Shown in pieces: positions 1 to 64,000 of a stretch of 64,000 nt of DNA (positions within the stretch are counted from its first letter, which is position 1; every line of letters starts with the position of its first letter). The stretch is taken from NCBI RefSeq assembly GCF_003858455.1, contig NZ_RQZF01000001.1, positions 372,001 to 436,000 of the forward strand. Direction: 5' to 3'. The stretch comes from Schaalia canis. GTDB lineage: Bacteria > Actinomycetota > Actinomycetes > Actinomycetales > Actinomycetaceae. The position numbers and the translations under genes are program-made. The notes under the pieces are model-generated. The model did no database searches, was not told the DNA's origin, and saw only the letters and a program-made list of their open reading frames with translations.

Positions 1-744
1 CCCATGAAGATGGCTGCTGCTGAAGGTGTCTGTGTTGACACCGCAGGGGCCGCCTTCACCGTTGCACAGTTTGGCGAATGTCCCCTGGACGGCTCCTACG
101 AGCCGACCAAGTTCATCCAGATCCCCGGCGTTGCTGCATTCATGTCACACGATGATTTCAGCGCTACCGTCGCCGGCGTCGCCGATGAACAGGCACGCAT
201 GGTTGAACTACTCAACAGCAACAAGGACTTTGTCAACACCTACGGCGATGCATCGAAGTACGACTTCCGCCCGCCGCAGATGGCAACCTTCTGGTCCTTC
301 CGCCTGATGATCGGCTTTGGCGCATTCTCGGCTCTTCTTGCCCTGTGGGCACTGTGGGCGATGCGCAAGGGCGCAGTCCCCACCTCGGCCGCTCTTGGCA
401 AGTTCGCGGTCATCACGATCCCGATGCCGTTTATCGCGGCCTCCTTCGGATGGATCTTCACGGAAATGGGTCGCCAGCCCTGGGTTGTTCACCCGAACCT
501 CAGTGCTCTGGCAAATGGTGACCCGGTGGCCTCGGTCCTCATGATGACCGACATCGCTGTCTCCACCCACGTTCCTGCCTGGCAGATCCTCTTCACCATG
601 ATCGCCTTCACCGTCCTCTACGGTGTGCTGGGCGTGGTCTGGTACAAGCTCATCAAGCGCTACGCACTTGAGGGTATTCACGTGTCCACCGAAAACAAGG
701 GTGATGACTCCGCCAAGGGCGGCGCACTCACCTTCGGATACTGA
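1..744 (+). CDS. cydA: cytochrome bd quinol oxidase subunit I, C-terminal part
   Basis: This is the C-terminal 247 residues of CydA; the gene begins upstream of the window and is open in frame 1 from the first base. CydA carries the haems b558, b595 and d and oxidises quinol at the membrane. The visible part starts in the conserved PMKMAAAEG segment. It contains the family motif GWIFTEMGRQPW, has several membrane helices and ends with a short cytoplasmic tail. cydB follows after 17 bases with a GAGAAGGAG ribosome site, so the two subunits are co-transcribed. The haem ligands of the N-terminal half are outside the window. Assignment is firm because motif and neighbour agree. Confidence 0.96.
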   Translation, partial: PMKMAAAEGVCVDTAGAAFTVAQFGECPLDGSYEPTKFIQIPGVAAFMSHDDFSATVAGVADEQARMVELLNSNKDFVNTYGDASKYDFRPPQMATFWSFRLMIGFGAFSALLALWALWAMRKGAVPTSAALGKFAVITIPMPFIAASFGWIFTEMGRQPWVVHPNLSALANGDPVASVLMMTDIAVSTHVPAWQILFTMIAFTVLYGVLGVVWYKLIKRYALEGIHVSTENKGDDSAKGGALTFGY

Positions 745-761
745 GAGAAGGAGACACTCTG

Positions 762-1889
762 ATGACTCTGAGCATCCTGTGGTTCATCCTCATCGCCGTC
801 CTGTGGACCGGTTACCTCATCCTTGAAGGCTTCGATTTTGGCGTCGGCATGCTCCTGCCTGTCGTTGCAAAGGATGATCGTGAGCGCACCCAAGCGACCC
901 GCACTATTGGCCCCCACTGGGACGGAAACGAAGTGTGGCTGCTGACCGCTGGCGGCGCAACCTTCGCAGCCTTCCCCGAATGGTACGCAACCATGTTCTC
1001 GGGCATGTACCTGGCTCTCTTCGTGATCCTGGTCCTGCTGATTTTGCGCATCTCGGCTCTTGAGTGGCGTTCTAAGATCGCCTCGGTCAAGTGGCGTTCC
1101 ACCTGGGACACCATGCACACCGCTGCAGCATACGGTGTGCCCCTGCTCTTGGGTGTTGCCTTCGCCAACCTCGTTCAGGGCATGCAGATTGAGGTCGTTG
1201 ACCGCGCCGGTCAGGTAATCGCACCGGCTGAGGTTGCCGCTAACCTCAACACCGCTGCGCACCAGCTCACCGGAGGATTCTTCTCTCTCCTGACTCCCTT
1301 CACCCTGCTGGGCGGTCTGGTTGTCGTTGCTATTTGCTTCGCCCACGGCGCGCAATTCCTCGCTCTCAAGACCGAGGGTGCTGTCCGTAAGCGTTCCAAC
1401 GACATTGCTCCCGCTGCATCCGTCGTCGCCACCGCTCTTGCAGCCGTGTGGGTTCTATGGGGCCAGCTCGCCTACTCGGAGAATCTCCTCGCGTGGATTC
1501 CGCTGGTGATTGCAGCACTGGCTCTCATCGCCTCAGCAGCCTTCTCCCAGAAGGCCATGCGTTCCGAAGGCAAGGCCTTCACCTTCTCAGCAGTAGCCAT
1601 TGCTGCTGCTGTCGCATGGATTTTCTCTGCGATGGCTCCTGCCGTGATGAAGTCCAGCATCGACCCTGCCTACTCGCTCACCATCGAGCAGGCTTCGTCG
1701 ACGCCCTCAACCCTGACCGTGATGACCATTGTCGCCGTGTGCTTCGTGCCCGTCGTTCTGGCCTACACTGCATGGTCCTACTGGGTGTTCCGTCACCGCG
1801 TCTCCGTCAACGATGTTGACACCAACGCGGGTCTGCTTCCTGAGCGGATCCGTATCGGTCACAACTTCTTGACCAGCACCGACGCCTGA
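762..1889 (+). CDS. cydB: cytochrome bd quinol oxidase subunit II
   Basis: CydB is the 375-residue second subunit of the bd-type terminal oxidase, the high-affinity oxygen-reducing enzyme used at low oxygen. It begins as a typical CydB with a first membrane helix followed by GFDFGVG. It has the conserved WDGNEVW motif near residue 50 and about eight or nine hydrophobic helices. Length is normal for the actinobacterial short form. The ATG at 762 has a GGAG site 8-9 bases upstream. A strong stem-loop terminator follows, so cydAB may be transcribed separately from cydDC. Confidence 0.97.
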   Translation: MTLSILWFILIAVLWTGYLILEGFDFGVGMLLPVVAKDDRERTQATRTIGPHWDGNEVWLLTAGGATFAAFPEWYATMFSGMYLALFVILVLLILRISALEWRSKIASVKWRSTWDTMHTAAAYGVPLLLGVAFANLVQGMQIEVVDRAGQVIAPAEVAANLNTAAHQLTGGFFSLLTPFTLLGGLVVVAICFAHGAQFLALKTEGAVRKRSNDIAPAASVVATALAAVWVLWGQLAYSENLLAWIPLVIAALALIASAAFSQKAMRSEGKAFTFSAVAIAAAVAWIFSAMAPAVMKSSIDPAYSLTIEQASSTPSTLTVMTIVAVCFVPVVLAYTAWSYWVFRHRVSVNDVDTNAGLLPERIRIGHNFLTSTDA

Positions 1890-1913
1890 TCCTCATCCGA
1901 TCAGACCCCAGGG

Positions 1914-1955
1914 GTGGGGGCCACTAACACCGTTAGTGGCCCCCACACCTCTTTT
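1914..1955 (+). terminator. rho-independent terminator after cydB
   Basis: A perfect 15 bp inverted repeat (arms 1914-1928 and 1932-1946, three-base loop) is followed by CTCTTTTT. It closes the cydAB transcript and separates it from cydDC. Confidence 0.9.
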
Positions 1956-2050
1956 TCACTCCGTCTTTCTTTCTCCTCTCGGATTCCTCCGAATATTCAG
2001 GCCTTTTCCTACGTCACCCTCAGCCGGAGCCGCATGACACATGTAGGCAT

Positions 2051-2068
2051 GCCTGTTAAAAAACAGGC
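2051..2068 (+). other. small hairpin just upstream of cydD
   Basis: Arms GCCTGTT and AACAGGC (7 bp) enclose AAAA. The hairpin ends 11 bases before the GTG of cydD, where a ribosome site would normally lie, and no clear Shine-Dalgarno sequence is present. It could be an operator for cydDC or a translational control element. Confidence 0.4.
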
Positions 2069-2079
2069 ACAATTGGACA

Positions 2080-3846
2080 GTGCGTCCATTTGATCCCCGT
2101 TTGCTTCGCTATGCCCATTCGGCCAGGCGTCACATTATTACGATTTCAGTAATCGGTTTTCTTACCGCTGCCCTTGTTATCGCCCAAGCCCTTGTCATCT
2201 CAACAGCAGTGTCGCCAGTTATCACAGGACACGCCACACTCAACGACGTGTGGCACTGGGTGCTGATCCTCTTGGGTATCGTCGCCTTTCGCGGTGGCCT
2301 CGTGGCGCTACGCGAAGCCTTAGGACACCGCGCTGCCGAACAGGCAATCGGAGAACTCCGCGAAGCACTCGTTCGCAAGGCTGAAGCACTCGGCCCCCGC
2401 TGGCGCGCACGTAATGGCGCTGAAACCGCCACGCTCATTAGCCGCGGCCTGGATGATCTCGCGCCCTACTTTGTGAAGTTTCTTCCTCAGCTTGTCCTCG
2501 TCTCCACTGTGACGCCCCTCGCCCTGGCCACCATTCTCCTGCTGGATTTTTGGTCTGCACTTATCGCGGCACTCACCATTCCTTTGATTCCAATCTTTAT
2601 GGTCCTCATTGGGCGTTTCACCCAGGACTCCACATCCATCAAATTGGCGGCCATGGAACGCCTCGGGGCTCAGCTCCTCGACCTCATGTCAGGACTTCCC
2701 ACTCTGCGTGCCCTCGGCCGCGAGAAAGGCCCCAACGCACACCTCAAAGAACTCGGTGAAGCAAATACCACGGCCACAATGGCAACCCTTCGTATCGCTT
2801 TCCTTTCAGGAGGAGCACTCGAATTCCTTGCCACTCTCTCAGTCGCCCTTGTTGCCGTTGAGGTCGGTATGCGCCTAGTTGGCGGCTCCGTTACCCTCGT
2901 GACCGGTCTGGCAGTCATTATGCTCGCCCCCGAAGTTTTTGAACCGCTACGGCAGGTGGGCGCCCAGTTCCACGCTTCAGCTAATGGTGTGGCCGCAGCC
3001 AACGCGGCCTTCGCCATTCTTGAGCAGGACGAGGCTCCCCGTGGAACCACACCAGCACCGCGACTCACGACGTGCCGTATTGAATGTGACAACCTCAGCG
3101 TCGCTGCACGCGGAGCTTGGGCTCCTCGCAACCTCCAGGCCACCATTGAGCCCGGTACGATTGTGGCCCTCCAAGGAGACTCCGGTGCAGGAAAGACCAC
3201 CACCGCCATGTGCCTACTTGGCCTTGAACGTCCCACTGAGGGGCGGATTCTCCTGCACAGTCCAGAAGGCAGCATCGACCTTGACGATTGCGCACCCGAA
3301 TCCTTCTGGGAACAAGTCATTTGGATTCCCCAATCCCCTACCCTCATCGCTGGCACTCTTCGAGATAATCTTCCCGCCGCAAGTGACGACGAACTCGCTC
3401 AGGCTGCTCGGATGACCACCTTCGACGAGGTTCTCGCGACACTACCCAAGGGCTGGGAAACACCAATCGGTAGTGGTGGTCTGGGGTTGTCAGTGGGGCA
3501 GCGCCAACGCCTCGCCCTTATGGAGGCTTTCCTCACGCGAGCTCCCCTCGTCGTTCTTGACGAGCCCACCGCGCACCTTGATGCGCTCTCAGAAGAGTCC
3601 GTCACCCGCGCTGTCGCCGCTCTCAAGGAAGCCGGCTCAACGGTGGTTGTCATCGCGCACCGTAAAGCGATGCTTGATCTTGCCGATCAGGTCATCCCCG
3701 TGCGCCGCAGTACAGCCAGCATTGACGACATCGAACGCTACCCGATTCTCACGCCCGTTGACACCCTCGACTCCCTTGAGGTCACCTTGCCGACATTCCT
3801 TGACGACGCGCTCCTTGAGGACACTGCCCCGCAGGAGGAACGATGA
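2080..3846 (+). CDS. cydD: ABC exporter CydD (cysteine/glutathione export for bd oxidase assembly)
   Basis: CydD forms with CydC a heterodimeric ABC exporter needed to assemble cytochrome bd; in other bacteria it exports cysteine or reduced glutathione. The 588 residues have an N-terminal transmembrane domain of six helices (about 20-300). The nucleotide-binding domain follows, with Walker A GDSGAGKTT near 365, signature LSVGQRQRL and Walker B VVLDEPTAHLD. The start is the GTG at 2080: an in-frame stop at 2044 blocks a longer form, and the first residues MRPFDPRLLRYA match the family. It lacks a good ribosome site and may be leaderless or regulated. It overlaps cydC by 4 bases. Confidence 0.94.
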   Translation: MRPFDPRLLRYAHSARRHIITISVIGFLTAALVIAQALVISTAVSPVITGHATLNDVWHWVLILLGIVAFRGGLVALREALGHRAAEQAIGELREALVRKAEALGPRWRARNGAETATLISRGLDDLAPYFVKFLPQLVLVSTVTPLALATILLLDFWSALIAALTIPLIPIFMVLIGRFTQDSTSIKLAAMERLGAQLLDLMSGLPTLRALGREKGPNAHLKELGEANTTATMATLRIAFLSGGALEFLATLSVALVAVEVGMRLVGGSVTLVTGLAVIMLAPEVFEPLRQVGAQFHASANGVAAANAAFAILEQDEAPRGTTPAPRLTTCRIECDNLSVAARGAWAPRNLQATIEPGTIVALQGDSGAGKTTTAMCLLGLERPTEGRILLHSPEGSIDLDDCAPESFWEQVIWIPQSPTLIAGTLRDNLPAASDDELAQAARMTTFDEVLATLPKGWETPIGSGGLGLSVGQRQRLALMEAFLTRAPLVVLDEPTAHLDALSEESVTRAVAALKEAGSTVVVIAHRKAMLDLADQVIPVRRSTASIDDIERYPILTPVDTLDSLEVTLPTFLDDALLEDTAPQEER

Positions 3847-5606
3847 CACTATTCCTCACCCCCGTTGAACGCAAGGCTCTTCGACGTGTCCTTAGCCTGC
3901 TTGACGTTGACCGGCGAGGATTCGCCCTTTCTGTCCTCCTCGGTGTCGTCGGCCTTGGTTCTTCCATCGCTCTAGCGGCAACCTCAGCCTGGCTCATTGC
4001 GCGCGCCTCCCAGCACCCACCGGTGCTTTACCTGACCGTGGCAGCAACTTCCGTTCGCATGTTTGGTGTGTTGCGCGCCCTCATGCGTTATCTTCAACGC
4101 CTCGCCAGCCACAAGGTCGCCCTCGCTGGCATGGATTCACTTCGCTACTCGCTCTACACCCACCTGGCCAACGGCCCCGTGAACCGCGTTGCTCAACTTC
4201 AGCGCGGAGATCTTCTAGCACGCACCGGTGCCGATGTCGATGCCGTCGGCGACTTCGTTGTCAAGGCTTTACTTCCAACTGTTGTGGCGGCAATCGTCGG
4301 CACAGGCACCGTGATTGGCCTCAGTGTGATCTCCCCCGCGGCCGGCATGATTCTTGCCCTTTGTCTGCTGCTTTCTGGCGTTATTGCTCCCCTGCTGACT
4401 ATGCGTAGCGCGCGCATTGCTGAGCTTTCAACGCAGGAAGCACGCACACGCATGTCTGAGACCGTCCTGAGCGTTATGGAGGGAGCCTCTGAGCTTGCAA
4501 TCTCTGGAAAACTCCCCCGCGTTCATGAGCAGCTTGCCACCCACGAGGCCGAGATTAACCGTGCGACGCGCGAAGCGGGAAGAGTCGCGGGCATTGCGGC
4601 AGGCATCGATCGCTTAGCAATGGGGCTTGCTGTTGTGGGCGCTCTCATTGTGGGTATTCCTGACACCGTAGGTGGCCAAATTGCAGCCGTCTCGCTGGCG
4701 GTCCTTGCGCTGACCCCTCTCGCTTCCTTCGAAGGTACCGCCGAGCTTGCCCCCGCTGCCGTTCAATTGGTGCGTTCTGCCGGGGCAGCGGTTCGCATCG
4801 ACGAACTTCTTGGGGACGATACTCCAATCCCCACCCACCCGCTTCCGCCCTCGTCAAACGGCCCGATCGTCACGGCGGACAATCTGGCGATTGGCTGGCC
4901 CGGTGGCCCCACCATCGCTGAAGGAATCTCACTACAGCTCGCTCCTGGCTCTGCAACAGCAATCGTCGGTCCCTCCGGTGTAGGAAAAACAACCCTGCTT
5001 TTCACATTGGCTGGCATGATTCCTCCACACTCCGGGTCGCTGACAATCGACGGCGTTGATCTGTGGGGAGCAGAGCGCGAGGCGCTGACAGAGCGGCTGA
5101 CGATGACAGCAGAGGACGCCCACGTCTTCGCGACGACCGTCATCGAAAACCTCCGCGTTGCCAACCCGTCCCTGAACGAGGCGGATGCCCTTGAGCTTCT
5201 TCACGCGGTGGGCCTCACTCAGTGGGTTTCGGAGCTGCCTTCTGGTCTTGAGACTTTGCTTGGTTCGGGAGGAACAACAGTTTCTGGTGGTGAACGTCGT
5301 CGTTTGCTCATGGCGCGAGCGCTCGCTGCACCTTCTCCCCTGCTCGTCTTAGATGAGGCGAGCGAGCATCTGGATTCCCAGATGGCTGATACGCTCATGC
5401 GAACCCTTTTTGAGCGTAGCCGCACGGATAAGCGCGGCATTCTTATCGTCTCGCATCGCCTGTCGGCGTTGGATGCCGCCGACACCGTTATGGTGTTTGC
5501 TCCGGGAACAGACGGTAAACCTGCTCGGGTGACAGACATCGGCACACATGAAGAGTTGTATGAGCGTTCAGAGGCCTATCGCTGGGCGCGCGAACAGGAG
5601 GCGTAA
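3843..5606 (+). CDS. cydC: ABC exporter CydC
   Basis: CydC is the second half of the CydDC exporter. The 587 residues contain a six-helix membrane domain and an ATPase domain with Walker A GPSGVGKTT near residue 377, signature VSGGERRRL and Walker B LLVLDEASEHLD. As is usual for this subunit the Walker B region reads EASEHLD rather than EPTAHLD. The start ATGA overlaps the cydD stop, with GGAGGA just upstream, which indicates translational coupling. Its stop overlaps the ATG of the histidine kinase by one base. Confidence 0.94.
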   Translation: MTLFLTPVERKALRRVLSLLDVDRRGFALSVLLGVVGLGSSIALAATSAWLIARASQHPPVLYLTVAATSVRMFGVLRALMRYLQRLASHKVALAGMDSLRYSLYTHLANGPVNRVAQLQRGDLLARTGADVDAVGDFVVKALLPTVVAAIVGTGTVIGLSVISPAAGMILALCLLLSGVIAPLLTMRSARIAELSTQEARTRMSETVLSVMEGASELAISGKLPRVHEQLATHEAEINRATREAGRVAGIAAGIDRLAMGLAVVGALIVGIPDTVGGQIAAVSLAVLALTPLASFEGTAELAPAAVQLVRSAGAAVRIDELLGDDTPIPTHPLPPSSNGPIVTADNLAIGWPGGPTIAEGISLQLAPGSATAIVGPSGVGKTTLLFTLAGMIPPHSGSLTIDGVDLWGAEREALTERLTMTAEDAHVFATTVIENLRVANPSLNEADALELLHAVGLTQWVSELPSGLETLLGSGGTTVSGGERRRLLMARALAAPSPLLVLDEASEHLDSQMADTLMRTLFERSRTDKRGILIVSHRLSALDAADTVMVFAPGTDGKPARVTDIGTHEELYERSEAYRWAREQEA

Positions 5607-7252
5607 TGACTCCCGATCGGACGGATTATCGTCTGCTGGAAGCCGCACTTGACCTGACTTCAAATCTGCAGGTGTCGGCAGCTTTACAGAACTTCGTTCA
5701 GCAGGCCTGCCGCCTCACACGAGCCAGACGCGGAGCCCTTGTGGTACTCGACACCTGGGGTGGGACTGCGGACCTCATTGAGCACGTCATCCCTGATGGC
5801 GAGGCACTTTCCCCTCTCCCCATTGATCCAACACTCGTGCGCTCCATCCCCACAGACGGCGCTTTTATCGCCAACACGGTGGAGCACACTGCCGGATACG
5901 CACCGATCGCCAACTTCCTTGGTGTGCCCGTTCCCTTGCACGATCAGGTCTATGGGCTTCTTTACCTCACCGACAAACTCGGCGGCTTCGACGAAACCGA
6001 TATTTCCCTCATCAGCGCACTCGCAAATGCGGTGAGCGTTGCGGTTGAAAATGCCCAGCTCTACTCCCAAGCACGCACGCGCGAACGCTGGATTGCGGCC
6101 TCCCAGTCCCTCACTACCACCATGTTGGAAGGCGCAGACGAGGAAGAAGCACTCGAACTCATCGCCCAGACGGTGCGGGCCGTGGCCGACGCTGATACGG
6201 CAATTATCGTCCTGCCTTCTGTGGGCGACACCTGGGCAGCAGAAATCACCGACGGCTACCACGCTGACCGCCTGCTTGGCCTCGTATTCCCCCCGGAGGG
6301 GCGCGCCATGTCCGTTCTCAATGAGGGCACCGGCATGATCGTCGATTCCATGGCTCGAGCACAGACCATGCGACTCAAGCAGCTGAGCGAGTTTGGCCCC
6401 GCCCTCTACGCGCCCTTACGTTCACGCGGCCAATCCTCAGGTGTTCTGATCCTCTTCCGCAAGACCGGGGCTCCCGAGTTCGAGTCCTCTGACCTTCCTT
6501 TAGCTGAGTCACTGGCCTCTCAAGCTACGCTTGCCCTTGAGCTTGCTTCGGCACGCCATGCAGAAGACGTCGCTTCCCTTCTTGATGAACGTGACCGAAT
6601 TGGCCGTGACCTGCATGATTTCGCTATCCAGCAGCTTTTCGCTGCCGGCATGCAGCTTGATGCCACGAAACAAAAGGTCTCAAGTGGAGAACTCGATCGG
6701 GAAGGCATCATGGCCTCCCTTGACGAGTCGTTAGCGTCTGTTGACGAGGCCGTTCGCCAGATCCGCGCGATTGTCCATGACCTTCGTGAGCCTGATCGGA
6801 GCGTTGGCCTGGTGGAACGAATCCGCCGAGAAACTTCCCTTTCTCGTTCTTTCCTCGGCTTCGCCCCGTCCCTGGTGATTTCTCTGGATGATCGCCTTAT
6901 TAACGAGGTCGAAGAGGAAGAAGATGCCCTGATTGAGGATCTTCAAAACCGTATTGCCCCGGACATTAGTGACGACATGGTGGCAATCGTTCGAGAGGGC
7001 CTATCCAATATTGCCCGGCATGCCAAAGCCACCGCGGGATCTGTCACCGTGGAGGTACGCGGAGTCTGCGGGGCGGGTTCGGTGAGTTGTCGCGTTGCTG
7101 ATGATGGAGTGGGCATGGATCCCAATCGCACCCGCAATTCCGGTCTTGCCAATATGCAAGAACGGGCTCGCCGCCACGGCGGCACCTTCCATCTTTCAGC
7201 GGGCATTGACGATAAGGGCACGCAGATTAACTGGCGTGTCCCGCTCACCTAA
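5606..7252 (+). CDS. GAF-domain sensor histidine kinase (DevS/NarL-type)
   Basis: The 548-residue kinase has two GAF domains (about 20-155 and 165-315). A HisKA_3 dimerisation domain follows with phospho-accepting His337 in GRDLHDFAIQQLF. The HATPase domain has the N-box EGLSNIARHAKAT and the G-box DDGVGMD. There is no membrane segment, so it senses a cytoplasmic signal. The architecture is that of mycobacterial DevS/DosT, whose first GAF binds haem; haem binding here is not shown. Its start codon shares a base with the cydC stop (TAATG), so it is co-translated with the oxidase-assembly exporter. That suggests a redox or oxygen input. The probable partner regulator lies convergently downstream at 7412-8044. 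Confidence 0.9.
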   Translation: MTPDRTDYRLLEAALDLTSNLQVSAALQNFVQQACRLTRARRGALVVLDTWGGTADLIEHVIPDGEALSPLPIDPTLVRSIPTDGAFIANTVEHTAGYAPIANFLGVPVPLHDQVYGLLYLTDKLGGFDETDISLISALANAVSVAVENAQLYSQARTRERWIAASQSLTTTMLEGADEEEALELIAQTVRAVADADTAIIVLPSVGDTWAAEITDGYHADRLLGLVFPPEGRAMSVLNEGTGMIVDSMARAQTMRLKQLSEFGPALYAPLRSRGQSSGVLILFRKTGAPEFESSDLPLAESLASQATLALELASARHAEDVASLLDERDRIGRDLHDFAIQQLFAAGMQLDATKQKVSSGELDREGIMASLDESLASVDEAVRQIRAIVHDLREPDRSVGLVERIRRETSLSRSFLGFAPSLVISLDDRLINEVEEEEDALIEDLQNRIAPDISDDMVAIVREGLSNIARHAKATAGSVTVEVRGVCGAGSVSCRVADDGVGMDPNRTRNSGLANMQERARRHGGTFHLSAGIDDKGTQINWRVPLT

Positions 7253-7296
7253 AACGCCAAGGAAAGATCAGAACGCCCACAGGCAGCACACGAGTA

Positions 7297-7337
7297 CAGG
7301 GCCGCGCTCCTTCCACAGATGAGAGAGCGCGGCCCTG
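7297..7337. terminator. hairpin between convergent kinase and response regulator genes
   Basis: A 13 bp perfect stem (arms 7297-7309 and 7325-7337) with a 15-base loop lies between the converging genes. The downstream T-run is poor (GAATTGTTTGTG), so termination strength is uncertain. Confidence 0.5.
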
Positions 7338-7411
7338 GAATTGTTTGTGCGAATGCCGGTTCCTGATGCTCACTGTCACGAGGGTTGCGGCTCCGCCGCC
7401 CGTAAGGGGTG

Positions 7412-8044
7412 TCAGTTCCTCCACGCCGCAGCGCGCTGGCCAGCCACCCATGCGGCAACCTGAGTGCGGCGCTGTAAGCCCATCTTCGACAAGAGCGAGG
7501 TGATGTGGTTCTTCACGGTCTTTTCCGCCACGCCAAGCTTTTCGCCAATCTCCCGATTAGACAGGCCATCGCCAATGAGTTCAAGCACCTTGCGTTCTGA
7601 GGGAGTCAGGTCAGCGGTCGGGTCATCATGATCGGCGCGACGGCGCGTGACTGTGCGTTCATCCAGGAGCACGCGGCCTGCAGCAACGGCCTTAATGACG
7701 TCGGTGATCTCTGCTCCGCGCACAGTCTTGAGGACGTAAGCGCGGGCGCCCTTCTCCAAGGATTCGGCCAGAGCACCGTCGTCATCAAAGGAGGTCAGAA
7801 CAATGGGGAGCACCTCTGGCAGGGTTTGACCGAGCTTTTCCATAATGTCGATCCCCGTGCCATCAGGGAGCTGAAGGTCAACCAGGATAACGTCGGGGCG
7901 GACGAGGTCTGCGCGGCGGAGGGCGTCGGCAACGGTGCCGGCCTCGGCTACGACCTCAAGCCCGTCAGCGCGATCGACAATCTCGGCGATCCCACGGCGA
8001 ACAATCTCATGATCATCAACGATCATTACACGAATATTAGTCAT
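7412..8044 (-). CDS. NarL/DevR-family response regulator
   Basis: This 210-residue DNA-binding regulator has an N-terminal receiver domain with acidic pair Asp10/Asp11, phospho-acceptor Asp56 in VDLQLPDG, Thr84 and Lys106. A C-terminal LuxR-type helix-turn-helix (about 148-208) carries LTPSERKVLELIGDGLSNREI. It faces the DevS-like kinase gene, whose HisKA_3 type always pairs with NarL-type regulators, so the two are probably partners despite being on opposite strands. The gene follows rnc by 39 bases on the minus strand and could be read from that transcript. The target genes are not visible; cydABDC is the obvious guess. Confidence 0.9.
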   Translation of the reverse strand: MTNIRVMIVDDHEIVRRGIAEIVDRADGLEVVAEAGTVADALRRADLVRPDVILVDLQLPDGTGIDIMEKLGQTLPEVLPIVLTSFDDDGALAESLEKGARAYVLKTVRGAEITDVIKAVAAGRVLLDERTVTRRRADHDDPTADLTPSERKVLELIGDGLSNREIGEKLGVAEKTVKNHITSLLSKMGLQRRTQVAAWVAGQRAAAWRN

Positions 8045-8083
8045 GGAGTCGGTGTTTCCCTTCGTATGACGTGCACCTGTGCC

Positions 8084-8827
8084 TCAACTGGGCGACTGGG
8101 TGCGAATAAAGTCTGGTTCTAACGCTAGCAAAGCTGCACGCGCAGCGAGGTTCTCAGCGTGTTTCTTGGATGTATCCAGGGCCATCCCCTGCGGGCCTTC
8201 CCTGCCCTCAATAAAAACCTGAGCGGTGAAGGTTCGCATGTGATCAGGGCCTTCGCCCGTCACCACATAGGAGACCTCTCCCCACCCCTGAGCGCGAGAG
8301 TATTCAATCAGGCTTGTCTTCCAATCCTGCGTCTGACCGCGCACAAAAGCCTGGTCAAGCATCGGGGCAAGGTGCGTGAGGATCACCTTCTGAGCCACCT
8401 CAAAACCGTGAGTAAGGTAGGTGGCACCCAGCAGAGCTTCGAAGGTGTCCGAGAGAATCGAGGCTTTGGTGCGACCGCCAGAAAGATGCTCCCCCTTACC
8501 CAAGAAGATGTAGTCACCCAGCCCTAAGGTGCGTGCAGCCTGCGCGAGGGGCGTTTGAGAGACGGTGGCGGCGCGCATCCTCGACAACTCCGACTCGCTA
8601 CTTTGCGGATAATCGTGGAAAAGGCGCTCGGCAATAACAATAGAAAGCACTGAGTCCCCAAGAAACTCAAGTCGCTCATTATTGGGCAGTCCCCCCGCTT
8701 CGTTGGCGTAGGAACGATGCGTCAAGGCCAGACGGAGAAGATCCTCTGGGATCGCCGCCCCCCAGAGCGCCATCAGCGCATCAAGGTCTTCAGCGGGCGG
8801 TTGGGGAAGTTTGGAGCGTTTAGCCAC
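8084..8827 (-). CDS. rnc: ribonuclease III
   Basis: RNase III cleaves double-stranded RNA in rRNA and mRNA maturation. The 247 residues contain the signature NNERLEFLGDSVL with its catalytic acidic residues near 45-52. They also have the second acidic site around DTFEALLGA and a C-terminal double-stranded RNA-binding domain from about 165. The start is a GTG whose G is the last base of the DUF177 stop (TAGTG), so the two are translationally coupled. Length and order match the actinobacterial sepIVA-DUF177-rnc cluster. Confidence 0.95.
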   Translation of the reverse strand: MAKRSKLPQPPAEDLDALMALWGAAIPEDLLRLALTHRSYANEAGGLPNNERLEFLGDSVLSIVIAERLFHDYPQSSESELSRMRAATVSQTPLAQAARTLGLGDYIFLGKGEHLSGGRTKASILSDTFEALLGATYLTHGFEVAQKVILTHLAPMLDQAFVRGQTQDWKTSLIEYSRAQGWGEVSYVVTGEGPDHMRTFTAQVFIEGREGPQGMALDTSKKHAENLAARAALLALEPDFIRTQSPS

Positions 8828-9432
8828 TATCGGCCCTCGCCCTCGGCGGTTCCCTCAGCGGCAGTGCCACCGTCCGTGAGAAGTCCAGAATCGAGCAGTG
8901 CTGCCAGGCCTGCCAGACGAGGATCAATGACCTCGTGAACGTGATCCTCTGGCAGCTCACTCCACTTTTCGCCGCAGTCTTGGCACAGACCTTCGCAGTC
9001 CGGCGAGCACAGGGGCCTTTCATCCACCAAAGTGATGACAGAATCTCGCAGCAGTGGCTCAATGTTGATGACATTGCGGCGATCAATGGTGAACAGATCG
9101 TCGTGTTCTTCATCCTCCCCAGCCTCCGCAGCGAAGCGCTCAGCGGCTTCAGGCTCGAAGAAGACCTCTGCCGCGTCAATAGCGTGCTCGCGGCGCACAG
9201 GGTCAAGGCAACGCACACATTCCCCAAGAAGCTCAATATCGGTGGAGAGCTGTACAAGAACACCATCATCCACCGATGTCAGCGTGACATCAATGAGAAG
9301 CTCGGTTCCTGGCTCCACACGCATGGAGGAGGTGCCAAGATCATCGGGCACCGCCCAGGTGAGCTCCCGGCTGATGGTTGATCCAAGCTGACGAGGCAGC
9401 TCAAGGAGAGACAGTTCTAGAGAGTCACTCAT
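8827..9432 (-). CDS. DUF177 (YceD) family protein, 23S rRNA/L32-linked
   Basis: The protein belongs to the YceD/DUF177 family, implicated in 23S rRNA accumulation in other bacteria. I place the start at ATG 9432 (MSDSLELSLLELPRQ), giving 201 residues; an in-frame upstream extension would run through the end of sepIVA. The middle has CVRCLDP and the C-terminal half has CSPDCEGLCQDCG, a four-cysteine knuckle typical of actinobacterial members and probably zinc-binding. It overlaps the upstream coding region by 8 bases and touches rnc. In most relatives rpmF (L32) sits between this gene and rnc; here it is absent. Confidence 0.85.
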   Translation of the reverse strand: MSDSLELSLLELPRQLGSTISRELTWAVPDDLGTSSMRVEPGTELLIDVTLTSVDDGVLVQLSTDIELLGECVRCLDPVRREHAIDAAEVFFEPEAAERFAAEAGEDEEHDDLFTIDRRNVINIEPLLRDSVITLVDERPLCSPDCEGLCQDCGEKWSELPEDHVHEVIDPRLAGLAALLDSGLLTDGGTAAEGTAEGEGR

Positions 9433-10159
9433 CAATACTGATATCCGTTCGGTCGATGCCGCTTCGTTCGGCAATAGCGCGGCGCCCCGCATCGGTGCGC
9501 CGTTGAAGATCATGAAGAAGTTGAGCCAGTTCCGTCAAACTCTTTGCCGCATACTCGTCAGCTCCGCGACGCAACTGGGATTCTTGGTGGCGTGCCTCAG
9601 CAACGATTTCACGCGCGCGCTCCTGAGCAAGTTGGCTGATATTTTCAGAGGCGATGAGCCGTTCAGCCTGAGCATTCGCATCCGTCAGGATTGCTTCAGC
9701 TTCAGCGCGAGCCTGAGCGATAGTCACCTCAGCATCCTCCTGCGCCCGCTCAAGCATACGTTCGCTGCGTTCACCGGCATCACCCACAAGCTGCTGAGCT
9801 TTCTCACGGGCCTCGTCAATGGTGGCGCGGGCACGCGAGTTAGCCTCGGCAATAGTGACTTCAGCGGCAGAATCGGCGCGACCGAGTACAGCATCTGCAT
9901 CAGCAACAACAGCATCAGCAGCGACGAGATCCTCAGGTAGGGCTTCTCGGGCCTGCTCAAGAAGGTCAAGAAGTTCAGCCTTATTCACCATGACTGTGGC
10001 TGACAAGGGCACGGCTCGCGCCTCCTCAACCAGATCTTCGATCTGATCAAGAATTGCGATCACCGTTGAGGGGCCGTACACGGCTTGATCTTCCCACTGG
10101 CCCTCTTCGTAGATATCGGAAGGTTCGTGGCTGTCAGCGTGTTCGAGGCTGTCGGTCAT
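9425..10159 (-). CDS. sepIVA: SepIVA-like coiled-coil septal protein
   Basis: This 244-residue acidic, Ala/Glu-rich protein is predicted to be nearly all coiled coil from about residue 85 to 225. Its central repeats resemble the DivIVA and ATP-synthase b-subunit type. It has no membrane segment. The gene order sepIVA-DUF177-rnc is the same as mycobacterial Rv2927c-Rv2925c, where the first gene encodes SepIVA, a septum-associated DivIVA-domain protein. The name is given on family look and synteny together. A short N-terminal acidic region (SDIYEEGQWEDQ) precedes a conserved stretch around VIAILDQIEDLVEEAR. coaD lies 25 bases upstream. Confidence 0.8.
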   Translation of the reverse strand: MTDSLEHADSHEPSDIYEEGQWEDQAVYGPSTVIAILDQIEDLVEEARAVPLSATVMVNKAELLDLLEQAREALPEDLVAADAVVADADAVLGRADSAAEVTIAEANSRARATIDEAREKAQQLVGDAGERSERMLERAQEDAEVTIAQARAEAEAILTDANAQAERLIASENISQLAQERAREIVAEARHQESQLRRGADEYAAKSLTELAQLLHDLQRRTDAGRRAIAERSGIDRTDISIDE

Positions 10160-10184
10160 AGTGTTCTCCCCTGGTCTGTTCCCG

Positions 10185-10697
10185 TTATCGTGACCCGTCT
10201 GCTATCCCGCTTCTATTGTCCCGCATGAAAGCAGCGACTTCCGCCGGAACATACCGGGAAGGGTCGATTCCCCAGCGCATAAGCTCTCGAACAATGGATG
10301 ATGAAATATGAGACAGTTCCGGACGTGTGGGGACAAGAAGTGTCTCGACACCTCCGAGGTCTCGATTAATCGCTGCTTGGGTTGCCTCATTCGTCATGTC
10401 CGCCCCGTCCCGCACCCCTTTCACAACGAGGGTGCTACCGTGACTGGCACAAAACTCGACAAGGGTCGTTGTCATTATCTCAACGCGCACATGCGGTAGG
10501 TCGGCGGTGGCCCGGCGGATCATTTCCTGGCGTTCTTCCGCAGTAAACACGGGGTTTTTCGCATGGTTGACGCCCACGGCGATAATCAGTTCGTCGACAA
10601 GGCAACCGACGCGGAGAACAAGATCATGATGACCGCGAGTGTAGGGGTCAAAAGATCCAGGAAATACGGCTCGACGAGGTGCACGATTCTCACTCAT
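10185..10697 (-). CDS. coaD: phosphopantetheine adenylyltransferase
   Basis: CoaD transfers AMP from ATP to 4'-phosphopantetheine, the fourth step of coenzyme A synthesis. The 170 residues begin with FPGSFDPYTRGHHD, containing the TxGH-type nucleotidyl-transferase motif. They continue with the conserved ISSSIVRELMRWG motif (family form SSTxVRE) in the C-terminal part. Length is normal. The ATG overlaps the rsmD stop by 4 bases, a common rsmD-coaD arrangement. Confidence 0.96.
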   Translation of the reverse strand: MSENRAPRRAVFPGSFDPYTRGHHDLVLRVGCLVDELIIAVGVNHAKNPVFTAEERQEMIRRATADLPHVRVEIMTTTLVEFCASHGSTLVVKGVRDGADMTNEATQAAINRDLGGVETLLVPTRPELSHISSSIVRELMRWGIDPSRYVPAEVAAFMRDNRSGIADGSR

Positions 10698-11332
10698 ACG
10701 ATTCCTCCTTCTGACATCCGTGATCCATCCAAATCGTGTGGGACGTCTGCAGATTCCTTCATCTCAGGCAGTGGCGGGCCAGCAAACCACATCACCGTTT
10801 CACCGTAGGCGCGTCGCTCTTCACGGACGAGGTCGACAGGCCATTGGGGTTCAGGGGAGCGAGAAGATGCCTCAACGATGACGAGCGTATCGGAGTGCAT
10901 CCACGGCCCTAAATGAGCAAGCACTGTATTCAGTTGCACTGCGGGCATGTCGTAGGGCGGGTCAATGAAGATCACGTCGTATTCGCCGCTGAGGGATTCG
11001 CCGTCACGCTGAGCAATGTAGGTACCAACGTCAGCACAGGCAACACTACCGAGTGCGGCAAGATCCGTTCCAGCGAGGTTTTGCTTGATAGTAGCGGCCG
11101 CCAGACGCGATTTTTCAACGAAGGTAGCGCGGCGGGCACCTCGTGAAAGAGCCTCTAATCCCAGGGCGCCGCTACCGGCATACAAATCAAGGACCGCGGC
11201 ACCACTCAGGATGCCCATGTGATCAAGACGGGAGAAGAGCGCTTCACGGACTCTTTCAGAGGTTGGGCGCGTTCCCTTGGCGGGCACTTTCAAGGTTCGC
11301 CCACCGGCGCGCCCAGCAACGATTCGGGTCAT
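10694..11332 (-). CDS. rsmD: 16S rRNA (guanine-966-N2)-methyltransferase
   Basis: RsmD methylates G966 of 16S rRNA. The 212 residues have the conserved N-terminus MTRIVAGRAGGRTL and the SAM-binding motif VLDLYAGSGALGLEALSRG near 46-65. The catalytic FIDPPYDM motif lies near 125. A C-terminal extension of about 25 residues beyond the usual end is hydrophilic. It is translationally coupled to coaD (4-base overlap) and lies 18 bases downstream of recG. Confidence 0.94.
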   Translation of the reverse strand: MTRIVAGRAGGRTLKVPAKGTRPTSERVREALFSRLDHMGILSGAAVLDLYAGSGALGLEALSRGARRATFVEKSRLAAATIKQNLAGTDLAALGSVACADVGTYIAQRDGESLSGEYDVIFIDPPYDMPAVQLNTVLAHLGPWMHSDTLVIVEASSRSPEPQWPVDLVREERRAYGETVMWFAGPPLPEMKESADVPHDLDGSRMSEGGIV

Positions 11333-11350
11333 GCCCTCATGGTAAGCGCT

Positions 11351-13669
11351 TTAGACGCGTTCCATCCACGCAGCCTCATCCGCGATCATCAGGCGCACCT
11401 CACGATGCAGAGCAGGATAGGGCGCAAGAGCATCTTCTGCGCTACTTCCCTGCAGGACGCGGGCGAGGGCAGCGGAGCGGGCTTCAGCGATAATCTCTTC
11501 ATCTCTCAAAACCGACAGGAAATGCAGCCCCGAACTGCGACCACTTTGTCCGGCGCCGAGAACATCTCCTTCACGTCGGAGTTTCAGATCAGCTCGCGCC
11601 AGTTCAAAACCATCTGTAGTCTGCCTAAAAGCCTCCAAGCGGGCCATGCTCTGAGGAGAAAGCCCCGCCCGATGAACCGCCACACAGATCGACGGAGTAT
11701 TGGAACGCCCCACGCGCCCACGCAACTGGTGAAGTTGAGAAAGACCAAATTGTTGGGCGTCCAGAATCACCATCATGGTTGCTTCAGGAACATTCACCCC
11801 AACTTCAATGACAGTTGTCGCCACCAGCAGCGGACAGGCACCACGGGCGAAAGCCTCAAGGGTTGCGCTCTTCTCTTCCGAGGGCGTGCGCGAGGTCAAG
11901 GTCGCAATGGAAACCCCCTCCAATGCCGGATGTTCGCTCAGCATAGGGGCAATGTCCATCACAGCCGATAGCGGAGGACGCGCAGAAAAAGCACCCCCAC
12001 TGTGTGCGTCCCTCACACTCTCTTCAACGCTAAAAAGGGCATCCTCCGCATCAAGATCAACAATAAACTCATCGCCGCCACCATTGAGCACGCCATTGTC
12101 CACGTTGGCTCCAGCGGGCCCTTCGCCCTCGATCCGCGGACAGACAACATACACGCGCCCACCTGAGTCGATCTCTTCACGGGCGCGCACCCAAAGACGC
12201 TCAAGCCACTGAGAATTGTCTGCACTAACCAGGTGCGTTACCACAGGAGTTCGCCCGGGAGGCAGCCCCATCATTCGTGTTTCCTCCAAGTCGCCAAAGA
12301 CCGTCATAGCGATCGTTCGTGGAATCGGAGTTGCCGTCATCACACATTGATGGGGAGTCATGGCCTTCGACTGCGGCCCCGGGGCTTGCCCATCATGATT
12401 GTCACGCTGGCGGCTGCGCTCGCGCAGACGGTCACGCTGTGCCACGCCAAAACGGTGCTGCTCGTCAACAATGACTAGCGCACAATCAGCAAAATCAACA
12501 CTGTCTTGAATAAGGGCATGAGTACCCACAACAATCAGTGGCACTCCGCTACTCATTGATTCTTGGATTCGAGCGCGCTCCCTGGGAGTGCTTGTCCCTG
12601 TCAGCACCTCGACAGGGAGGTCACAGTCAGCGGGGATCAATGTACGCAAGGAGGTGGCGTGCTGTTCAGCGAGCACCTCTGTCGGCACCATCAGCGCCCC
12701 CTGATGTCCTGCTCCCACAACCTGGGCGAGGGCAAGAAGAGCGATGATGGTCTTGCCCGAGCCGACATCCCCCTGCAGTAGGCGCATCATAGGTGTGTGT
12801 CGCCCAAGATCGGCACTGATCTGCGCCCACGCCTCCTCCTGAGACGGCGTGAGGGTAAAAGGCAGATGGGCACGCAGCTTCGCGAGTAGTTCTCGGCTCC
12901 CATGTCCCTCTGGCGGGCACGCGGGAGCCTCGTCGCCCTCATGAGTGCGACGCCGGTAGGCAAGGGCGGCCTGCAAGACGAACGCCTCTTGCCAAGCCAG
13001 CATTCGACGAGCAGCCTGATAGTCCTCATCCTTGGTAGGTTGATGCAAGGCGCGTAAGGCTTGGGCGCGGCTGCACAGGTTGTGATCGCGGCGAATGTCA
13101 TCGGGGACGAGGTCTGGAATCTCATCATCACCAATGTCATCAAGGATCATGCCCACCGCACGGCTCAGCACCCACGGCGTGAGTCCCTTCCCCAGGGGGT
13201 AAATGGGGATAGGGCGTTCCTGACGGGCGCGCGCAGCCTCTTCGTCGCCTTCGATCGCCTCTTCAAATTGGGGGTGAGTGAGTTGAAGGCGGCCACGATA
13301 GGCACCGATTTTTCCAGCGAAAAGGTGGGTCGAACCGGGAGTAAGCAGGCGCTGATGAGGGATGAGCTTGTACTGATTAGCCCCAAAGAAGGTGGCCGTC
13401 ATCTGTTCATAACCATCCGTGAGGGTAACTTCTAAGCGCACCCCTCCCCTGCTGCGATTGGCCACCAGCGTGGCGGAAACAACCCGGGCGAGAATACTCA
13501 CGTCCTCGCCCGGGTGGAGGGATCGCATCGCTGTCAGAGTGCCCCAGTGGTAGTAGCGCCGCGGGGCGTGATGCAGGAGGTCACCCACCGTGTGTAGTCC
13601 GGCCGCCTGGCATTTTTTGGCAACGGCTGCGGGTAGACGCAGGTTCAGGGGCGTATCAAGGACATTCAC
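11351..13669 (-). CDS. recG: ATP-dependent DNA helicase RecG
   Basis: RecG regresses stalled replication forks and branch-migrates Holliday junctions. The 772 residues comprise an N-terminal wedge/OB domain (about 1-180). Helicase domain 1 has Walker A GDVGSGKT near 310 and the DExH-type box VDEQHRFG. Motif III is TATPIPRTIAM, and helicase domain 2 includes QLHQLRGRVGRS. An insert rich in Gly and acidic residues lies between the helicase domains. The start overlaps the DAK2 gene by 4 bases, so both come from the promoter region near 15.3 kb. Confidence 0.96.
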   Translation of the reverse strand: MNVLDTPLNLRLPAAVAKKCQAAGLHTVGDLLHHAPRRYYHWGTLTAMRSLHPGEDVSILARVVSATLVANRSRGGVRLEVTLTDGYEQMTATFFGANQYKLIPHQRLLTPGSTHLFAGKIGAYRGRLQLTHPQFEEAIEGDEEAARARQERPIPIYPLGKGLTPWVLSRAVGMILDDIGDDEIPDLVPDDIRRDHNLCSRAQALRALHQPTKDEDYQAARRMLAWQEAFVLQAALAYRRRTHEGDEAPACPPEGHGSRELLAKLRAHLPFTLTPSQEEAWAQISADLGRHTPMMRLLQGDVGSGKTIIALLALAQVVGAGHQGALMVPTEVLAEQHATSLRTLIPADCDLPVEVLTGTSTPRERARIQESMSSGVPLIVVGTHALIQDSVDFADCALVIVDEQHRFGVAQRDRLRERSRQRDNHDGQAPGPQSKAMTPHQCVMTATPIPRTIAMTVFGDLEETRMMGLPPGRTPVVTHLVSADNSQWLERLWVRAREEIDSGGRVYVVCPRIEGEGPAGANVDNGVLNGGGDEFIVDLDAEDALFSVEESVRDAHSGGAFSARPPLSAVMDIAPMLSEHPALEGVSIATLTSRTPSEEKSATLEAFARGACPLLVATTVIEVGVNVPEATMMVILDAQQFGLSQLHQLRGRVGRSNTPSICVAVHRAGLSPQSMARLEAFRQTTDGFELARADLKLRREGDVLGAGQSGRSSGLHFLSVLRDEEIIAEARSAALARVLQGSSAEDALAPYPALHREVRLMIADEAAWMERV

Positions 13670-15297
13670 AGTAAGCCCTGAAGTTGGGTGTGCGTACCGA
13701 ATCCCCCATCGATAACGTCCAGCACTGCCCCCGGGTAGGCCGAAAGCAACTGATTGACAAGCGCCACGACATTGGGGCCCTCATTTCCGCCGATGAGAAT
13801 ACGCCATTGGCGCGGTTCCATTGCTCGAATATCTTCAACGGCGGCGACGAGTTCGTGGTCAGTGTGGGAGGACATCACGATCGTGCGTTGCGAGGTGAGA
13901 GCATGTTGCTGGGCCTCACGTAAAAGCGAGTCGACCTGCGTGGCAACCTGGGGGCCGCCGGGCTGGGGAACGAAGATCGTTCCACAGGCGTGCACGAGAG
14001 CGAGCGATTCAAGGTCGGATCGACTGTCCCCGACGATCATGTGCGGCGGCGTGTTTTCACCACCGGCGTGGGTAGCGCCGTGTGCTTGAGGGCGCTCAAG
14101 CAGGGCGTGTGCGGCATTGACGAGCTCGGCACTGGGCTCGTCGTAAGGCAGGACAAGGCTCACTCCCGTTGATGAGCCGCGCGCAAGTGCCGCGATCGTT
14201 GGGACATCGTCCAACGTTGGTGCGAGGAGAACAGTTGCTCCTCCCTGCGCAAGGTATTCGACAAGGCCAGGCGCTTGAGTAAGGGCGATAACGTGAGCGC
14301 GCTCAACGCGTTTCATCGGTCGGCGTTCGAGAAGGCGCACCCCCCGGTGGGTGACGCCATCGGAAAGAGTGTCAACGCCAATGAGTTCATTAGGGCGTGC
14401 GTCCGTGACGGTAAAGGCACGCACATTTGTCGTACGCGGGTGGACAGCCAGCGGAGCAGAGGTATCGATGTGGAAACGCCACTCCCCCAATCCGAAAAAG
14501 TCAGCACGGCCAACATAAGAATGAGCAGCCCCCAGCAGGTTCAGTCGCGCGGAAAGGGCCTGCGCATCGGAGTGGGCGCCTGAAAGGACAAGGTCAACAG
14601 TGAAAGCGCGCTGTTCCTGGGGGACGGCCGCGCGCGGTGGCCTTGACGTCGGAGAAGCGGCGAGGTCGGCAAGCATCTGCGCAAAGGAGGCCAACAGGGA
14701 GTAATCATCTCGCACGACGCTGTCCAAACAGGTGGCCAAGAGGCTGAGGATTGCCGCCCCAGGGTCTATTCGGCTTGTGGTAGCTGAGGTTGCTTCGATC
14801 AGTCCAAATTGAGTCTGTGCAGCGTATAGATTAACGAGGTCGTCACCGTCAGGAAGAGTGGTTCCGAGAGCGTTGAGTTCATTACGGGCGTCGTCGCACA
14901 TTGCAAGAATCGCCGCAGATAGCTCCATTGAGCCGCTTGGGCATTGACGCGGATCAGCACCGAGCATTGAGCGAATGTGCACCGGTTTGAGTACATCAAC
15001 TCCGTCAATGCTGTGATGCCAGGTCGACAAGATGAGGGTCAGCAGTTGCCCGCAGTGGCCCATGCCGTAGGTGATGCCAGCGTCGATGGCCAGTTCCAAA
15101 CCGGAGGCAAAGGAAAGATACTCAGTGGCACCGTCTAATGCCTCAGCCATGTGGACAAACGTGTGGTGTGCGTTGGTGCCGGTGTCGCAGTCCTTATCGT
15201 CCCAGCCGTCGAGATCGTCAAGGAAGGTACGCAGGGTGGCAGATTCCTCGGCTGCCAGGCGCAGTGCGGCTGCCAGAGTGTGCGCACGCAATGACAC
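13666..15297 (-). CDS. divergent DAK2-domain (FakA/YloV-like) protein
   Basis: This 543-residue protein occupies the place of the DAK2-domain gene that lies beside recG and rpmB in actinobacteria. The N-terminal DhaL-type domain keeps DCDTGTN (family form DGDTGTN), which holds the metal-binding aspartates. The normally conserved GARGNSG loop is replaced by GMGHCGQLL. The C-terminal half resembles the FakA C-terminal domain, with IVMSSHTDHELVAAVEDI and a final VLDVIDGGFG. The GTG start has AGGAGG 8 bases upstream. Relatives phosphorylate fatty acids or dihydroxyacetone; with the changed loop, activity is uncertain. Confidence 0.75.
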   Translation of the reverse strand: MSLRAHTLAAALRLAAEESATLRTFLDDLDGWDDKDCDTGTNAHHTFVHMAEALDGATEYLSFASGLELAIDAGITYGMGHCGQLLTLILSTWHHSIDGVDVLKPVHIRSMLGADPRQCPSGSMELSAAILAMCDDARNELNALGTTLPDGDDLVNLYAAQTQFGLIEATSATTSRIDPGAAILSLLATCLDSVVRDDYSLLASFAQMLADLAASPTSRPPRAAVPQEQRAFTVDLVLSGAHSDAQALSARLNLLGAAHSYVGRADFFGLGEWRFHIDTSAPLAVHPRTTNVRAFTVTDARPNELIGVDTLSDGVTHRGVRLLERRPMKRVERAHVIALTQAPGLVEYLAQGGATVLLAPTLDDVPTIAALARGSSTGVSLVLPYDEPSAELVNAAHALLERPQAHGATHAGGENTPPHMIVGDSRSDLESLALVHACGTIFVPQPGGPQVATQVDSLLREAQQHALTSQRTIVMSSHTDHELVAAVEDIRAMEPRQWRILIGGNEGPNVVALVNQLLSAYPGAVLDVIDGGFGTHTQLQGLL

Positions 15298-15446
15298 GGC
15301 GGGCCTCCTTGTTTTAAACGCAGTGATGTCAACAGGTAAGGGGCGACAAAGAGATATTGTGTAGGCGGGGTGCTGAGGGCGTTTCCTCGTCTTTCAAGGA
15401 GAAATCCTCTCACGCAATTGTCCGAGTCCACTTCACTGTGTGCCAC

Positions 15447-15473
15447 TTGACACGCCCTAAAGGTGTGTATGAC
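15447..15473 (+). promoter_or_regulatory. candidate rpmB promoter
   Basis: TTGACA at 15447-15452 and TATGAC at 15468-15473 are separated by 15 bases, a short spacer. It lies about 115 bases before the rpmB start in the divergent gap between rpmB and the DAK2 gene. Nothing else recognisable is in this gap of 290 bases. Confidence 0.4.
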
Positions 15474-15587
15474 TTGGACTTGCGCTGGATTGTCCGCTAT
15501 TCTTCTGTGGTTGCCTTCGGTGGATTCTCACCGTTGGACACCGCCTAAGGGCGGTACCGAAAGAAACTTGAACCAAGGAGAACGATC

Positions 15588-15779
15588 GTGGCTGCCGTGT
15601 GTGACGTCTGCGGTAAGGGACCGGGCTTCGGCAAGAGCGTGTCGCACTCCCACGTGCGCACCAACCGCCGTTGGAACCCCAACATCCAGCGTATTCGCGC
15701 TCTGGTGGGTGGCACCCCCAAGCGCCTCAATGTGTGCACCAAGTGCATGAAGTCTGACAAGGTCGTGCGCGCGATCTGA
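15588..15779 (+). CDS. rpmB: 50S ribosomal protein L28
   Basis: L28 is a small protein of the large ribosomal subunit. The 63 residues begin [15 protein letters not shown], and a second CTKC pair near residue 53 completes a CxxC...CxxC zinc knuckle. This is therefore the zinc-containing (C+) form. The GTG start has AAGGAGA upstream. Genomes with C+ L28 sometimes also carry a zinc-free paralogue under Zur control elsewhere; none is seen here. Confidence 0.97.
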
Positions 15780-15828
15780 TATCAGACTGTGGCGGACATT
15801 CTGTTCCGCCACCACCTCAGCGTATGCA

Positions 15829-15860
15829 AGACCCCGCAGGGATGCCCCAGCGGGGTCTTT
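15829..15860 (+). terminator. terminator after rpmB
   Basis: A 9 bp stem (AGACCCCGC at 15829-15837 with GCGGGGTCT at 15850-15858) ends in a short T-run. A second weak hairpin, GGCGGA/TCCGCC at 15791-15810, precedes it. Confidence 0.75.
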
Positions 15861-15936
15861 GCTCGTCCACCGCACCATCGTGCGAGTTTTCACTCCCCAC
15901 AATGACGACACGCCCCTCGTATCAAAGGAAACCCCC

Positions 15937-17298
15937 GTGTCCCCATCATCTGCCGCACAATCTCGTTCGCGCCACTCGAATACTCTGGTGGTCGTCGTCT
16001 CGACCGCGCTCATGCTCTTTTCTATGTTCTTTGGAGCGGGGAACCTCATCTTCCCTCCGATGATTGGCGCTTCTGCCGGTGAAGCCTTCACACCGGCAAT
16101 GGCAGGTTTCCTCGTGGGTGGCGTGGCTCTCCCCATCGTGGCGATTGTGGCGATCGCCTTTTCTGGATCCGATCTTTCCGACCTCTCACGCAGAGCTGGA
16201 CGACTATTCGGCGTCCTTTTCCCCGTAGCTATCTACCTAGCGATCGGGCCTTTCTTTGGTCTGCCGCGTATGGGAGCCGTCGCCTATTCGACGTCTTTCG
16301 TCCCATTGACCTCACATGATTCTCTGCTTTCAGCCGTCATTTTTAGTGCCGTCTTCTTTTCCGTCTCGGTGGCGCTCGCGTGGAATCCTCGCACCATCAT
16401 CCAGTCACTAGGGAAGGTGCTCACTCCCACGCTTCTCATCTTCCTGGCTATCCTCATTGTCCGATCCGTACAGGTCCTCAATGGGACTCCCTCCGCTGCC
16501 CAGGATGATTACGCCATCCGCCCAATCTCAGCCGGTATTCTTTCCGGCTACTTGACGATGGATTCAGTGGCGGCGTTGGCCTTTGGCATCATCGTTGTCG
16601 ACACCCTTCGCGCTAATGGTGCTGTCCGTCGACGCCACCTCATCCCCCAAACCATTACGGCCGCTTTCATTGCTGGGGCTTTCCTGTCGGTCGTCTACAT
16701 CGGCCTCGGGCTGATCGGACGTTCTATCCCCAACTCTTCACACTACACCGACGGTGCAGCGCTACTTATTGATGCAGCCGCACAGTCCCTGGGCCCTACC
16801 GGCGCTTTCGTCTTTTCAATGACCGTATTAGCGGCATGTCTCACCACTGCCGTTGGCCTGCTCGCTGCATGCTCAGAGTTCTTCCACCGCATGTTGCCCG
16901 TTATTGGCTACCATGTGTGGCTTGTGGGCTTTGCCGTTGTCGCCTTTTCATTCTCGATCCACGGCCTGCCCACCTTGCTCTCTATCGCTGGGCCACTCAT
17001 TGGTTTCCTCTACCCCATCGCGATCACTCTGATCACTGTCGCGCTGGTTGGTGCTGTTGTGAATCGCTGGACAAAACTGCCCGTCACATTCCGCATGGCA
17101 GTTGGCGTTGCTGTCGTGTGGTCGGCAGCGACCACCCTCGCGGGCCTTGGGTTTGGCACCGACTGGCTCACCCCTGTTCTCCACACTGTGCCCCTGCATG
17201 AGATGAGCCTGGGGTGGGTTGTCCCCGTAGCTGCAGCGGCCATGCTCGGCCTCGTCATTGACCTCATTCAGGCAGGTAAAGGCCGTAACGAAGGCTAA
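15937..17298 (+). CDS. brnQ: branched-chain amino acid:cation symporter (LIVCS family)
   Basis: BrnQ imports leucine, isoleucine and valine with sodium or protons. I set the start at GTG 15937, which has AAAGGAA upstream and gives 453 residues. A longer in-frame reading would begin inside the rpmB terminator. The first helix carries the family motif MFFGAGNLIFPP (about residues 28-39), and about twelve membrane helices follow. LIV-II proteins usually have about 430-450 residues, so this is full length. It stands alone between rpmB and a convergent epimerase gene. Confidence 0.93.
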   Translation: MSPSSAAQSRSRHSNTLVVVVSTALMLFSMFFGAGNLIFPPMIGASAGEAFTPAMAGFLVGGVALPIVAIVAIAFSGSDLSDLSRRAGRLFGVLFPVAIYLAIGPFFGLPRMGAVAYSTSFVPLTSHDSLLSAVIFSAVFFSVSVALAWNPRTIIQSLGKVLTPTLLIFLAILIVRSVQVLNGTPSAAQDDYAIRPISAGILSGYLTMDSVAALAFGIIVVDTLRANGAVRRRHLIPQTITAAFIAGAFLSVVYIGLGLIGRSIPNSSHYTDGAALLIDAAAQSLGPTGAFVFSMTVLAACLTTAVGLLAACSEFFHRMLPVIGYHVWLVGFAVVAFSFSIHGLPTLLSIAGPLIGFLYPIAITLITVALVGAVVNRWTKLPVTFRMAVGVAVVWSAATTLAGLGFGTDWLTPVLHTVPLHEMSLGWVVPVAAAAMLGLVIDLIQAGKGRNEG

Positions 17299-17315
17299 GT
17301 CACTATCTGACTTTG

Positions 17316-18290
17316 TCAGCGTCGGTGGCGTGCAGGCAGCACCTGACCAAGAATCTCAAAGGCGGTGGGAGCGGTGAACATGAAGCCTTCCGCCAGAAGC
17401 TTATGGGGCAGGGCCCGCTGTGAAGCGAGGATAACCTCTTGAGCCATTTGACCGCCAAGAGTTCGCAAGAGCACTTCAGGCGCTTTGAGGAAAGCAGGAC
17501 GTGCGAGATAGTGCGAAAGATTCTCATGGAACTCTTCATTGCGAAGAGGCTCCGGGCACACTAGATTCACAGGCCCCTCAATACTGGGGGTCGTGAGACA
17601 AAAGACCATCGCGCGCACATGGTCAACAACCGAGATCACAGGCATCCAGGACTGACCGCTACCTAACTGGGCACCTAAACCGAGCCTGTAGGGGATCACC
17701 ATCATCGGCAGTAGGCCCGCTTCTGGACCCAGCACGAGGCCGGTGCGTAACAGGACTGTCCGCACGCCATAGTCATCCTGCGCGCGCTGCGCTGCAGCCT
17801 CCCACTGAATACACAGGTCAGCAAGAAATCCTTCACCATAGGACGATTCTTCGGTGAGTTTCTCATCTCCCCTGTCAAAGCCGTAAATACCGACCGCCGA
17901 TCCTGACAGAAAAGCTCTGGGGCGGCGACTCTTCGGTAGGCGTCCGATGGCATCCACAATGGTGTTCACGGAATCAATGCGGGAGCGAAGTAGTGTCGTC
18001 TTATAGCTATCAGTCCACGGGCGTCCAATGAGATTTGCCCCGTTGAGGCAGATTACCGCTGCAGCATCCGCCAGATGTTCTTCATCGCAGATTCCCTCAC
18101 TGGGATTCCAGTAGGCGACACCTGAGTTCTGTGCAGTTGGATTATCCTCAATGCGCTCAGGCGCGCTACGCTGCAGTCGGCGCACCTCGAATCCGAGTGT
18201 CACAAGAGCGTCAAGCAAGTGAGAACCAATGAAACCAGAAGCCCCTGCGAGCACAACCAGTGGCCGCTCGGTTAAACGTCTTTCCGTCAT
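17316..18290 (-). CDS. TIGR01777-type NAD-dependent epimerase/dehydratase (DUF1731)
   Basis: This 324-residue extended SDR-family protein begins with VVLAGASGFIGSHLLDAL, the Rossmann NAD(P)-binding loop. It contains ICLNGANLIGRPWTD and FLSGSAVGIYG, typical of the YfcH/TIGR01777 group, and ends in the DUF1731 domain with PAFLKAPEVLLRTLGG and LPHKLLAEGF. The substrate is unknown for the whole family. I use ATG 18290 (GGGAAT upstream) because a longer reading would run into thiL. It lies 82 bases downstream of thiL. Confidence 0.9.
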   Translation of the reverse strand: MTERRLTERPLVVLAGASGFIGSHLLDALVTLGFEVRRLQRSAPERIEDNPTAQNSGVAYWNPSEGICDEEHLADAAAVICLNGANLIGRPWTDSYKTTLLRSRIDSVNTIVDAIGRLPKSRRPRAFLSGSAVGIYGFDRGDEKLTEESSYGEGFLADLCIQWEAAAQRAQDDYGVRTVLLRTGLVLGPEAGLLPMMVIPYRLGLGAQLGSGQSWMPVISVVDHVRAMVFCLTTPSIEGPVNLVCPEPLRNEEFHENLSHYLARPAFLKAPEVLLRTLGGQMAQEVILASQRALPHKLLAEGFMFTAPTAFEILGQVLPARHRR

Positions 18291-18372
18291 GATTATTCCC
18301 ACCCCTTGCGTGTTTTCTCCGTAGGAACTAGCCTGACACGTTTTTCTGTGGGCGGCTACCTGGATGGCGTCC

Positions 18373-19359
18373 TTAGTCTTGCCTGAAGTGATCCCACCCG
18401 CCGTGCAACTCTGCCCCACTCATAAACGCACCGGGCGTTTCGCCCTCTGTGCAAGCACGGACGGAGCCGATCGGCCGGAAGCCCTCAGGAAGGGGGGTAT
18501 CGGCAGGGAAGGTAGCAAAGAGTGCGTGGTCTTCACCACCAGTAATGATCCATTCAAGGGCGGGAGTGCCTGCGAGCTGCGAGGCGGCGGCAAGGGCGTC
18601 TTCATCAGCACGCAAGGCCTCGCGATCAATATCAATGATGACGCCAGAGGCACGGGCGATCCGCCCCGCGTCCTTGGCGAGACCATCGGAAAGATCCATC
18701 ATGGCTGTTGCCCCTGCGCCCAATGCGCGTGGCCCAGCTTCAAGGGGCGGTTGAGGGGTACGGAAGATGTTCACAGCCTCGTGGAGCTCACCGAGGTCTT
18801 CAGAGCTGCGCAGGGAGGGGTGAACATACCCGCCGAGGAGAAGGTCAAGACCAGCCGCAGAACGGCCCAGGGTTCCTGCCACAGCAACGAGGTTTCCGTC
18901 TTGAGCTCCTGCGCGGGTAATGGGGTTCCCTTCGCACCAGCCCATCACGGTAACGGCGATGATGACACTGTCACCTGCGGAGAGGTCGCCGCCATCAACG
19001 CCACCCCCTGCTGCGGCAATTTCTTCACCAAATCCCGCAACGAGGTCGACGAGCCAATCGACGTCCTCATCTTTGGGAACGGTCATGGAGACAACAGCAG
19101 TGGAGACTCTACCGCCCATCGCCGCAATATCAGCGAGATTTTGAGCAGCGGCCCGTCTGCCGATTTCCCGAGCCGTTGACCACTCACGTTTGAAGTCGCA
19201 GTGTTCCATGACAATGTCTGTGCTGACGATGAAATGTCCTTCGGGGGCAGCGATAACAGCGCAGTCGTCACCAGAGCCCAGGGTTGCTCGCGGGCTAGAC
19301 GGTAGGACTTCTTTGAAGCGACGGATAAGTTCAAACTCGTCAATTTCATGAACACGCAT
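18373..19359 (-). CDS. thiL: thiamine-monophosphate kinase
   Basis: ThiL phosphorylates thiamine monophosphate to the active diphosphate. The 328 residues have the AIRS/PurM-like fold. Visible motifs are GSGDDCAVI near 28, STDIVMEHCDFKREW and NLADIAAMGG near 90. Further on are the central glycine-rich VAGTLGRSAAG, the metal-binding MDLSDGLAKD and the C-terminal TGGEDHALFATFP. Length is normal. It precedes the epimerase gene on the same strand. Confidence 0.95.
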   Translation of the reverse strand: MRVHEIDEFELIRRFKEVLPSSPRATLGSGDDCAVIAAPEGHFIVSTDIVMEHCDFKREWSTAREIGRRAAAQNLADIAAMGGRVSTAVVSMTVPKDEDVDWLVDLVAGFGEEIAAAGGGVDGGDLSAGDSVIIAVTVMGWCEGNPITRAGAQDGNLVAVAGTLGRSAAGLDLLLGGYVHPSLRSSEDLGELHEAVNIFRTPQPPLEAGPRALGAGATAMMDLSDGLAKDAGRIARASGVIIDIDREALRADEDALAAASQLAGTPALEWIITGGEDHALFATFPADTPLPEGFRPIGSVRACTEGETPGAFMSGAELHGGWDHFRQD

Positions 19360-19398
19360 GGCGGTAGCCTATCGCCTATAAATTATCAACCAGAGCAA

Positions 19399-19854
19399 TT
19401 ATTGGGCAATCACTGTCATCAGTGCAGACAGGGCAGCATTTCCTGCCGCTCCGATGGCAATTGCTGAGAGTATCGACGCGCCCGTACCGATAAGGAATCG
19501 TTCAGAGGCTTCGGGATTATCCTTCAGTTCAGGATAGCGGCCAAGGCCTTTGACACCGAGGATCAGGCTAATGAGAGCAGGATGCCCTCCCATCATGCAT
19601 GCGGCAACCGCAATACGCTCCAGGATCCCGATCCATAGGCCTCCTCGAAGAACCTGGCGTTCCTGATCCGTTGCAGGCAAAAGGGTGGCAGATTCTGCAC
19701 CGGTGGAGATATGCCTGAGTGGAGCGGGTACTTTCGCCCATTCGAGCACTTTAAGAGTGATTGCTTTCCCGATGAAGATAGCGCCGAGCAGGACAATAAC
19801 CCACATCAGGAGTTCAACACTGATGTCAAGCAGGAAATCACGAGTGATCGGCAT
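19399..19854 (-). CDS. membrane protein paired with SatD-like gene
   Basis: The 151-residue protein has an N-terminal helix (about 8-30), a cytoplasmic stretch and two further hydrophobic segments (about 73-97 and 122-150). The conserved-looking core is RGGLWIGILERIAVAACMM followed by GVKGLGRYPELKD. Its ATG shares a base with the SatD stop (TAATG). In Firmicutes SatD-like genes also precede a small membrane-protein gene of the DUF3307 type; this one is a positional counterpart, but I cannot assign that family from sequence. Function unknown. Confidence 0.75.
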   Translation of the reverse strand: MPITRDFLLDISVELLMWVIVLLGAIFIGKAITLKVLEWAKVPAPLRHISTGAESATLLPATDQERQVLRGGLWIGILERIAVAACMMGGHPALISLILGVKGLGRYPELKDNPEASERFLIGTGASILSAIAIGAAGNAALSALMTVIAQ

Positions 19855-20453
19855 TATTCCTCCGAGGTATTGGCCTGTTCGAGTAGTCGTATGAGTAAAG
19901 CATCCGTTGCTCTTTCAGTGTCCCATGCGGAGGCGTTGAGGGACTGAGAAACTGCTGAAGGACTAATGCCAAGAAGTTGGGCGGCATCTGCACGGCTTTT
20001 CGCCTGCACGACAGCATCAATGACTTCCCACTGGCGCTGCGTACGTTGGGCGGCAACATGCATTTTTAGTGTGAGCAATGCGCCGGCTTCTGTTTCTGCC
20101 GTCGGATGCTCAGGAATCTTAAGGGCCACAGAGGGGGAAAGATTTTTTGAGGCATCAACCGCTTGCCGGGCAGCATAAAAGGCTTTACCGCCGCCTTCTA
20201 CAGTGCGCGGCATTTTCATGGTCGGAAATTCGCCATTCCCGACGCCCAGGCCGCAATGCCAGTGCCCGTCACGAACGCAGCGGCGAATAGCCTCAAGTGC
20301 GCCGACAGCGTCCTGTGGGACACCTTGAATTTCATCTCCGACAGTTCGTTCGAAAGGGGCAAGGGTAGGTATATCTGCCAAGAGGCTGAGTAGGTGCGGC
20401 ACACGGTCATCGTTTTCGCGTGATTTCACCTGGTCGATCGTGAGTACAAACAT
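19854..20453 (-). CDS. SatD-like protein with C-terminal helix-turn-helix
   Basis: The 199-residue protein resembles the SatD family. It starts with a nucleotide-cyclase-like fold segment (VLTIDQVKSREND, then FERTVGDEIQG and GLGVGNGEF). It ends in a helix-turn-helix near 153-174 (RADAAQLLGISPSAVSQSL). Known SatD proteins are poorly understood. The helix-turn-helix, and two copies of a palindrome directly upstream, suggest that it regulates its own operon with the downstream membrane protein. The name has no link to sialic acid transport. Confidence 0.75.
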   Translation of the reverse strand: MFVLTIDQVKSRENDDRVPHLLSLLADIPTLAPFERTVGDEIQGVPQDAVGALEAIRRCVRDGHWHCGLGVGNGEFPTMKMPRTVEGGGKAFYAARQAVDASKNLSPSVALKIPEHPTAETEAGALLTLKMHVAAQRTQRQWEVIDAVVQAKSRADAAQLLGISPSAVSQSLNASAWDTERATDALLIRLLEQANTSEE

Positions 20454-20510
20454 CGTGCCCTCCGTGTTCTTCTGCCTGGACGCATCATCGTCAGATCACA
20501 GCTACAATTA

Positions 20511-20570
20511 AGTATAATCACTTCATCCTGATAAATGAAGCCAAAACACTTCATTGCAGATAATGAAGTG
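20511..20570 (-). promoter_or_regulatory. double operator and promoter of the satD-like operon
   Basis: Two copies of CTTCAT-N8-ATGAAG lie in tandem, with left arms 28 bases apart. The first copy is at 20521-20540; the second at 20547-20570 is extended to CACTTCAT/ATGAAGTG. The -10 TATACT (plus positions 20511-20516) lies immediately beside the first copy, which covers the -35 region. That geometry fits repression. Confidence 0.6.
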
Positions 20571-20601
20571 GTACCACTACATTGAGGACACGCGAAGTGC
20601 T

Positions 20602-21498
20602 TTAACGCCCACGCAACAACTGAGAGGCGTACAAGCAAATTGACGCCGCTGAGGCCACGTTGAGCGATTCAGACTGTCCGGTCATAGGAATCGTGATGAG
20701 GCTGTCGCAGGCGGCGAGTTCCTCCTCGCTCAAGCCCTTTGCCTCATTGCCCATCAACCAGGCATGAGAGCGCGTCAAGACGGTAGGCACACCGTGCATC
20801 GAAAGGGCAATAAGTTCTGACAAGTCCTCGGCTTCACAACTGCCCGAGGTACCCAATAATGCCGCTCCCCTACCACGCAGATACTCCACAGCCGCGTCAA
20901 AAGAGCGCATAGGAATCACGGGAAGATGGAAAACAGAACCTGCAGAAGATCGCACGACCTTAGGATTGCGAACATCAACGCTACCCGCACACAGCACAAC
21001 AGCGCTGGCACCCATAGCGTCTGCAGTACGAATAATTGTCCCGAGATTACCCGGGTCACGCCCCTGAGTGACGCATACGAAGGTCACGGGCAGCTCCGTC
21101 GCCCCATCTGCGCTACTTCCCTCACTAATTACCGTGCGGGCGTCGCTCGACGAATCTTCGTCGATTGCGTCAAGCCTGGCGACTGCGAGGATCCCCTGAG
21201 CGTCACCCGACATGGCGGCGGCGACCTCGTCAGTCACTTCATGCACCCAGCGGGTGGCCACATGGGCGAGCTCGCCGATCTCGGGGTGAGCGGAGGTGGC
21301 ACTGGTGGTCAGGTAAACGTCCACGACGGAACGTGGACGGTGAATAAGCAATTCACGCACAGCCTGAGGGCCTTCAACGAGCATGTGGCCACTACGTGAA
21401 CGCGCTGAGCGCCCAACCAGTCTGGCAACCTTCTTCACGCGATCCGCGTGAGGGTTACTCAGAATGGTTGGGCGCTCGGTGCTGAAAGTGTCGGACAC
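20602..21498 (-). CDS. TrmH-family (SpoU) RNA 2'-O-ribose methyltransferase
   Basis: This 298-residue SPOUT methyltransferase carries an N-terminal substrate-binding domain (SGHMLVEGPQAVRELL). The three family motifs follow: GRDPGNLGTIIRTADAMGA, LMGNEAKGL and IPMTGQSESLNVASAA. It resembles the actinobacterial TsnR/RlmB-like enzymes that methylate 23S rRNA. The exact target cannot be read from sequence. The gene follows rplT by 47 bases on the same strand, a common actinobacterial order (infC-rpmI-rplT-trmH), so it is probably part of that operon. Confidence 0.92.
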   Translation of the reverse strand: MSDTFSTERPTILSNPHADRVKKVARLVGRSARSRSGHMLVEGPQAVRELLIHRPRSVVDVYLTTSATSAHPEIGELAHVATRWVHEVTDEVAAAMSGDAQGILAVARLDAIDEDSSSDARTVISEGSSADGATELPVTFVCVTQGRDPGNLGTIIRTADAMGASAVVLCAGSVDVRNPKVVRSSAGSVFHLPVIPMRSFDAAVEYLRGRGAALLGTSGSCEAEDLSELIALSMHGVPTVLTRSHAWLMGNEAKGLSEEELAACDSLITIPMTGQSESLNVASAASICLYASQLLRGR

Positions 21499-21545
21499 GG
21501 TCTCTATCAGACTGGAAGGTCTAATTCAGACGATGTGGACGCAGC

Positions 21546-21929
21546 TCAGGATGCCTTGGGAGCGTTGACGTCTGCAGGCAGGGCTTCCTTAGCCACCTCA
21601 ACGAGGCGGGTGAAAGCTGCCGGCTCGTTGACGGCCAGCTCAGCGAGCATGCGACGGTCAACCTCAACGCCAGCCAGGGACAGGCCCTGAATGAAGCGGG
21701 CGTAGGTCATGCCCTGGGCGCGGGCTGCAGCGTTGATACGCTGAATCCACAGACGACGGAAGTCACCCTTGCGGGCCTTGCGGTCGCGGTAGGAGTAGAC
21801 GAAGGAGTGGGTTACCTGCTCCTTGGCCTTGCGGTACATGCGGGAGCGCTGGCCACGGTAGCCCGAAGCCTGCTCAAGTACGGTACGACGCTTCTTCTTG
21901 GCGTTAACAGAACGCTTGACACGTGCCAT
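21546..21929 (-). CDS. rplT: 50S ribosomal protein L20
   Basis: L20 binds 23S rRNA early in assembly, and in several bacteria it represses its own operon by binding the leader. The 127 residues start [21 protein letters not shown] and contain [20 protein letters not shown], both highly conserved. It has a slight C-terminal extension. It follows rpmI by 31 bases. Confidence 0.97.
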
Positions 21930-21960
21930 TTCTAACGATTCTCCTTGTCAGACGTGCCGG

Positions 21961-22155
21961 TCACTTGCCGAGCATGGTACGGACAGCCTTGACGTCCGCA
22001 CGTGCGACAACCTGGTCGGAGGCAAGACGACGGGTCTTGCGGCTGGACTTGTGCTCAAGGAGGTGGCGGGCGCCTGCCTGCTCGCGCATGATCTTGCCTG
22101 AGCCGGTCACGCGGAAGCGCTTCTTGGCTCCAGAATGAGTCTTATTCTTCGGCAT
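21961..22155 (-). CDS. rpmI: 50S ribosomal protein L35
   Basis: L35 has 64 residues and begins [20 protein letters not shown], the family signature. The start at 22155 is certain because the longer open frame extends into the infC end. It is the middle gene of infC-rpmI-rplT. Confidence 0.97.
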
Positions 22156-22204
22156 GTCTTCTATTCCTTCTTCTGTGACGAACAGTTGGGCCAGGCCCTT
22201 GTCC

Positions 22205-22837
22205 TCAGTCTTCTTCCGTGGCCGACGCGGTGCGAGCCCTCCCCTTTGAGGAGCGCTCTGCCTGCTTGTCGCGGCGTGCTTCACGTTCGGCTTCGCGACG
22301 CTTACGCTGTTCGTTCATCGCATCAGCCTTGCGCTTGGTAGGTGCAAGCACCATGGTCATATTGCGGCCGTCCTGGCGAGGCATGGACTCGACAGTTGCG
22401 AGTTCTCCCACCTCATCAGCCAGACGCTGAAGAAGGCGGACGCCTGCTTCAGGACGGGACTGCTCACGGCCGCGGAACATGATCATGACCTTGACCTTGT
22501 CGCCCTGGCTCAAGAAACGTTCGACGTGTCCCTTCTTCACTCCGAAGTCGTGATCGTCAATCTTGAGACGGAAACGAATCTCCTTGAGCTGCGTGTTTGC
22601 TTGATTACGGCGTGCGTCGCGAGCCTTTTGGGCTGCTTCGTACTTGTACTTGCCATAATCCATGAGCTTGGCAACCGGAGGCTTTGCTTCAGGGGCAACC
22701 TCAACGAGGTCAAGCCCAGCCTCTTCTGCCAGACGTAGTGCGTCCTCCAAACGGACGACGCCAACCTGCTCACCGCCGGGGCCCACAAGGCGTACCTCAG
22801 GGACTCGGATACGGTCGTTAATGCGCGGCTCGCTGAT
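22205..22837 (-). CDS. infC: translation initiation factor IF-3, non-canonical ATC start
   Basis: IF-3 prevents premature subunit joining and proofreads start codons. The mature sequence should begin at [19 protein letters not shown], as in mycobacterial IF-3 (MSTETRVNERIRV). The codon before that serine is ATC (22835-22837) with a perfect AAGGAG six bases upstream. The only upstream ATG/GTG candidate (GTG 22918) would translate through a terminator hairpin. I therefore call an ATC start, 210 residues. infC is known in other bacteria for rare start codons that allow IF-3 to repress itself. A basic, low-complexity tail after about residue 170 is typical of actinobacteria. Confidence 0.88.
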
Positions 22838-22843
22838 GAGACG

Positions 22844-22849
22844 CTCCTT
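22844..22849 (-). promoter_or_regulatory. ribosome binding site deciding the infC ATC start
   Basis: AAGGAG (reverse complement of plus 22844-22849) is separated by six bases from ATC at 22837-22835. No other start-like codon in frame has comparable spacing. Confidence 0.75.
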
Positions 22850-22872
22850 CCACGGATTGTTCCTCAGACACG

Positions 22873-22906
22873 AAAAAGCCTTCGTGCCCAAACGCGCACG
22901 AAGGCT
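22873..22906 (-). terminator. attenuator-type terminator in the infC leader
   Basis: An 11 bp perfect stem (arms 22896-22906 and 22877-22887 on the plus map, eight-base loop) is followed on the minus strand by TTTTT. It ends about 36 bases before the infC start and lies within the leader, so it can only work as a conditional terminator. Confidence 0.75.
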
Positions 22907-23086
22907 CTCAAAGGACACGGCTATTGCCGTGAACCATTCGACCCGATTCCCTTGGCGCTCTTAGCGGCGCAACCGTCATCCGTGAGGATTCTGGCGGGCA
23001 TCTAGGTGGGAGTAACTCCGCTTGCGTTCCGGGTGTTTACCCGGTCGGTCGCATCCACTTTAGCAGGAATACCTTGAGGACACGAA
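22907..23086 (-). promoter_or_regulatory. promoter and structured leader of infC-rpmI-rplT
   Basis: Between SseB and infC lie 345 bases without a gene. A weak promoter (TTCGTG at 23086-23081 and TAAAGT at 23062-23057, 18-base spacer) would give a leader of about 210 bases. It holds a CCGGGT-AAAC-ACCCGG hairpin (23029-23044) and a CACGGC-AATA-GCCGTG hairpin (22916-22931) before the terminator. The leader also contains GCGCCAAGG, which could pair with the first arm of the terminator and act as an antiterminator; that pairing is a guess by eye. Confidence 0.5.
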
Positions 23087-23182
23087 CACGTGCGCCATGC
23101 CAGCCAACGTGGACTCAGCCACATTTCTACTTGCGTGATCGTCCGCACCCGGATACGACACGACTTTCCCGTTGGAGGCCCC

Positions 23183-23938
23183 TTAGACGGGCAGGGGCAC
23201 AAACTCGATGCGATCCCCCGCTGCCTGGAGACGCTGAGCTGTCTGCAATGCCGCGAACAATCCAGTGAGCACCTCACGAGGATCCCCCACAGCGCTCAAC
23301 ATCTGGCGGTCGACATACAGCTCAACACGAACGACCATTCCCTCCTCAGCGGGAACGATACGCAGCTCGTGGACTGCCTGAGCCCCAGGCACATCCTGAT
23401 ACTGCTCATGAAGCTGTAAAAGAAGTTCCTCATCGCGCCAGGCCGGCAACCACTGATCGCCCTGAGCAAGGGCAGCCACACATGAGCGAGGCATAAGTAC
23501 CGCATCAGGGCCGGGGTTAAGAACCACGCGGCCACCTGTCTCTACCAGTGCCGTCAACGCAACCTTGTGGAAAGGCAAGGTCATGGGGCGGGCACCAGGC
23601 CGACTCGTTTCCAGTTCGATAGAACTCGAATATGCGACGAGGGCCTCACGGCCACCGACCGTCACGCGCGCAAAATCTGCGGCGTCGCAACTGCCCGGAT
23701 CGACATTGGCGTGCACACCTGTTTCGCGCGGGTCAGCCTCAACATTGATGGGCACAATGACGCGCTCATGGCGCAGTGCCTGCGCCAACGCTTCCAGGCG
23801 CGCTACTGCTCCTTCAGTGGCACCGAGTGCGAGGGCTGCGGCGGTTGCAGGAAGAAGCTGACCAGAATCCTCCCGGTCAACCTTCATCGCCAAACGCGCC
23901 GCAAGCTTATGCCGTTGGGCTTCGGTCAAGTCCTTCAC
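23183..23938 (-). CDS. SseB-family protein
   Basis: The 251-residue soluble protein has an N-terminal SseB-type domain (LAQALRHERVIVPINVE, then GREALVAYSSSIEL). A second, related domain in the C-terminal half contains VVRVELYVD and a terminal DRIEFVPLPV. SseB domains are found in actinobacteria between the his genes and infC. Function is unknown outside type III secretion. It overlaps the HisH-like gene upstream by 4 bases, so the two are co-translated. Confidence 0.8.
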   Translation of the reverse strand: MKDLTEAQRHKLAARLAMKVDREDSGQLLPATAAALALGATEGAVARLEALAQALRHERVIVPINVEADPRETGVHANVDPGSCDAADFARVTVGGREALVAYSSSIELETSRPGARPMTLPFHKVALTALVETGGRVVLNPGPDAVLMPRSCVAALAQGDQWLPAWRDEELLLQLHEQYQDVPGAQAVHELRIVPAEEGMVVRVELYVDRQMLSAVGDPREVLTGLFAALQTAQRLQAAGDRIEFVPLPV

Positions 23939-24654
23939 TGCACTCCTCCCATGGACAGATCAGCGGTGATTTTGGCATGTTGGACCCAGTTGCGTAGCAG
24001 GCGAAGCCCCAGATTACCGGCTTCTTCTGGAGCCCACGCGCATGCGCACAATGCGCCGTTATCAATCGCGGCAATATACGGGGCGGGCGGCCCCGCCCAG
24101 GCAATACGCGGCGGAGTGAGGGGACCATCATCCATTCCCTCAGCCGGGTTGGTCCGCAAAGCAAAGTCTGGCTTGACCTCGCAGTTCATCGTGTCGATGC
24201 CTGCAAGGAATGGGGTGGGAATAGGAACATGTAGCGTTGCTGTCCCTCTTTGCGCAGGCATGTGCACAACTGTGCCTTCCCACTGTGGAGCAGGGCTGGC
24301 AAGAAACTCGCCGTTGATGTCGACACCGTCGCACAGCATATGCATCCCACTGCCACACACCAGCACAGGCCGCCCGCCCGCAATACGAAGCTCAATGATC
24401 TGCGCCAGACGCTTCTGGGCGAAAACCCGCCTGTAGTCGGCAAAAGATGGCCCATCTGGGATGATCAGTGCGGCAGCATCCAACATCTCAATACGATGTG
24501 AGGTCACAAAAGAGGGCGCCCCGCACTCCGCGAGGGCGGCACGCAAAGGAGCGTAATCCACCAGGCCCGCATCGAAAATCGCCACCGCCCTCGTGGGCCT
24601 CTCGACAGCTTCACCCGAAGTCAGGAGAGGCTCACGACCGTTCTTACTTGACAT
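23935..24654 (-). CDS. HisH-like class I glutamine amidotransferase, catalytically dead
   Basis: The protein lines up with the HisH glutaminase subunit of imidazole glycerol phosphate synthase over its whole length. Both catalytic residues are lost. The nucleophile elbow GRPVLGVCVGMQ of active HisH is GRPVLVCGSGMH here, so Gly sits where Cys should be. The active FHPEKSG is WAPEEAG, so Ala replaces His; only the Glu remains. No hisF or hisA/priA partner is nearby. It sits with SseB and a hypothetical gene exactly where actinobacteria keep hisH. The start is unsure: ATG 24654 is chosen; GTG 24687 is also open. A pseudoenzyme with a retained fold is more likely than random decay, since the frame is intact. 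Confidence 0.75.
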   Translation of the reverse strand: MSSKNGREPLLTSGEAVERPTRAVAIFDAGLVDYAPLRAALAECGAPSFVTSHRIEMLDAAALIIPDGPSFADYRRVFAQKRLAQIIELRIAGGRPVLVCGSGMHMLCDGVDINGEFLASPAPQWEGTVVHMPAQRGTATLHVPIPTPFLAGIDTMNCEVKPDFALRTNPAEGMDDGPLTPPRIAWAGPPAPYIAAIDNGALCACAWAPEEAGNLGLRLLRNWVQHAKITADLSMGGVQ

Positions 24655-24695
24655 CACATGTTCTCTGGACGTTTGTCTCACACTCACTCTGAGGC

Positions 24696-25304
24696 TTACC
24701 TACGGCGGAACCAACCGAGCGGGCCACGCGGGCGCCTCGTCGTACCATCCGAGGAGACTGAATCGTCGTAGTCATGAGGATGCGTCCGTCCCAACAGTAA
24801 ATCCTCAGCAGCCTCAGGAATACATCCCAACAGCACACCTGCAGGGATAGCGTCTTCGGGTTCCCCACTGACATAGCGGCGGGCAGTCAACTGACCGGAG
24901 ACTCCCACCTCTGCGCCCTCACCATCAACCAGCCATGACATCACTGCCACCGAGCCGTACTTCGACAGGCGCGAGACGGCGCGGGCAACCTCGTCAACAA
25001 TCTCAGGCATATCCCGCTCTTCAGCGAGCAAAGAAGCAAACTCATCCTCGTCAGCGGAGGCGTTCTCCACCTGAATCCACACGGCGCTCCAGGGACGCAT
25101 TCGCACAATATCCAAGGAATAGCCACTCAAGGACAGTAAAGCGTGTAAGGCTTCGGCAGAAGGGATCGGCGCAAGGACCAGCGCAACAGACAGTGAACCC
25201 CCCTCTAAATGAAGAGGCTCATCCACTGCGGTAGACGGGTCGGCATCCATTGACGCCACCAGGTCTAAGAACTCGGCATCGAAATCGTCACGGTTCTCGG
25301 CCAC
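24696..25304 (-). CDS. conserved hypothetical protein of the former his cluster
   Basis: The 202-residue acidic protein has no motif I can name. The GTG start has a strong GAGGAGG site 7 bases upstream, so it is translated. The centre (residues about 45-150) looks like a mixed alpha/beta domain. The end, RRPRGPLGWFRRR, is a basic tail that could touch membrane or nucleic acid. Many actinobacteria have an uncharacterised gene between hisB and hisH, and this one holds that position. The 242 bases upstream, up to the divergent DMT gene, show no recognisable promoter or repeat. Confidence 0.65.
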   Translation of the reverse strand: MAENRDDFDAEFLDLVASMDADPSTAVDEPLHLEGGSLSVALVLAPIPSAEALHALLSLSGYSLDIVRMRPWSAVWIQVENASADEDEFASLLAEERDMPEIVDEVARAVSRLSKYGSVAVMSWLVDGEGAEVGVSGQLTARRYVSGEPEDAIPAGVLLGCIPEAAEDLLLGRTHPHDYDDSVSSDGTTRRPRGPLGWFRRR

Positions 25305-25546
25305 CGCTGAACCTCCTCACACACTACGAGGGCAGCCACACGCTGCCAGCACCATAATGCTACCGCCCCACACCCCAACGCACCGTCTCCACTCTTCCCA
25401 ATATCCCACAGCCACACCTCAGAGCTCACAAAAGCAGGCCAATGAGGCCCATTTCCCTGAGTGCGACGGCGGCGATACTATGGGCCTGCTGCAACTCCCC
25501 ACGAACATCTGAGCACACCATCTTTGTGTTGAAAGGAGGCACCTCT

Positions 25547-26524
25547 ATGGCCTCGCCCTCACTGCCAACCAACGCCTCCTCAAACGCCACTCACGAACCC
25601 GCTCATCCCCACGTTTCAACGCTGATCCCCGTCATGGCACTTGTTGCGATTACCGCCGTGTGGGGCTCATCATTTGTCATCATTCACGACCTTGTCGAAC
25701 GCATCCCTCCCATTGATTTCCTTGGTGTTCGCTTTGGAATAGCAGGCGCGCTCATCGGACTCATGCGATGGCGTGCGCTGCGCGAAGTACCGCGTTACGT
25801 CTGGAGTCGAGGAATCATTCTCGGCGGAGTCTTCGCCTGCGCCCAATACGCCCAAACCGTTGGACTGGCACATACGAACGCCTCGATCGCGGGGTTTATC
25901 ACCGGCATGTACGTTGTGCTCACCCCCGTAGTGCTCCTTGTCGCCTTCCGCGTGCGCGTTCCCGCAATCACCTGGCTCGCAATCGCCGTAGCGACACTTG
26001 GCATGGCGGTACTCAAACTTGATGCCTGGTCTGTCGGTTATGGTGAGGCAATCACTTTGCTGGCGGCACTGCTCTACGCCGTCCACATTGTCTTGCTTGG
26101 GCAGTGGAGCACGCCGACGAATCAGGTTGAACTGACAACTATTCAGATGATGACGCTCGGCGCGGTATTTATTATTGGCGCTCTACCTGGTGGGGTCGCG
26201 CTACCGTCAGGAGTCAGCGAATGGGCGCAGATGATCTATATGGCGCTGATCGCCGGACTGCTGGCTCTCGCTGTGCAGACATGGGCTCAATCGCGGATCT
26301 CTGCTGCCAAGACCGCCATTATCCTTACCGGTGAGCCCGTGTTTGCTGCCGTCTTCGCCGTGCTATTCGGAGGCGAAATCGTTACTACCCGTATGGTCGG
26401 CGGAGGTCTGCTGATCGTCGGCGCGATGCTCACCACTGAGCTTTATCCCCTGTTGCGCCCTCGGCCCACGCAGCAAGAGATCCCCGTTGAGCCCGCACAA
26501 CTGTCTGGAAAGGCATCCTCATGA
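25547..26524 (+). CDS. EamA-family (DMT) transporter
   Basis: The 325-residue protein has ten hydrophobic helices in two EamA repeats (about 30-165 and 175-305), the pattern of drug/metabolite exporters. The first repeat has AVWGSSFVIIHD, a common DMT opening, and the second ends with ILTGEPVFAAVFAVLFGGE. ATG 25547 has AAAGGAGG 8 bases upstream; an upstream in-frame ATG lacks one. Substrate unknown, probably an amino acid or metabolite. It overlaps the S4 gene by 4 bases. Confidence 0.88.
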   Translation: MASPSLPTNASSNATHEPAHPHVSTLIPVMALVAITAVWGSSFVIIHDLVERIPPIDFLGVRFGIAGALIGLMRWRALREVPRYVWSRGIILGGVFACAQYAQTVGLAHTNASIAGFITGMYVVLTPVVLLVAFRVRVPAITWLAIAVATLGMAVLKLDAWSVGYGEAITLLAALLYAVHIVLLGQWSTPTNQVELTTIQMMTLGAVFIIGALPGGVALPSGVSEWAQMIYMALIAGLLALAVQTWAQSRISAAKTAIILTGEPVFAAVFAVLFGGEIVTTRMVGGGLLIVGAMLTTELYPLLRPRPTQQEIPVEPAQLSGKASS

Positions 26525-26754
26525 CCACCCCCATCATCACAGTCACAGGAACGATCCGTCTGGGCCAGTTCCTCAAGCTCGCCGGCCTTGTTGAGGACGG
26601 TGCAATGGCACGAGAGCTCATCACTGACGGTGACGTGACCGTCAATGGCGAGGTCGAACTCCGACGAGGACGCCAACTCGCTGATGGCGACGTCGTGGTC
26701 GTGCACTCCCCCATGGGTAGCTTCACCGCTCAGGTCGCGCAACGCCCAGAGTAA
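26521..26754 (+). CDS. S4-domain RNA-binding protein
   Basis: The 77-residue protein is a single S4 domain of the YbcJ/RlbA type. Visible parts are IRLGQFLKLAGLVEDGAMAR, ITDGDVTVNGEVELRRGRQL and GDVV. Family members bind structured RNA, possibly rRNA. The start ATGA overlaps the transporter stop, so translation is coupled. Confident as a domain call; biological role unknown. Confidence 0.88.
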   Translation: MTTPIITVTGTIRLGQFLKLAGLVEDGAMARELITDGDVTVNGEVELRRGRQLADGDVVVVHSPMGSFTAQVAQRPE

Positions 26755-26778
26755 ACAGAGTGAAACACCCAGGGTGAA

Positions 26779-26889
26779 ATGCCCAGAGCAAACAAAGTGA
26801 ACAGGGCGAACAGGGTGACCAGAGTGACCAGGGTGAACAGGGTGACCAGGGTGAGCAGTGTGATGAAGGAATACAGGGGGCCAAGATGA
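26779..26889 (+). CDS. possible repeat-built basic mini-ORF
   Basis: A 36-codon frame runs from ATG 26779 to a TGA that overlaps the ATG of the next gene (ATGA). Most of it is translated from the 9-base repeat as R-V-T or R-V-N units, giving a strongly basic peptide. AGGG lies 5 bases upstream of the ATG. The 4-base coupling with the next gene argues for translation, but the repeats could equally be non-coding filler. Too short for comparison by eye. Confidence 0.35.
   Translation: MPRANKVNRANRVTRVTRVNRVTRVSSVMKEYRGPR
26784..26864 (+). repeat. 9-base tandem repeat array
   Basis: Nine units of a 9-base motif, CAGGGTGAC with variation at a few positions, lie head to tail between the S4 gene and the next membrane protein. 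More degenerate copies precede them. Such arrays change length by slippage, here by multiples of three codons. Confidence 0.85.
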
Positions 26890-27632
26890 TTTCCTTTTCT
26901 TTATCCCCTACCCAGGACCTTCTTCTGACCTGGCTTGATCCGGCAAACTCACTGGCCAACGGAAAAATCGAACGGGTTACGCAACTGCTCGGCTGGAGGC
27001 CTGACGAGCGTATACCCGGCGCTTTCCACACGCCTTTAGCCTTCGGATGGCGGCCAGATGCGACTATTCGCCTCACACCCGAGGGGGTCTGTGAAGTCAC
27101 CTTCCCTCTGGCACCACAACTCGATTCTGGCAGCGCTCAGGTCTGGAGCATAGGCAGCTACGCTGAAATCGTGAGCGCCGATCTTACCGACCTCTTCGGT
27201 CCTGCCCGTCGTCGGCACAATGCGGATGGTCAGGCGGTCAGCACATGGATATCTTCTGATGGTCTTTACCGCATTACCGTCACCACCACAGATGACCACC
27301 TTGACGTGCGCCTACGCCGCCCCATTCGTGCCCAGAGCATTTTAGGGAAGTACCGCTCGCCTTCGCTGGCATCCACGAAGAAAGCAACTGTCGAGCGCCT
27401 GCAAAACATTGCTATTTTTATCGGGATCGTGGCCATCGTCGTCTTCGCGCCCCTCGTTGCTGTGCTGGGAACGATTGTGGTGGCGCTCTTTCCTTTTGTT
27501 GTCTACAGCGCAGGCTATTCTCTTACCTTCATTATTCCTTTAACGATTGCGCTTCTTGTCGGCTACGTCTACACCATGCGGTGGTACTTCGACAGGCTCC
27601 GCCCCGTGTGGTCGTTTATCCGCTCCCGCTAA
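26886..27632 (+). CDS. unknown membrane protein
   Basis: I do not recognise this 248-residue protein. Residues 1-165 are soluble and beta-rich, with two Trp-containing segments (TQLLGWRPDE, AFGWRPDATIRL). Two or three hydrophobic segments follow (about 170-200 and 205-230), with a basic C-terminus (RSR). The soluble part would face the cytoplasm if the positive-inside rule holds for the KYRSP and RSR ends. It follows the repeat array and is translationally coupled to the mini-ORF. Confidence 0.7.
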   Translation: MISFSLSPTQDLLLTWLDPANSLANGKIERVTQLLGWRPDERIPGAFHTPLAFGWRPDATIRLTPEGVCEVTFPLAPQLDSGSAQVWSIGSYAEIVSADLTDLFGPARRRHNADGQAVSTWISSDGLYRITVTTTDDHLDVRLRRPIRAQSILGKYRSPSLASTKKATVERLQNIAIFIGIVAIVVFAPLVAVLGTIVVALFPFVVYSAGYSLTFIIPLTIALLVGYVYTMRWYFDRLRPVWSFIRSR

Positions 27633-27660
27633 AAACCGCCGCCTGCGAAAAACCCTGAGA

Positions 27661-27719
27661 CATGCCAAACCCTTCGGGTGGGTGCCCCACATATGGAGAG
27701 CGCCCACCCGAAGGGCATG
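27661..27719. terminator. large hairpin between convergent genes
   Basis: A 16 bp stem (27670-27685 with 27700-27715, one G-T pair) is flanked by a further CATGCC/GGCATG pair (27661-27666 and 27714-27719). It lies between the unknown membrane gene and the sugar transporter operon. No T-run follows on either side. Confidence 0.6.
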
Positions 27720-27787
27720 GTGGGTGAAAGATGAGCCGGAGGCGTCGGCCTCGCCTCCGGCACGACCTGGGACCCAGAATATAGGCG

Positions 27788-28765
27788 CTACCCCTTCACG
27801 CCTCCTGCCTCAACGCCACGGAAGAATTGCTTCTGCGTGGAGATAAACAGCAGGATGATCGGGAGCAGGGCAATCATGGTTCCTGCCGCCACCACTCGCG
27901 GATTCGACCCAAAGGTAGAGTTCAGGTACTGCATGCCCACGGTCAGCGTGTACTTGGCCGGGTCAGAGAGCACCACCAGGGGCCATAGGAAGTCATCCCA
28001 GGCCTGAATGAAGGACATGAGAGCAACCACCGAGGCCATACCCTTGACATTGGGCCACAGAATGTGGCGGATACGTTGGAAGGTGGAAGCCCCGTCAATT
28101 GCTGCGGCGTCCATAATCGATGGGGGCACCGAGGCCGCAGCCGTGGTCATGAGCAGGACGTTAATGGCGGTCACGGCGGTGGGCAGGAATACGCCTGCCA
28201 AAGTGTTGGCCAAACCCAGCGACTTAATAGTCAGGTACTGCGAGGTCAGCGTGACTTCAGCGGGCAGGAGTAGGGTCGACAGAATCAGGCCCATAATGAG
28301 GGCTTTGCCTCGAAAACGCATACTTGCCAAGGCGTAGCCCGCTACCGTCGCGAAGATGACATTGGTGATGACCGTTGCCACCGACACCAGCAGGGAGTGC
28401 CACGCGTAGGAGACAACAGGGATCGTGCGCGTGACCTCGCCATAGTTGGCCAGGGTTGGTTCGAGTGGGATGAGGTTGGGCGGGAAGGTGTAGATGTCCT
28501 CCATTGGCCCTTTCAGCGAGGTCGAGAGCTGCCAGATAAAAGGGCCAACAGTGATGAACATAATGAGGATCATCAGGGTGTAGCGGGCGATCATGCCCGG
28601 CAGGGTGGGCTTGTCGAAGTTAGCTTCACCCTTGCGACGCCAGGGGCGTTCTTTTCTGGGCGCATCTTCCCCTCTGGGCGCGCCTTCCCCGGCGGCAGCG
28701 CTTCGCATTGCGGGAGCATTCGTGTTCTGGGAGTCGTGGGCAGAACGTGCGGTGTGAACACTCAT
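27788..28765 (-). CDS. carbohydrate ABC transporter permease (MalG-like)
   Basis: The 325-residue permease has six membrane helices after a hydrophilic N-terminus of about 55 residues, longer than usual and rich in charged residues. The conserved EAA-type loop appears as DAAAIDGASTFQRIRHILWPNVK. It is the second permease of a CUT1-family sugar importer and overlaps the first permease by 4 bases. No ATPase is encoded here; CUT1 importers often share an MsiK/UgpC-type ATPase encoded elsewhere. Context points to mannosides or manno-oligosaccharides. Confidence 0.92.
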   Translation of the reverse strand: MSVHTARSAHDSQNTNAPAMRSAAAGEGAPRGEDAPRKERPWRRKGEANFDKPTLPGMIARYTLMILIMFITVGPFIWQLSTSLKGPMEDIYTFPPNLIPLEPTLANYGEVTRTIPVVSYAWHSLLVSVATVITNVIFATVAGYALASMRFRGKALIMGLILSTLLLPAEVTLTSQYLTIKSLGLANTLAGVFLPTAVTAINVLLMTTAAASVPPSIMDAAAIDGASTFQRIRHILWPNVKGMASVVALMSFIQAWDDFLWPLVVLSDPAKYTLTVGMQYLNSTFGSNPRVVAAGTMIALLPIILLFISTQKQFFRGVEAGGVKG

Positions 28766-29763
28766 GACTGTGCTCCTCCTTCGCCAAGCGGAGTGCTGTG
28801 GGGAGCAACACTAGCGTGCGCGAGGGCGCCCCTTTCCTTTGCCTGACGCTCAACGCGACGGCGGATCGTCCGATGCGACCATGCCTCGCGAATCTCGGCG
28901 CCCTGGTTAATCCAGCCCACCACCAACAGAGGGCCAATGGTCAGTAGGAAGAGGACAACAGAGATGGCCGAGGCGTAGCCAAGATTGCCGTTGAGCCCCT
29001 TGCCGGTTTGCTGGATGAGCATGACCAAAGATTGAGCCTGACCGCCCGGGCCACCCGAGCCGTTCGTCAGCACGTAGATTTCGGAGAAGATTCGCATGGC
29101 GGCCACCGTAATGAGTGCCGAAATGAGCAGCATGGCGGGCTTCACGGCAGGAACCGTCACCGACCAGAAACGTCGCCATGAGCCTGCCCCGTCGAGGGCG
29201 GCTGCCTCGTGAAGTTCCTTGGAAACGTTGGTCAGGGCGGCGAGGTAGACCACCATGTAATAGCCCAAGCCCTTCCAGACGGTCAGGGAGATCGCGGAGA
29301 GCAGAATCAGCCACCGGTCAATGAGGAAGGTGATGGGCTGGTCAATGAGGCCAGTGAACATGAGGGATTCGTTGATGATGCCCTTGGAGTCAAACAGCCA
29401 TGCCCAGATAATGCCGACGACCACGACCGAGGCAATAACGGGGAAGTAGTAGGTGGTGCGAAAGACCGAGATCCCAGGGAGCTTCTTTTGGACCAAAAGG
29501 GCCAAGAGAAGCGGCAGGAAAGTCAGTAGAGGCACACAGACGATCACGTAAACGAAGCTGGTCACCATCGCATAGGTGAAACGCTCGTCGGCAAGAAGGT
29601 CAATGAAGTTCTGCATCCCAATAAAGTTCGGGGTGCGCAGCGGGCGGGCATCGGTGAACGCAAGGTAGACCGTATTGAGGAACGGCCAAATAGAGAACAC
29701 CACCACCCAGAGCACTGCGGGTGCCAGCAGCAGGTACGGCGTGTACCAGCGGTAAGACTTCAT
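28762..29763 (-). CDS. carbohydrate ABC transporter permease (MalF-like)
   Basis: The 333-residue permease has six helices with the EAA loop EAAALDGAGSWRRFWSVTVPAVKP near residue 195 (shown here in part as seen). It pairs with the MalG-like permease to form the channel of a CUT1 importer. The C-terminal 50 residues form a basic cytoplasmic tail. It starts 37 bases downstream of the binding-protein gene, in the same operon. Confidence 0.92.
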   Translation of the reverse strand: MKSYRWYTPYLLLAPAVLWVVVFSIWPFLNTVYLAFTDARPLRTPNFIGMQNFIDLLADERFTYAMVTSFVYVIVCVPLLTFLPLLLALLVQKKLPGISVFRTTYYFPVIASVVVVGIIWAWLFDSKGIINESLMFTGLIDQPITFLIDRWLILLSAISLTVWKGLGYYMVVYLAALTNVSKELHEAAALDGAGSWRRFWSVTVPAVKPAMLLISALITVAAMRIFSEIYVLTNGSGGPGGQAQSLVMLIQQTGKGLNGNLGYASAISVVLFLLTIGPLLVVGWINQGAEIREAWSHRTIRRRVERQAKERGALAHASVAPHSTPLGEGGAQS

Positions 29764-29800
29764 AGTCCCCTCCCTGTGGATCTCGGTCTTTCGCAGCCAG

Positions 29801-31099
29801 TCACTTCACGAGATTCTTATTGGCGTACTCGACAGCCTTGTCGAGGGCCTCTTGAATACCGATCTCACCCTTAACAGCCAGAGCCATCTGCTGCTTAAGG
29901 TAGGTGTCCATGTCGTAGGTGAATTGGATCGGGTACTCGGGGGTGGCATCGCCCAGAGCTGCAGCAGCGGCTTCGGTGGCTACCTTTTGCAGATCGGACT
30001 CGATGACGGAAGTGAAGGCGTCCGGGTTCTCGTTAGCGGCCTTGGTGCCGGGGAAGAAGCCCTGAGCAATCTTGACGAACTCGACCTGGTTGTCGGTATT
30101 GGTGACGTACTGGGCGAACTTGAGTGCCAGTTCAGGATACTTGGAGGTCTTTGACACGGAGATACCCTGAATGAACAACGGCGGATGGCCGATACGTGGA
30201 GTGACCACCGTGTCGGGCACCAGCGTGGGGGCTTCCTTCGCGAGGTCGGATGCGAAACCGGCAGCACCAGTGGTCCACGCCGTCTTGCCTTGGAAGTAGA
30301 GGGTCTTATTGCCCAGGTAGTCGGCGTTGAGGGCCTCGGCAGGCATGGCGCCGTCCTCGTAAGCCTTCTTGTAGCGTTCGACAACCTTCACAGCTTCGGG
30401 AGTGTTAAAGACAAACTGGCCGTCCTTGAAGATCTCCACGCCAGCAGCAGACAGGGTTCCTGTGCGAGGCACGTCAGAGATCATCTTGATATTGCCGTTG
30501 CTGGCCTTAGCGACCTCGGAAGCCATAGCGAAGAGGGCGTCAAGGTCGGTGGGGAGCTTGGTAGCGTCCACACCGGCTTCGCTGAGCATCTTGGTGTTGT
30601 ACCAGTTCAAGTCGGTGCCCAGGTACCACGGGTAGCCGTAGACGCCCTCGATATTGGGGTAGACGTAGGCATTAGTGGCACCCTCAACGTACTCACCAAC
30701 CTTGGCGCTATCGGCGGCCTTGAGGTCGACAAGCTGATCTACCTGGGCAAGCTTGTAGGCGAACTCCGGGGGGAGGTTGATGACATCGGGAAGTTCACCG
30801 GAGTTTGCCTGCTGGAGGATCTTGTCCTCGTAGCCGTCGCCAGGCTGGTCAATCCAGTTCACCTTCACGCCGGGGTTTTCCTTTTCGAAAGCGGCAATGA
30901 CGCCTTCAAAGTACGGGCTGAAACGGTCATTCTTCAGTGACCAGGTCTGGAAGGTGATTTCGCCACCTTCAACGGCGATGTCGCCGCTGGCTGGAGTGGC
31001 GCTTTCGCCCCCACCGGTGACAGTGCCGCCTGTGCAGGCAGCCAGGCTAAACGCGGCAGTTAGAGCAACTGCAGCGGTGAGTGTACGCATGGTGCGCAT
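29801..31099 (-). CDS. sugar-binding lipoprotein of CUT1 ABC importer
   Basis: This 432-residue extracellular solute-binding protein (family 1) begins with a lipoprotein signal: MRTMRTLTAAVALTAAF followed by SLAACTGG, so the lipidated cysteine is near residue 22. I chose ATG 31099, which has AAGGAGG in front of it; a second in-frame ATG at 31114 overlaps that site. The core has the family segment TFQTWSLKND and a middle region with WNWYNTK-like aromatic residues for sugar contact. It feeds the two permeases downstream. The glycosidase gene lies 50 bases upstream. Confidence 0.93.
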   Translation of the reverse strand: MRTMRTLTAAVALTAAFSLAACTGGTVTGGGESATPASGDIAVEGGEITFQTWSLKNDRFSPYFEGVIAAFEKENPGVKVNWIDQPGDGYEDKILQQANSGELPDVINLPPEFAYKLAQVDQLVDLKAADSAKVGEYVEGATNAYVYPNIEGVYGYPWYLGTDLNWYNTKMLSEAGVDATKLPTDLDALFAMASEVAKASNGNIKMISDVPRTGTLSAAGVEIFKDGQFVFNTPEAVKVVERYKKAYEDGAMPAEALNADYLGNKTLYFQGKTAWTTGAAGFASDLAKEAPTLVPDTVVTPRIGHPPLFIQGISVSKTSKYPELALKFAQYVTNTDNQVEFVKIAQGFFPGTKAANENPDAFTSVIESDLQKVATEAAAAALGDATPEYPIQFTYDMDTYLKQQMALAVKGEIGIQEALDKAVEYANKNLVK

Positions 31100-31149
31100 G
31101 GTCTCCTCCTTCATTGGATGATCCAGGTTCTTTACTTTTATGGAACTGC

Positions 31150-32415
31150 TTAGTCCCGGGTTGAAAGGAAGGGGGCGACTTCGCCCGCTTTCCCTGTTTC
31201 TTCGACGTAACCGTCGGTGCTGAGTTCAATGGCGCGCACATCCCCTGCTAGGGCGTACTCCACCCATTGATCGAAGAATGTATGGGTAGCATCCGTTGCT
31301 GAACGTTCCCATTGAGGCAGGTCAAAGACGAGGCTGTCGCGAGTGTGTCCTTGCCCGGTGTCCTCGGCCCCCTCTGGCGCCGTGTAATGAGTGTCTCGGT
31401 AGCGGCGGGCGGCCTCGGAGAAGGCCTCGCCAATGGGCTTAATTGCGCCACCCTCGTCAATAAGGCCCAGGGAATACTCAAGGTTGGGGAAGTCGGCCAG
31501 GGCGCGGGACACGTCGTGGGAGCACCACCATGTGATGGCCTCAAGGTTAGGGCTCACTCCCCCACCCTTGGCGCCCATGAGGATGTCAACGGTGTCGAGG
31601 AGGAAGGCAGGCCCGTCCTCTGCTGCGACATAGTTGTCGGGGCTGCCGATTTCTTGGAGCCACAGTCCGCGCGTTGGGTCAGGTGACCAAGCAGAGGCCA
31701 GCTCACACAGGTAGCGGGCGAAGTAGGTCAGTTGTGGGGTTCCCGCACCAAAACGGGGCCCGACGCGGCCAAACACCCAACTGTGGACGGTCGTGAGATC
31801 CCCGTAGGTGACGGCTGAGGAGGGGGTGAAAGGGTGGGTGTTGTCGAACCAGAGGTCGTCGTCATGGCAGTGGACGTGTGTGCCTTCTGGCCAGACCTCC
31901 CGTGCCGCGCTCAGCAGGGTAGCCAGCCATTGGCCAGCCTCTGCGGGGGTGATGAGGTCAGCGTCGGGGTGGCGCAGTGCAGCAAATTGGATGAATTCAT
32001 TGCCCACCGTCAGGCCGGTGGCGCCGGGCTGGTCTTTGATAGCGCTGGCTAGGGCTTTAACGAGGGCCACTTCACCGGCCACAACGTCGGGGTCGGTGAA
32101 GAGGTTTCGGCGGTGCCATGTGGACACCCACGAGGGCAGGAAATCAAAAGACGACAGGTGCCCTTGAAGGACGTCCACGCTGGAGTTGAGGCCCGCCTCA
32201 TGAGCGAGGCGTACCACCGTTGCCACGTCGTCAATAGCTTGGGTGCGGATGAGCGTGCGGTTGGGCTGGAGGATGGGCCACAGGGGGAAGATACGGACAT
32301 GATCGGCACCGAGGGCAGCAATGGTGTGCATGTCCTCGGCCACGCGGCCAGGGTCGAAGTCAAGCCAGGAGTGGAACCACCCACCGCGTGGAGTGTAGTT
32401 AACACCAAACTTCAT
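31150..32415 (-). CDS. clan GH-A glycoside hydrolase, probably mannosidase-type
   Basis: The 421-residue protein is a TIM-barrel glycosidase. It opens MKFGVNYTPRGGWFHSW. The acid/base Glu140 sits in GLTVGNEF at the end of a strand, and the nucleophile Glu255 is in LWLQEIGSPD, the clan GH-A layout. It has no signal peptide, so it works on imported oligosaccharides. The neighbours (GH38 mannosidase, sugar importer, AGE epimerase) point to beta-mannoside or mannosyl substrates; that is inference. ATG 32415 has AGGAAAG upstream and is preferred to 32454. The exact GH family (likely GH5) needs a profile search. Confidence 0.8.
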   Translation of the reverse strand: MKFGVNYTPRGGWFHSWLDFDPGRVAEDMHTIAALGADHVRIFPLWPILQPNRTLIRTQAIDDVATVVRLAHEAGLNSSVDVLQGHLSSFDFLPSWVSTWHRRNLFTDPDVVAGEVALVKALASAIKDQPGATGLTVGNEFIQFAALRHPDADLITPAEAGQWLATLLSAAREVWPEGTHVHCHDDDLWFDNTHPFTPSSAVTYGDLTTVHSWVFGRVGPRFGAGTPQLTYFARYLCELASAWSPDPTRGLWLQEIGSPDNYVAAEDGPAFLLDTVDILMGAKGGGVSPNLEAITWWCSHDVSRALADFPNLEYSLGLIDEGGAIKPIGEAFSEAARRYRDTHYTAPEGAEDTGQGHTRDSLVFDLPQWERSATDATHTFFDQWVEYALAGDVRAIELSTDGYVEETGKAGEVAPFLSTRD

Positions 32416-32462
32416 CGTTTCGTCTTTCCTGTGTGGTTGTACGTGTTCTGCCAAGTCCGCCG

Positions 32463-35400
32463 TCAGCGCGCATCGCGTGGGGCGGGCGTGATTCTGAAGG
32501 TGAGGATCTGGAAGGGGCTGGCTTCGAGCGTGTACCTGTTGCCATCACGTTGAAGGGCGAGGTCATCGCGTCGAGGCCGGTAGCGCAAATCCGTCAGGCG
32601 GGCGAGCCCTTCCGTGGTGAGGGTGACAGTGCGTGGGCCACCTTCAGCTTCGTAGGCGCGAACGAGGATGTCACCGCTGCCATCACCTGCCAGAGAAACG
32701 GACTCGACGACAGCGCCTTCACACGTAAAGGGAGCTGAAATATTCAGTGCGCGAGGAAGCGGGTGAGTAAGCACACGGCGGCCAAGGTTTATATCCTGGG
32801 CTGCTGCAATAGCCTCGCTCACGCTGGCACCGGGAAGAAGCCGGAAGTTCCACTCATGATGGCCCTGGTCTTGGTGGGGATCGGGGTATTGGGCGGATTT
32901 CACCAGCGTGGCGCGCACAGCCGCCCAGGTACCTCGGGCTTCGTGGGGCCTGCGAGTAATGTCCCAGCCATAAGTCGCATCATTGGCGATCGCTAGGCTC
33001 GCCCCAGCGTTGGCCAGGCGCAGCCAGCGATGGGCGCCAACCTCAAACTTGTAGGCGTCCCACGAAGTGTTTTCGTGGGTGGCGCGCACAGTGTGGCCCA
33101 TCTGGGTTTCATACTGGGCGTGATCAGTGTGAATATCGGCGGGTAGCGCCAGTTTGAGGAGTTTTTCCGTCTCATGCCAATCGACCTCAACATGAAGGTC
33201 CAAGGCTTTTTCGCCGGGACGTAGACGCCACTCGATGTGGAGTGAGGACTCCTGACGGGAGCCAAAACGCACCTGGGCTCGCACGCTGCCTTCACCATGA
33301 TCGAGGCGTAGACCGTCAAAGGTCATGCCGGTGATGGTGCTCTGAGAGCCACGGTAGAAGGGGTCAATATCCCAGGCGTCCCACATATTCGGGAAATCCT
33401 GGTGGAGGTGGAACTCCCCGGCACGTGCTCCTGCAGGAATGTAGTCGCGGCCACTCTCCAGGTCGATGAAGGACACGCAAGCGCCCTCCTCGTCGAAGCG
33501 GGCGCGAACCAGTCCGTTGTCCAAGGTGCGCGATTCCAGGTCAAGGGTGACGGCGGGAGCCTCGTCCATGCGGGCAGGAGCGATGGAGAAGGGAGGAACG
33601 CCGTGGAGCGGGAAGGAGGTGGCATTGGCGAGGACGGGCGCGCTGGCAGCATCGGTCGCAACGGTGTTGGTCGCAGCGGTGTCGATCGCAGCCGCGGCAC
33701 TGGGGCCTAGTACACCGGGTTCTGCCGTAGCGCTGGCGCACAGGCTCTTAAGGGCATCCTCAATAATGGCGGTCAGTTTCTCTCGCACTGCGGCGTAGAG
33801 CTCATCGACCTCTCGGTAGACCCAGGCGATGGAGGTGCCGGGCAGGATGTCGTGGAATTGGCAGAGTAACACCGTACGCCAGGCATCTTGGAGCTCTGCG
33901 TGCGGGTAGACGAAGTCGGTGTTGAGGGCGGCAATGGTCGCCCAGAGCTCAGCCTCGCGCAGCAGGGCCTCGCTGCGGCGATTGCCCTGCTTGGTTGTGA
34001 TCTGGCTGGTCAGGGTGCCGCGATGAAGCTCCAGGTAGAGCTCACCCACCCACACAGGCGGGTTAGGCTGGTCGGCCTCGGCCTTATCGAAGAAAGCAGT
34101 GGGCGATTCAATGACGACCTTCGGCGCGCCCTCCAGGTTAGAAAAACGCTCGATACGGCCCAACATCTCACGAGTAGGACCGCCCCCGCCATCCCCGTAG
34201 CCGAAGGGCAACATGGAGACGCTGGCGCGCCCCTTGTTCTTAAAGTTATCGACGGCGTGAGCCAGGTTCGCGCCCGTCACTTCAGCGCCGTAGGTGTCGA
34301 CGGGTGGGAAGTGAGTGAAGATGCGTGAGCCGTCAATGCCCTCCCACAACAGGGTGTGATGGGGAAACACATTGACCTGGTTCCACGAAATCTTCTGGGT
34401 CAGGAAGCGGTGAATACCTGCCTCGCGGGCAATCTGTGGCAGCGCCGCGGAGTAACCGAAAGAGTCCGGTAGCCAAATCTCTGTGCAGGAATAGTCGAGG
34501 TTGTCCTCAATCCATCCCATGCCTTCAACGAGCTGTCGGCACATGGCCTCGCTGCCAGGCAAAACGGCATCAGGCTCAACCCACATGCCACCCACGGGCA
34601 CAATCGACCCATCGGCCACGCAGGCGCGGATACGGTCAAAAAGCTCCGGGTCATCTTCTTGGATCCACGCCATGTGTTGCGCGGCAGGCAGGGCAAAGAT
34701 CAGTCCTGAGCCGCCCTCGATGAGGTTGACGACGTTGGATAGCGTGCGCACAACCTTGCGACGGGTTTCGCGCAACGGCCACAGCCAGGCGGTGTCAATG
34801 TGGGCGTGCCCCACAGCGCTAAGAGTGTGGGCGCCGGGCAGGGCAGGGCGAGAAAGGAAAGGCGCAAGATGGGCGCGGGCTCGATCCGCGCTACCAGGAA
34901 CATCATCGAGGTCCAGCGCGTCCAAAGCATCGTTGAGGGCAAAGAGAATACGCCACTGGGCATCCCCGAAGGTGTTGACCTCGGCAATCATTTCGCGTAG
35001 GACCGCAATATCGAGGGCGAGGGCTTCGACCTCGTGGTGGACGATGACAAGATCCGCCTGACGCAGGGTATAGAGGTCGTCCTGACTGGAGGTGAGTTTA
35101 TCGCCGTCGGCAGTGACCTGGAAGGGAGGGACAGCCAGAAGCAGCGGGTTGGCGGCGGCCTCGATCATGAACTGGACGCTGCCTGGCGTTGACTGAGTCC
35201 CTGTCGCAGGGAGAGGAATCCAGCGGTTTTTAGGATTAAGCGCTTTAATGGCGCGACCATCCATGTCACGCACCTGGGCTTCACATTGGAAGCCAACAGA
35301 GTGATCGTCCCAGCCCAGGTCAATGACGGCTTCGAGACGGTCCTGGCCATTGAGGGTGAGTTCGGGAATAGTGACCGTGGCGCGGAACCAGGTGGTCTGC

Positions 35401-35678
35401 CAGGGAGCTCCCCATGAGGTACCGACAGTGACGGGCACGAAAGGGGACTTGCTCGCAACCTCAAAGGGGACGGGTTCGGCAACGACTGGACGACCGTCAA
35501 TAGTGTCGAGGGGAATGCGCCAAGCCTCCAGGTTAATAGCACCGATGGTGGTGGTTTGGGCGGGCAGGATGCGCTCGATGAGGGTGCGTTGAATGCGCTG
35601 TTCGAGGATGCTCCTGTTGTCGTGCACCACAGCTCCTTCGTCATGTGCGTTCGATGAGTTGTCGTTGTTGCTTCCCAT
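32463..35678 (-). CDS. alpha-mannosidase, GH38
   Basis: This cytoplasmic retaining alpha-mannosidase has 1071 residues. The N-terminal ancillary domain occupies about 1-270. The catalytic domain opens with the zinc-binding VGHAHIDTAWLWPL, and the nucleophile aspartate is in WLPDSFGYSAALPQI. Further on are TQKISWNQVNVFPHH and CQFHDILPGTS with a further zinc-site His. The C-terminal beta domains run from about 680. There is no signal peptide. It is the first gene of the mannoside operon and is divergent from the lacI-type gene. ATG 35678 (MGSNNDN) is chosen; a GTG/ATG three codons earlier is possible. Confidence 0.94.
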   Translation of the reverse strand: MGSNNDNSSNAHDEGAVVHDNRSILEQRIQRTLIERILPAQTTTIGAINLEAWRIPLDTIDGRPVVAEPVPFEVASKSPFVPVTVGTSWGAPWQTTWFRATVTIPELTLNGQDRLEAVIDLGWDDHSVGFQCEAQVRDMDGRAIKALNPKNRWIPLPATGTQSTPGSVQFMIEAAANPLLLAVPPFQVTADGDKLTSSQDDLYTLRQADLVIVHHEVEALALDIAVLREMIAEVNTFGDAQWRILFALNDALDALDLDDVPGSADRARAHLAPFLSRPALPGAHTLSAVGHAHIDTAWLWPLRETRRKVVRTLSNVVNLIEGGSGLIFALPAAQHMAWIQEDDPELFDRIRACVADGSIVPVGGMWVEPDAVLPGSEAMCRQLVEGMGWIEDNLDYSCTEIWLPDSFGYSAALPQIAREAGIHRFLTQKISWNQVNVFPHHTLLWEGIDGSRIFTHFPPVDTYGAEVTGANLAHAVDNFKNKGRASVSMLPFGYGDGGGGPTREMLGRIERFSNLEGAPKVVIESPTAFFDKAEADQPNPPVWVGELYLELHRGTLTSQITTKQGNRRSEALLREAELWATIAALNTDFVYPHAELQDAWRTVLLCQFHDILPGTSIAWVYREVDELYAAVREKLTAIIEDALKSLCASATAEPGVLGPSAAAAIDTAATNTVATDAASAPVLANATSFPLHGVPPFSIAPARMDEAPAVTLDLESRTLDNGLVRARFDEEGACVSFIDLESGRDYIPAGARAGEFHLHQDFPNMWDAWDIDPFYRGSQSTITGMTFDGLRLDHGEGSVRAQVRFGSRQESSLHIEWRLRPGEKALDLHVEVDWHETEKLLKLALPADIHTDHAQYETQMGHTVRATHENTSWDAYKFEVGAHRWLRLANAGASLAIANDATYGWDITRRPHEARGTWAAVRATLVKSAQYPDPHQDQGHHEWNFRLLPGASVSEAIAAAQDINLGRRVLTHPLPRALNISAPFTCEGAVVESVSLAGDGSGDILVRAYEAEGGPRTVTLTTEGLARLTDLRYRPRRDDLALQRDGNRYTLEASPFQILTFRITPAPRDAR

Positions 35679-35728
35679 GAGCCGCACTGCCTTGTGCGCG
35701 CTGTTGAGATGTGATTTGGAGTGTAGTA

Positions 35729-35744
35729 ACTAATCCGGTTTAGT
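35729..35744. promoter_or_regulatory. candidate LacI-family operator between divergent promoters
   Basis: ACTAATCCGGTTTAGT is palindromic except for one pair. It lies midway between the GH38 gene and the lacI-type gene, overlapping a possible plus-strand promoter (TTGGAG at 35717, TAGTAA at 35741). Its core CTAAwCssGwTTAG recurs at 36844, and the central CG-type dyad is that of LacI operators. Confidence 0.7.
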
Positions 35745-35796
35745 AATATCGGGAACGATAAAGATCTCATCACAGTTTCCAGGAGGCACCGGCCCA

Positions 35797-36807
35797 ATGA
35801 AGCGCCCCACCATCCGCGACATCGCACGCGCCGCAGGCGTCTCCCCCACCGCCGTCTCCTTCGCACTCAACGGAAAAAACGGGATTTCCGAGGCCACCCG
35901 CGAGCGCATCCTCAACGCTGCAAACGCCATGGGTTGGGCTCCCAACCCCGTAGCCCGAGCACTCTCGATCTCACGATCCCACGCGGTTGGCCTCGTCATT
36001 CCACGGCCCAAGAGTGCACACTCGTCCGAGCGCTTCTTCTTTCACTTCATGCTCGGCTTACAAAGCACGCTTGCGGGCGCAGATCTTGGGCTCATGACGC
36101 ATATGTCCACCAGCGAAGACGATGAGCTGGAGGCCTACCGCAAATGGTGGGCACAACGTCGCGTGGACGGGGTGTTTGTGCTCGATCCACGCCAGGACGA
36201 CCCTCGCGACTCGTTGCTACACGATATTGGGATGCCGGCAGTTTTCGTGGGCGACGTGCAGGCACACTCAGGGGCGGTACTTGCTCAAGACGCTGGCATG
36301 ATGCGTGTCATTGCGGAGCATCTGCGAGAGCGCGGCAAAACCTCGTGGGCGTATATCTGTGGGCGCACGTCAAAGACGCATATTCGTCTGCGTGTAGAGG
36401 CGTTGACGGCTTACGCTCAGGCCCATGGTGTGCACCTGCAGGTTGTGGCCGAAACGGAGTTCACGGAGCATTCGGGGTATATCGAGACGAATCGGCTCTT
36501 AGCTTCGCAGGTTGTGCCGCAGGCTCTAATTTTTGAAAATGAGATTCTGGCTTTGGGTGGGATCCAAGCACTTGCCGATAATGACATGAAGCCCGGCAGG
36601 GATGTGTTTGTCGTGTCCTGCGAGGATTCGGCGATTTGCCGAATTGTCACCCCTGCGATTTCAGCGATTGACCGTGATCCTTCAACCTTGGGCCAGCATG
36701 CGGCGCAGGTGATGATTGACATGTTGGAAGGGGCCACACCTTACACCTTGCAAGAGGGGGTGCCGCATTTGATTGTGCGGGCCTCGTCTGCGGGGAATAG
36801 AGACTAG
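35797..36807 (+). CDS. LacI-family transcriptional regulator of mannoside locus
   Basis: The 336-residue regulator has a LacI helix-turn-helix at residues 3-50 (TIRDIARAAGVSPTAVSFAL), with the hinge-helix region WAPNPVARALS. A periplasmic-binding-like sensor domain (about 60-330) follows. AGGAGG lies upstream of the ATG. It is divergent from the transporter/mannosidase operon and precedes the AGE gene, so it probably represses both until a mannose-containing sugar binds. Effector not known. Confidence 0.92.
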   Translation: MKRPTIRDIARAAGVSPTAVSFALNGKNGISEATRERILNAANAMGWAPNPVARALSISRSHAVGLVIPRPKSAHSSERFFFHFMLGLQSTLAGADLGLMTHMSTSEDDELEAYRKWWAQRRVDGVFVLDPRQDDPRDSLLHDIGMPAVFVGDVQAHSGAVLAQDAGMMRVIAEHLRERGKTSWAYICGRTSKTHIRLRVEALTAYAQAHGVHLQVVAETEFTEHSGYIETNRLLASQVVPQALIFENEILALGGIQALADNDMKPGRDVFVVSCEDSAICRIVTPAISAIDRDPSTLGQHAAQVMIDMLEGATPYTLQEGVPHLIVRASSAGNRD

Positions 36808-36843
36808 GGCGGGAGGGCATGGCCGCAGGAAGAAAAGAGGGCG

Positions 36844-36857
36844 CTAAACGCGTTTAG
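36844..36857. promoter_or_regulatory. candidate LacI-family operator upstream of AGE gene
   Basis: CTAAACGCGTTTAG is a perfect 14-base palindrome lying 123 bases before the AGE gene and 37 bases after the regulator gene. It shares its outer half-sites with the site at 35729-35744. Confidence 0.75.
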
Positions 36858-36979
36858 TTCTTCTTGTCGCTTCGTGCACCTTGAACCGCCGTCCCCTTGT
36901 AGACCTGTGGAGCACCTACTAGCATCAAGGCGAGCTGCACTTGCGAGCGGCCACTGCCACACGCATCAAAGGAGATATC

Positions 36980-38203
36980 GTGAACCCCCTAGTCCCCACG
37001 GATATTCAGGCCGCCATGAGTGACGAGGCTTTACGCCTTCTTGATTTTGGGGCACAGTCTCGCACCGAGCATGGCTTTGGGTGGCTTTCTGATGAGGGCA
37101 CGGTTGATGACGCTCAGGGCGTGCAACTGTGGATCACGGGGCGCATGACTCATTGCTTTTCTCTTGCGGCTTTGATGGGACTGTCGCAGTATGCTCCCCT
37201 GGCCACTCACGGCATTGCCGCCTTACGTTCGGGCGCATTGCGGGCTGAGTCTGATGGCGGGTGGTATTCGCGTGTGGAGATGGATGGGAGCGTCGCTCCG
37301 GGGCTTCGCACCTCCTACGATCATGCCTTTGTTGTGCTGGCTGCCTCCTCGGCTCGTCTGGCCGGGGTAGAGCAGGCCGATGAGCTGCTGCGGGAGGCGA
37401 TTGAGTCTTTTGAGCGCCTGTGGTGGGACGAGGCTGCGGGTATGGTCGTGGATGCTCGCGACCCGCAGACCCTGGAGGTTGATCCCTACCGTGGCGTGAA
37501 CGCCAATATGCACTGGGTGGAGGCCCTGCTGGGAGCGTGGGGTGCGACGGGTGAGCGTGAGCATCTGGAGCGCGCCTCGCGTATTGCGGCTCGCGTGGCA
37601 TCAATGTTCACCGATCACGCCTTCCGCCTGCCTGAACATTTCAATGAGGCGTGGGAGCCTTTACTGGATTACAACCGCGACATTCCTGCCGATAAGTTCC
37701 GCCCCTTTGGTTCGACGCCTGGCCATTGGTTGGAGTGGGCGCGTTTGTTCGCACAACTTGCGTATGCCTGTGACGAGGCCGGGGTGGCGCGCGACGAGCG
37801 CTTGGATGCTATCCCGCCGTTTATGTACCGTCTGGCGCTCCTGGAGGGATGGGGTGTTGATGGGCAGCCTGGTTTTGTCTACACCACAGACTTTGAGGGA
37901 CACCCGGTGGTCGCCCAGCGGATGCACTGGGTGCTCTGCGAGGCCATCGCGACGGCGCAGACGCTGAAACTGACGACAGGCGATGCCTCGTATGGTCACG
38001 ACGTGGCTCTGTTCTGGGAGTACGCGCGCCGCTACCTCATTGAGGCACCCGGCCAGTGGCGCCACGAACTGGATCCTCTCAACACACCCGCGCAGGGCAC
38101 ATGGGCAGGTAAGCCGGATATTTACCACGCCTTCCAGACCATGATTATTGGCACGCTACCCCTGTCGGCCAGCTTTGCGGCAGGTCTGGCACAGCTGCGC
38201 TGA
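36980..38203 (+). CDS. AGE-family epimerase/isomerase, probably mannose isomerase
   Basis: The 407-residue protein has the (alpha/alpha)6 barrel of the N-acylglucosamine 2-epimerase family. Active-site histidines and aromatic residues appear in SYDHAFVVLA, NANMHWVEALLGAW and QRMHWVLCEAI. In bacteria this family includes aldose-ketose isomerases that turn mannose into fructose, which would fit the mannosidases next door. GTG 36980 has AAAGGAG upstream; a longer in-frame form lacks one. The substrate is inferred from context only. Confidence 0.85.
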   Translation: MNPLVPTDIQAAMSDEALRLLDFGAQSRTEHGFGWLSDEGTVDDAQGVQLWITGRMTHCFSLAALMGLSQYAPLATHGIAALRSGALRAESDGGWYSRVEMDGSVAPGLRTSYDHAFVVLAASSARLAGVEQADELLREAIESFERLWWDEAAGMVVDARDPQTLEVDPYRGVNANMHWVEALLGAWGATGEREHLERASRIAARVASMFTDHAFRLPEHFNEAWEPLLDYNRDIPADKFRPFGSTPGHWLEWARLFAQLAYACDEAGVARDERLDAIPPFMYRLALLEGWGVDGQPGFVYTTDFEGHPVVAQRMHWVLCEAIATAQTLKLTTGDASYGHDVALFWEYARRYLIEAPGQWRHELDPLNTPAQGTWAGKPDIYHAFQTMIIGTLPLSASFAAGLAQLR

Positions 38204-38268
38204 ACATATCCCGTCACTGTGAGGGCTGTCTATTGTGTGCGGCTCGAACGACGGTTTCCCCTACAGTG

Positions 38269-38368
38269 ACGTGACAGTTGTTGCGCTGGGTTACATGTGC
38301 TGCGCTGGGTCTTATTTATTGCATGGTGTGACAGCTATAGCTGTCGCAAAAGGTCGCAACTGTCACGT
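38269..38368. repeat. nested inverted repeats upstream of the cupin gene
   Basis: ACGTGACAGTTG (38269-38280) and its exact complement CAACTGTCACGT (38357-38368) enclose a perfect palindrome GACAGCTATAGCTGTC (38330-38345). A direct repeat of TGCGCTGGGT also lies inside. The 276-base gap between the AGE and cupin genes holds no gene. It may be a terminator, an operator cluster built on GTGACAG, or a structured RNA. Confidence 0.6.
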
Positions 38369-38414
38369 AGCTGCGCTCAGTGCTCCCTGTAGTTGCCATG
38401 CGTACGGCCTCGAA

Positions 38415-38433
38415 GCATGTAAGGCTAACCTTA
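38415..38433 (+). promoter_or_regulatory. DtxR/IdeR-type iron box before cupin gene
   Basis: GCATGTAAGGCTAACCTTA matches the DtxR/IdeR consensus TTAGGTTAGCCTAACCTAA at 13 of 19 positions, and the inner TAAGG/CCTTA is palindromic. It lies 46 bases upstream of the cupin start. Confidence 0.55.
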
Positions 38434-38479
38434 GTCCCCTCTTTCGGTGACGCCCCGAACATCTCTGATTGGAGCACTC

Positions 38480-38824
38480 ATGCCTTCCACACCCGTTTCC
38501 GAATCCATCGTCCACACTGGCCTACTGGAACAGCTTCCCATCATTACCGAGGCCACAACCTCACGCGTGGTGGTCAATAATTCCGTGCTACGCCAGGTGC
38601 TATTCAGCATGGATGCCGGCCAGGTGCTCACCGAACACGCCTCGCCACGCGCGGTTATTGTCCAGCTCCTATCGGGGCGCATGTCATTCTCTGTTGCCGG
38701 TGAACCACATGAGCTAAGGGCAGGAGATGTCATCTATTTGGCTCCCAATGAACGCCACGCACTGGAAGCGTTGGAGGCGTGCCACATGGCGCTGACCTTG
38801 GTCCTAGTCGAGGATGACGAATAA
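38480..38824 (+). CDS. small cupin-domain protein under iron-box control
   Basis: The 114-residue single-domain cupin has the two short cupin motifs, TEHASPRAVIVQLLSGRMSF and GDVIYLAPNERHALEAL. Only one His of the first motif and one of the second are kept, so metal binding is uncertain. ATG 38480 has GGAG 6-7 bases upstream; an upstream ATG does not. A terminator follows, so it is a single-gene unit. The iron box in front and the iron-box operon behind link it to iron response. Function unknown. Confidence 0.75.
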   Translation: MPSTPVSESIVHTGLLEQLPIITEATTSRVVVNNSVLRQVLFSMDAGQVLTEHASPRAVIVQLLSGRMSFSVAGEPHELRAGDVIYLAPNERHALEALEACHMALTLVLVEDDE

Positions 38825-38839
38825 GTCTTTTTGCACCAT

Positions 38840-38875
38840 AACCCCGCTCCTGAGGTGAGCGGGGTTTCTTTTTCC
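38840..38875 (+). terminator. terminator after cupin gene
   Basis: AACCCCGCTC (38840-38849) pairs with GAGCGGGGTT (38857-38866), followed by TCTTTTT. It isolates the cupin gene from the next operon. Confidence 0.9.
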
Positions 38876-38883
38876 CTTCCTTA

Positions 38884-38902
38884 TAAGGTCAGCCTCACCT
38901 AA
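38884..38902 (+). promoter_or_regulatory. strong DtxR/IdeR-type iron box
   Basis: TAAGGTCAGCCTCACCTAA matches the DtxR/IdeR consensus at 16 of 19 positions. It lies immediately upstream of the methyltransferase-ABC operon, so the operon should be switched on when iron is short. Confidence 0.8.
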
Positions 38903-38986
38903 AATAGAAACGTTTGCATAACGTAATTCAGGCGCATGCTGCGCCGCCATTCACCCGAACAACGGGAGCATCTGAAGGAGAGCGCC

Positions 38987-39775
38987 TTGAACAACGGTGA
39001 CAACAAGCCAACACCCGGACACTGGCTTCTGGCAAAACTCGGCAAAAAAGTTCTTCGTCCAGGTGGCCTTGCCCTCACCCAGCGCCTCCTTCGAGCAGCC
39101 ACCCCCTCCTCGACAGACAGAGTCGTTGAGTTTGGCCCTGGAGTTGGAACCACCGCAAAAATCCTCCTCGCCGGCCAACCTCGCAGCTATACCGGTATCG
39201 ACCCTCATCCAGAAGGCAGCGAAGCCGTCCACGCCATTATTTCGGGGCTCGATTTCGCTCAACTCGTTATCGCAGACGCTCAAAATACTGGCCTCGACGC
39301 GGGCTGTGCTGACCTTGTCGTCGGCGAAGCCATGCTCACCATGCAGGGTGAAAAGGCTAAACGTGCCATCATCGCTGAAGCATTCCGACTGCTCGCCCCC
39401 GGAGGACGCTACGCCATCCACGAACTTGGCCTCCGACCCGACGACGTACCCGATGCTGTCGAAGAAGAAATCCGCCGCGCACTCTCACGCACTATCAACG
39501 TCAACGCCCGCCCGCTCACCGCCGCTCAGTGGAAAACCCTCCTCGAAGAAGAAGGTTTCATCATCCGCTACGAGGACACCAACCCCATGGCTTTACTCGA
39601 ACCCGGGCGCATTATCGCTGACGAAGGCCTTGCCGGCGCTCTCCGATTCTTCAGCAATGTAGCCCGAAATCCACGCGCACGAGAACGCCTTCTCGCCATG
39701 CGTAAGGTCTTCCGTGCCCACCACGAGCACCTCTGTGCTTTCGCTTTCGTCGCAGTCAAACCCCACGAGGCATGA
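38987..39775 (+). CDS. class I SAM-dependent methyltransferase of iron-box operon
   Basis: The 262-residue cytoplasmic methyltransferase has the SAM-binding motif VVEFGPGVGTTAKILL (about residues 45-60) and the acidic YTGIDPHPEGSE. Motif IV is DLVVGEAMLTMQG and motif VI is LAPGGRYAIHELGL. I prefer the TTG at 38987, which has AAGGAG exactly six bases upstream; ATG 38936 is also open but has no good ribosome site. Such enzymes can act on small molecules. It overlaps the ABC ATPase by 4 bases, so methylation and import are produced together. The substrate is unknown. Confidence 0.85.
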   Translation: MNNGDNKPTPGHWLLAKLGKKVLRPGGLALTQRLLRAATPSSTDRVVEFGPGVGTTAKILLAGQPRSYTGIDPHPEGSEAVHAIISGLDFAQLVIADAQNTGLDAGCADLVVGEAMLTMQGEKAKRAIIAEAFRLLAPGGRYAIHELGLRPDDVPDAVEEEIRRALSRTINVNARPLTAAQWKTLLEEEGFIIRYEDTNPMALLEPGRIIADEGLAGALRFFSNVARNPRARERLLAMRKVFRAHHEHLCAFAFVAVKPHEA

Positions 39776-40458
39776 GCCTTCTGAGCGTGCGCAGGCAAGT
39801 CAGCTCACAGACCCCCATACTCCCTGGTACGCGAGCCCACGATGGCCTGAGCCTGACAGGTGTGAGTGTCTCGCGCCGCGGCCTTCGCCTCATTGATGAT
39901 CTGTCCTTCACCGTCACACCAGGCCAAGTGCTGGGCGTTTCTGGCCCTTCAGGCTGTGGAAAAACAACACTTTTGCGTTGCATTGCCAGCCTCAGCAGCC
40001 ACTACACGGGCAGCATCACCGTGCCCGAAGGACCGCTCGCCATGGTCTTCCAAGAACCCCGACTTCTCCCATGGCGCAGCGTGCGCTCCAACGTCATGCT
40101 GCCCCTACGCACTGCAGATGCGTTCTTCCGCGCTGAAGAATGGCTTGAACGACTGCACCTAGCTGACGCCATGGACCTTTACCCCGCACAACTATCAGGC
40201 GGTATGCGTCAACGCGTAGCCATCGCCCGAGCGCTAGCCACCGAGCCCACACTCCTACTGGTGGACGAGCCTTTCTCTGCCCTGGACGCTCCCCTGGCCC
40301 GCGACCTTCGCGACATGCTTGCTGAGTTAGTCAGCGACAAACAATTCACCACCGTGTGGGTGTCCCACGACATGGAGGAAATCCGTGCCGTATCTACCCA
40401 ACACCTTCACCTCAACGGACCGCCTGGTTCTTGGACGCTCAGTGCTGACCCACACTGA
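39772..40458 (+). CDS. ABC transporter ATPase (Ssu/Tau/NMT1-type importer)
   Basis: The 228-residue ATPase has Walker A SGPSGCGKTTLL near residue 61, Q-loop MVFQEPRLLPWRSV, signature LSGGMRQRVAIARAL, Walker B LLLVDEPFSALD and the switch His in VWVSHDMEE. QEPRLLPW is typical of the nitrate/sulfonate/taurine group (SsuB/TauB). It is coupled to the methyltransferase by ATGA and followed after 45 bases by its binding protein. Confidence 0.92.
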   Translation: MSLLSVRRQVSSQTPILPGTRAHDGLSLTGVSVSRRGLRLIDDLSFTVTPGQVLGVSGPSGCGKTTLLRCIASLSSHYTGSITVPEGPLAMVFQEPRLLPWRSVRSNVMLPLRTADAFFRAEEWLERLHLADAMDLYPAQLSGGMRQRVAIARALATEPTLLLVDEPFSALDAPLARDLRDMLAELVSDKQFTTVWVSHDMEEIRAVSTQHLHLNGPPGSWTLSADPH

Positions 40459-40503
40459 CCCAACAGTGACAACCTCCGACCCTCCACTCTCGAAAGGACT
40501 CCC

Positions 40504-41559
40504 ATGAGAATCCGTGCTCTCGCCCTCCTCTGTGTCGGCGCCCTGGCCCTCACAGCCTGCGCCTCCACGCCAACAGATGCCCCCGCCTCGGCCTCGTCAC
40601 ACGAGGCCACCCAATCCGCACAGGCCACGCCAGCGGCCGACGCGCACGACCACAAACTCGACCAGGTGCGCGCCATCGTCCCCCAAACCATGGCTTTCGG
40701 CGCGCCAATGGCAACCTTCGGCGACCACGGCAACCTCGATAGTGTGGCGAAGGCGCATAGCGTGACCAACTGGGACGGAGTCGAACAGCTCAAATCCCAC
40801 CTGATGAATGGCGAGGCAGAGCTGGCCGCCACCCCCGCCTACGTTGCCGCCAACCTGTACAACAAGGGCATTGACGTGCGTCTAGTGGGACCAGTCGTCT
40901 GGGGGATGCTCTACGTCCTCGCTCCAGAGGGAACCGCTGAGGGAAACTGGGAGGCCATGCGCGGCCAAAAGGTCGCCATCCCGCTGCCCGGAAACATGCC
41001 CGACCTGGTGTTCAGCTACCTCCTGAGCAAGAACAACCTGACGAAAGACGACATCGACCCCGTCTACGCTGAAGATGGCCAGCAAGCCATTGCCCTGCTG
41101 ATGAAGGGCGAGGTCGACTGGATTGTCCTGCCTGAACACGCCGCCACCATCGCCCAAGCGAAGGCCGCCGAAGAGGGCAAGAAGATGACGCGCGCCCTGG
41201 ACCTGCAACAAGAGTGGGCGAAAGTGACGGGTAAGGAAGCCCGCTTCCCCATGGCCGGCCTGGTCATGCCCGGTGCACTGGTGGATGAACATCCCGAGCT
41301 GGTGGAGGCCGTGATTGCCGAGGTAAAGGCCGGTGTGGAGAAAGCGAATGCTGGCGATAAGGCGACCTTGGAAAAGATCGCTCAGCACTACGACCTTCCC
41401 CTGCCGGTGGTGGAAAAGGTTATCCCTCGCCTGCAGTTGAATATGGTTCCCGCCTCGGAGGCGCGTGAGGCTTATGAGGATTTCCTGACCCGTTTGGGTG
41501 AGGTCAACCCCGATATTTACGGTGGAAAGCTGCCTGATGACCGCTTCTACGCGGGCTGA
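40504..41559 (+). CDS. NMT1/SsuA-type substrate-binding lipoprotein
   Basis: The 351-residue binding protein has a lipoprotein signal with lipobox LTAC (cysteine near residue 20). A low-complexity Ala/Ser linker follows with a short His-containing stretch ADAHDHK. The mature fold shows NMT1/SsuA features: ELAATPAYVAANLYNKG, LVGPVVWGMLYVLAP and VAIPLPGNMPDLVF. Known relatives bind sulfonates, taurine or pyrimidine precursors. An iron-regulated member with a partner methyltransferase suggests an unusual ligand; this is inference. Its end overlaps the permease start by 23 bases. Confidence 0.9.
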   Translation: MRIRALALLCVGALALTACASTPTDAPASASSHEATQSAQATPAADAHDHKLDQVRAIVPQTMAFGAPMATFGDHGNLDSVAKAHSVTNWDGVEQLKSHLMNGEAELAATPAYVAANLYNKGIDVRLVGPVVWGMLYVLAPEGTAEGNWEAMRGQKVAIPLPGNMPDLVFSYLLSKNNLTKDDIDPVYAEDGQQAIALLMKGEVDWIVLPEHAATIAQAKAAEEGKKMTRALDLQQEWAKVTGKEARFPMAGLVMPGALVDEHPELVEAVIAEVKAGVEKANAGDKATLEKIAQHYDLPLPVVEKVIPRLQLNMVPASEAREAYEDFLTRLGEVNPDIYGGKLPDDRFYAG

Positions 41560-42316
41560 GTTGGGTGCCGCCCGCCGCTGGTGGTACACCACTGCCGGTT
41601 GCATTGTCCTCGTGCTGGCCTGGGCTTGGGTGGCTCGTGGCCAGCACGAGTACGTGCTGCCCTCTCCCCTATCGACCTTCCAGGCGCTCAGTGAGATCGT
41701 CGCCCACGGGCAGTTCTGGCACGCGCTGGGGTTAACCGTTATGCGCGGCGGTATTGGGCTGGGCCTGGCGATAGCCGTTGGCGCGCTGTGGGGTAGCGCC
41801 ATGGGGCGTTGGCCTGCTTTCGAGGCCTTCTGCCAGCCCATGATTCAGATCCTGCTGGCCACGCCCGCCGTCGTGTTCGTCATCTTGGCGCTGGTGTGGT
41901 TGGGTTCGAGTAGCGAGGCCGTCATGCTGGTGGTTGCCCTGGTGGCAACGCCCCTGTTAGTGCGCACCACCGCCACGGCTATGCGCGGTATTGACCCGTC
42001 TTTGTCGGAGATGGGGCAGGTCTTTGGGTTGAGCCGGTCTGAGCGGGCCTGGCACATTATCGTTCCCCTGGTACTACCGCCCTTCCTTGCGGCAACGACG
42101 GTGGCCATGGGGCAATCGCTTCGGGTTGCGGTGATGGCGGAACTTCTGGCCACGGCCAGCGGCCTGGGCGGGGCAATTCGTCTGGCGCAGATCAATATTG
42201 AGACCCCGCAGGTCTTTGCCTACGCCCTGATTCTGGCAACCCTGGCACTGATCATTGAGAAGCTCTCCACCGCTCCCCTGCAGCGGCGGTTGGCCGTGGT
42301 GCGGGGCGCGGGGTGA
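41537..42316 (+). CDS. ABC transporter permease (SsuC/TauC type)
   Basis: The 259-residue permease has six membrane helices and the EAA-type loop (GQVFGLSRSERAWHIIVPLVLP). This is the single-permease layout of sulfonate/taurine importers and not the ten-helix FecCD type used by siderophore importers. ATG 41537 (MTASTRAE) is preferred; it lies inside the end of the binding-protein gene and has GGTGGAAAG upstream. It ends the operon. No clear terminator follows in the 170 bases to the next gene. Confidence 0.9.
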   Translation: MTASTRAELGAARRWWYTTAGCIVLVLAWAWVARGQHEYVLPSPLSTFQALSEIVAHGQFWHALGLTVMRGGIGLGLAIAVGALWGSAMGRWPAFEAFCQPMIQILLATPAVVFVILALVWLGSSSEAVMLVVALVATPLLVRTTATAMRGIDPSLSEMGQVFGLSRSERAWHIIVPLVLPPFLAATTVAMGQSLRVAVMAELLATASGLGGAIRLAQINIETPQVFAYALILATLALIIEKLSTAPLQRRLAVVRGAG

Positions 42317-42485
42317 GGTGGGTTGAGGAGAGTGAAGGCAGTCGCGTGATGGTGAGGGAAGTGTAGTCCTTTTCTTCCACCTGCAGCTCGTCTGCGATGG
42401 CTGCTGTGCCTCAAGGAGTTTCGCCTGGGAGTAGCCTCTATTCGGCATGATCAAAACCTGACGCTTATCCCTACAATCCTACGAA

Positions 42486-42713
42486 CTAGTACTGCCTGTT
42501 TTCAGCCCGCTCAGCAGGGCGATCATTGGGATGCTGCAGCTTGGAGCCAAAGGGATCGAAGAGCTTTTTGCCGAACAAGACGTGGATGAGGAGCGTCCAT
42601 CCCAATGAGGTGACAACCATAGTGAGTCCATCTCCGAATAAGCCCGTATAGGCCACAACGAGGACCACAACCCACGCCACGATGATGCGGTGTCGGATTT
42701 GGGATGCTGACAT
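42486..42713 (-). CDS. small two-helix membrane protein
   Basis: The 75-residue protein has two hydrophobic helices (about 10-27 and 33-49) separated by GLFGDGL, then a hydrophilic charged tail. AAGGAGG lies 7 bases before the ATG, so translation is very likely. I do not recognise the family. It stands alone, in front of a decayed gene, with a palindrome in its promoter region. Confidence 0.65.
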   Translation of the reverse strand: MSASQIRHRIIVAWVVVLVVAYTGLFGDGLTMVVTSLGWTLLIHVLFGKKLFDPFGSKLQHPNDRPAERAENRQY

Positions 42714-42830
42714 GTTGTGTCCTCCTTCTTTTTAGCAGTACTCCCCCGCGCTCTGCACGGTTCTCGGTAGTGCTGAGCACTTTTCGCCCTGAGATTCACG
42801 CCGTCACTGGCGTTATCCTTTGCAAAACCC

Positions 42831-42852
42831 ATTACACATACAATATTGTAAT
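42831..42852. promoter_or_regulatory. AT-rich palindrome upstream of small membrane gene
   Basis: ATTACA and TGTAAT flank a central TACAATATTGTA (42839-42850, perfect 12-base palindrome). It lies about 120 bases upstream of the 75-residue protein and just past the end of the decayed gene. It is markedly AT-rich against its surroundings and looks like a repressor site. Confidence 0.5.
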
Positions 42853-42875
42853 ACTTACAGCACTCCCCCGTCACA

Positions 42876-43368
42876 TCACACGCGGAACCAGAGATCGTCA
42901 GGATCGCTTTCTTCCCACGCTTCACTGGAGGTGTACATAATGCTGAAGGGCAGGCCGGCTCCGTCCTCGCTAAACCACAGGCGCACCGGGCCGTGTGCGC
43001 CGAACTCATGGACGGGCGGTGGCGTGAATCAAAAGGAAGCCCTGCGCAGATCATCGTCTCAGCGACCACGGTAGTCCTGTAGACAATCTCGCTCGGGGGT
43101 GAAGTCATCATCCCAGGTCATATGCCCCGTGTCGATCCTTACTTTTACGCCATGGAAGCGCCCATCACGACAATTCAGTGCGATATCGGCCAGATTGGAT
43201 AATTCAACGGGGCAGACTCGCATCCAATTCTGGTCGAGCAGATATGGGGATACCCACCTGATCCACTGCTTCAGCCGCAATCTTTAAAGTGACTGGATCA
43301 AAGGCAGCGACGCCATTGATCACCGAAACCACAGAAGGTGCAGCCGCTAAGTCATAACGGACGCTCAT
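42876..43368 (-). pseudogene. decayed unknown gene
   Basis: Coding-like sequence can be followed from ATG 43368 (AAAGGG upstream; MSVRYDLAAAPSVVSVINGV) through a frameshift near 43255 into VSPYLLDQNWMRVCPVELSN and on to TGHMTWDDDFTPERD. Two in-frame stops follow (43059-43061 and 43029-43031). Reading continues after them, in the same frame, with TPPPVHEFGAHGPVRLWFSE and ends SDPDDLWFRV before a third stop. One frameshift and two stops in continuous protein-like sequence indicate a pseudogene of about 160 codons. The family is unknown to me. Confidence 0.5.
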
Positions 43369-43513
43369 GGATGCCCTTTCGATAAGCGCAGCAGTGGGGT
43401 GCGCAATGATAGGGCGCGCCCACATCTCAGATAAAGCGAGATCCTGTAGGGCATTGTTTCAGAAAGGGCCGATATTTAGCTAAGGCCGTTTTCCAGCTCA
43501 GGCTGACTCTCAC

Positions 43514-44113
43514 CTAAAAGTAGAGCAGACGGAAACGCTCACAGACAACAGGCATATTCTCAGCAAAGCCGCAGGGTATCGATGCGTCGGTATCCTGCCT
43601 GATCGAGTTCGCCTCGCCTACTCTCTCCATATGGAGCACAGAAGATGGTGCTTGCTCCACAGAGGATGATTGCCCTAAAACTCTAGCGATTTCACTCGAT
43701 TCCACCGATTGCGGCGGTGGCGCCCCGTAGGTCCGCCAGAAACTCTCGTGCACTTCACGCCAATATGCGAGCGATCGGTCACCTTCGCCTTCTTCGAAGG
43801 CATGCTCAGCCGAAACCTCGTTGAAAGGAACAATGTCAACGGCGATGGTTTCAATGATGGCCGCGGGCGAGCCTGCCCCATCAAGGACTATGTCGAACTG
43901 TCCGACCCGTGGGAGTTCCTCGCCTTCAGCCTGATAGTCCCATAGGGAGGATGCGGTGGCAGTCTTGGTGCCCTCAAGGACGAGGGCGAGCAGTTCATCT
44001 GCAATTTCGGAGGTTGCACCAAAAGCCCACGCATCCACTGGCTCCTGCGGGAGCTCGGGGTGTTGGAACCTTGCCTGCTCCCAGAAGGCCTCAATGCTCA
44101 ATGCGTCAGTCAC
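43514..44113 (-). CDS. ASCH-domain protein with an insertion
   Basis: The 199-residue protein is an ASCH domain, a PUA-like fold that probably binds RNA or a nucleotide. Residues 25-130 contain DAWAFGATSEIADELLALVL, TKTATASSLWDY and YWREVHESFWRTYG. The usual end of the family (PVVCERFRLLY) is present at the C-terminus. Between the two lies an extra segment of about 45 polar residues (roughly 133-180) that the family normally lacks. The GTG start has no good ribosome site. The ASCH call is good; the role is unknown. Confidence 0.8.
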   Translation of the reverse strand: MTDALSIEAFWEQARFQHPELPQEPVDAWAFGATSEIADELLALVLEGTKTATASSLWDYQAEGEELPRVGQFDIVLDGAGSPAAIIETIAVDIVPFNEVSAEHAFEEGEGDRSLAYWREVHESFWRTYGAPPPQSVESSEIARVLGQSSSVEQAPSSVLHMERVGEANSIRQDTDASIPCGFAENMPVVCERFRLLYF

Positions 44114-44291
44114 GCGAACGACATTATCATCTCAGCGCCTCCCGCAGCCTGGATGCCTTCCACACACGCTTCTATCGGCCGAGGCACGACGTCCGGGATC
44201 ACGTCATGGACGCGACAGCAAAGATGGGACAAAAGACCTTCTTTCCCCTATGACCAGGAGAGTAATTCGGCTCACATTTTCACCATATCGC

Positions 44292-44320
44292 TAGACAATA
44301 TGAGAGCGTGCACATATAAT
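44292..44320 (+). promoter_or_regulatory. promoter of the DUF5979 surface protein gene
   Basis: TAGACA (44292-44297) and TATAAT (44315-44320) are separated by exactly 17 bases, one of the best promoter matches in the window. The 400 bases between the ASCH gene and 44516 hold no other recognisable feature. The transcript would have a leader of about 190 bases. Confidence 0.7.
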
Positions 44321-44515
44321 ATTCACCCACAATTGAGCATTTGTGCAGGTCAGACACTATTTCACCGGCTTACTTTAGGGATGAACATCCCTTTTTCCTC
44401 ACTTTCGCCCACTTTTCTCCGATCCTTCCGTACCGCTTCACGCGGGACTATCCTCGGGGCACATCCCCGGAGGTGTCAGCACATCCAGGTGCCCTCCCCA
44501 CAGAAGGATCGAACC

Positions 44516-45730
44516 ATGACACTCACAACCACAACCCCCGACCAGCAGGGGCGGCCTACACGAGTCCGTCACACAATCTACCTTCTCGGATCGTCCCCCA
44601 TCGCCCTCGCCCTTACTCTCGCCCTCGCCCTCCCTGCGCAGGCTATCAACACCGCCACCTCCCATGCCTCTACCAGCAACACTGCATTCTCTTCCCTCAC
44701 CACCCAAGCCCCTGAGCCCCATTTAGTCCCCGTTCTGCTTCCGTCTGATGACCCCGACGACGACATTACCTCTCCCGGCGCTGGCGATCCCGAGAACTTC
44801 GCCACCGGTACCTTTGCTGTCATCACCAAGGCCACCGCGAATTTTCCCCTCAACGACGGTCCCGACTTTGCCTCGCATGAATACGTCTACGACTACAGTT
44901 GCGGATTTGAAGCCGATACCACTCCCCGAGAGACAGGAATCGTCACGACAAAAGGTGATGGCAAACCCGTTGTCATCGACATGGAGTTTCCTGTTGCCTA
45001 CATCTGTACCGTCACGCCGCGCGAATCAAGCGTCGGTATTGAGCACTACAGTCACATTCCCCACGAGTCCATCACCGTTGACATCGATAAGGCCTACATC
45101 ATTCGGGCTGACTTCTCTTATCACTACACCATGGAGCCTTCCATGTTCGACGTCTCAATGAGGACTCGCGGTCCTCGTCAGGCCAAGTGGAAGGTCTATT
45201 CCTTCACCTATGAATGCTCCATTGATGGCCTTCCACTACACGGAAAGGACTGGCCCACCGTCTTGCACGCAACCGGAAACACCATCCCTTCTGGACAGAG
45301 CCCGGTTATGCCCGTCGGAACGGTGTGCACGGTCACTCAAGACCTTGATAAGGCACACATCAATGGTTATGTCCTACAGGATTCAGGGCCTCGAACCATT
45401 GTCCTTGACTCAAGCACGGCCATGGCACGGGCGTGGTTTAGAAACATCTATATTCCTGCAACTGATAGTCCGCCCGACCAGTCATTCCCCGGCATTCCAC
45501 CGTTCAGACCCGACATCCCTGGCATCCGTGGTCCGTTAATCGGTGATGATGAAGGCTCCCCCTCCAGACCTATTGACCTCCGACAACACGCTTTAATCAC
45601 TACCACTCACACCACAAGCGTCACTGATACGGATACCAAGTCCGGCAACAATGCCGCAATAATCGGCACATTGGTAGCATCCGGAATCGCACTCGGAGGA
45701 GGACTCCTACTGCTACGCCGCCCCAATTAG
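44516..45730 (+). CDS. secreted, membrane-anchored DUF5979 surface protein
   Basis: The 404-residue protein starts at ATG 44516 (AAGGAT upstream). A long signal peptide ends at ALPAQA (about residue 42). Two similar domains of the DUF5979 type follow (about 95-200 and 215-320). Each has a paired cysteine pattern, VYDYSCGFEAD with VAYICTVTP and FTYECSIDG with GTVCTVTQ, so each probably forms a disulphide or isopeptide-like stalk. A Pro-rich linker leads to a C-terminal helix and RRPN. The expected LPXTG sortase motif is not visible. It is probably exposed on the cell surface; adhesion is a guess. Confidence 0.75.
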   Translation: MTLTTTTPDQQGRPTRVRHTIYLLGSSPIALALTLALALPAQAINTATSHASTSNTAFSSLTTQAPEPHLVPVLLPSDDPDDDITSPGAGDPENFATGTFAVITKATANFPLNDGPDFASHEYVYDYSCGFEADTTPRETGIVTTKGDGKPVVIDMEFPVAYICTVTPRESSVGIEHYSHIPHESITVDIDKAYIIRADFSYHYTMEPSMFDVSMRTRGPRQAKWKVYSFTYECSIDGLPLHGKDWPTVLHATGNTIPSGQSPVMPVGTVCTVTQDLDKAHINGYVLQDSGPRTIVLDSSTAMARAWFRNIYIPATDSPPDQSFPGIPPFRPDIPGIRGPLIGDDEGSPSRPIDLRQHALITTTHTTSVTDTDTKSGNNAAIIGTLVASGIALGGGLLLLRRPN

Positions 45731-45794
45731 CCAACAAAGCATCAGCGGAAGGAGGGACAGTGCGCCTCGTTAGCTAAGAGCAAGATCAAGCACA

Positions 45795-45886
45795 ACACCG
45801 CAGGGGTGCACTGCTCGCGGCGCGGATGGGCATATGAGCTCTGCGAAGCAGGGCTCATGGGCACGAGCGGTGCACCCCTACGGTGT
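45795..45886. repeat. large imperfect inverted repeat
   Basis: Arms of 23 bases (45795-45817 and 45864-45886, two mismatches) enclose a further smaller stem with ATGAGC/GCTCAT. It lies between the converging surface-protein gene and nanE. It may be a bidirectional terminator, though neither side has a T-run. Confidence 0.7.
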
Positions 45887-45903
45887 TCAGGTGAAGGAAG
45901 AAA

Positions 45904-46590
45904 TCAGCCAACCTCAGCCGAAGCCACAGCCTCAGCAAACCAGCCGGTAATGGAGGTCGGGTGCGTGATAGCCGTTCCGACGATGACGCACCATGCACCA
46001 GCCTCCATGGCGGCCTTCGCATCGGCTGGCGTGTGCACGCGGCCTTCGCAGATGACGGGCAGGTCGAACTCAGCCACCATCTCACGCAGGAGTTCCAGGT
46101 CGGGGCCGTGGGTCTTCTCGCGTTCACCGGAGTAGCCGGCCAGCGTGGTGGAGAGGATATCTGACCCGGCTTCAGCGGCCATGCGGGCGTCCTCAATGGA
46201 ACCGCAGTCAGCCATGACGAGGATGCCCTCGGCGTGGCAGGCTTCGACAACCTCAGCGTAGGTCAGGCCGTCGGGGCGTGGGCGGCGGGTGGCGTCAATA
46301 GCGACGATGTCAGCGCCTGCCAGGGAGCAGGCGCGGGCGTGACGCAGTGTGGGGGTGATGTAGATGCCTTCGTGCCCTTCCTTCCACAGGCCGATCACCG
46401 GCACATCTACCTGGCCTTTAATGGCGGAAATATCAGCCAGGCCCTGGCAGCGGATTGCTGCGGCACCGCCGATTTCAGCAGCCTTAGCAATGCGGGCCAT
46501 GGTCTGGGGATCACGCATGGGCTCGCCGGGGTAGGCCTGAACGGAGACAACCAGGCGGCCCTTCATGCTGTCGATCAATGGGTGTGTCAT
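45904..46590 (-). CDS. nanE: N-acetylmannosamine-6-phosphate 2-epimerase
   Basis: NanE converts ManNAc-6-phosphate to GlcNAc-6-phosphate. The 228-residue TIM barrel has LVVSVQAYPGEPM, GGAAAIRCQG and IGLWKEGHEG near the N-terminus. The catalytic Lys region follows, and then VAIDATRRPRPDG and VICEGRVHTPADA. Length is normal. Its ATG shares a base with the nanK stop. It ends the sialic acid operon; nagA and nagB are not in the window. Confidence 0.95.
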   Translation of the reverse strand: MTHPLIDSMKGRLVVSVQAYPGEPMRDPQTMARIAKAAEIGGAAAIRCQGLADISAIKGQVDVPVIGLWKEGHEGIYITPTLRHARACSLAGADIVAIDATRRPRPDGLTYAEVVEACHAEGILVMADCGSIEDARMAAEAGSDILSTTLAGYSGEREKTHGPDLELLREMVAEFDLPVICEGRVHTPADAKAAMEAGAWCVIVGTAITHPTSITGWFAEAVASAEVG

Positions 46591-47474
46591 CAGTCGTGTT
46601 CCTTTCTGAACTGAACCGCAGCGCCAAGGAGCGGCGCGTCATCCCCCAGCACGCCTTCACGCAGCGGGGTTGCCTGCGCGAGGTTCATGGCACTGGCAGC
46701 GTAGCCTTCACGAAGGGCCTCCCACCAGGCGTCGCCGGATCGTGTCATGGACCCGGACAGGACGATAACGCCAGGGTCCACCATATTGGCCACCGATCCC
46801 AGCAGGCGCCCCAGGGCTCGGGCAGAACCGTAGAGCACCTGCTGAGCGGCAGCTTCACCTGCGCGGGCACGCGCGTCGATCTCACGGCCGGAGACGGCCT
46901 CGCCAGTCAGTGCCTCGTAGCAGGCGGCGACACCGGAACCCGAGGCGAGGGGCTCAATGTGTCCCTCTCGCCCGCAGGAGCACGCCAGGCCGGCGGCCTC
47001 GACAGCGTCCATGTGTCCGATGTGTCCACCCAGACTGTGGGCGCCCCTGTGCACCTGCCCGTCTTCAACGAGGGCGCCACCAATGCCGGTGCCAACGGCC
47101 ACCGTCAGGCAGCTCGGGTAGTTGGCACCCGCACCGATGGTGGCCTCCCCCATGCCATGGGCGTGGACGTCACCAAGAACCGACACTGGCACGCCCAATC
47201 GGGCGCTGAGCTCGCCAGCGATGTCGGTTCCCGCCCACCCCTTGATCAGGTCGGTTGCAGAGACAACTGTGCCCTTGTCGATGACGCCCGCAGCGGCAAC
47301 GCCCACCCCACGGTATCCCTCAAAGTCAGCGGCGAGTTCGCAGATGACCTCAAGCAGGCGGACGCCGCCTTCTGATGCTGGCGTGGGGGCGGAGACGGAT
47401 CGGGTGACCCGATCGCCCTCCACGAGGCCGACGCGGATCTTCGTTCCGCCGATATCGACCGTCAGGATGGACAT
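46590..47474 (-). CDS. nanK: ROK-family N-acetylmannosamine kinase
   Basis: NanK phosphorylates ManNAc with ATP. The 294 residues start TVDIGGTKIRVGLVEGD, the ROK phosphate motif. They contain AVGTGIGGALVEDGQVHRGA and the zinc-binding segment GLACSCGREGHIEPLASG (CxCGxxGCxE type, with HIE in place of CxE). The kinase role follows from the position between nanA and nanE. It is coupled to both neighbours by one-base overlaps. Confidence 0.9.
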   Translation of the reverse strand: MSILTVDIGGTKIRVGLVEGDRVTRSVSAPTPASEGGVRLLEVICELAADFEGYRGVGVAAAGVIDKGTVVSATDLIKGWAGTDIAGELSARLGVPVSVLGDVHAHGMGEATIGAGANYPSCLTVAVGTGIGGALVEDGQVHRGAHSLGGHIGHMDAVEAAGLACSCGREGHIEPLASGSGVAACYEALTGEAVSGREIDARARAGEAAAQQVLYGSARALGRLLGSVANMVDPGVIVLSGSMTRSGDAWWEALREGYAASAMNLAQATPLREGVLGDDAPLLGAAVQFRKEHD

Positions 47475-48397
47475 CAGCCCTCCAGCAGACCGTTGCGGAC
47501 GAGGACGGCGCGCACGGCCTCAACGTTCTCGCCGGTGAGTGCCGACACGGGCTCGGGCATCTGGTTTGACTCAAAGACGCCCATGAGCTGCAGGGCGGTC
47601 TTAAAACCACCCACGCCAGCGCCGTAGCCGGAGATGCCCTTGGCGCTCATGGCCACCTTCATCACGTCGGCGAGGCGATCTTGTTCAGCGCGAACAGCCT
47701 CCCAGTCTCCGGCCTCGTAGGCGTTCCACTGGCGGACGTAGCCGTCGGGGTCGACGTTGCCCAAGCCGGGGACGGAACCGTCAGCGCCGGACATGTAGGC
47801 GCCGTCAACGACGACCTCGTGGCCAGTGAAGAGAGCCAGGGGGTGGCCTTCTTCCTTATTGCGCAGGCACAGCAGGCGGAAGGAGACATCGTCACCGGAT
47901 GAGTCCTTCACCCCCTGGATCACGCCATCCTTGCCCAGGCGAATGAGCAGATCAACGCTGAGCTTGGTGTGGACGCACACGGGAATGTCGTAGGCGAAAA
48001 TCGGCAGGTCGGTGGCTTCACGTAGGGCGCGGAAGTGGCGCTCCACCTGGGCTTCACCACCCAGAGCGTAGAAGGGGGCGGTGGCGACGATGCCGTCAAC
48101 GCCGTACTCCTCGCACACGCGAATGTGCTCAATGACGCGCTCGGTTTGCGTGTCGATCACGCCAGCGAGAACGGGCACGCGCCCCTGGACAACGCGCTGG
48201 GTGGCGGCCAGAACCTCGCGGCGGCGGGCGTCGGTCGAGAAGGCGACCTCGCCGGAGGATCCCAGAACGAACAGGCCGTGCACACCGGCGTCGATCATCC
48301 TGTTGATCTGCTTGTCGAAGGATGCCTCGTCGAAGGTACGATCCTCGCGCAGGGGGGTGACAACCGGGGGAACAACGCCGCGGAATTGAGTAGTCAT
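47474..48397 (-). CDS. nanA: N-acetylneuraminate lyase (DHDPS/NAL family)
   Basis: The 307-residue aldolase cleaves sialic acid to ManNAc and pyruvate through a Schiff base. It has VVPPVVTPLREDRTFD, then LFVLGSSGEVAF (GSSGE pyruvate-binding motif), the Tyr in PIFAYDIPV and Schiff-base lysine in GVKDSSGD. By fold alone it could be another DHDPS-like aldolase, but nanK and nanE follow directly. AAGGAAA lies upstream of the ATG. It is 93 bases downstream of the transporter genes. Confidence 0.9.
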   Translation of the reverse strand: MTTQFRGVVPPVVTPLREDRTFDEASFDKQINRMIDAGVHGLFVLGSSGEVAFSTDARRREVLAATQRVVQGRVPVLAGVIDTQTERVIEHIRVCEEYGVDGIVATAPFYALGGEAQVERHFRALREATDLPIFAYDIPVCVHTKLSVDLLIRLGKDGVIQGVKDSSGDDVSFRLLCLRNKEEGHPLALFTGHEVVVDGAYMSGADGSVPGLGNVDPDGYVRQWNAYEAGDWEAVRAEQDRLADVMKVAMSAKGISGYGAGVGGFKTALQLMGVFESNQMPEPVSALTGENVEAVRAVLVRNGLLEG

Positions 48398-48446
48398 AGT
48401 GTTGGTGTTTCCTTTTCACATGGCCGCTCTGCGGCCGTCAGTGGTT

Positions 48447-48464
48447 GGCCAAGGGGGCTTGGCC
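48447..48464. other. short hairpin between siaI-like gene and nanA
   Basis: GGCCAAG and CTTGGCC (7 bp) enclose GGGG in the 93-base gap between transporter and catabolic genes. It may set relative mRNA levels. Confidence 0.4.
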
Positions 48465-48490
48465 GATAGTCGTTGGCAGGGTGCCCCGGT

Positions 48491-49291
48491 TTAGAGGGCG
48501 GGATGCAGGAGCGAGGGCGCAGCGCCAAGAAGGGTCTTGGTGTAGGCGTCCGTCGGATTTTCGAGGATTTGGCGTGCGGGGCCTTCCTCGACGATTTTGC
48601 CCTTGTTCATCACGACGATACGGTCGGATACGTAGCGCACGGTCTGGATGTCATGGCTGATAAAGACCATGGCCAGGCCGAGTTGATCCTTCAGGTCGGT
48701 CAGAAGGTTCAGGATCTGTGCGCGCACCGACACGTCCAGTGCTGAGGTCGGCTCGTCGGCAATGATGACATCGGGGTTCAGTGAGAGCGCGCGGGCGATG
48801 GCCACACGCTGTCGCTGGCCGCCGGAGAGCTGACCGGGCAAGGCGTTGAGTGATGAGTCGGGCAGACCCACCATGGCGATGAGTTCACGCACGCGCTGCT
48901 CGCGCTCAGCGGGGGTGCCGATCTTGTGGACGAGCAGCGGGTCCATCAGTTGGTCCTTGACCATCATGCGCGCGTTGAGCGCTGTGGCTGGGGACTGGAA
49001 GACGACGGACACCACGCGCCCCATACGGCGGCGGTCAGCGGGGGTGCGCTTCGTGACTTCCTCGCCCTTGAAGAACACCTGACCGCCGGTGGGGGCTTGT
49101 AGGCCGCACATGACGTTGGCGGTGGTGGACTTTCCGCAGCCGGACTCCCCCACGATGCCGATAGTTTCGCCGGGCATAAGTGCCAAGGAGACGCCGTCGA
49201 CCGCGTGAACGAGGTTGGGGCGGAAGATGCCGCCGGTGCGTGAGCGGAAGATGACGTGAACGTCCCGCAATTCGATGATTGGTTCAGTCAT
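48491..49291 (-). CDS. Opp/Dpp-type ABC ATPase of sialic acid importer (SiaI-like)
   Basis: This 266-residue ATPase is the OppF/DppF type. It has Walker A GESGCGKST near 42, Q-loop VFQSPATALN, signature LSGGQRQRVAIARAL, Walker B VIIADEPTSALD and the C-terminal GPARQILENPTDAYTKTLLG typical of Opp ATPases. Together with the ATPase part of the fused protein upstream it forms the motor. The gap to the fused gene is 2 bases. Assignment to sialic acid rests on the operon with nanA-nanK-nanE. Confidence 0.9.
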   Translation of the reverse strand: MTEPIIELRDVHVIFRSRTGGIFRPNLVHAVDGVSLALMPGETIGIVGESGCGKSTTANVMCGLQAPTGGQVFFKGEEVTKRTPADRRRMGRVVSVVFQSPATALNARMMVKDQLMDPLLVHKIGTPAEREQRVRELIAMVGLPDSSLNALPGQLSGGQRQRVAIARALSLNPDVIIADEPTSALDVSVRAQILNLLTDLKDQLGLAMVFISHDIQTVRYVSDRIVVMNKGKIVEEGPARQILENPTDAYTKTLLGAAPSLLHPAL

Positions 49292-49293
49292 GA

Positions 49294-51354
49294 TCAGCGC
49301 CCTACCTTGTCTGTGTCGTGGGTCAACTCGATCTCTTGGCCGTGCGCGGCGTCAGGCAGCAGGGTTTCACCTGCAGTGTTGACGGCGACGGCGACGTAGT
49401 GATCCTTGCCGGCAACCTTCGCACGCAACGGGGCCACATCCAGGCCGAAGTCCGGGTGGGAGGAACGCGGTGCGAAGCGGTCGCCCACGGGGAAGTCCTT
49501 GGGCGAGGGCACGGTGCCGGGCACCTGGTGCAGGCGGCCCGATCCGGCTTCGATGGACAGAACCGAACCCAGCAGACCACGGGTGTACTCGTGAATGGGG
49601 TTGGACAGTAGCTCCGCGGTGGGAGCCTGCTCGACAACCTGGCCTGCGTACATGACGGTCACCGAGTGGGCGACTTCAGCGACGAGGGCAAGGTCATGGC
49701 TGACGAAGATCATTGCGAAGCCAAGTTGGTCGCGCAGGTTGTTGAGTAGCTCAATGACCTGCTTTTGAACCGTCACGTCAAGGGCCGTGGTGGGTTCGTC
49801 AGCGATGACGAGCTTGGGGTCGCGGGTCAGAGCCATGGCGATGAGGACGCGCTGACGCTGGCCACCGGAGAGCTCGTGGGGGTAGGACTCCAGGGTTCGC
49901 TTGGGGTCAAGGCCCACCAGTTCGAGCAGTTCTTCAGCGCTGCGGGTTCCACCACGGCTGGTGAGCTGCTTCATCTGGGTGCGGATAAGCATGGAGGGGT
50001 TGAGGGAGGACAGGGCATCCTGGTAGACCATGGCCATTTCGTGGCCGAGGAGTGCCTGACGTTCCTTCACGGACATGGTGAGCAGGTCCTTACCCTCGTA
50101 GAGCACCTGACCGCTGATCTCAGCGCGGGGGTCAATGAGGCCCATGATGGTCAGTGAGGTGATGGACTTGCCACAGCCCGATTCGCCCACAAGGCCCATG
50201 GTCTCGCCCGGACGCACCGCGAAGTTGACGTGATCAACGACGTTGACGTCTCCGTGGCGGGGGAACTTGATGCACAGGTCGCGGACCTCAAGGAGCGGGG
50301 CTTCAGTGCTTGCAGGCACGAAACGATCGCTACGTTGGCTTTCCACAGACTTGAGCGCGTCGAGGCGTCCCTGGAGGGTCTCACGCTGGGCAGCGTAGGA
50401 GGCGACAGGATCAATGAGGAGTCGGTCAGCTTCGCGTTCCGTGTCGCTGCGGGGAACGTCCTTGACCTCACCGGAGGGGGCAGCAACCATAGCGTCGGTG
50501 ATGCCTTCGGACAGGATGTTGAGGCACAGGACGGTCAGCATGATGGCGATACCGGGGAAGAGGGCCTGCCACCACTCGCCACGCAAGACGCCAGCTTGAG
50601 CGCCTGAGAGGATGTTGCCCCATGTGGCGATGGGTTCTTGGAGGCCAGCACCGATGAAGGTGAGTGAGGCTTCCAGGATGATCGCGTCAGCCACTAGGAC
50701 AGTGGCGAACACGAGCACGGGAGCTGCTGTGTTACGAGCGACGTGCTTGACGAGGATCCAGGGTGCGCGAGCGCCTGAGACGATGACGGCGTTGACGTAA
50801 TCCTCACCGTATGCGGCGATCACGTTGGCGCGAACGATTCGCGACAGTTGAGGGACGTACACGAAGCCGATGGCCATGATGATGATGAAGATGGAGCCGG
50901 AGGGATTTTCCGGGTCGCGCAGGACCAGGACGAGGACGGCTGCCAGGGCGATACCGGGAATCGACATGACGATGTCGAGGACTCGCATGATGACTTCAGC
51001 GATGGACTTGCGTGCCACTGCTGCGATGGAGCCGATGATGGCACCAAGGACGAGGGCCATGCCGGTGGATAGGAGGCCGACGGCCAGCGAGTAGCGGCCA
51101 CCGTAGAGCAGACGCGAGTAGACATCGCGGCCGAGGTTATCGGTGCCGAAGAAGTATTCGGCGCTGGGGGGCTGGCCCTTGATGTCGATGAATTCGGGAT
51201 CGTGGGTGGCCAGCAGGGGGGCAAAGATCGCGGTGAGCGCGATGATGACCAGGAAGATGAGGGACAGGCGAGCGCCCCAGCTCATTGCGGAGAAGCGGTT
51301 GAGTCGCACTCCGGGGCGTTCCATAGCTGTGGTGAGTTTCTTTCGCATGATCAC
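49294..51354 (-). CDS. fused permease-ATPase of Opp/Dpp-type sialic acid importer (SiaG-like)
   Basis: The 686-residue protein joins two subunits that are usually separate. Residues 1-300 are a DppC-type permease: DHDPEF-like opening, FFGTDNLGRDVYSRLLYGGR and the EAA loop VSGARAPWILVKHVARN. A linker of about 60 residues leads to a DppD-type ATPase with Walker A GESGCGKS near 390, signature LSGGQRQRVLIAMAL, Walker B ADEPTTALD and the Opp C-terminal region. The SiaG protein of Corynebacterium glutamicum is, as far as I recall, fused the same way. The GTG overlaps the siaF-like stop by 4 bases; ATG 51348 is an alternative start. Confidence 0.92.
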   Translation of the reverse strand: MIMRKKLTTAMERPGVRLNRFSAMSWGARLSLIFLVIIALTAIFAPLLATHDPEFIDIKGQPPSAEYFFGTDNLGRDVYSRLLYGGRYSLAVGLLSTGMALVLGAIIGSIAAVARKSIAEVIMRVLDIVMSIPGIALAAVLVLVLRDPENPSGSIFIIIMAIGFVYVPQLSRIVRANVIAAYGEDYVNAVIVSGARAPWILVKHVARNTAAPVLVFATVLVADAIILEASLTFIGAGLQEPIATWGNILSGAQAGVLRGEWWQALFPGIAIMLTVLCLNILSEGITDAMVAAPSGEVKDVPRSDTEREADRLLIDPVASYAAQRETLQGRLDALKSVESQRSDRFVPASTEAPLLEVRDLCIKFPRHGDVNVVDHVNFAVRPGETMGLVGESGCGKSITSLTIMGLIDPRAEISGQVLYEGKDLLTMSVKERQALLGHEMAMVYQDALSSLNPSMLIRTQMKQLTSRGGTRSAEELLELVGLDPKRTLESYPHELSGGQRQRVLIAMALTRDPKLVIADEPTTALDVTVQKQVIELLNNLRDQLGFAMIFVSHDLALVAEVAHSVTVMYAGQVVEQAPTAELLSNPIHEYTRGLLGSVLSIEAGSGRLHQVPGTVPSPKDFPVGDRFAPRSSHPDFGLDVAPLRAKVAGKDHYVAVAVNTAGETLLPDAAHGQEIELTHDTDKVGR

Positions 51355-52298
51355 ACCGCCCTAATACGCGGGTTGATGAGGACGTAGAGGAGGTCCACGA
51401 TGATGTTGATGATGATGAAGGAGATGGCGACCACCAGGGTTGCTCCCTGAACGACAGTCACCCAGTTTTGTTGGATGCCTTCAATAAGGACGCGGCCCAT
51501 ACCCTTGAGGTTGAAGATGATTTCGATGACGACGGCACCACCCATGAGGTAGCCGATGCGCAGGCCCAGAACGGTCACGGGGGTGATGAGGGCGTTGCGC
51601 AAGACATTGCGTCCGATGACGATGTGCTTGGGGATGCCGGCGCCCAGGGCGGTGCGCACGTAGTCGCGGTCGAGTTCTTCGACCATGGATGTGCGCACGA
51701 CGCGGGTGAGCTGGCCGATGACGGGAACGGCGAGGGCGAGGGCGGGCAGGAGCATGCGGAGGAACCAGCCGGAGGGGTCTTCGGTGAAGAATGGCGTGGC
51801 CCCTGAAACGGGCAGGGTTCCCAGGAAGAGAAGGACGAGGAGGATAGCCAGCCAGAAGGAGGGGGTGGCGATGCAGGCAACGGAGATGACGCGGATGATC
51901 TGGTCGGCTGCCTTGTCGCGGTAGATGGCGGCGATGATGCCAAGGGGGAAGGCGACGGCAACAGCGAGGATCAGGCCCAGGAAGGTGAGCTGCATGGTCA
52001 CGGGCAGGGCTTCGAAGACCTTATCTGCCACAGAAAGATTGGATTGTCCGTAGACGCCGAGGTGTCCGTGGAGCATACCCCAGAGGTAGTTCGCGAATTG
52101 GACGAACCAGGGGTCGTTGAGGCCGTGTTGTTCACGGTATGCCTCGATCTGTTCGAAGGAGGCGGTTTCACCCAGTGCCGAGTAGGCGGGATCAATGGGT
52201 GAGAAAGACATGATGATGAAGACGAGGAAAGACACGCCCACAACCATCACTGGCAGGACGAGTAAACGTCTTCCAACGAGCCGAAGAAGGGTGTTCAC
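51351..52298 (-). CDS. Opp/Dpp-type permease of sialic acid importer (SiaF-like)
   Basis: The 315-residue DppB-type permease has an N-terminal helix (RRLLVLPVMVVGVSFLVFII), SPIDPAY, and a further five helices. The EAA loop is RTALGAGIPKHIVIGRNVLRN. It forms the pore with the permease half of the fused protein, with which it overlaps by 4 bases. It starts 105 bases downstream of the binding-protein gene, beyond a stable hairpin. Confidence 0.92.
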   Translation of the reverse strand: MNTLLRLVGRRLLVLPVMVVGVSFLVFIIMSFSPIDPAYSALGETASFEQIEAYREQHGLNDPWFVQFANYLWGMLHGHLGVYGQSNLSVADKVFEALPVTMQLTFLGLILAVAVAFPLGIIAAIYRDKAADQIIRVISVACIATPSFWLAILLVLLFLGTLPVSGATPFFTEDPSGWFLRMLLPALALAVPVIGQLTRVVRTSMVEELDRDYVRTALGAGIPKHIVIGRNVLRNALITPVTVLGLRIGYLMGGAVVIEIIFNLKGMGRVLIEGIQQNWVTVVQGATLVVAISFIIINIIVDLLYVLINPRIRAV

Positions 52299-52334
52299 GG
52301 GGGTTACTCCTATGAGCGGACCTGATTGTTGACA

Positions 52335-52374
52335 CGAAAGGAGGGACGGGCACGGTGTCCCGCCCCTCCTTTCG
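52335..52374 (-). terminator. intercistronic hairpin after the binding-protein gene
   Basis: Arms 52335-52350 and 52359-52374 pair over 16 bases with one mismatch and an eight-base loop. No T-run follows on the minus strand. It probably protects or enriches the binding-protein mRNA relative to the permease genes. Confidence 0.6.
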
Positions 52375-52403
52375 GATGAGTTAGGCGTTAGGCCAACTCA
52401 GTG

Positions 52404-53996
52404 TCACTGCTTGACAGTGGCATCGAGCAGGCTCAGGCCGGTGGTCGCAATCGGGGTGAAACCGTTGACCTTTTCACCGTTGTAGGCGGTGATGATGTTG
52501 CGGTGGAAGAGGGGGTAGAGGGGAACCTCACGGGAGATGAAGTCTTGAGCTTCGTCCCACTTCTTCTGCTGGTCAGCGCCTTCGAGGGTCACGGCCTCGT
52601 TGATGATGTTCTGCAGTTCGGTGAACTTCGCGTTGTCGCCCTTTGCCCAGAAGGTGCGGTAGTCGGTCCACTTGCCGGGGCCGTACCACCAGTTCATGAG
52701 CAGAGCGGGGTCAGAGCCGAAGACGGAGGGGTCACCGGGGGCGACGGCTACGTCGAAGGTGGGCTCTTCAATGTCGAGGTTGTCCTTGTACAGTGCCGAG
52801 GAGGCCATCGACTGCAGGTTGACCTTCACGCCAGCGGCTTCGAGGTCGTTCTTGATCTGGGGTGCGAGGTTCGCGATCCAGGTGTGGTCGGTGGTGAGAA
52901 GGGTGATGCTCAGGTCAGCGACGCCAGCTTCAGCCAGGAGTGCCTTGGCCTTTTCAACGTCGTGGGGGTACTGAACTTCAGCTTCCTTGTAGTTGGGGTG
53001 AGCCTTGGGCAGGAAGGAGGTTGCTGCGGTGGCTTCGCCGCTCATGTTGTTGGCGATGAGCTTGTCAACGTCAACGGCGTAGAGGAATGCCTGGCGCACC
53101 TTAGCGTTGTTGAAGGGAGCCTTGTTGGTGTTGAAGAGCATGAAGGGCAGGTTGAAGCCGGGAACCTTGTCCACGGTCCAGCCGGCGCCTTCGAGCAGGG
53201 CGATGTTGTCGGCGGGAACGGATTCCATAATGTCGATGGAGCCGTCCTGAGCGGCGGTGGTACGAGCGGTGTCGTCCTTGAGGACGGACCACTTGAGGCG
53301 CTCAACGGTGGCCGGGCGGGGGCCGTTGTAGTGCTCGTTGGGCACTGCGGAGAGCTCAGATTCGGTGATCTTCTCGTACTTGTAGGGGCCAGAGCCAACG
53401 GGCATCTTGGTCAGATCATCGTCGGATGCGGCGGCGGGAACGACCTTGGCAACGGCCAGGCGCTCCTTGACCAGGGTGAAGGGCTGCTTCAGGGTGACGG
53501 TGACGGTCTTATCGTCCTTTGCCTTGACGGCGTCAACGAAGCCGAGGAAGCCTGCGTAGAGGTTACCTTCAGCCATGGTGCGTTCGAAGGACTTAACGAC
53601 GTCCTCAACGGTGACGTCCTTGCCGTCGGAGAACTTGGCGCCCTCACGCAGGGTCACTTCGTATTCGGTGTCGGAGACCTTGGTGGGGTCGCCTGCCGCC
53701 AGTGCTGCGTAAACCTCGCCGGTGGCCATGTTCATTTCGTACAGGCCTTCGACAACGTGCCAGTTGGTGCCCATTGCCAGTGCGGAGGTCGTGTTGGAGG
53801 GATGGTAGTTGGTGGTTTCGTAGGCGACACCAGCGGTGATTTCACCAACGGGACCAGCGGCTGCAGCGGGTGCTTCAGCTTCGCCCGAAGCGGGCTTCTC
53901 TGCAGCGGGGGTGCCACCACCGCAGGCTGAAAGACCGAGGGCTGCAGCAGCGGTCAGGGCGATCAGGCCCGTGAACTTGCTTCGAGTGGAGCGCAT
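52404..53996 (-). CDS. sialic acid-binding lipoprotein, SBP family 5 (SiaE-like)
   Basis: The 530-residue family-5 (Opp/Dpp-type) binding protein has a lipoprotein signal ending LGLSACGGG, with the lipidated cysteine near residue 25. The mature part shows the family pattern: YEVTLREGAKFSDGKDVTVE, the FxxAxxxxxDxxxLxxN-type KVRQAFLYAVDVDKLI and a Trp-rich C-terminal lobe. Promoter-proximal position and the strong GGGGAGG ribosome site fit high expression. The ligand is inferred from the nanA-nanK-nanE genes downstream. Confidence 0.9.
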   Translation of the reverse strand: MRSTRSKFTGLIALTAAAALGLSACGGGTPAAEKPASGEAEAPAAAAGPVGEITAGVAYETTNYHPSNTTSALAMGTNWHVVEGLYEMNMATGEVYAALAAGDPTKVSDTEYEVTLREGAKFSDGKDVTVEDVVKSFERTMAEGNLYAGFLGFVDAVKAKDDKTVTVTLKQPFTLVKERLAVAKVVPAAASDDDLTKMPVGSGPYKYEKITESELSAVPNEHYNGPRPATVERLKWSVLKDDTARTTAAQDGSIDIMESVPADNIALLEGAGWTVDKVPGFNLPFMLFNTNKAPFNNAKVRQAFLYAVDVDKLIANNMSGEATAATSFLPKAHPNYKEAEVQYPHDVEKAKALLAEAGVADLSITLLTTDHTWIANLAPQIKNDLEAAGVKVNLQSMASSALYKDNLDIEEPTFDVAVAPGDPSVFGSDPALLMNWWYGPGKWTDYRTFWAKGDNAKFTELQNIINEAVTLEGADQQKKWDEAQDFISREVPLYPLFHRNIITAYNGEKVNGFTPIATTGLSLLDATVKQ

Positions 53997-54039
53997 TGCT
54001 TCCTCCCCTTTGAGTACCGATCAGTCCAACATCACCCTA

Positions 54040-54065
54040 GATGTCAGACATCAGACAATTTCTGA
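54040..54065. promoter_or_regulatory. candidate GntR operator for the sialic acid locus
   Basis: GATGTCAGACATC (54040-54052) is a perfect palindrome. It runs into TCAGACAATTTCTGA (54051-54065), a second inverted repeat with 5-base arms. They lie between the divergent binding-protein and regulator genes. Confidence 0.55.
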
Positions 54066-54176
54066 TAGGTTCACGATACGATAGATCACAGCGTCTGTGC
54101 CAGTTCAGCCAAAGACGTGACCGAACTGTTATAAAATCTTGTGTCTGGACATGCAACCACTGGAGGTGCACGTTTA

Positions 54177-54911
54177 ATGGACTCCCTTCGTTCTTCCCTT
54201 GATTTGCCTAGCCAGGGCACCCAGAAGGTCTCCGCCCCTTCGCGCGCCGAGGCAACGATGGAGGCGATCGAGCGTTACATTGCCCAACACCGCCTCCAAC
54301 CGGGCGACCCTCTGCCCACAGAGTCAGAGTTCTGCACCTTCCTCGGGGTTTCACGCTCCTCCGTCAGAGAGGCAATCCGCCAACTCCAAGCCCTTGAAAT
54401 TGTCTCTGTCCACCAAGGACGCGGCGCTTTCGTCGGCGAAATGACCCTGCGCCCCTTCGTCAAATCTGTCCTCCTGCGCTGCTCGGTCTCCCCTGACTCC
54501 ATTGAAGCTCTGCGCCAAGTTATTGTTCTGCGTCGCGTCCTAGACCGCGGCATCGCCCAAGATGTCGTTGCTGTCTTTGCCGACACCCGCAACGATGACC
54601 TCCACGATCTCGTCAATGCCATGGAGGAAAAAGCCCGCCGCAATGAATCCTTCGTCGAGGAAGATATTGCCTTCCACTCTGGGCTTCTCCGCCCCCTCGA
54701 CAACCTCCTCATGGGACAACTCGTTGGCGCGATGTGGAGGATCCACATGGAAGCACTCCCCTCCCTTCACCAATCTCCAGGCGACATGCTCGATACGGCG
54801 CTCGCCCACCGCGCGATGCTGCTCGCTATCGAAGCCGGGAACGTCAACGCCTACCTCGATGCTGTGAACGCCCACTACCAGCCCTTAGAAGATCTGCTCT
54901 CCCAGCAGTGA
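54177..54911 (+). CDS. FadR-subfamily GntR regulator of sialic acid genes (NanR-like)
   Basis: The 244-residue regulator has an N-terminal winged helix (about 20-90) with RLQPGDPLPTESEFCTFLGV and SRSSVREAIRQLQALEIV. A C-terminal FCD domain (about 105-235) follows, in which the metal-binding Asp and His residues appear as HSGLLRPLDN, HQSPGD and HRAML. It is divergent from the transporter operon and probably represses it until a sialic acid or ManNAc-6-phosphate binds. ATG 54177 with GGAGG upstream is chosen over GTG 54141. Confidence 0.88.
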   Translation: MDSLRSSLDLPSQGTQKVSAPSRAEATMEAIERYIAQHRLQPGDPLPTESEFCTFLGVSRSSVREAIRQLQALEIVSVHQGRGAFVGEMTLRPFVKSVLLRCSVSPDSIEALRQVIVLRRVLDRGIAQDVVAVFADTRNDDLHDLVNAMEEKARRNESFVEEDIAFHSGLLRPLDNLLMGQLVGAMWRIHMEALPSLHQSPGDMLDTALAHRAMLLAIEAGNVNAYLDAVNAHYQPLEDLLSQQ

Positions 54912-54995
54912 TCTTCTTCCCGCACTGAAAAGGAAAGATCACAAGTCGCAGCGGCACAAAGGCACAGCGGTACAGCGGCACGGCACAAACTCGCA

Positions 54996-55035
54996 CAGTG
55001 GGGGCCAGGTTCCTGCAGGAGCCTGGCCCCCACTG
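54996..55035. terminator. bidirectional terminator between regulator and dnaE
   Basis: A 19 bp stem (54996-55014 with 55017-55035, one G-T pair) closes on a two-base centre. It lies between the converging GntR gene and dnaE. A run of short CACAG/CGGCA repeats precedes it. Confidence 0.8.
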
Positions 55036-55051
55036 TTACATCAGCCCGGTA

Positions 55052-58000
55052 TTACGAGGTAATCACTCCCCCAACGCCCACCACAGCCTTGATCTGGCTA
55101 AAGAAAGCAGATGACTGCGCGACGCGAAGTTTCGGATCCAGTTCAACAACCGTCGTGCGGCCAGGCTCCTTCAGATGAAGGCGAACAGGCGATCCACCAG
55201 GGAAAGCCTCCAGGCACTCACGAAGTTCTTGAAGCACCGCGTGGGTACAACGCGACAGAGGCATCTCTAACTCCACAGGATCATCTGCGTCCTCACGCAA
55301 ATCCAGGATCGTCATGGATTGGCCATACAAAGAAAGCTGATCGTCGCGAATATTCACCTTGCCCTCGACCTGCACAATAATGTCAGGCACAAGGAAGGAC
55401 TGAATCGTCTCGTAGGAGCGCGGGAAGAACAACACCTCCACCGAACCGGACAAATCTTCCACAGTGGCAATCGCCCAGGCATTGCCCTGCTTCGTCACCT
55501 TTGTTTGCACGCTCGAAACCAGACCTGCGATCTTCACATTCTGGTCGCTCATTCCTTCAGCGTTGCTCACCACCTGCGCGATCTCATGATCCTGATGGCG
55601 AGCCAAGGCCGCATCCACACCGCGCAGGGGGTGGTCAGAGACATAAAGGCCCAGCATTTCGCGCTCTTCAGCAAGCTTTTGGCGTTTGTCGAACTCAGGA
55701 ATATCAGGAATCTCCACCGCGAAAGTCGGAGTTGATTCTTCCTCCATTCCCAGGCCTCCGAAGAGGTCAAACTGGCCGATCGCCTCGTTACGCTTCAGGT
55801 CGGTCACAGCATCCACGGCCTCGTCGCATCGGGCCAGGAGAGCACGGCGCGTGTGCCCCAGAGAATCAAAAGCGCCAGCCTTAATGAGGGACTGGATAGT
55901 GCGCTTATTGCACACCACCGCAGGCACCTTATTGAGGAACTCATGGAAGGTAGCAGAAGTACCCTTTTCCTTGCGCGTCTCAACAATGGCATCCACCACG
56001 GGCCCACCAACGTTTTGAATCGCTGACAGGCCAAAGCGGATAGCCTCGCCATCAGGGGCAAAGGTACCCATTGAGGCATTGACGTCGGGGGGCAATACCG
56101 TAATGCCCATGTGGCGGCACTCTGCCAGGTAGAGGGCGCGGCGGTCCTTATTGTCCTTCGTGGAAGTCAAGAGGGCAGCCATGTATTCAGTGGGATAGTT
56201 CGCCTTAAGGTAGGCCGTCCAATAGGACACCAGGCCGTAGGCGGCAGAGTGAGCTTTATTGAAGGCGTAGTTAGAGAAGGGAACGAGAATATCCCACAGG
56301 GTCTGAATGGCCTCCATGGAGTAGCCGTTAGCTAACATGCCTTCGGAGAAGGGTTGGAATTCCTTGTCGAGGATTTCCTTCTTCTTCTTACCCATTGCAC
56401 GGCGCAGCATATCTGCACCGCCCAGCGAATAACCCGCAAGTTTCTGGGCGATCTGCATGACCTGCTCTTGATAGACGATCAGACCGAAGGTGGTTCCCAG
56501 AATGTCTTTGAGAGGTTCAGCCAACTCCGGGTGAATCGGCGTAATCTCCTGGCGGCCGTTCTTACGCAGGGCGTAGTTCGTGTGAGAGTTTGCGCCCATG
56601 GGGCCAGGTCGATACAGAGCGCCCACAGCGGAGATATCTTCAAAGTTGTCGGGGCGCATGAGCTTGAGCAATTCTCGCATGCCACCACCATCAAGCTGGA
56701 AGACGCCCAGCGTTTCACCCCGAGAGAGCAGTTCGTAGGTTGCCGGATCATCCAAGGTCATGTGGTCAATATCGGGCACTTCCTTGCCATTGAGTGCGAT
56801 ATTTTCCAACGCATCTGAAATGACCGTGAGGTTACGCAGGCCAAGGAAGTCCATCTTCAGCAGGCCCAGGCTCTCACAGGTTGGGTAGTCGAACTGGGTG
56901 ATGATTGCCCCGTCTTGAGGGCGTTTCATCACGGGAATAATGTCGGTTAGCGTATGCGAGGACATGATGACCGCACAGGCATGCACGCCCCACTGTCGCG
57001 TGAGGCCTTCCAAACCTTTCGCGTAGTCGACGACTTCGTGAATATCGGGGTTTTCCTCGTAGTATTTGCGGAACTCAGTGGCTTCAGCGTAGCGCTTGTC
57101 GTCAGGGTCAAAGATGCCCTTCACTGAAATATCTTTGCCCATGACTGATGGCGGCAAGGCCTTTGTCAACTGGTCGGAGGTCTTGAAGTCACGCCCCAGA
57201 ATACGAGCAGAGTCCTTCAGGGCTTGCTTGGTCTTAATCGTGCCGAAGGTGACAACCTGGCTGATGCGTTCCTCGCCGTACTTGCGTTTGACGTATTCGA
57301 TGACTTCATCACGACGACGCTCGTCGAAGTCAACATCGAAATCAGGCATCGACACGCGCTCAGGGTTGAGGAAGCGTTCGAAGATCAGGCCGTGCTCAAG
57401 GGGGTTGAGTTCGGTAATGCTCATGGCATAAGCCACCATCGAGCCTGCACCGGAGCCTCGACCGGGGCCGACGCGGATGCCCTGATCCTTCGCCCAACGA
57501 ATGTAGTCAGAGACGGTCAGGAAGTAGCCGGGGAAGCCCATGGAGACGATGACGTCTTCTTCGTATTCGGCTTGCTTACGTACATGGTCGGGAATGCCAT
57601 TGGGGAAACGCTCTTGAAGGCCGCGTTCAACCTCTTTAATGAACCACGAGGTTTCATCTTCACCGTCTGGCACGTCAAAGCGCGGCATGTAGTTCGCGCC
57701 GTCAGAGGTCGTGTGGAAGACGACGTCGCAGCGCTCGGCAATATCGAGGGTGGCGTCGCATGCCTGCGGGAGTTCCTTCCAGATGTCGCGCATTTCTTCG
57801 CTGGGACGAATGTAGTAGCCATCCCCGTCGAATTTGAAGCGATCAGGGTCAGCTAGGCGCGAGCCGGAGTTAATGCACAGCAGGGCATCTTGGATAACGC
57901 GGTCTTCGTGTTTGACGTAGTGGGAGTCGTTCGTGGCAACCAGCGGCGCATTCATAAGTTTGGCAAGCTCAAGGAGCTGTTTTTGGGTGCGCCGCTCGAA

Positions 58001-58597
58001 TTCAATGCCGTGATCCATGATCTCGACGTAGAAGTTTTCCGGTCCAAAAATGTCGCGCAGTTCGGCGGCTTCGCGTACGGCCTCGTCCCATTGGCCGAGA
58101 CGCATGCGTGTCTGCACAGCGCCCGAGGGGCAACCGGTAAAGACAATGAGGCCTTCGTGGTATTCCTCAAGGAGTTGGCGGTCGATGCGTGGCCACTTGC
58201 CGAATTGGCCTTCGGTGGAGGCGCGCGAGCCCATGCGGAAGAGGTTGTGCATGCCGGTGGTGTTGTAGGCCAGCAATGTGAGGTGGTTGTAGGAGCCGCC
58301 CGCCGACACGTCATCGGAACGCTGCCATGGCTCGCCCCACGTCACCTTATGGCGGTCAAAACGTGAGGTGCCCGGAGTGACGTAGGCTTCCAAACCGATA
58401 ATGGGTTTGATGCCCTCAGCCTTGCAGGACTTGTAAAACTCGTAGGCACCAAATAGGTAGCCATGATCGGTGATTCCCAGGGCGGGCTGTCCCAATCGCG
58501 CCGCTTCTGCCGCCATTGCCGCCGTCTTGGCGGCCCCATCGAGCATGGAGTACTCAGAGTGGTTATGCAGGTGCACGAAGGAACTATTTGAGGCCAT
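55052..58597 (-). CDS. dnaE: DNA polymerase III alpha subunit
   Basis: The 1181-residue replicative polymerase begins with the PHP domain (FVHLHNHSEYSMLDG, then GITDHGYLFG). The polymerase domain contains VGPGRGSGAGSMVAY and the catalytic aspartates of PDFDVDFDERRRDEVI near 415. It also has GVFQLDGGGMRELL and ALYRPGPMGANS. A helix-hairpin-helix and an OB domain follow near residues 870-1080. Length is typical for actinobacterial DnaE1. It follows the GNAT gene by 9 bases. Confidence 0.97.
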   Translation of the reverse strand: MASNSSFVHLHNHSEYSMLDGAAKTAAMAAEAARLGQPALGITDHGYLFGAYEFYKSCKAEGIKPIIGLEAYVTPGTSRFDRHKVTWGEPWQRSDDVSAGGSYNHLTLLAYNTTGMHNLFRMGSRASTEGQFGKWPRIDRQLLEEYHEGLIVFTGCPSGAVQTRMRLGQWDEAVREAAELRDIFGPENFYVEIMDHGIEFERRTQKQLLELAKLMNAPLVATNDSHYVKHEDRVIQDALLCINSGSRLADPDRFKFDGDGYYIRPSEEMRDIWKELPQACDATLDIAERCDVVFHTTSDGANYMPRFDVPDGEDETSWFIKEVERGLQERFPNGIPDHVRKQAEYEEDVIVSMGFPGYFLTVSDYIRWAKDQGIRVGPGRGSGAGSMVAYAMSITELNPLEHGLIFERFLNPERVSMPDFDVDFDERRRDEVIEYVKRKYGEERISQVVTFGTIKTKQALKDSARILGRDFKTSDQLTKALPPSVMGKDISVKGIFDPDDKRYAEATEFRKYYEENPDIHEVVDYAKGLEGLTRQWGVHACAVIMSSHTLTDIIPVMKRPQDGAIITQFDYPTCESLGLLKMDFLGLRNLTVISDALENIALNGKEVPDIDHMTLDDPATYELLSRGETLGVFQLDGGGMRELLKLMRPDNFEDISAVGALYRPGPMGANSHTNYALRKNGRQEITPIHPELAEPLKDILGTTFGLIVYQEQVMQIAQKLAGYSLGGADMLRRAMGKKKKEILDKEFQPFSEGMLANGYSMEAIQTLWDILVPFSNYAFNKAHSAAYGLVSYWTAYLKANYPTEYMAALLTSTKDNKDRRALYLAECRHMGITVLPPDVNASMGTFAPDGEAIRFGLSAIQNVGGPVVDAIVETRKEKGTSATFHEFLNKVPAVVCNKRTIQSLIKAGAFDSLGHTRRALLARCDEAVDAVTDLKRNEAIGQFDLFGGLGMEEESTPTFAVEIPDIPEFDKRQKLAEEREMLGLYVSDHPLRGVDAALARHQDHEIAQVVSNAEGMSDQNVKIAGLVSSVQTKVTKQGNAWAIATVEDLSGSVEVLFFPRSYETIQSFLVPDIIVQVEGKVNIRDDQLSLYGQSMTILDLREDADDPVELEMPLSRCTHAVLQELRECLEAFPGGSPVRLHLKEPGRTTVVELDPKLRVAQSSAFFSQIKAVVGVGGVITS

Positions 58598-58606
58598 GAT
58601 CTGATC

Positions 58607-59173
58607 CTAGTCCGATCGCTCCCCTAGTGACCCACCGTCAATATTGATGTCCATCTCGCAGTGTTCGATACCGGCGTCCCAGAAGGTCTGTTCAGAGGTG
58701 ACCCGATAGCCTAAACGCTCGTAAAATCCACGCGCCTGAAGCTGAGCGTCAAGGACGATCCGCGCGTGAAGCCCGGCGGGAGTGAGCATCCGCACATAGT
58801 CATGGACGGCCTCAACTAACGCCGCGCCCACGGACTGCCCTCGCGCCCTCGCCAACACGGCTAAACGACCAAGGTGGTAGTGGTGCGCTCCGTCAGGGAT
58901 GATGCGAACGGTCCCGACAACCAGGTCGGATTGGCATACGCAGGCAGCTTGCGGGAATGTGTCGGTTGAGCCTTCGTCGATCGCCACAAGATGAGTGACA
59001 TCGCTGCGATAGTCGCGGGCGTCAATTTCAAGGACCATCGGCACGTTTTGTTCATCGACGAAGACCTCCCAGCGGACATTGACCATGCCTCGACGCAGCT
59101 CGTCAGTGGTGGCAGCTTCAATCCGAATCCGCGAGTTTTCCTGGCCTTCATGGTGTGTGCGAGTAGGACACAT
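58607..59173 (-). CDS. GNAT-family N-acetyltransferase
   Basis: The 188-residue protein has the GNAT fold. NVRWEVFVDEQNVPMVLEID sits at the start of the domain, and the acetyl-CoA loop LGRLAVLARARGQSVGAALV near 102-121 replaces the usual RxxGxG/A. The C-terminal ARGFYERLGYRV is typical. The ElaA/YjcF-like opening VFVxEQxVP suggests a small amine as substrate, but this is not certain. It lies in the lspA-rluD-dnaE operon with 2-base spacing to rluD. Confidence 0.85.
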   Translation of the reverse strand: MCPTRTHHEGQENSRIRIEAATTDELRRGMVNVRWEVFVDEQNVPMVLEIDARDYRSDVTHLVAIDEGSTDTFPQAACVCQSDLVVGTVRIIPDGAHHYHLGRLAVLARARGQSVGAALVEAVHDYVRMLTPAGLHARIVLDAQLQARGFYERLGYRVTSEQTFWDAGIEHCEMDINIDGGSLGERSD

Positions 59174-59175
59174 AT

Positions 59176-60087
59176 TCAGCCTCGCAAAATGTCGAGGGCG
59201 GCCTGCAGGTCAGCCGGGTAGGGGGAACGAACAAGGGTGGGTATGCCTGTAATCGGGTGAGCGAAACCCAATTCGACGGCGTGGAGCCATTGGCGTTCCA
59301 ACCCTAATGCTGCGGCCTGTACCGGGTCGGCGCCGTAGAAAGTGTCCCCTACGCAGGGATGTTTAATGGCTGACATGTGCACGCGAATCTGATGAGTGCG
59401 ACCCGTTTCAAGATGAATTTCAAGCAGTGCCGCGCCGGGCATGAGTTCCAGGGTGTCATAGTGGGTGATGGCGTGTTTGCCGCCTTCAATGACGGCCATA
59501 CGCCAGTCCCTGCTGGGGTGGCGACCGATCGGAGCATCAATGGTGCCTGAGTCAGGGTCAGGGTGTCCGGCAACGACGGTGTGGTAGATCTTGCGCACGG
59601 TGCGCTCTTTAAAGGCGCGTTTCATGACGGAGTAGGCGCGGTCCGATTTAGCGACCATCATTGCCCCAGAGGTGCCCACGTCCAGGCGATGCACGATACC
59701 TTGACGTTCTGGCGGGCCGTGGGTGGTAATGCGGTAGCCTGCCGCTTCAAGATTGCCCAAAACCGTGGGGCCGGTCCATCCAGGTCCAGTATGCGCGGCC
59801 ACGCCGACGGGCTTGTCCACAACAACAATGTCATCATCGTCGTAGAGGATGTCCATGCCGGTGACAGGTGTGGGGGTTGACGGCGGGTCAGGGATGGTGA
59901 CTTCGATGATGTCGGTAGCGCTTAGACGGTCAGATTTTGATGCTGGCATGCCATTAACAAGGACGTTGCCTTCAGCGGCGAGTTCTGCACATCGAGTCCG
60001 CGAAAAGCCCAGGAGCCGCGATAGTGCGGCATCTACGCGGTCGCCAACAAGAGCATCGGGGACGGGCAGAAAACGAGTGTCAGGCAC
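59176..60087 (-). CDS. rluD: RluA/RluD-family pseudouridine synthase
   Basis: The 303-residue protein has an N-terminal S4 domain (about 14-75, [20 protein letters not shown]). The catalytic domain follows with [20 protein letters not shown], whose Asp is the catalytic residue. It ends with [21 protein letters not shown]. It modifies uridines of 23S rRNA. The gene overlaps lspA by 8 bases, an order conserved from Gram-positives to E. coli. Confidence 0.94.
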
Positions 60088-60613
60088 GGCTGTTCCCCTC
60101 GTGTGAAGCGGGAGTTTCTCCTCTGTTCAAAGTGCTTCCGCGTGATGCAATGAGGACAAGACCCGCTGCGGCAAGAACGATCCAAATATCTGCGACATTC
60201 CCCACGAACCATCCGTTGTAGTCGATGAAGTCAACGACGTGGCCGCGGCCGACGCCGGGAGGTTGGGTGAGGCGGTCGTAGAGGTTCCCGAGGGCTCCGC
60301 CCAGGAGTAGACCAAGGATCGCGGAGTTCAGGCGTGATCGCGCTCGCCAGATGGCGATGATGATGACCAGTGAGATGATGGCGGCAAGGCCGGTGAGGAC
60401 CAGGGTGAAGTTGTCTCCAAGCGAGAAGGCTGCACCCGGGTTGAAAACCAGTCGGAGGGAAAGCCAGCGTCCAATGATGGGCAGGCGTTGCCCGTCAGAA
60501 AGGACGTCCAGTGCCCACCATTTACTCGCCAGGTCCGTTGCGAGGGCTACGGCTGCGCTGATGGCGCCAACGGTGAGAATCGCGGGACGAGGCGTGGGGG
60601 CTGGTGTGGTCAC
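60080..60613 (-). CDS. lspA: prolipoprotein signal peptidase II
   Basis: LspA cleaves the signal peptides of lipoproteins, such as the three binding proteins in this window. The 177 residues have four membrane helices. The first conserved segment is [12 protein letters not shown]. The two catalytic aspartates lie in GNLYDRL and [10 protein letters not shown]...NVADIWIV. The start is GTG 60613. It follows divIVA after a hairpin. Confidence 0.95.
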
Positions 60614-60702
60614 GACGAGAACTCCTGTCGGTGCAGCGTAGGATCCGCACTGGTGAGTGCCGCTTATTGCGGCGTTGTTGGTGAGCTGGCAGCTCTTAAC
60701 CG

Positions 60703-60743
60703 CACTAACGGCGGTGGCACCTGATGCGCCGCCGCCGTTAGTG
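60703..60743. terminator. hairpin between divIVA and lspA
   Basis: Arms 60703-60718 and 60728-60743 pair over 16 bases with one mismatch. No T-run follows on the minus strand. It probably ends most divIVA transcripts. Confidence 0.6.
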
Positions 60744-60760
60744 TCGGGATTGGGAAGAAA

Positions 60761-61339
60761 TCAGGCCTGTTCGCCGATAACTTCGCTGAGTAGGCTTTCG
60801 AGGTGTCCGCGCAACTGGGTGCGGTAGTCGGACTCGAAATTGCGCAGCTCGTTGATCTTGGCTTCCAGGAGGGAGCGATCCTGTTCGAGCTTGGTGAGGA
60901 TTGTTTCGTGCTGACGCTGCGCATCTGCAACGATTTCGTCGCCCTTGGCGCGAGCCTCGGCAATGATCTGTTCGGATTCCTTGCGGCCATCGCGCACGTA
61001 TTCGTCGTGGACGCGCTGGGCCAGGGCGAGCATGGAGGATGCGGAGGACGCGTCATCGGCAGGAACAGAAGCAGGCTCCTGGAATGCTGCGGGGGCAGCC
61101 TCTTCAACGGGAGCAGGCGCGGGAACCTCGGTGACTGCGGGGGCAGCCGAGAGTTCAGCGATACGACGCTCAGCAGCTTCGAGCTGTTCCTTCAGTTCGG
61201 CGTTCTCGACGTTCAGGGTGTAGATCGTCTTGACAACCTGATCGAGGAACTCGTCAACCTCAACCTGGTCATAGCCTTCGCGGAACTTCACATACTGGAA
61301 CTTCTTACTCAGAACGTCCTCAGTCGTCAGAAGAGTCAT
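60761..61339 (-). CDS. divIVA: DivIVA-family polar growth protein (Wag31)
   Basis: The 192-residue coiled-coil protein organises polar or septal growth. The N-terminal DivIVA domain has LSKKFQYVKFREGYDQVEVD followed by EFLDQV, matching the lipid-binding and dimerisation region. A Pro/Ala-rich linker (about 65-95) follows, and a second coiled coil (about 100-190). The position after sepF and yggT matches wag31 of actinobacteria. It has its own promoter in a 200-base gap. Confidence 0.93.
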   Translation of the reverse strand: MTLLTTEDVLSKKFQYVKFREGYDQVEVDEFLDQVVKTIYTLNVENAELKEQLEAAERRIAELSAAPAVTEVPAPAPVEEAAPAAFQEPASVPADDASSASSMLALAQRVHDEYVRDGRKESEQIIAEARAKGDEIVADAQRQHETILTKLEQDRSLLEAKINELRNFESDYRTQLRGHLESLLSEVIGEQA

Positions 61340-61439
61340 TTGCTCACCTTTCGGTTGTGGTTAGGTTGAGGCCGCGGAGCTTCCTATGCGGGCCTTCCAG
61401 CTCCATCACCGAAGCGGAGAACTGGATTACAACACTTGC

Positions 61440-61469
61440 ATCATATCCGAGACTTGCGTTCACTGTAAC
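61440..61469 (-). promoter_or_regulatory. candidate divIVA promoter
   Basis: On the minus strand GTTACA (61469-61464) and TATGAT (61445-61440) are separated by 18 bases, in the 200-base gap between yggT and divIVA. Confidence 0.5.
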
Positions 61470-61539
61470 TCTATTTTGTCACGACAGCACCAGGTGTCCC
61501 TAGTGATGAGGGTCAAATCTCAGCATTCCTTTTGCCTGA

Positions 61540-61848
61540 TCACAGACCAAGCGACAAGATCATGATGGCAATTCTGCGGGCAAGGATAAGCCCAATAAAA
61601 AGAACCATAAAGCCTACGTCAAGAGATAGTCCGTTTCCTAGACGTAGAGCGGGAATCTTTTTACGCAGAAAAAGTAGAGGCGGATCGGTCAAAGCGTAGA
61701 TGACATTAGCCGCAACCAACACAACCCCTTGCGGGCGCCACTGAGGAGCGAAAAACTGCGCCCAGTCAAGAATCATGCGCACGATCATGACCGTGAGGTA
61801 AAGGCTAATGAGCCAATAGAGCACACTGCCCAGAAGATATGCGATCAC
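61540..61848 (-). CDS. YggT-family membrane protein
   Basis: The 102-residue protein has the YggT layout of two hydrophobic segments (about 4-28 and 45-95) around DWAQFFAPQWRPQG and TDPPLLFLRKKIPALRLG. I start at GTG 61848, with AGGA six bases upstream and one base after the sepF stop. A longer frame (61896) would overlap sepF and exceed the family length. Its job in division or turgor is not settled. Confidence 0.88.
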   Translation of the reverse strand: MIAYLLGSVLYWLISLYLTVMIVRMILDWAQFFAPQWRPQGVVLVAANVIYALTDPPLLFLRKKIPALRLGNGLSLDVGFMVLFIGLILARRIAIMILSLGL

Positions 61849-61849
61849 G

Positions 61850-62305
61850 TCAGTCCTGATCGAAAGTACGAGAACGGCGCAGGTTAGCAGCATCACTCGT
61901 CACCTCAATGCTCTGAGGCGACAGGAGGAACACGCGGTTCGTGACACGTTCAGCAAAACCATGCAGCGCGAAAGTCAACCCCGCAATGAAGTCAATGATT
62001 CGACGAGCCTCATCCTCAGGCATATCTGAAAGGTTAACGATCACTGGCAGTCCATCACGGAAGGCTTCACCAATACTCAGAGCATCGTTGTACGAGGTCG
62101 GGTGGACGGTGACAATACGGCTCAGATCAGCACGTCGCACCGGAGCGGCCTCGCGGTGGATCGGCGCCAACGGTTCGACAGGCTCCTCGGGCGTCGGAAA
62201 GTCCACCAGATCTGCTTCATATTCGTCGATAAAAAACTCAGTGTCGTAATCCTCGGGGGTGTACCATCCAAGGAATTCACGAGCTTTAGCACCAAAACCA
62301 GCCAT
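61850..62305 (-). CDS. sepF: cell division protein SepF
   Basis: SepF ties FtsZ to the membrane and is essential in many actinobacteria that lack FtsA. The 151 residues start MAGFGAKAREFLGWYTPED, containing the membrane-binding N-terminal helix. An acidic linker follows, then the SepF core with IVTVHPTSYNDALSIGEAF, VIVNLSDMPEDEARRIIDF and FLLSPQSIEV. ATG 62305 has GAGGAGAA in front of it. Confidence 0.93.
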   Translation of the reverse strand: MAGFGAKAREFLGWYTPEDYDTEFFIDEYEADLVDFPTPEEPVEPLAPIHREAAPVRRADLSRIVTVHPTSYNDALSIGEAFRDGLPVIVNLSDMPEDEARRIIDFIAGLTFALHGFAERVTNRVFLLSPQSIEVTSDAANLRRSRTFDQD

Positions 62306-62407
62306 TACATTCTCCTCAAGCCAAAAGACCTCTGTGTCCACACGGTAATGCTCTTTTCCTATCCGCCAGGTAAGACACTCCGCAAAGCGCGAAGTCCTCT
62401 GCGTGCC

Positions 62408-63217
62408 TCAAGCGTTTTCCCAGGTCGGCACAACAAGGGAAACATAACGTCCACTGCGCGGATCCCTGCGATGGGAATGCCATTGCTGATCTTCTAGCGT
62501 GCAGCGGGCATCAATGGTCACGTGCTCGCACCCGGCGGCATGGAGCTGCGCAGCGGCAGCTTTCGGAAGATCAAGAGAGGGCGTCCCCCAGCGTGTGGCC
62601 CCCGCAATCTTGGGCATCAACTGGGCAAGCTCACGTTGCATCTCAACGGGAACTTCGTAGCATTGCCCGCAGATAGCAGGAGCGATATAGACGCTGATCT
62701 CGCGTGCTGAAAGTCCAAGTGAAGCAAAGATTTCGAGCGTGTGCAGGATAATGCCTGTAGTGAACCCAATGCGTCCTGCGTGGATGCCCGCAACTACCCG
62801 CCCTTTGTCAGCAGAAAAAATAATCGGCATGCAATCTGCCGTCATCACAGCCACGGCTGGCGCCTGAGGCCAAGAGCGTGCGTCAACAACCACCCCGTCA
62901 CAGGGAAGCTGAGGCCAAAGATGAGGATCGCGCTCACTCAGGAAAGAATCCGTCTGGCCAAGGGTCACCTGTACCCTACTTCGCACTGCTGGCGTATTCC
63001 CTCCGTCATGACGCACGAGGGCGACATCAGCAGAGTGGGTTTGATCCATCCATACAATTGGTCGTCCAATATGCTTCGCAAGTGCGTGGCGACGCTCAAG
63101 GACAAGGGTGGCGTCGTCTCCCACATGCAGGCCATAGTTGTCGCGTAAAGGGGAAATGCCCCGCTCCACCTGGGTGAGATAGAGCGAGGCATCCCCGACA
63201 GACAGTTGTTCGATCAT
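62408..63217 (-). CDS. pgeF: PgeF/YfiH-family protein (purine nucleosidase/laccase-domain)
   Basis: The 269-residue protein belongs to the PgeF/YfiH family, which cleaves purine nucleosides or edits peptidoglycan precursors. The metal-ligand motifs are WMDQTHSADV, VMTADCMPI and GIHAGRIG, with an Arg where HAGWRG is more usual. YIAPAICGQCYEV follows. The His and Cys ligands are present. It overlaps ftsZ by 4 bases, the typical ftsZ-pgeF-sepF order. Confidence 0.9.
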   Translation of the reverse strand: MIEQLSVGDASLYLTQVERGISPLRDNYGLHVGDDATLVLERRHALAKHIGRPIVWMDQTHSADVALVRHDGGNTPAVRSRVQVTLGQTDSFLSERDPHLWPQLPCDGVVVDARSWPQAPAVAVMTADCMPIIFSADKGRVVAGIHAGRIGFTTGIILHTLEIFASLGLSAREISVYIAPAICGQCYEVPVEMQRELAQLMPKIAGATRWGTPSLDLPKAAAAQLHAAGCEHVTIDARCTLEDQQWHSHRRDPRSGRYVSLVVPTWENA

Positions 63218-64000
63218 CGGAGGAAGTCAGGCAGATCGAGGTCAGGCGTGTGATCGTCCTCGTCGAAGATGCGCGGCACTTCAAGCGACCCGTCCTCAAA
63301 AGCGTTCGGGTCTGCTTGCTGGCGCACGGGTTGCGCCGCTGCAGGGAAGGTCTGTCGGGAAGGCACGTTCACCTCGGCGCGATGCTGAGCAACGGGGGTG
63401 GCCGGAGCTTCGGCAACCGGCAGGGTTCCCAGGCTTCGCACCGGAGCGGGGGTCGGGCTGGCAGGCTGGGCTGAAGCGGCAACCTGAGCCGGGTTTGCAG
63501 ACTGGGCAGTGGCAGCCGGGTAGGGAGGTGCGGGCGGCACCACCGGAGCAGACTGAACGGGTGCCGGAGCAGGAACAGATGGCACTGCAGGAGGAGCGGG
63601 CCGCATTGATGCAGCAGCGTTCGCCTGCGCGGTCTGATCGAGCGGAGCGTCAAAACCAGCAGCAATGACAGTTACTCGGATTTCATCACCAAGAGCATCG
63701 TCAATGACGTTACCGAAAATGATGTTTGCTTCGGGGTGGACAGCCTCGCGCACAAGCAAGGAGGATTGGTAGATCTCCTGCAGGCCCAGGTCAGAACCAC
63801 CCTGGAAGAACATGAGAACACCATGAGCACCATCAATGGAGGCCTCCAGCAGCGGGGAGGAAATAGCCATTTCGACGGCGCGAACGGCGCGGTCTTCACC
63901 CGATGCCGCGCCAATGCCCATGATCGCAGAGCCAGCGTCCTTCATCACTGACTTCACATCATTGAAGTCCACATTGATCAGACCTGGCGTGGTGATCAAT
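63214..64000 (-). CDS. ftsZ: cell division GTPase FtsZ, C-terminal part
   Basis: This is the C-terminal part of FtsZ; the GTPase domain lies beyond the right edge. The visible part contains the T7-loop region GLINVDFNDVKSVM, then SPLLEASIDGAHGVLMFFQG and IRVTVIAAGFD. A disordered linker of about 110 residues very rich in Ala and Pro follows. The conserved C-terminal peptide DLDLPDFLR binds SepF and other partners. The long linker is at the upper end of the actinobacterial range. Confidence 0.96.
   Translation of the reverse strand, partial: LITTPGLINVDFNDVKSVMKDAGSAIMGIGAASGEDRAVRAVEMAISSPLLEASIDGAHGVLMFFQGGSDLGLQEIYQSSLLVREAVHPEANIIFGNVIDDALGDEIRVTVIAAGFDAPLDQTAQANAAASMRPAPPAVPSVPAPAPVQSAPVVPPAPPYPAATAQSANPAQVAASAQPASPTPAPVRSLGTLPVAEAPATPVAQHRAEVNVPSRQTFPAAAQPVRQQADPNAFEDGSLEVPRIFDEDDHTPDLDLPDFLR

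Follow-up and report, generated by a model that had tools for sequence, protein, structure and literature searches.

Putative iron boxes ahead of a cupin gene and of a methyltransferase-ABC importer operon in Schaalia canis

Genes, transcription units and putative iron boxes

The window analyzed here, a 64,000-nucleotide stretch of the Schaalia canis genome (contig NZ_RQZF01000001.1, positions 372,001 to 436,000), contains on its plus strand a cupin gene followed by genes for a methyltransferase and an ABC transporter. The cupin gene (38480-38824) encodes 114 amino acids from an ATG at 38480 (GTG 38447 in the open reading frame list) and matches the Pfam model Cupin_2 with 35.5 bits (cut-off 27.2). 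A class I SAM-dependent methyltransferase (38987-39775; 262 amino acids from a TTG at 38987, the longest frame opening at ATG 38936) was recognized by Methyltransf_11 (39.7 bits, cut-off 21.2). Its stop overlaps by 4 bases the gene for the transporter ATPase (39772-40458), which matches ABC_tran with 106.5 bits and is scored alike by several importer families, with all those listed below their cut-offs. The substrate-binding lipoprotein (40504-41559), of the NMT1/SsuA fold, has a lipobox-like cysteine (Cys19) that is invariant in alignment A1, and the permease (41537-42316; 259 amino acids from ATG 41537, listed from GTG 41498) matches BPD_transp_1 with 72 bits (cut-off 26.4). The start codons used for the cupin, the methyltransferase and the permease are likely ones chosen by eye. 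An initial annotation had proposed four tightly packed genes in the order methyltransferase, ATPase, lipoprotein and permease, and the reading frames and Pfam matches agree with this; its names "Ssu" and "NMT1" hold as those of the nearest families, whose curated cut-offs the scores do not reach.

Structure prediction gave models for the methyltransferase (pLDDT 89.5), with fold matches in the class of small-molecule SAM methyltransferases, and for the lipoprotein (pLDDT 88.4), with fold matches to 3hn0, SsuA and PqqT. Such models indicate a fold class only, namely a predicted SsuA/PqqT/Thi5 class for the lipoprotein and a predicted small-molecule SAM methyltransferase for the enzyme.

Two DtxR/IdeR-like boxes were located in the window. 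The box upstream of the methyltransferase gene (38884-38902, TAAGGTCAGCCTCACCTAA) agrees with the strict palindrome at 16 of 19 positions and with the degenerate pattern TWAGGTWAGSCTWACCTWA, taken here as the DtxR/IdeR consensus, at 17 of 19. The box upstream of the cupin gene (38415-38433, GCATGTAAGGCTAACCTTA) scores 16/19; neither this box nor the cupin gene had been included in the initial annotation. With up to three mismatches allowed, the degenerate pattern matched the 64 kb at these two places only, and the mean number of matches in 100 dinucleotide shuffles of the window was 0.00, in agreement with the site originally claimed at 38884-38902 (16/19). A terminator-like hairpin with a T run (38840-38866, plus strand) lies between the cupin and methyltransferase genes and separates them, so that there are probably two transcription units with one box each; since three terminator-like sites were found in the region and shuffled sequences gave a mean of 3.6, the hairpin is weak evidence on its own.

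Across the whole genome, the search with up to three mismatches returned 8 DtxR/IdeR-like sites (2 for the backwards control, per strand), and three of the six sites outside the locus sit ahead of ABC uptake operons. The binding proteins of these three operons are nearest to zinc/manganese, phosphonate/thiamine and Fe-enterobactin families, in each case below the cut-off, and the operon with the phosphonate/thiamine-nearest protein has an FbpABC-like gene order. The genome encodes a DtxR relative that scores 271.3 bits against NF053665 (DtxR; cut-off 290), and two further relatives are nearer to MntR (three of the five PF01325 matches were scanned).

Conservation and co-occurrence of genes and boxes

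The operon is accessory in the Actinomycetaceae, with a clear orthologue in 23 of 200 genomes including the window's own, one of them in pieces. Within the family the genes were found together in varying order, and the cupin accompanies the operon in 20 of the 23 genomes (window counted). The cupin gene ending at 38824 thus belongs to the system, as the genes stay together in the family. Class-wide, the binding-protein profile detected at least one of 394 genomes, the window's own (E-value 1e-15), a lower bound since five candidates were scored per genome, and the methyltransferase was found in 13 of 246 genomes of the phylum, again with the window's own included.

Boxes of at least 14/19 are present in 18 of 28 intervals upstream of orthologous loci, the two in the window included, against 0.23 expected, and the sister genome (L036) carries a 16/19 box ahead of its cupin gene at the position matching 38415-38433. 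The remaining 10 intervals (the L037 cupin, L038, L040, L046, L048-L052 and L054) hold boxes of at most 13/19.

In Corynebacterium diphtheriae, a methyltransferase (DIP0762) and a cupin (DIP0761), which we equated with the genes of the window from annotation and gene order alone, are listed with log2 changes of -5.98 and -3.11, respectively, between high and low iron, both DtxR-dependent (RNA-seq, PMC13001254 Table 1). No gel shift for either gene was found in the text of PMC13001254. The same order of methyltransferase and cupin, with boxes, was found at several Corynebacterium loci, among them L214, L216 and L225. If the boxes were chance matches and the operon stood outside iron regulation, intervals lacking a box of at least 14/19 (10 of 28) would be expected; the absence of box matches from 100 shuffles of the window, the excess of boxes at orthologous loci and the published iron- and DtxR-dependent repression of the C. 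diphtheriae counterparts (PMC13001254) make this highly improbable. Iron control as originally proposed is therefore well supported by the two boxes, their recurrence at orthologues, the repression in C. diphtheriae and the Fur-like boxes found elsewhere (see below). Repression in the S. canis strain itself would follow by analogy, the published data covering the annotated C. diphtheriae counterparts.

Among 151 Corynebacterium genomes, 41 encode the methyltransferase and four a clear importer, and all four of the latter also encode the methyltransferase (P about 0.005, kinship ignored). In three of the four, the importer lies apart from the methyltransferase and has its own box (14 or 15/19), which starts 76-115 bases ahead of the ATPase match. 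The methyltransferase had initially been described as dedicated to the importer, and this did not hold, as 37 of its 41 Corynebacterium carriers are without a clear importer and the cupin is its closest partner. Since the methyltransferase often occurs without the importer it cannot depend on it; the importer is optional and the cupin is the methyltransferase's first partner.

Haem oxygenase was more frequent in Corynebacterium genomes with the methyltransferase (34/41) than in the others (57/110; Fisher P 0.0006, kinship ignored). The window's genome itself gave no haem oxygenase match; of the 200 family genomes 16 gave one, and only one of these (G099, 76% complete) also has the operon. A link to haem through haem oxygenase was rejected on these grounds, and the haem-related compound initially suggested as a ligand finds no backing by this route. 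Nitrate respiration likewise showed no strong association, with narG matches in 16 of the 23 operon-bearing genomes (window included in the 23) vs. 106 of 200 family genomes and no narG match in the window's genome.

Outside the Actinomycetota, a search of 197 genomes of the Vibrio order detected the methyltransferase in 15, with weaker scores (139-166 bits) in 12 of these. Among the four closer-branch loci of the Vibrio order, three have a Fur-like box ahead of the methyltransferase. Such boxes also precede the importer operon of two Vibrio genomes and, in Bacillota, a run of genes that includes the importer. FNR-like sites accompany the Fur-like sites in the Vibrio order, and in the two Vibrio genomes outer-membrane receptor-like barrels lie under Fur-like sites beside the importer. 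In Proteobacteria NnrS was the commonest of the neighbors searched for (near 20 of 31 loci), YgbA occurs near one Cohaesibacter locus and is fused to DUF454 in one Bacillota locus, and relatives also sit with hemerythrin and Crp/Fnr regulators. The NnrS and YgbA neighbors point to nitric oxide rather than plain iron uptake.

Proposed function and alternative readings

Taking up iron is of central importance to bacteria that live in association with a host, and good catalogues exist of the importers that bacteria usually employ for it. We propose, with a probability of roughly 0.55, that the locus is a module for iron starvation, which would import an organic compound linked to iron and process it in the cytosol. 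The cupin gene alone and the methyltransferase-ATPase-lipoprotein-permease operon would form two units repressed by DtxR/IdeR, with the Fe-loaded repressor occupying both boxes while iron is plentiful and both units being made when iron falls. The lipoprotein would then capture a small organic compound tied to the iron supply, either a ligand that binds iron or the complex of that ligand with iron, and the ABC importer would take it into the cell, where methyltransferase and cupin may act on the compound or its product and, for example, free the metal or render the ligand harmless. The binding lipoprotein suggests import as the direction of transport, whereas the nature of the ligand and the action of the enzymes on it are what we infer; an unusual iron-linked ligand, as initially suggested, is plausible.

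The same genes could be under iron control without importing iron, with methyltransferase and cupin carrying out an iron-sparing or damage-control reaction on, e.g., a quinone, a thiol or an NO-damaged metabolite and, in genomes that encode it, the importer bringing in a vitamin- or cofactor-like precursor. This is consistent with the many Corynebacterium carriers of the methyltransferase that are without a clear importer (37/41), with the NnrS, YgbA, hemerythrin and Crp/Fnr neighbors of relatives, with the cofactors bound by PqqT-like and Thi5-like folds and with the higher abundance of DIP0762 after macrophage uptake (PMC13419099). However, importers unlinked from the methyltransferase are still boxed, and in two Vibrio genomes barrels under Fur-like sites stand next to the importer; both are more easily explained if a scarce compound linked to iron is taken up, and we regard an iron-sparing or damage-control reaction as possible but not probable.

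Uptake of an iron-linked compound might extend further, to a new iron-acquisition route in Actinomycetota, Vibrio and Bacillota, in which an NMT1-type importer, joined in Gram-negatives by an outer-membrane barrel, would bring in iron complexed by an organic or an NO/thiol ligand and the methyltransferase-cupin pair would modify the ligand and free the iron, under DtxR in one phylum, Fur in the others and additional FNR-type anaerobic/NO control in Vibrio; this wider proposal is speculative and, as it stands, rather doubtful. An iron-boxed importer of the sulfonate/cofactor class that occurs with a methyltransferase and a cupin, under boxes of unrelated repressors in three phyla, suggests an undescribed iron source or iron-stress reaction, and no description of the module was found in the open-licence literature.

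Comparison with known importers and enzymes

Importers of the SsuABC/sulfonate type are not usually linked to iron. The window's importer has the fold and the three-subunit layout in common with SsuABC, TauABC and NrtABC but differs from them in its iron boxes, in having a methyltransferase and a cupin as partners and in scores that stay far under the curated thresholds. If an ordinary importer of sulfonates, taurine or nitrate had been brought under iron control, perhaps to meet a demand for cysteine or iron-sulphur clusters, this would account for the nearest curated names, which include SsuA, SsuC, TauC and nitrate subunits, and for E. coli SsuA as the second-best VIA-align fold match of the lipoprotein. 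Yet the lipoprotein scored 37 bits against the SsuA family (cut-off 163.5) and the permease 58.7 bits against SsuC (cut-off 347), and the partners conserved across genera are the cupin and the methyltransferase, which renders this explanation unlikely. A thiamine (ThiXYZ/HMP) importer under TPP riboswitch control was rejected, as a scan of 38100-42800 gave no Rfam match, and so no TPP riboswitch, at the gathering threshold.

The lipoprotein also matches the fold of PqqT, whose structure has been determined both with PQQ and with PQQ and Gd3+ together, a match that speaks for the proposed import; the likeness is one of fold, from a predicted structure at 16% identity. SaoP of the Sec-assisted organometallic (SAO) system (SaoP/SaoA; PMC13188914) is the nearest curated NCBIfam permease; with 81.6 bits the window's permease stays well short of the cut-off (295), so that membership in the selenoprotein SAO system, like that in the sulfonate importers, fails at the curated cut-off. 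The genes of the operon read as ordinary open frames. The DVU_1556 family is the nearest NCBIfam family for the methyltransferase, which at 73.7 bits falls short of its cut-off (155).

The DIP0762-DIP0761 pair of C. diphtheriae resembles the locus in the adjacency of a type 11 methyltransferase and a cupin under iron- and DtxR-dependent repression, and differs in that Table 1 of PMC13001254 lists no importer gene with it. For this strongly iron-repressed gene pair the module supplies a context.

Iron boxes at the cupin gene and the importer operon

The region was found to hold a cupin gene and an operon of four genes encoding a class I methyltransferase, an ABC ATPase, an NMT1/SsuA-fold lipoprotein and a permease (the last three hereafter the importer). 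DtxR/IdeR-like boxes, scored as matching bases out of 19, are located 5' of the cupin gene (38415-38433) and 5' of the methyltransferase gene (38884-38902), and these were the sole matches with at most three mismatches in the 64 kb; none occurred in 100 dinucleotide shuffles of the window. The initial annotation had correctly seen the box at 38884-38902 and had missed that at 38415-38433, leaving the cupin gene out of the system. A terminator-like hairpin at 38840-38866, of a kind no commoner here than in shuffles, suggests from the sequence that the cupin gene and the operon are two units, so that one regulator would seem to be common to two separately transcribed units.

The whole genome contains eight sites with at most three mismatches (backwards control: two per strand). 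Beyond the window's two boxes, the sites precede an ABC operon with a metal-type binding lipoprotein (C3:47218; zinc AztC being the closest curated name), a second ABC operon whose gene order is FbpABC-like (C3:65835; closest to phosphonate and thiamine binding proteins) and a binding protein closest to the Fe-enterobactin family with permeases (C76:8734), all three assignments being below cut-off. The others precede CydDC-type exporter genes (C3:20390, L074), of which the CydC half alone passes its cut-off, a 1130-residue fn3-repeat surface protein (C2:56176, L070:3241-6633), the box ending about 45 bases 5' of the gene, and an ABC_cobalt-family permease (C57:81325, L073). Five PF01325 matches were found in this genome, and of the three scanned one was closest to DtxR and two to MntR.

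Distribution and genomic context among relatives

The lipoprotein search of 200 Actinomycetaceae genomes gave some match in 34 and, by score, clear orthologues in 23 including the window's genome. Methyltransferase and cupin matches each adjoin the lipoprotein in 20 of these 23, the methyltransferase being broken into pieces in L050 and the lipoprotein and ATPase in L057. The cupin gene lies either 5' of the methyltransferase or 3' of the permease, and its retention despite switching sides is good evidence that it is part of the system. Among 28 upstream intervals from 25 loci (the window, 22 family loci, L082 and L100), 18 carry a box of at least 14/19 (dinucleotide-shuffle expectation 0.23) and 10 one of at least 16/19; in several Actinomyces loci the best box reaches at most 13/19. 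Eleven additional loci, outside this count, were scanned within 420 bases, and a 14-15/19 site was found in L087, L088, L099, L113 and L158 and not in L086, L092, L098, L136, L153 and L171.

Among 151 Corynebacterium genomes the methyltransferase is present in 41, often without the importer, and the lipoprotein in five, one of them (G1072) with a weak match at a locus without importer partners. All five belong to the methyltransferase set (P about 0.005 for the four clear genomes and 0.001 for five, ignoring kinship). In three of the four clear genomes the importer is unlinked from the methyltransferase, on another contig or 177 kb off, and its ATPase match is preceded by a 14 or 15/19 box that starts 76-115 bases upstream. 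The importer thus accompanies the methyltransferase and the regulator even when unlinked.

A pattern-based scan of genome contigs gave 61 loci, comprising 24 actinobacterial, 31 proteobacterial and six from Bacillota or others. The methyltransferase, in some cases in pieces, adjoins in 19 of the 24 actinobacterial loci and is nearby in only two of the 31 proteobacterial ones (Vibrio tapetis and Cohaesibacter), where NnrS (20/31) and an outer-membrane TonB-type barrel (9/31) are found nearby. In locus L104 such a barrel (5682-7751), with no Pfam plug-domain match and closest to the copper-receptor family below cut-off, lies immediately 5' of the importer and NnrS genes. In L107 (Vibrio, 3262-5592) and L111 (Peptococcaceae, 5195-7554) genes for a HypB/UreG-like GTPase, a soluble ABC ATPase and a binding protein without a signal peptide by eye precede the importer, with Fur-like sites upstream; the L107 proteins were identified by Pfam and those of L111 by match to them. 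A remoter methyltransferase branch (L189-L200, 139-166 bits) has a nearby cupin match in L189 and L190 only.

Fur-like sites were assessed in 16 intervals picked after an initial whole-locus scan, with 300 shuffles as null. Matches of 15 or 16/19, a level reached by none of the shuffles, were obtained in ten intervals: two each in L104 and L107, and those of L187, L188, the L190 receptor gene, L109, L111 and L114. The last three sites are near-identical, hence not independent, and lie 5' of the GTPase gene that begins a run including the importer. Lower scores were obtained for L170 (12), L189 (14, p 0.007), the L190 cupin gene (13) and three Cohaesibacter intervals (7-12), to which a different motif may apply. 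FNR-like sites (9 or 10/10) occur 34-48 bases from the Fur-like ones in L104, L107, L187 and L188; L170 has an FNR-like site and no Fur-like one. Boxes of unrelated iron repressors therefore recur with the system.

Putative function

The lipoprotein model (pLDDT 88) matched the folds of 3hn0, SsuA and PqqT, and the methyltransferase model (pLDDT 90) those of small-molecule methyltransferases; neither set of matches indicated the ligand, and the system's proteins did not reach the cut-offs of their closest curated families. Our best reading is that the importer takes up an iron-linked organic compound which the methyltransferase and cupin process in the cytosol. The principal alternative is a reaction that spares iron or relates to NO and whose precursor is supplied by import. 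A YgbA_NO domain adjoins importer or methyltransferase genes in L111 (11200-11919, fused to DUF454) and L103 (10145-10522), and these neighbours may tie the genes to nitric oxide stress. Nitrate respiration via a narG enzyme and canonical haem breakdown were rejected as explanations here, as the window's genome gave no match to narG or haem oxygenase.

Boxes in Corynebacterium and the published iron response of C. diphtheriae

Of 43 Corynebacterium methyltransferase matches 31 were examined as loci, and 22 of these have a box of at least 14 from -900 to +60 bases of the match, against about two expected at the 0.07 per kb seen in mononucleotide shuffles; a cupin-profile match, in several cases weak (22-40 bits), was found in 14. 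No description of the whole module, the importer's iron boxes or the cross-phylum recurrence was found in the open-licence literature. The iron response of one pair, from C. diphtheriae, is already published: in the RNA-seq data of Table 1 of PMC13001254, DIP0762 (methyltransferase type 11), labelled there as heading its operon, shows log2 changes of -5.98 at high vs low iron and of -4.96 in the wild type vs a dtxR mutant at high iron, the corresponding values for the cupin DIP0761 being -3.11 and -2.28. As listed in that table, this pair resembles the methyltransferase and cupin of the window, the pairing being by annotation, adjacency and order rather than by sequence.
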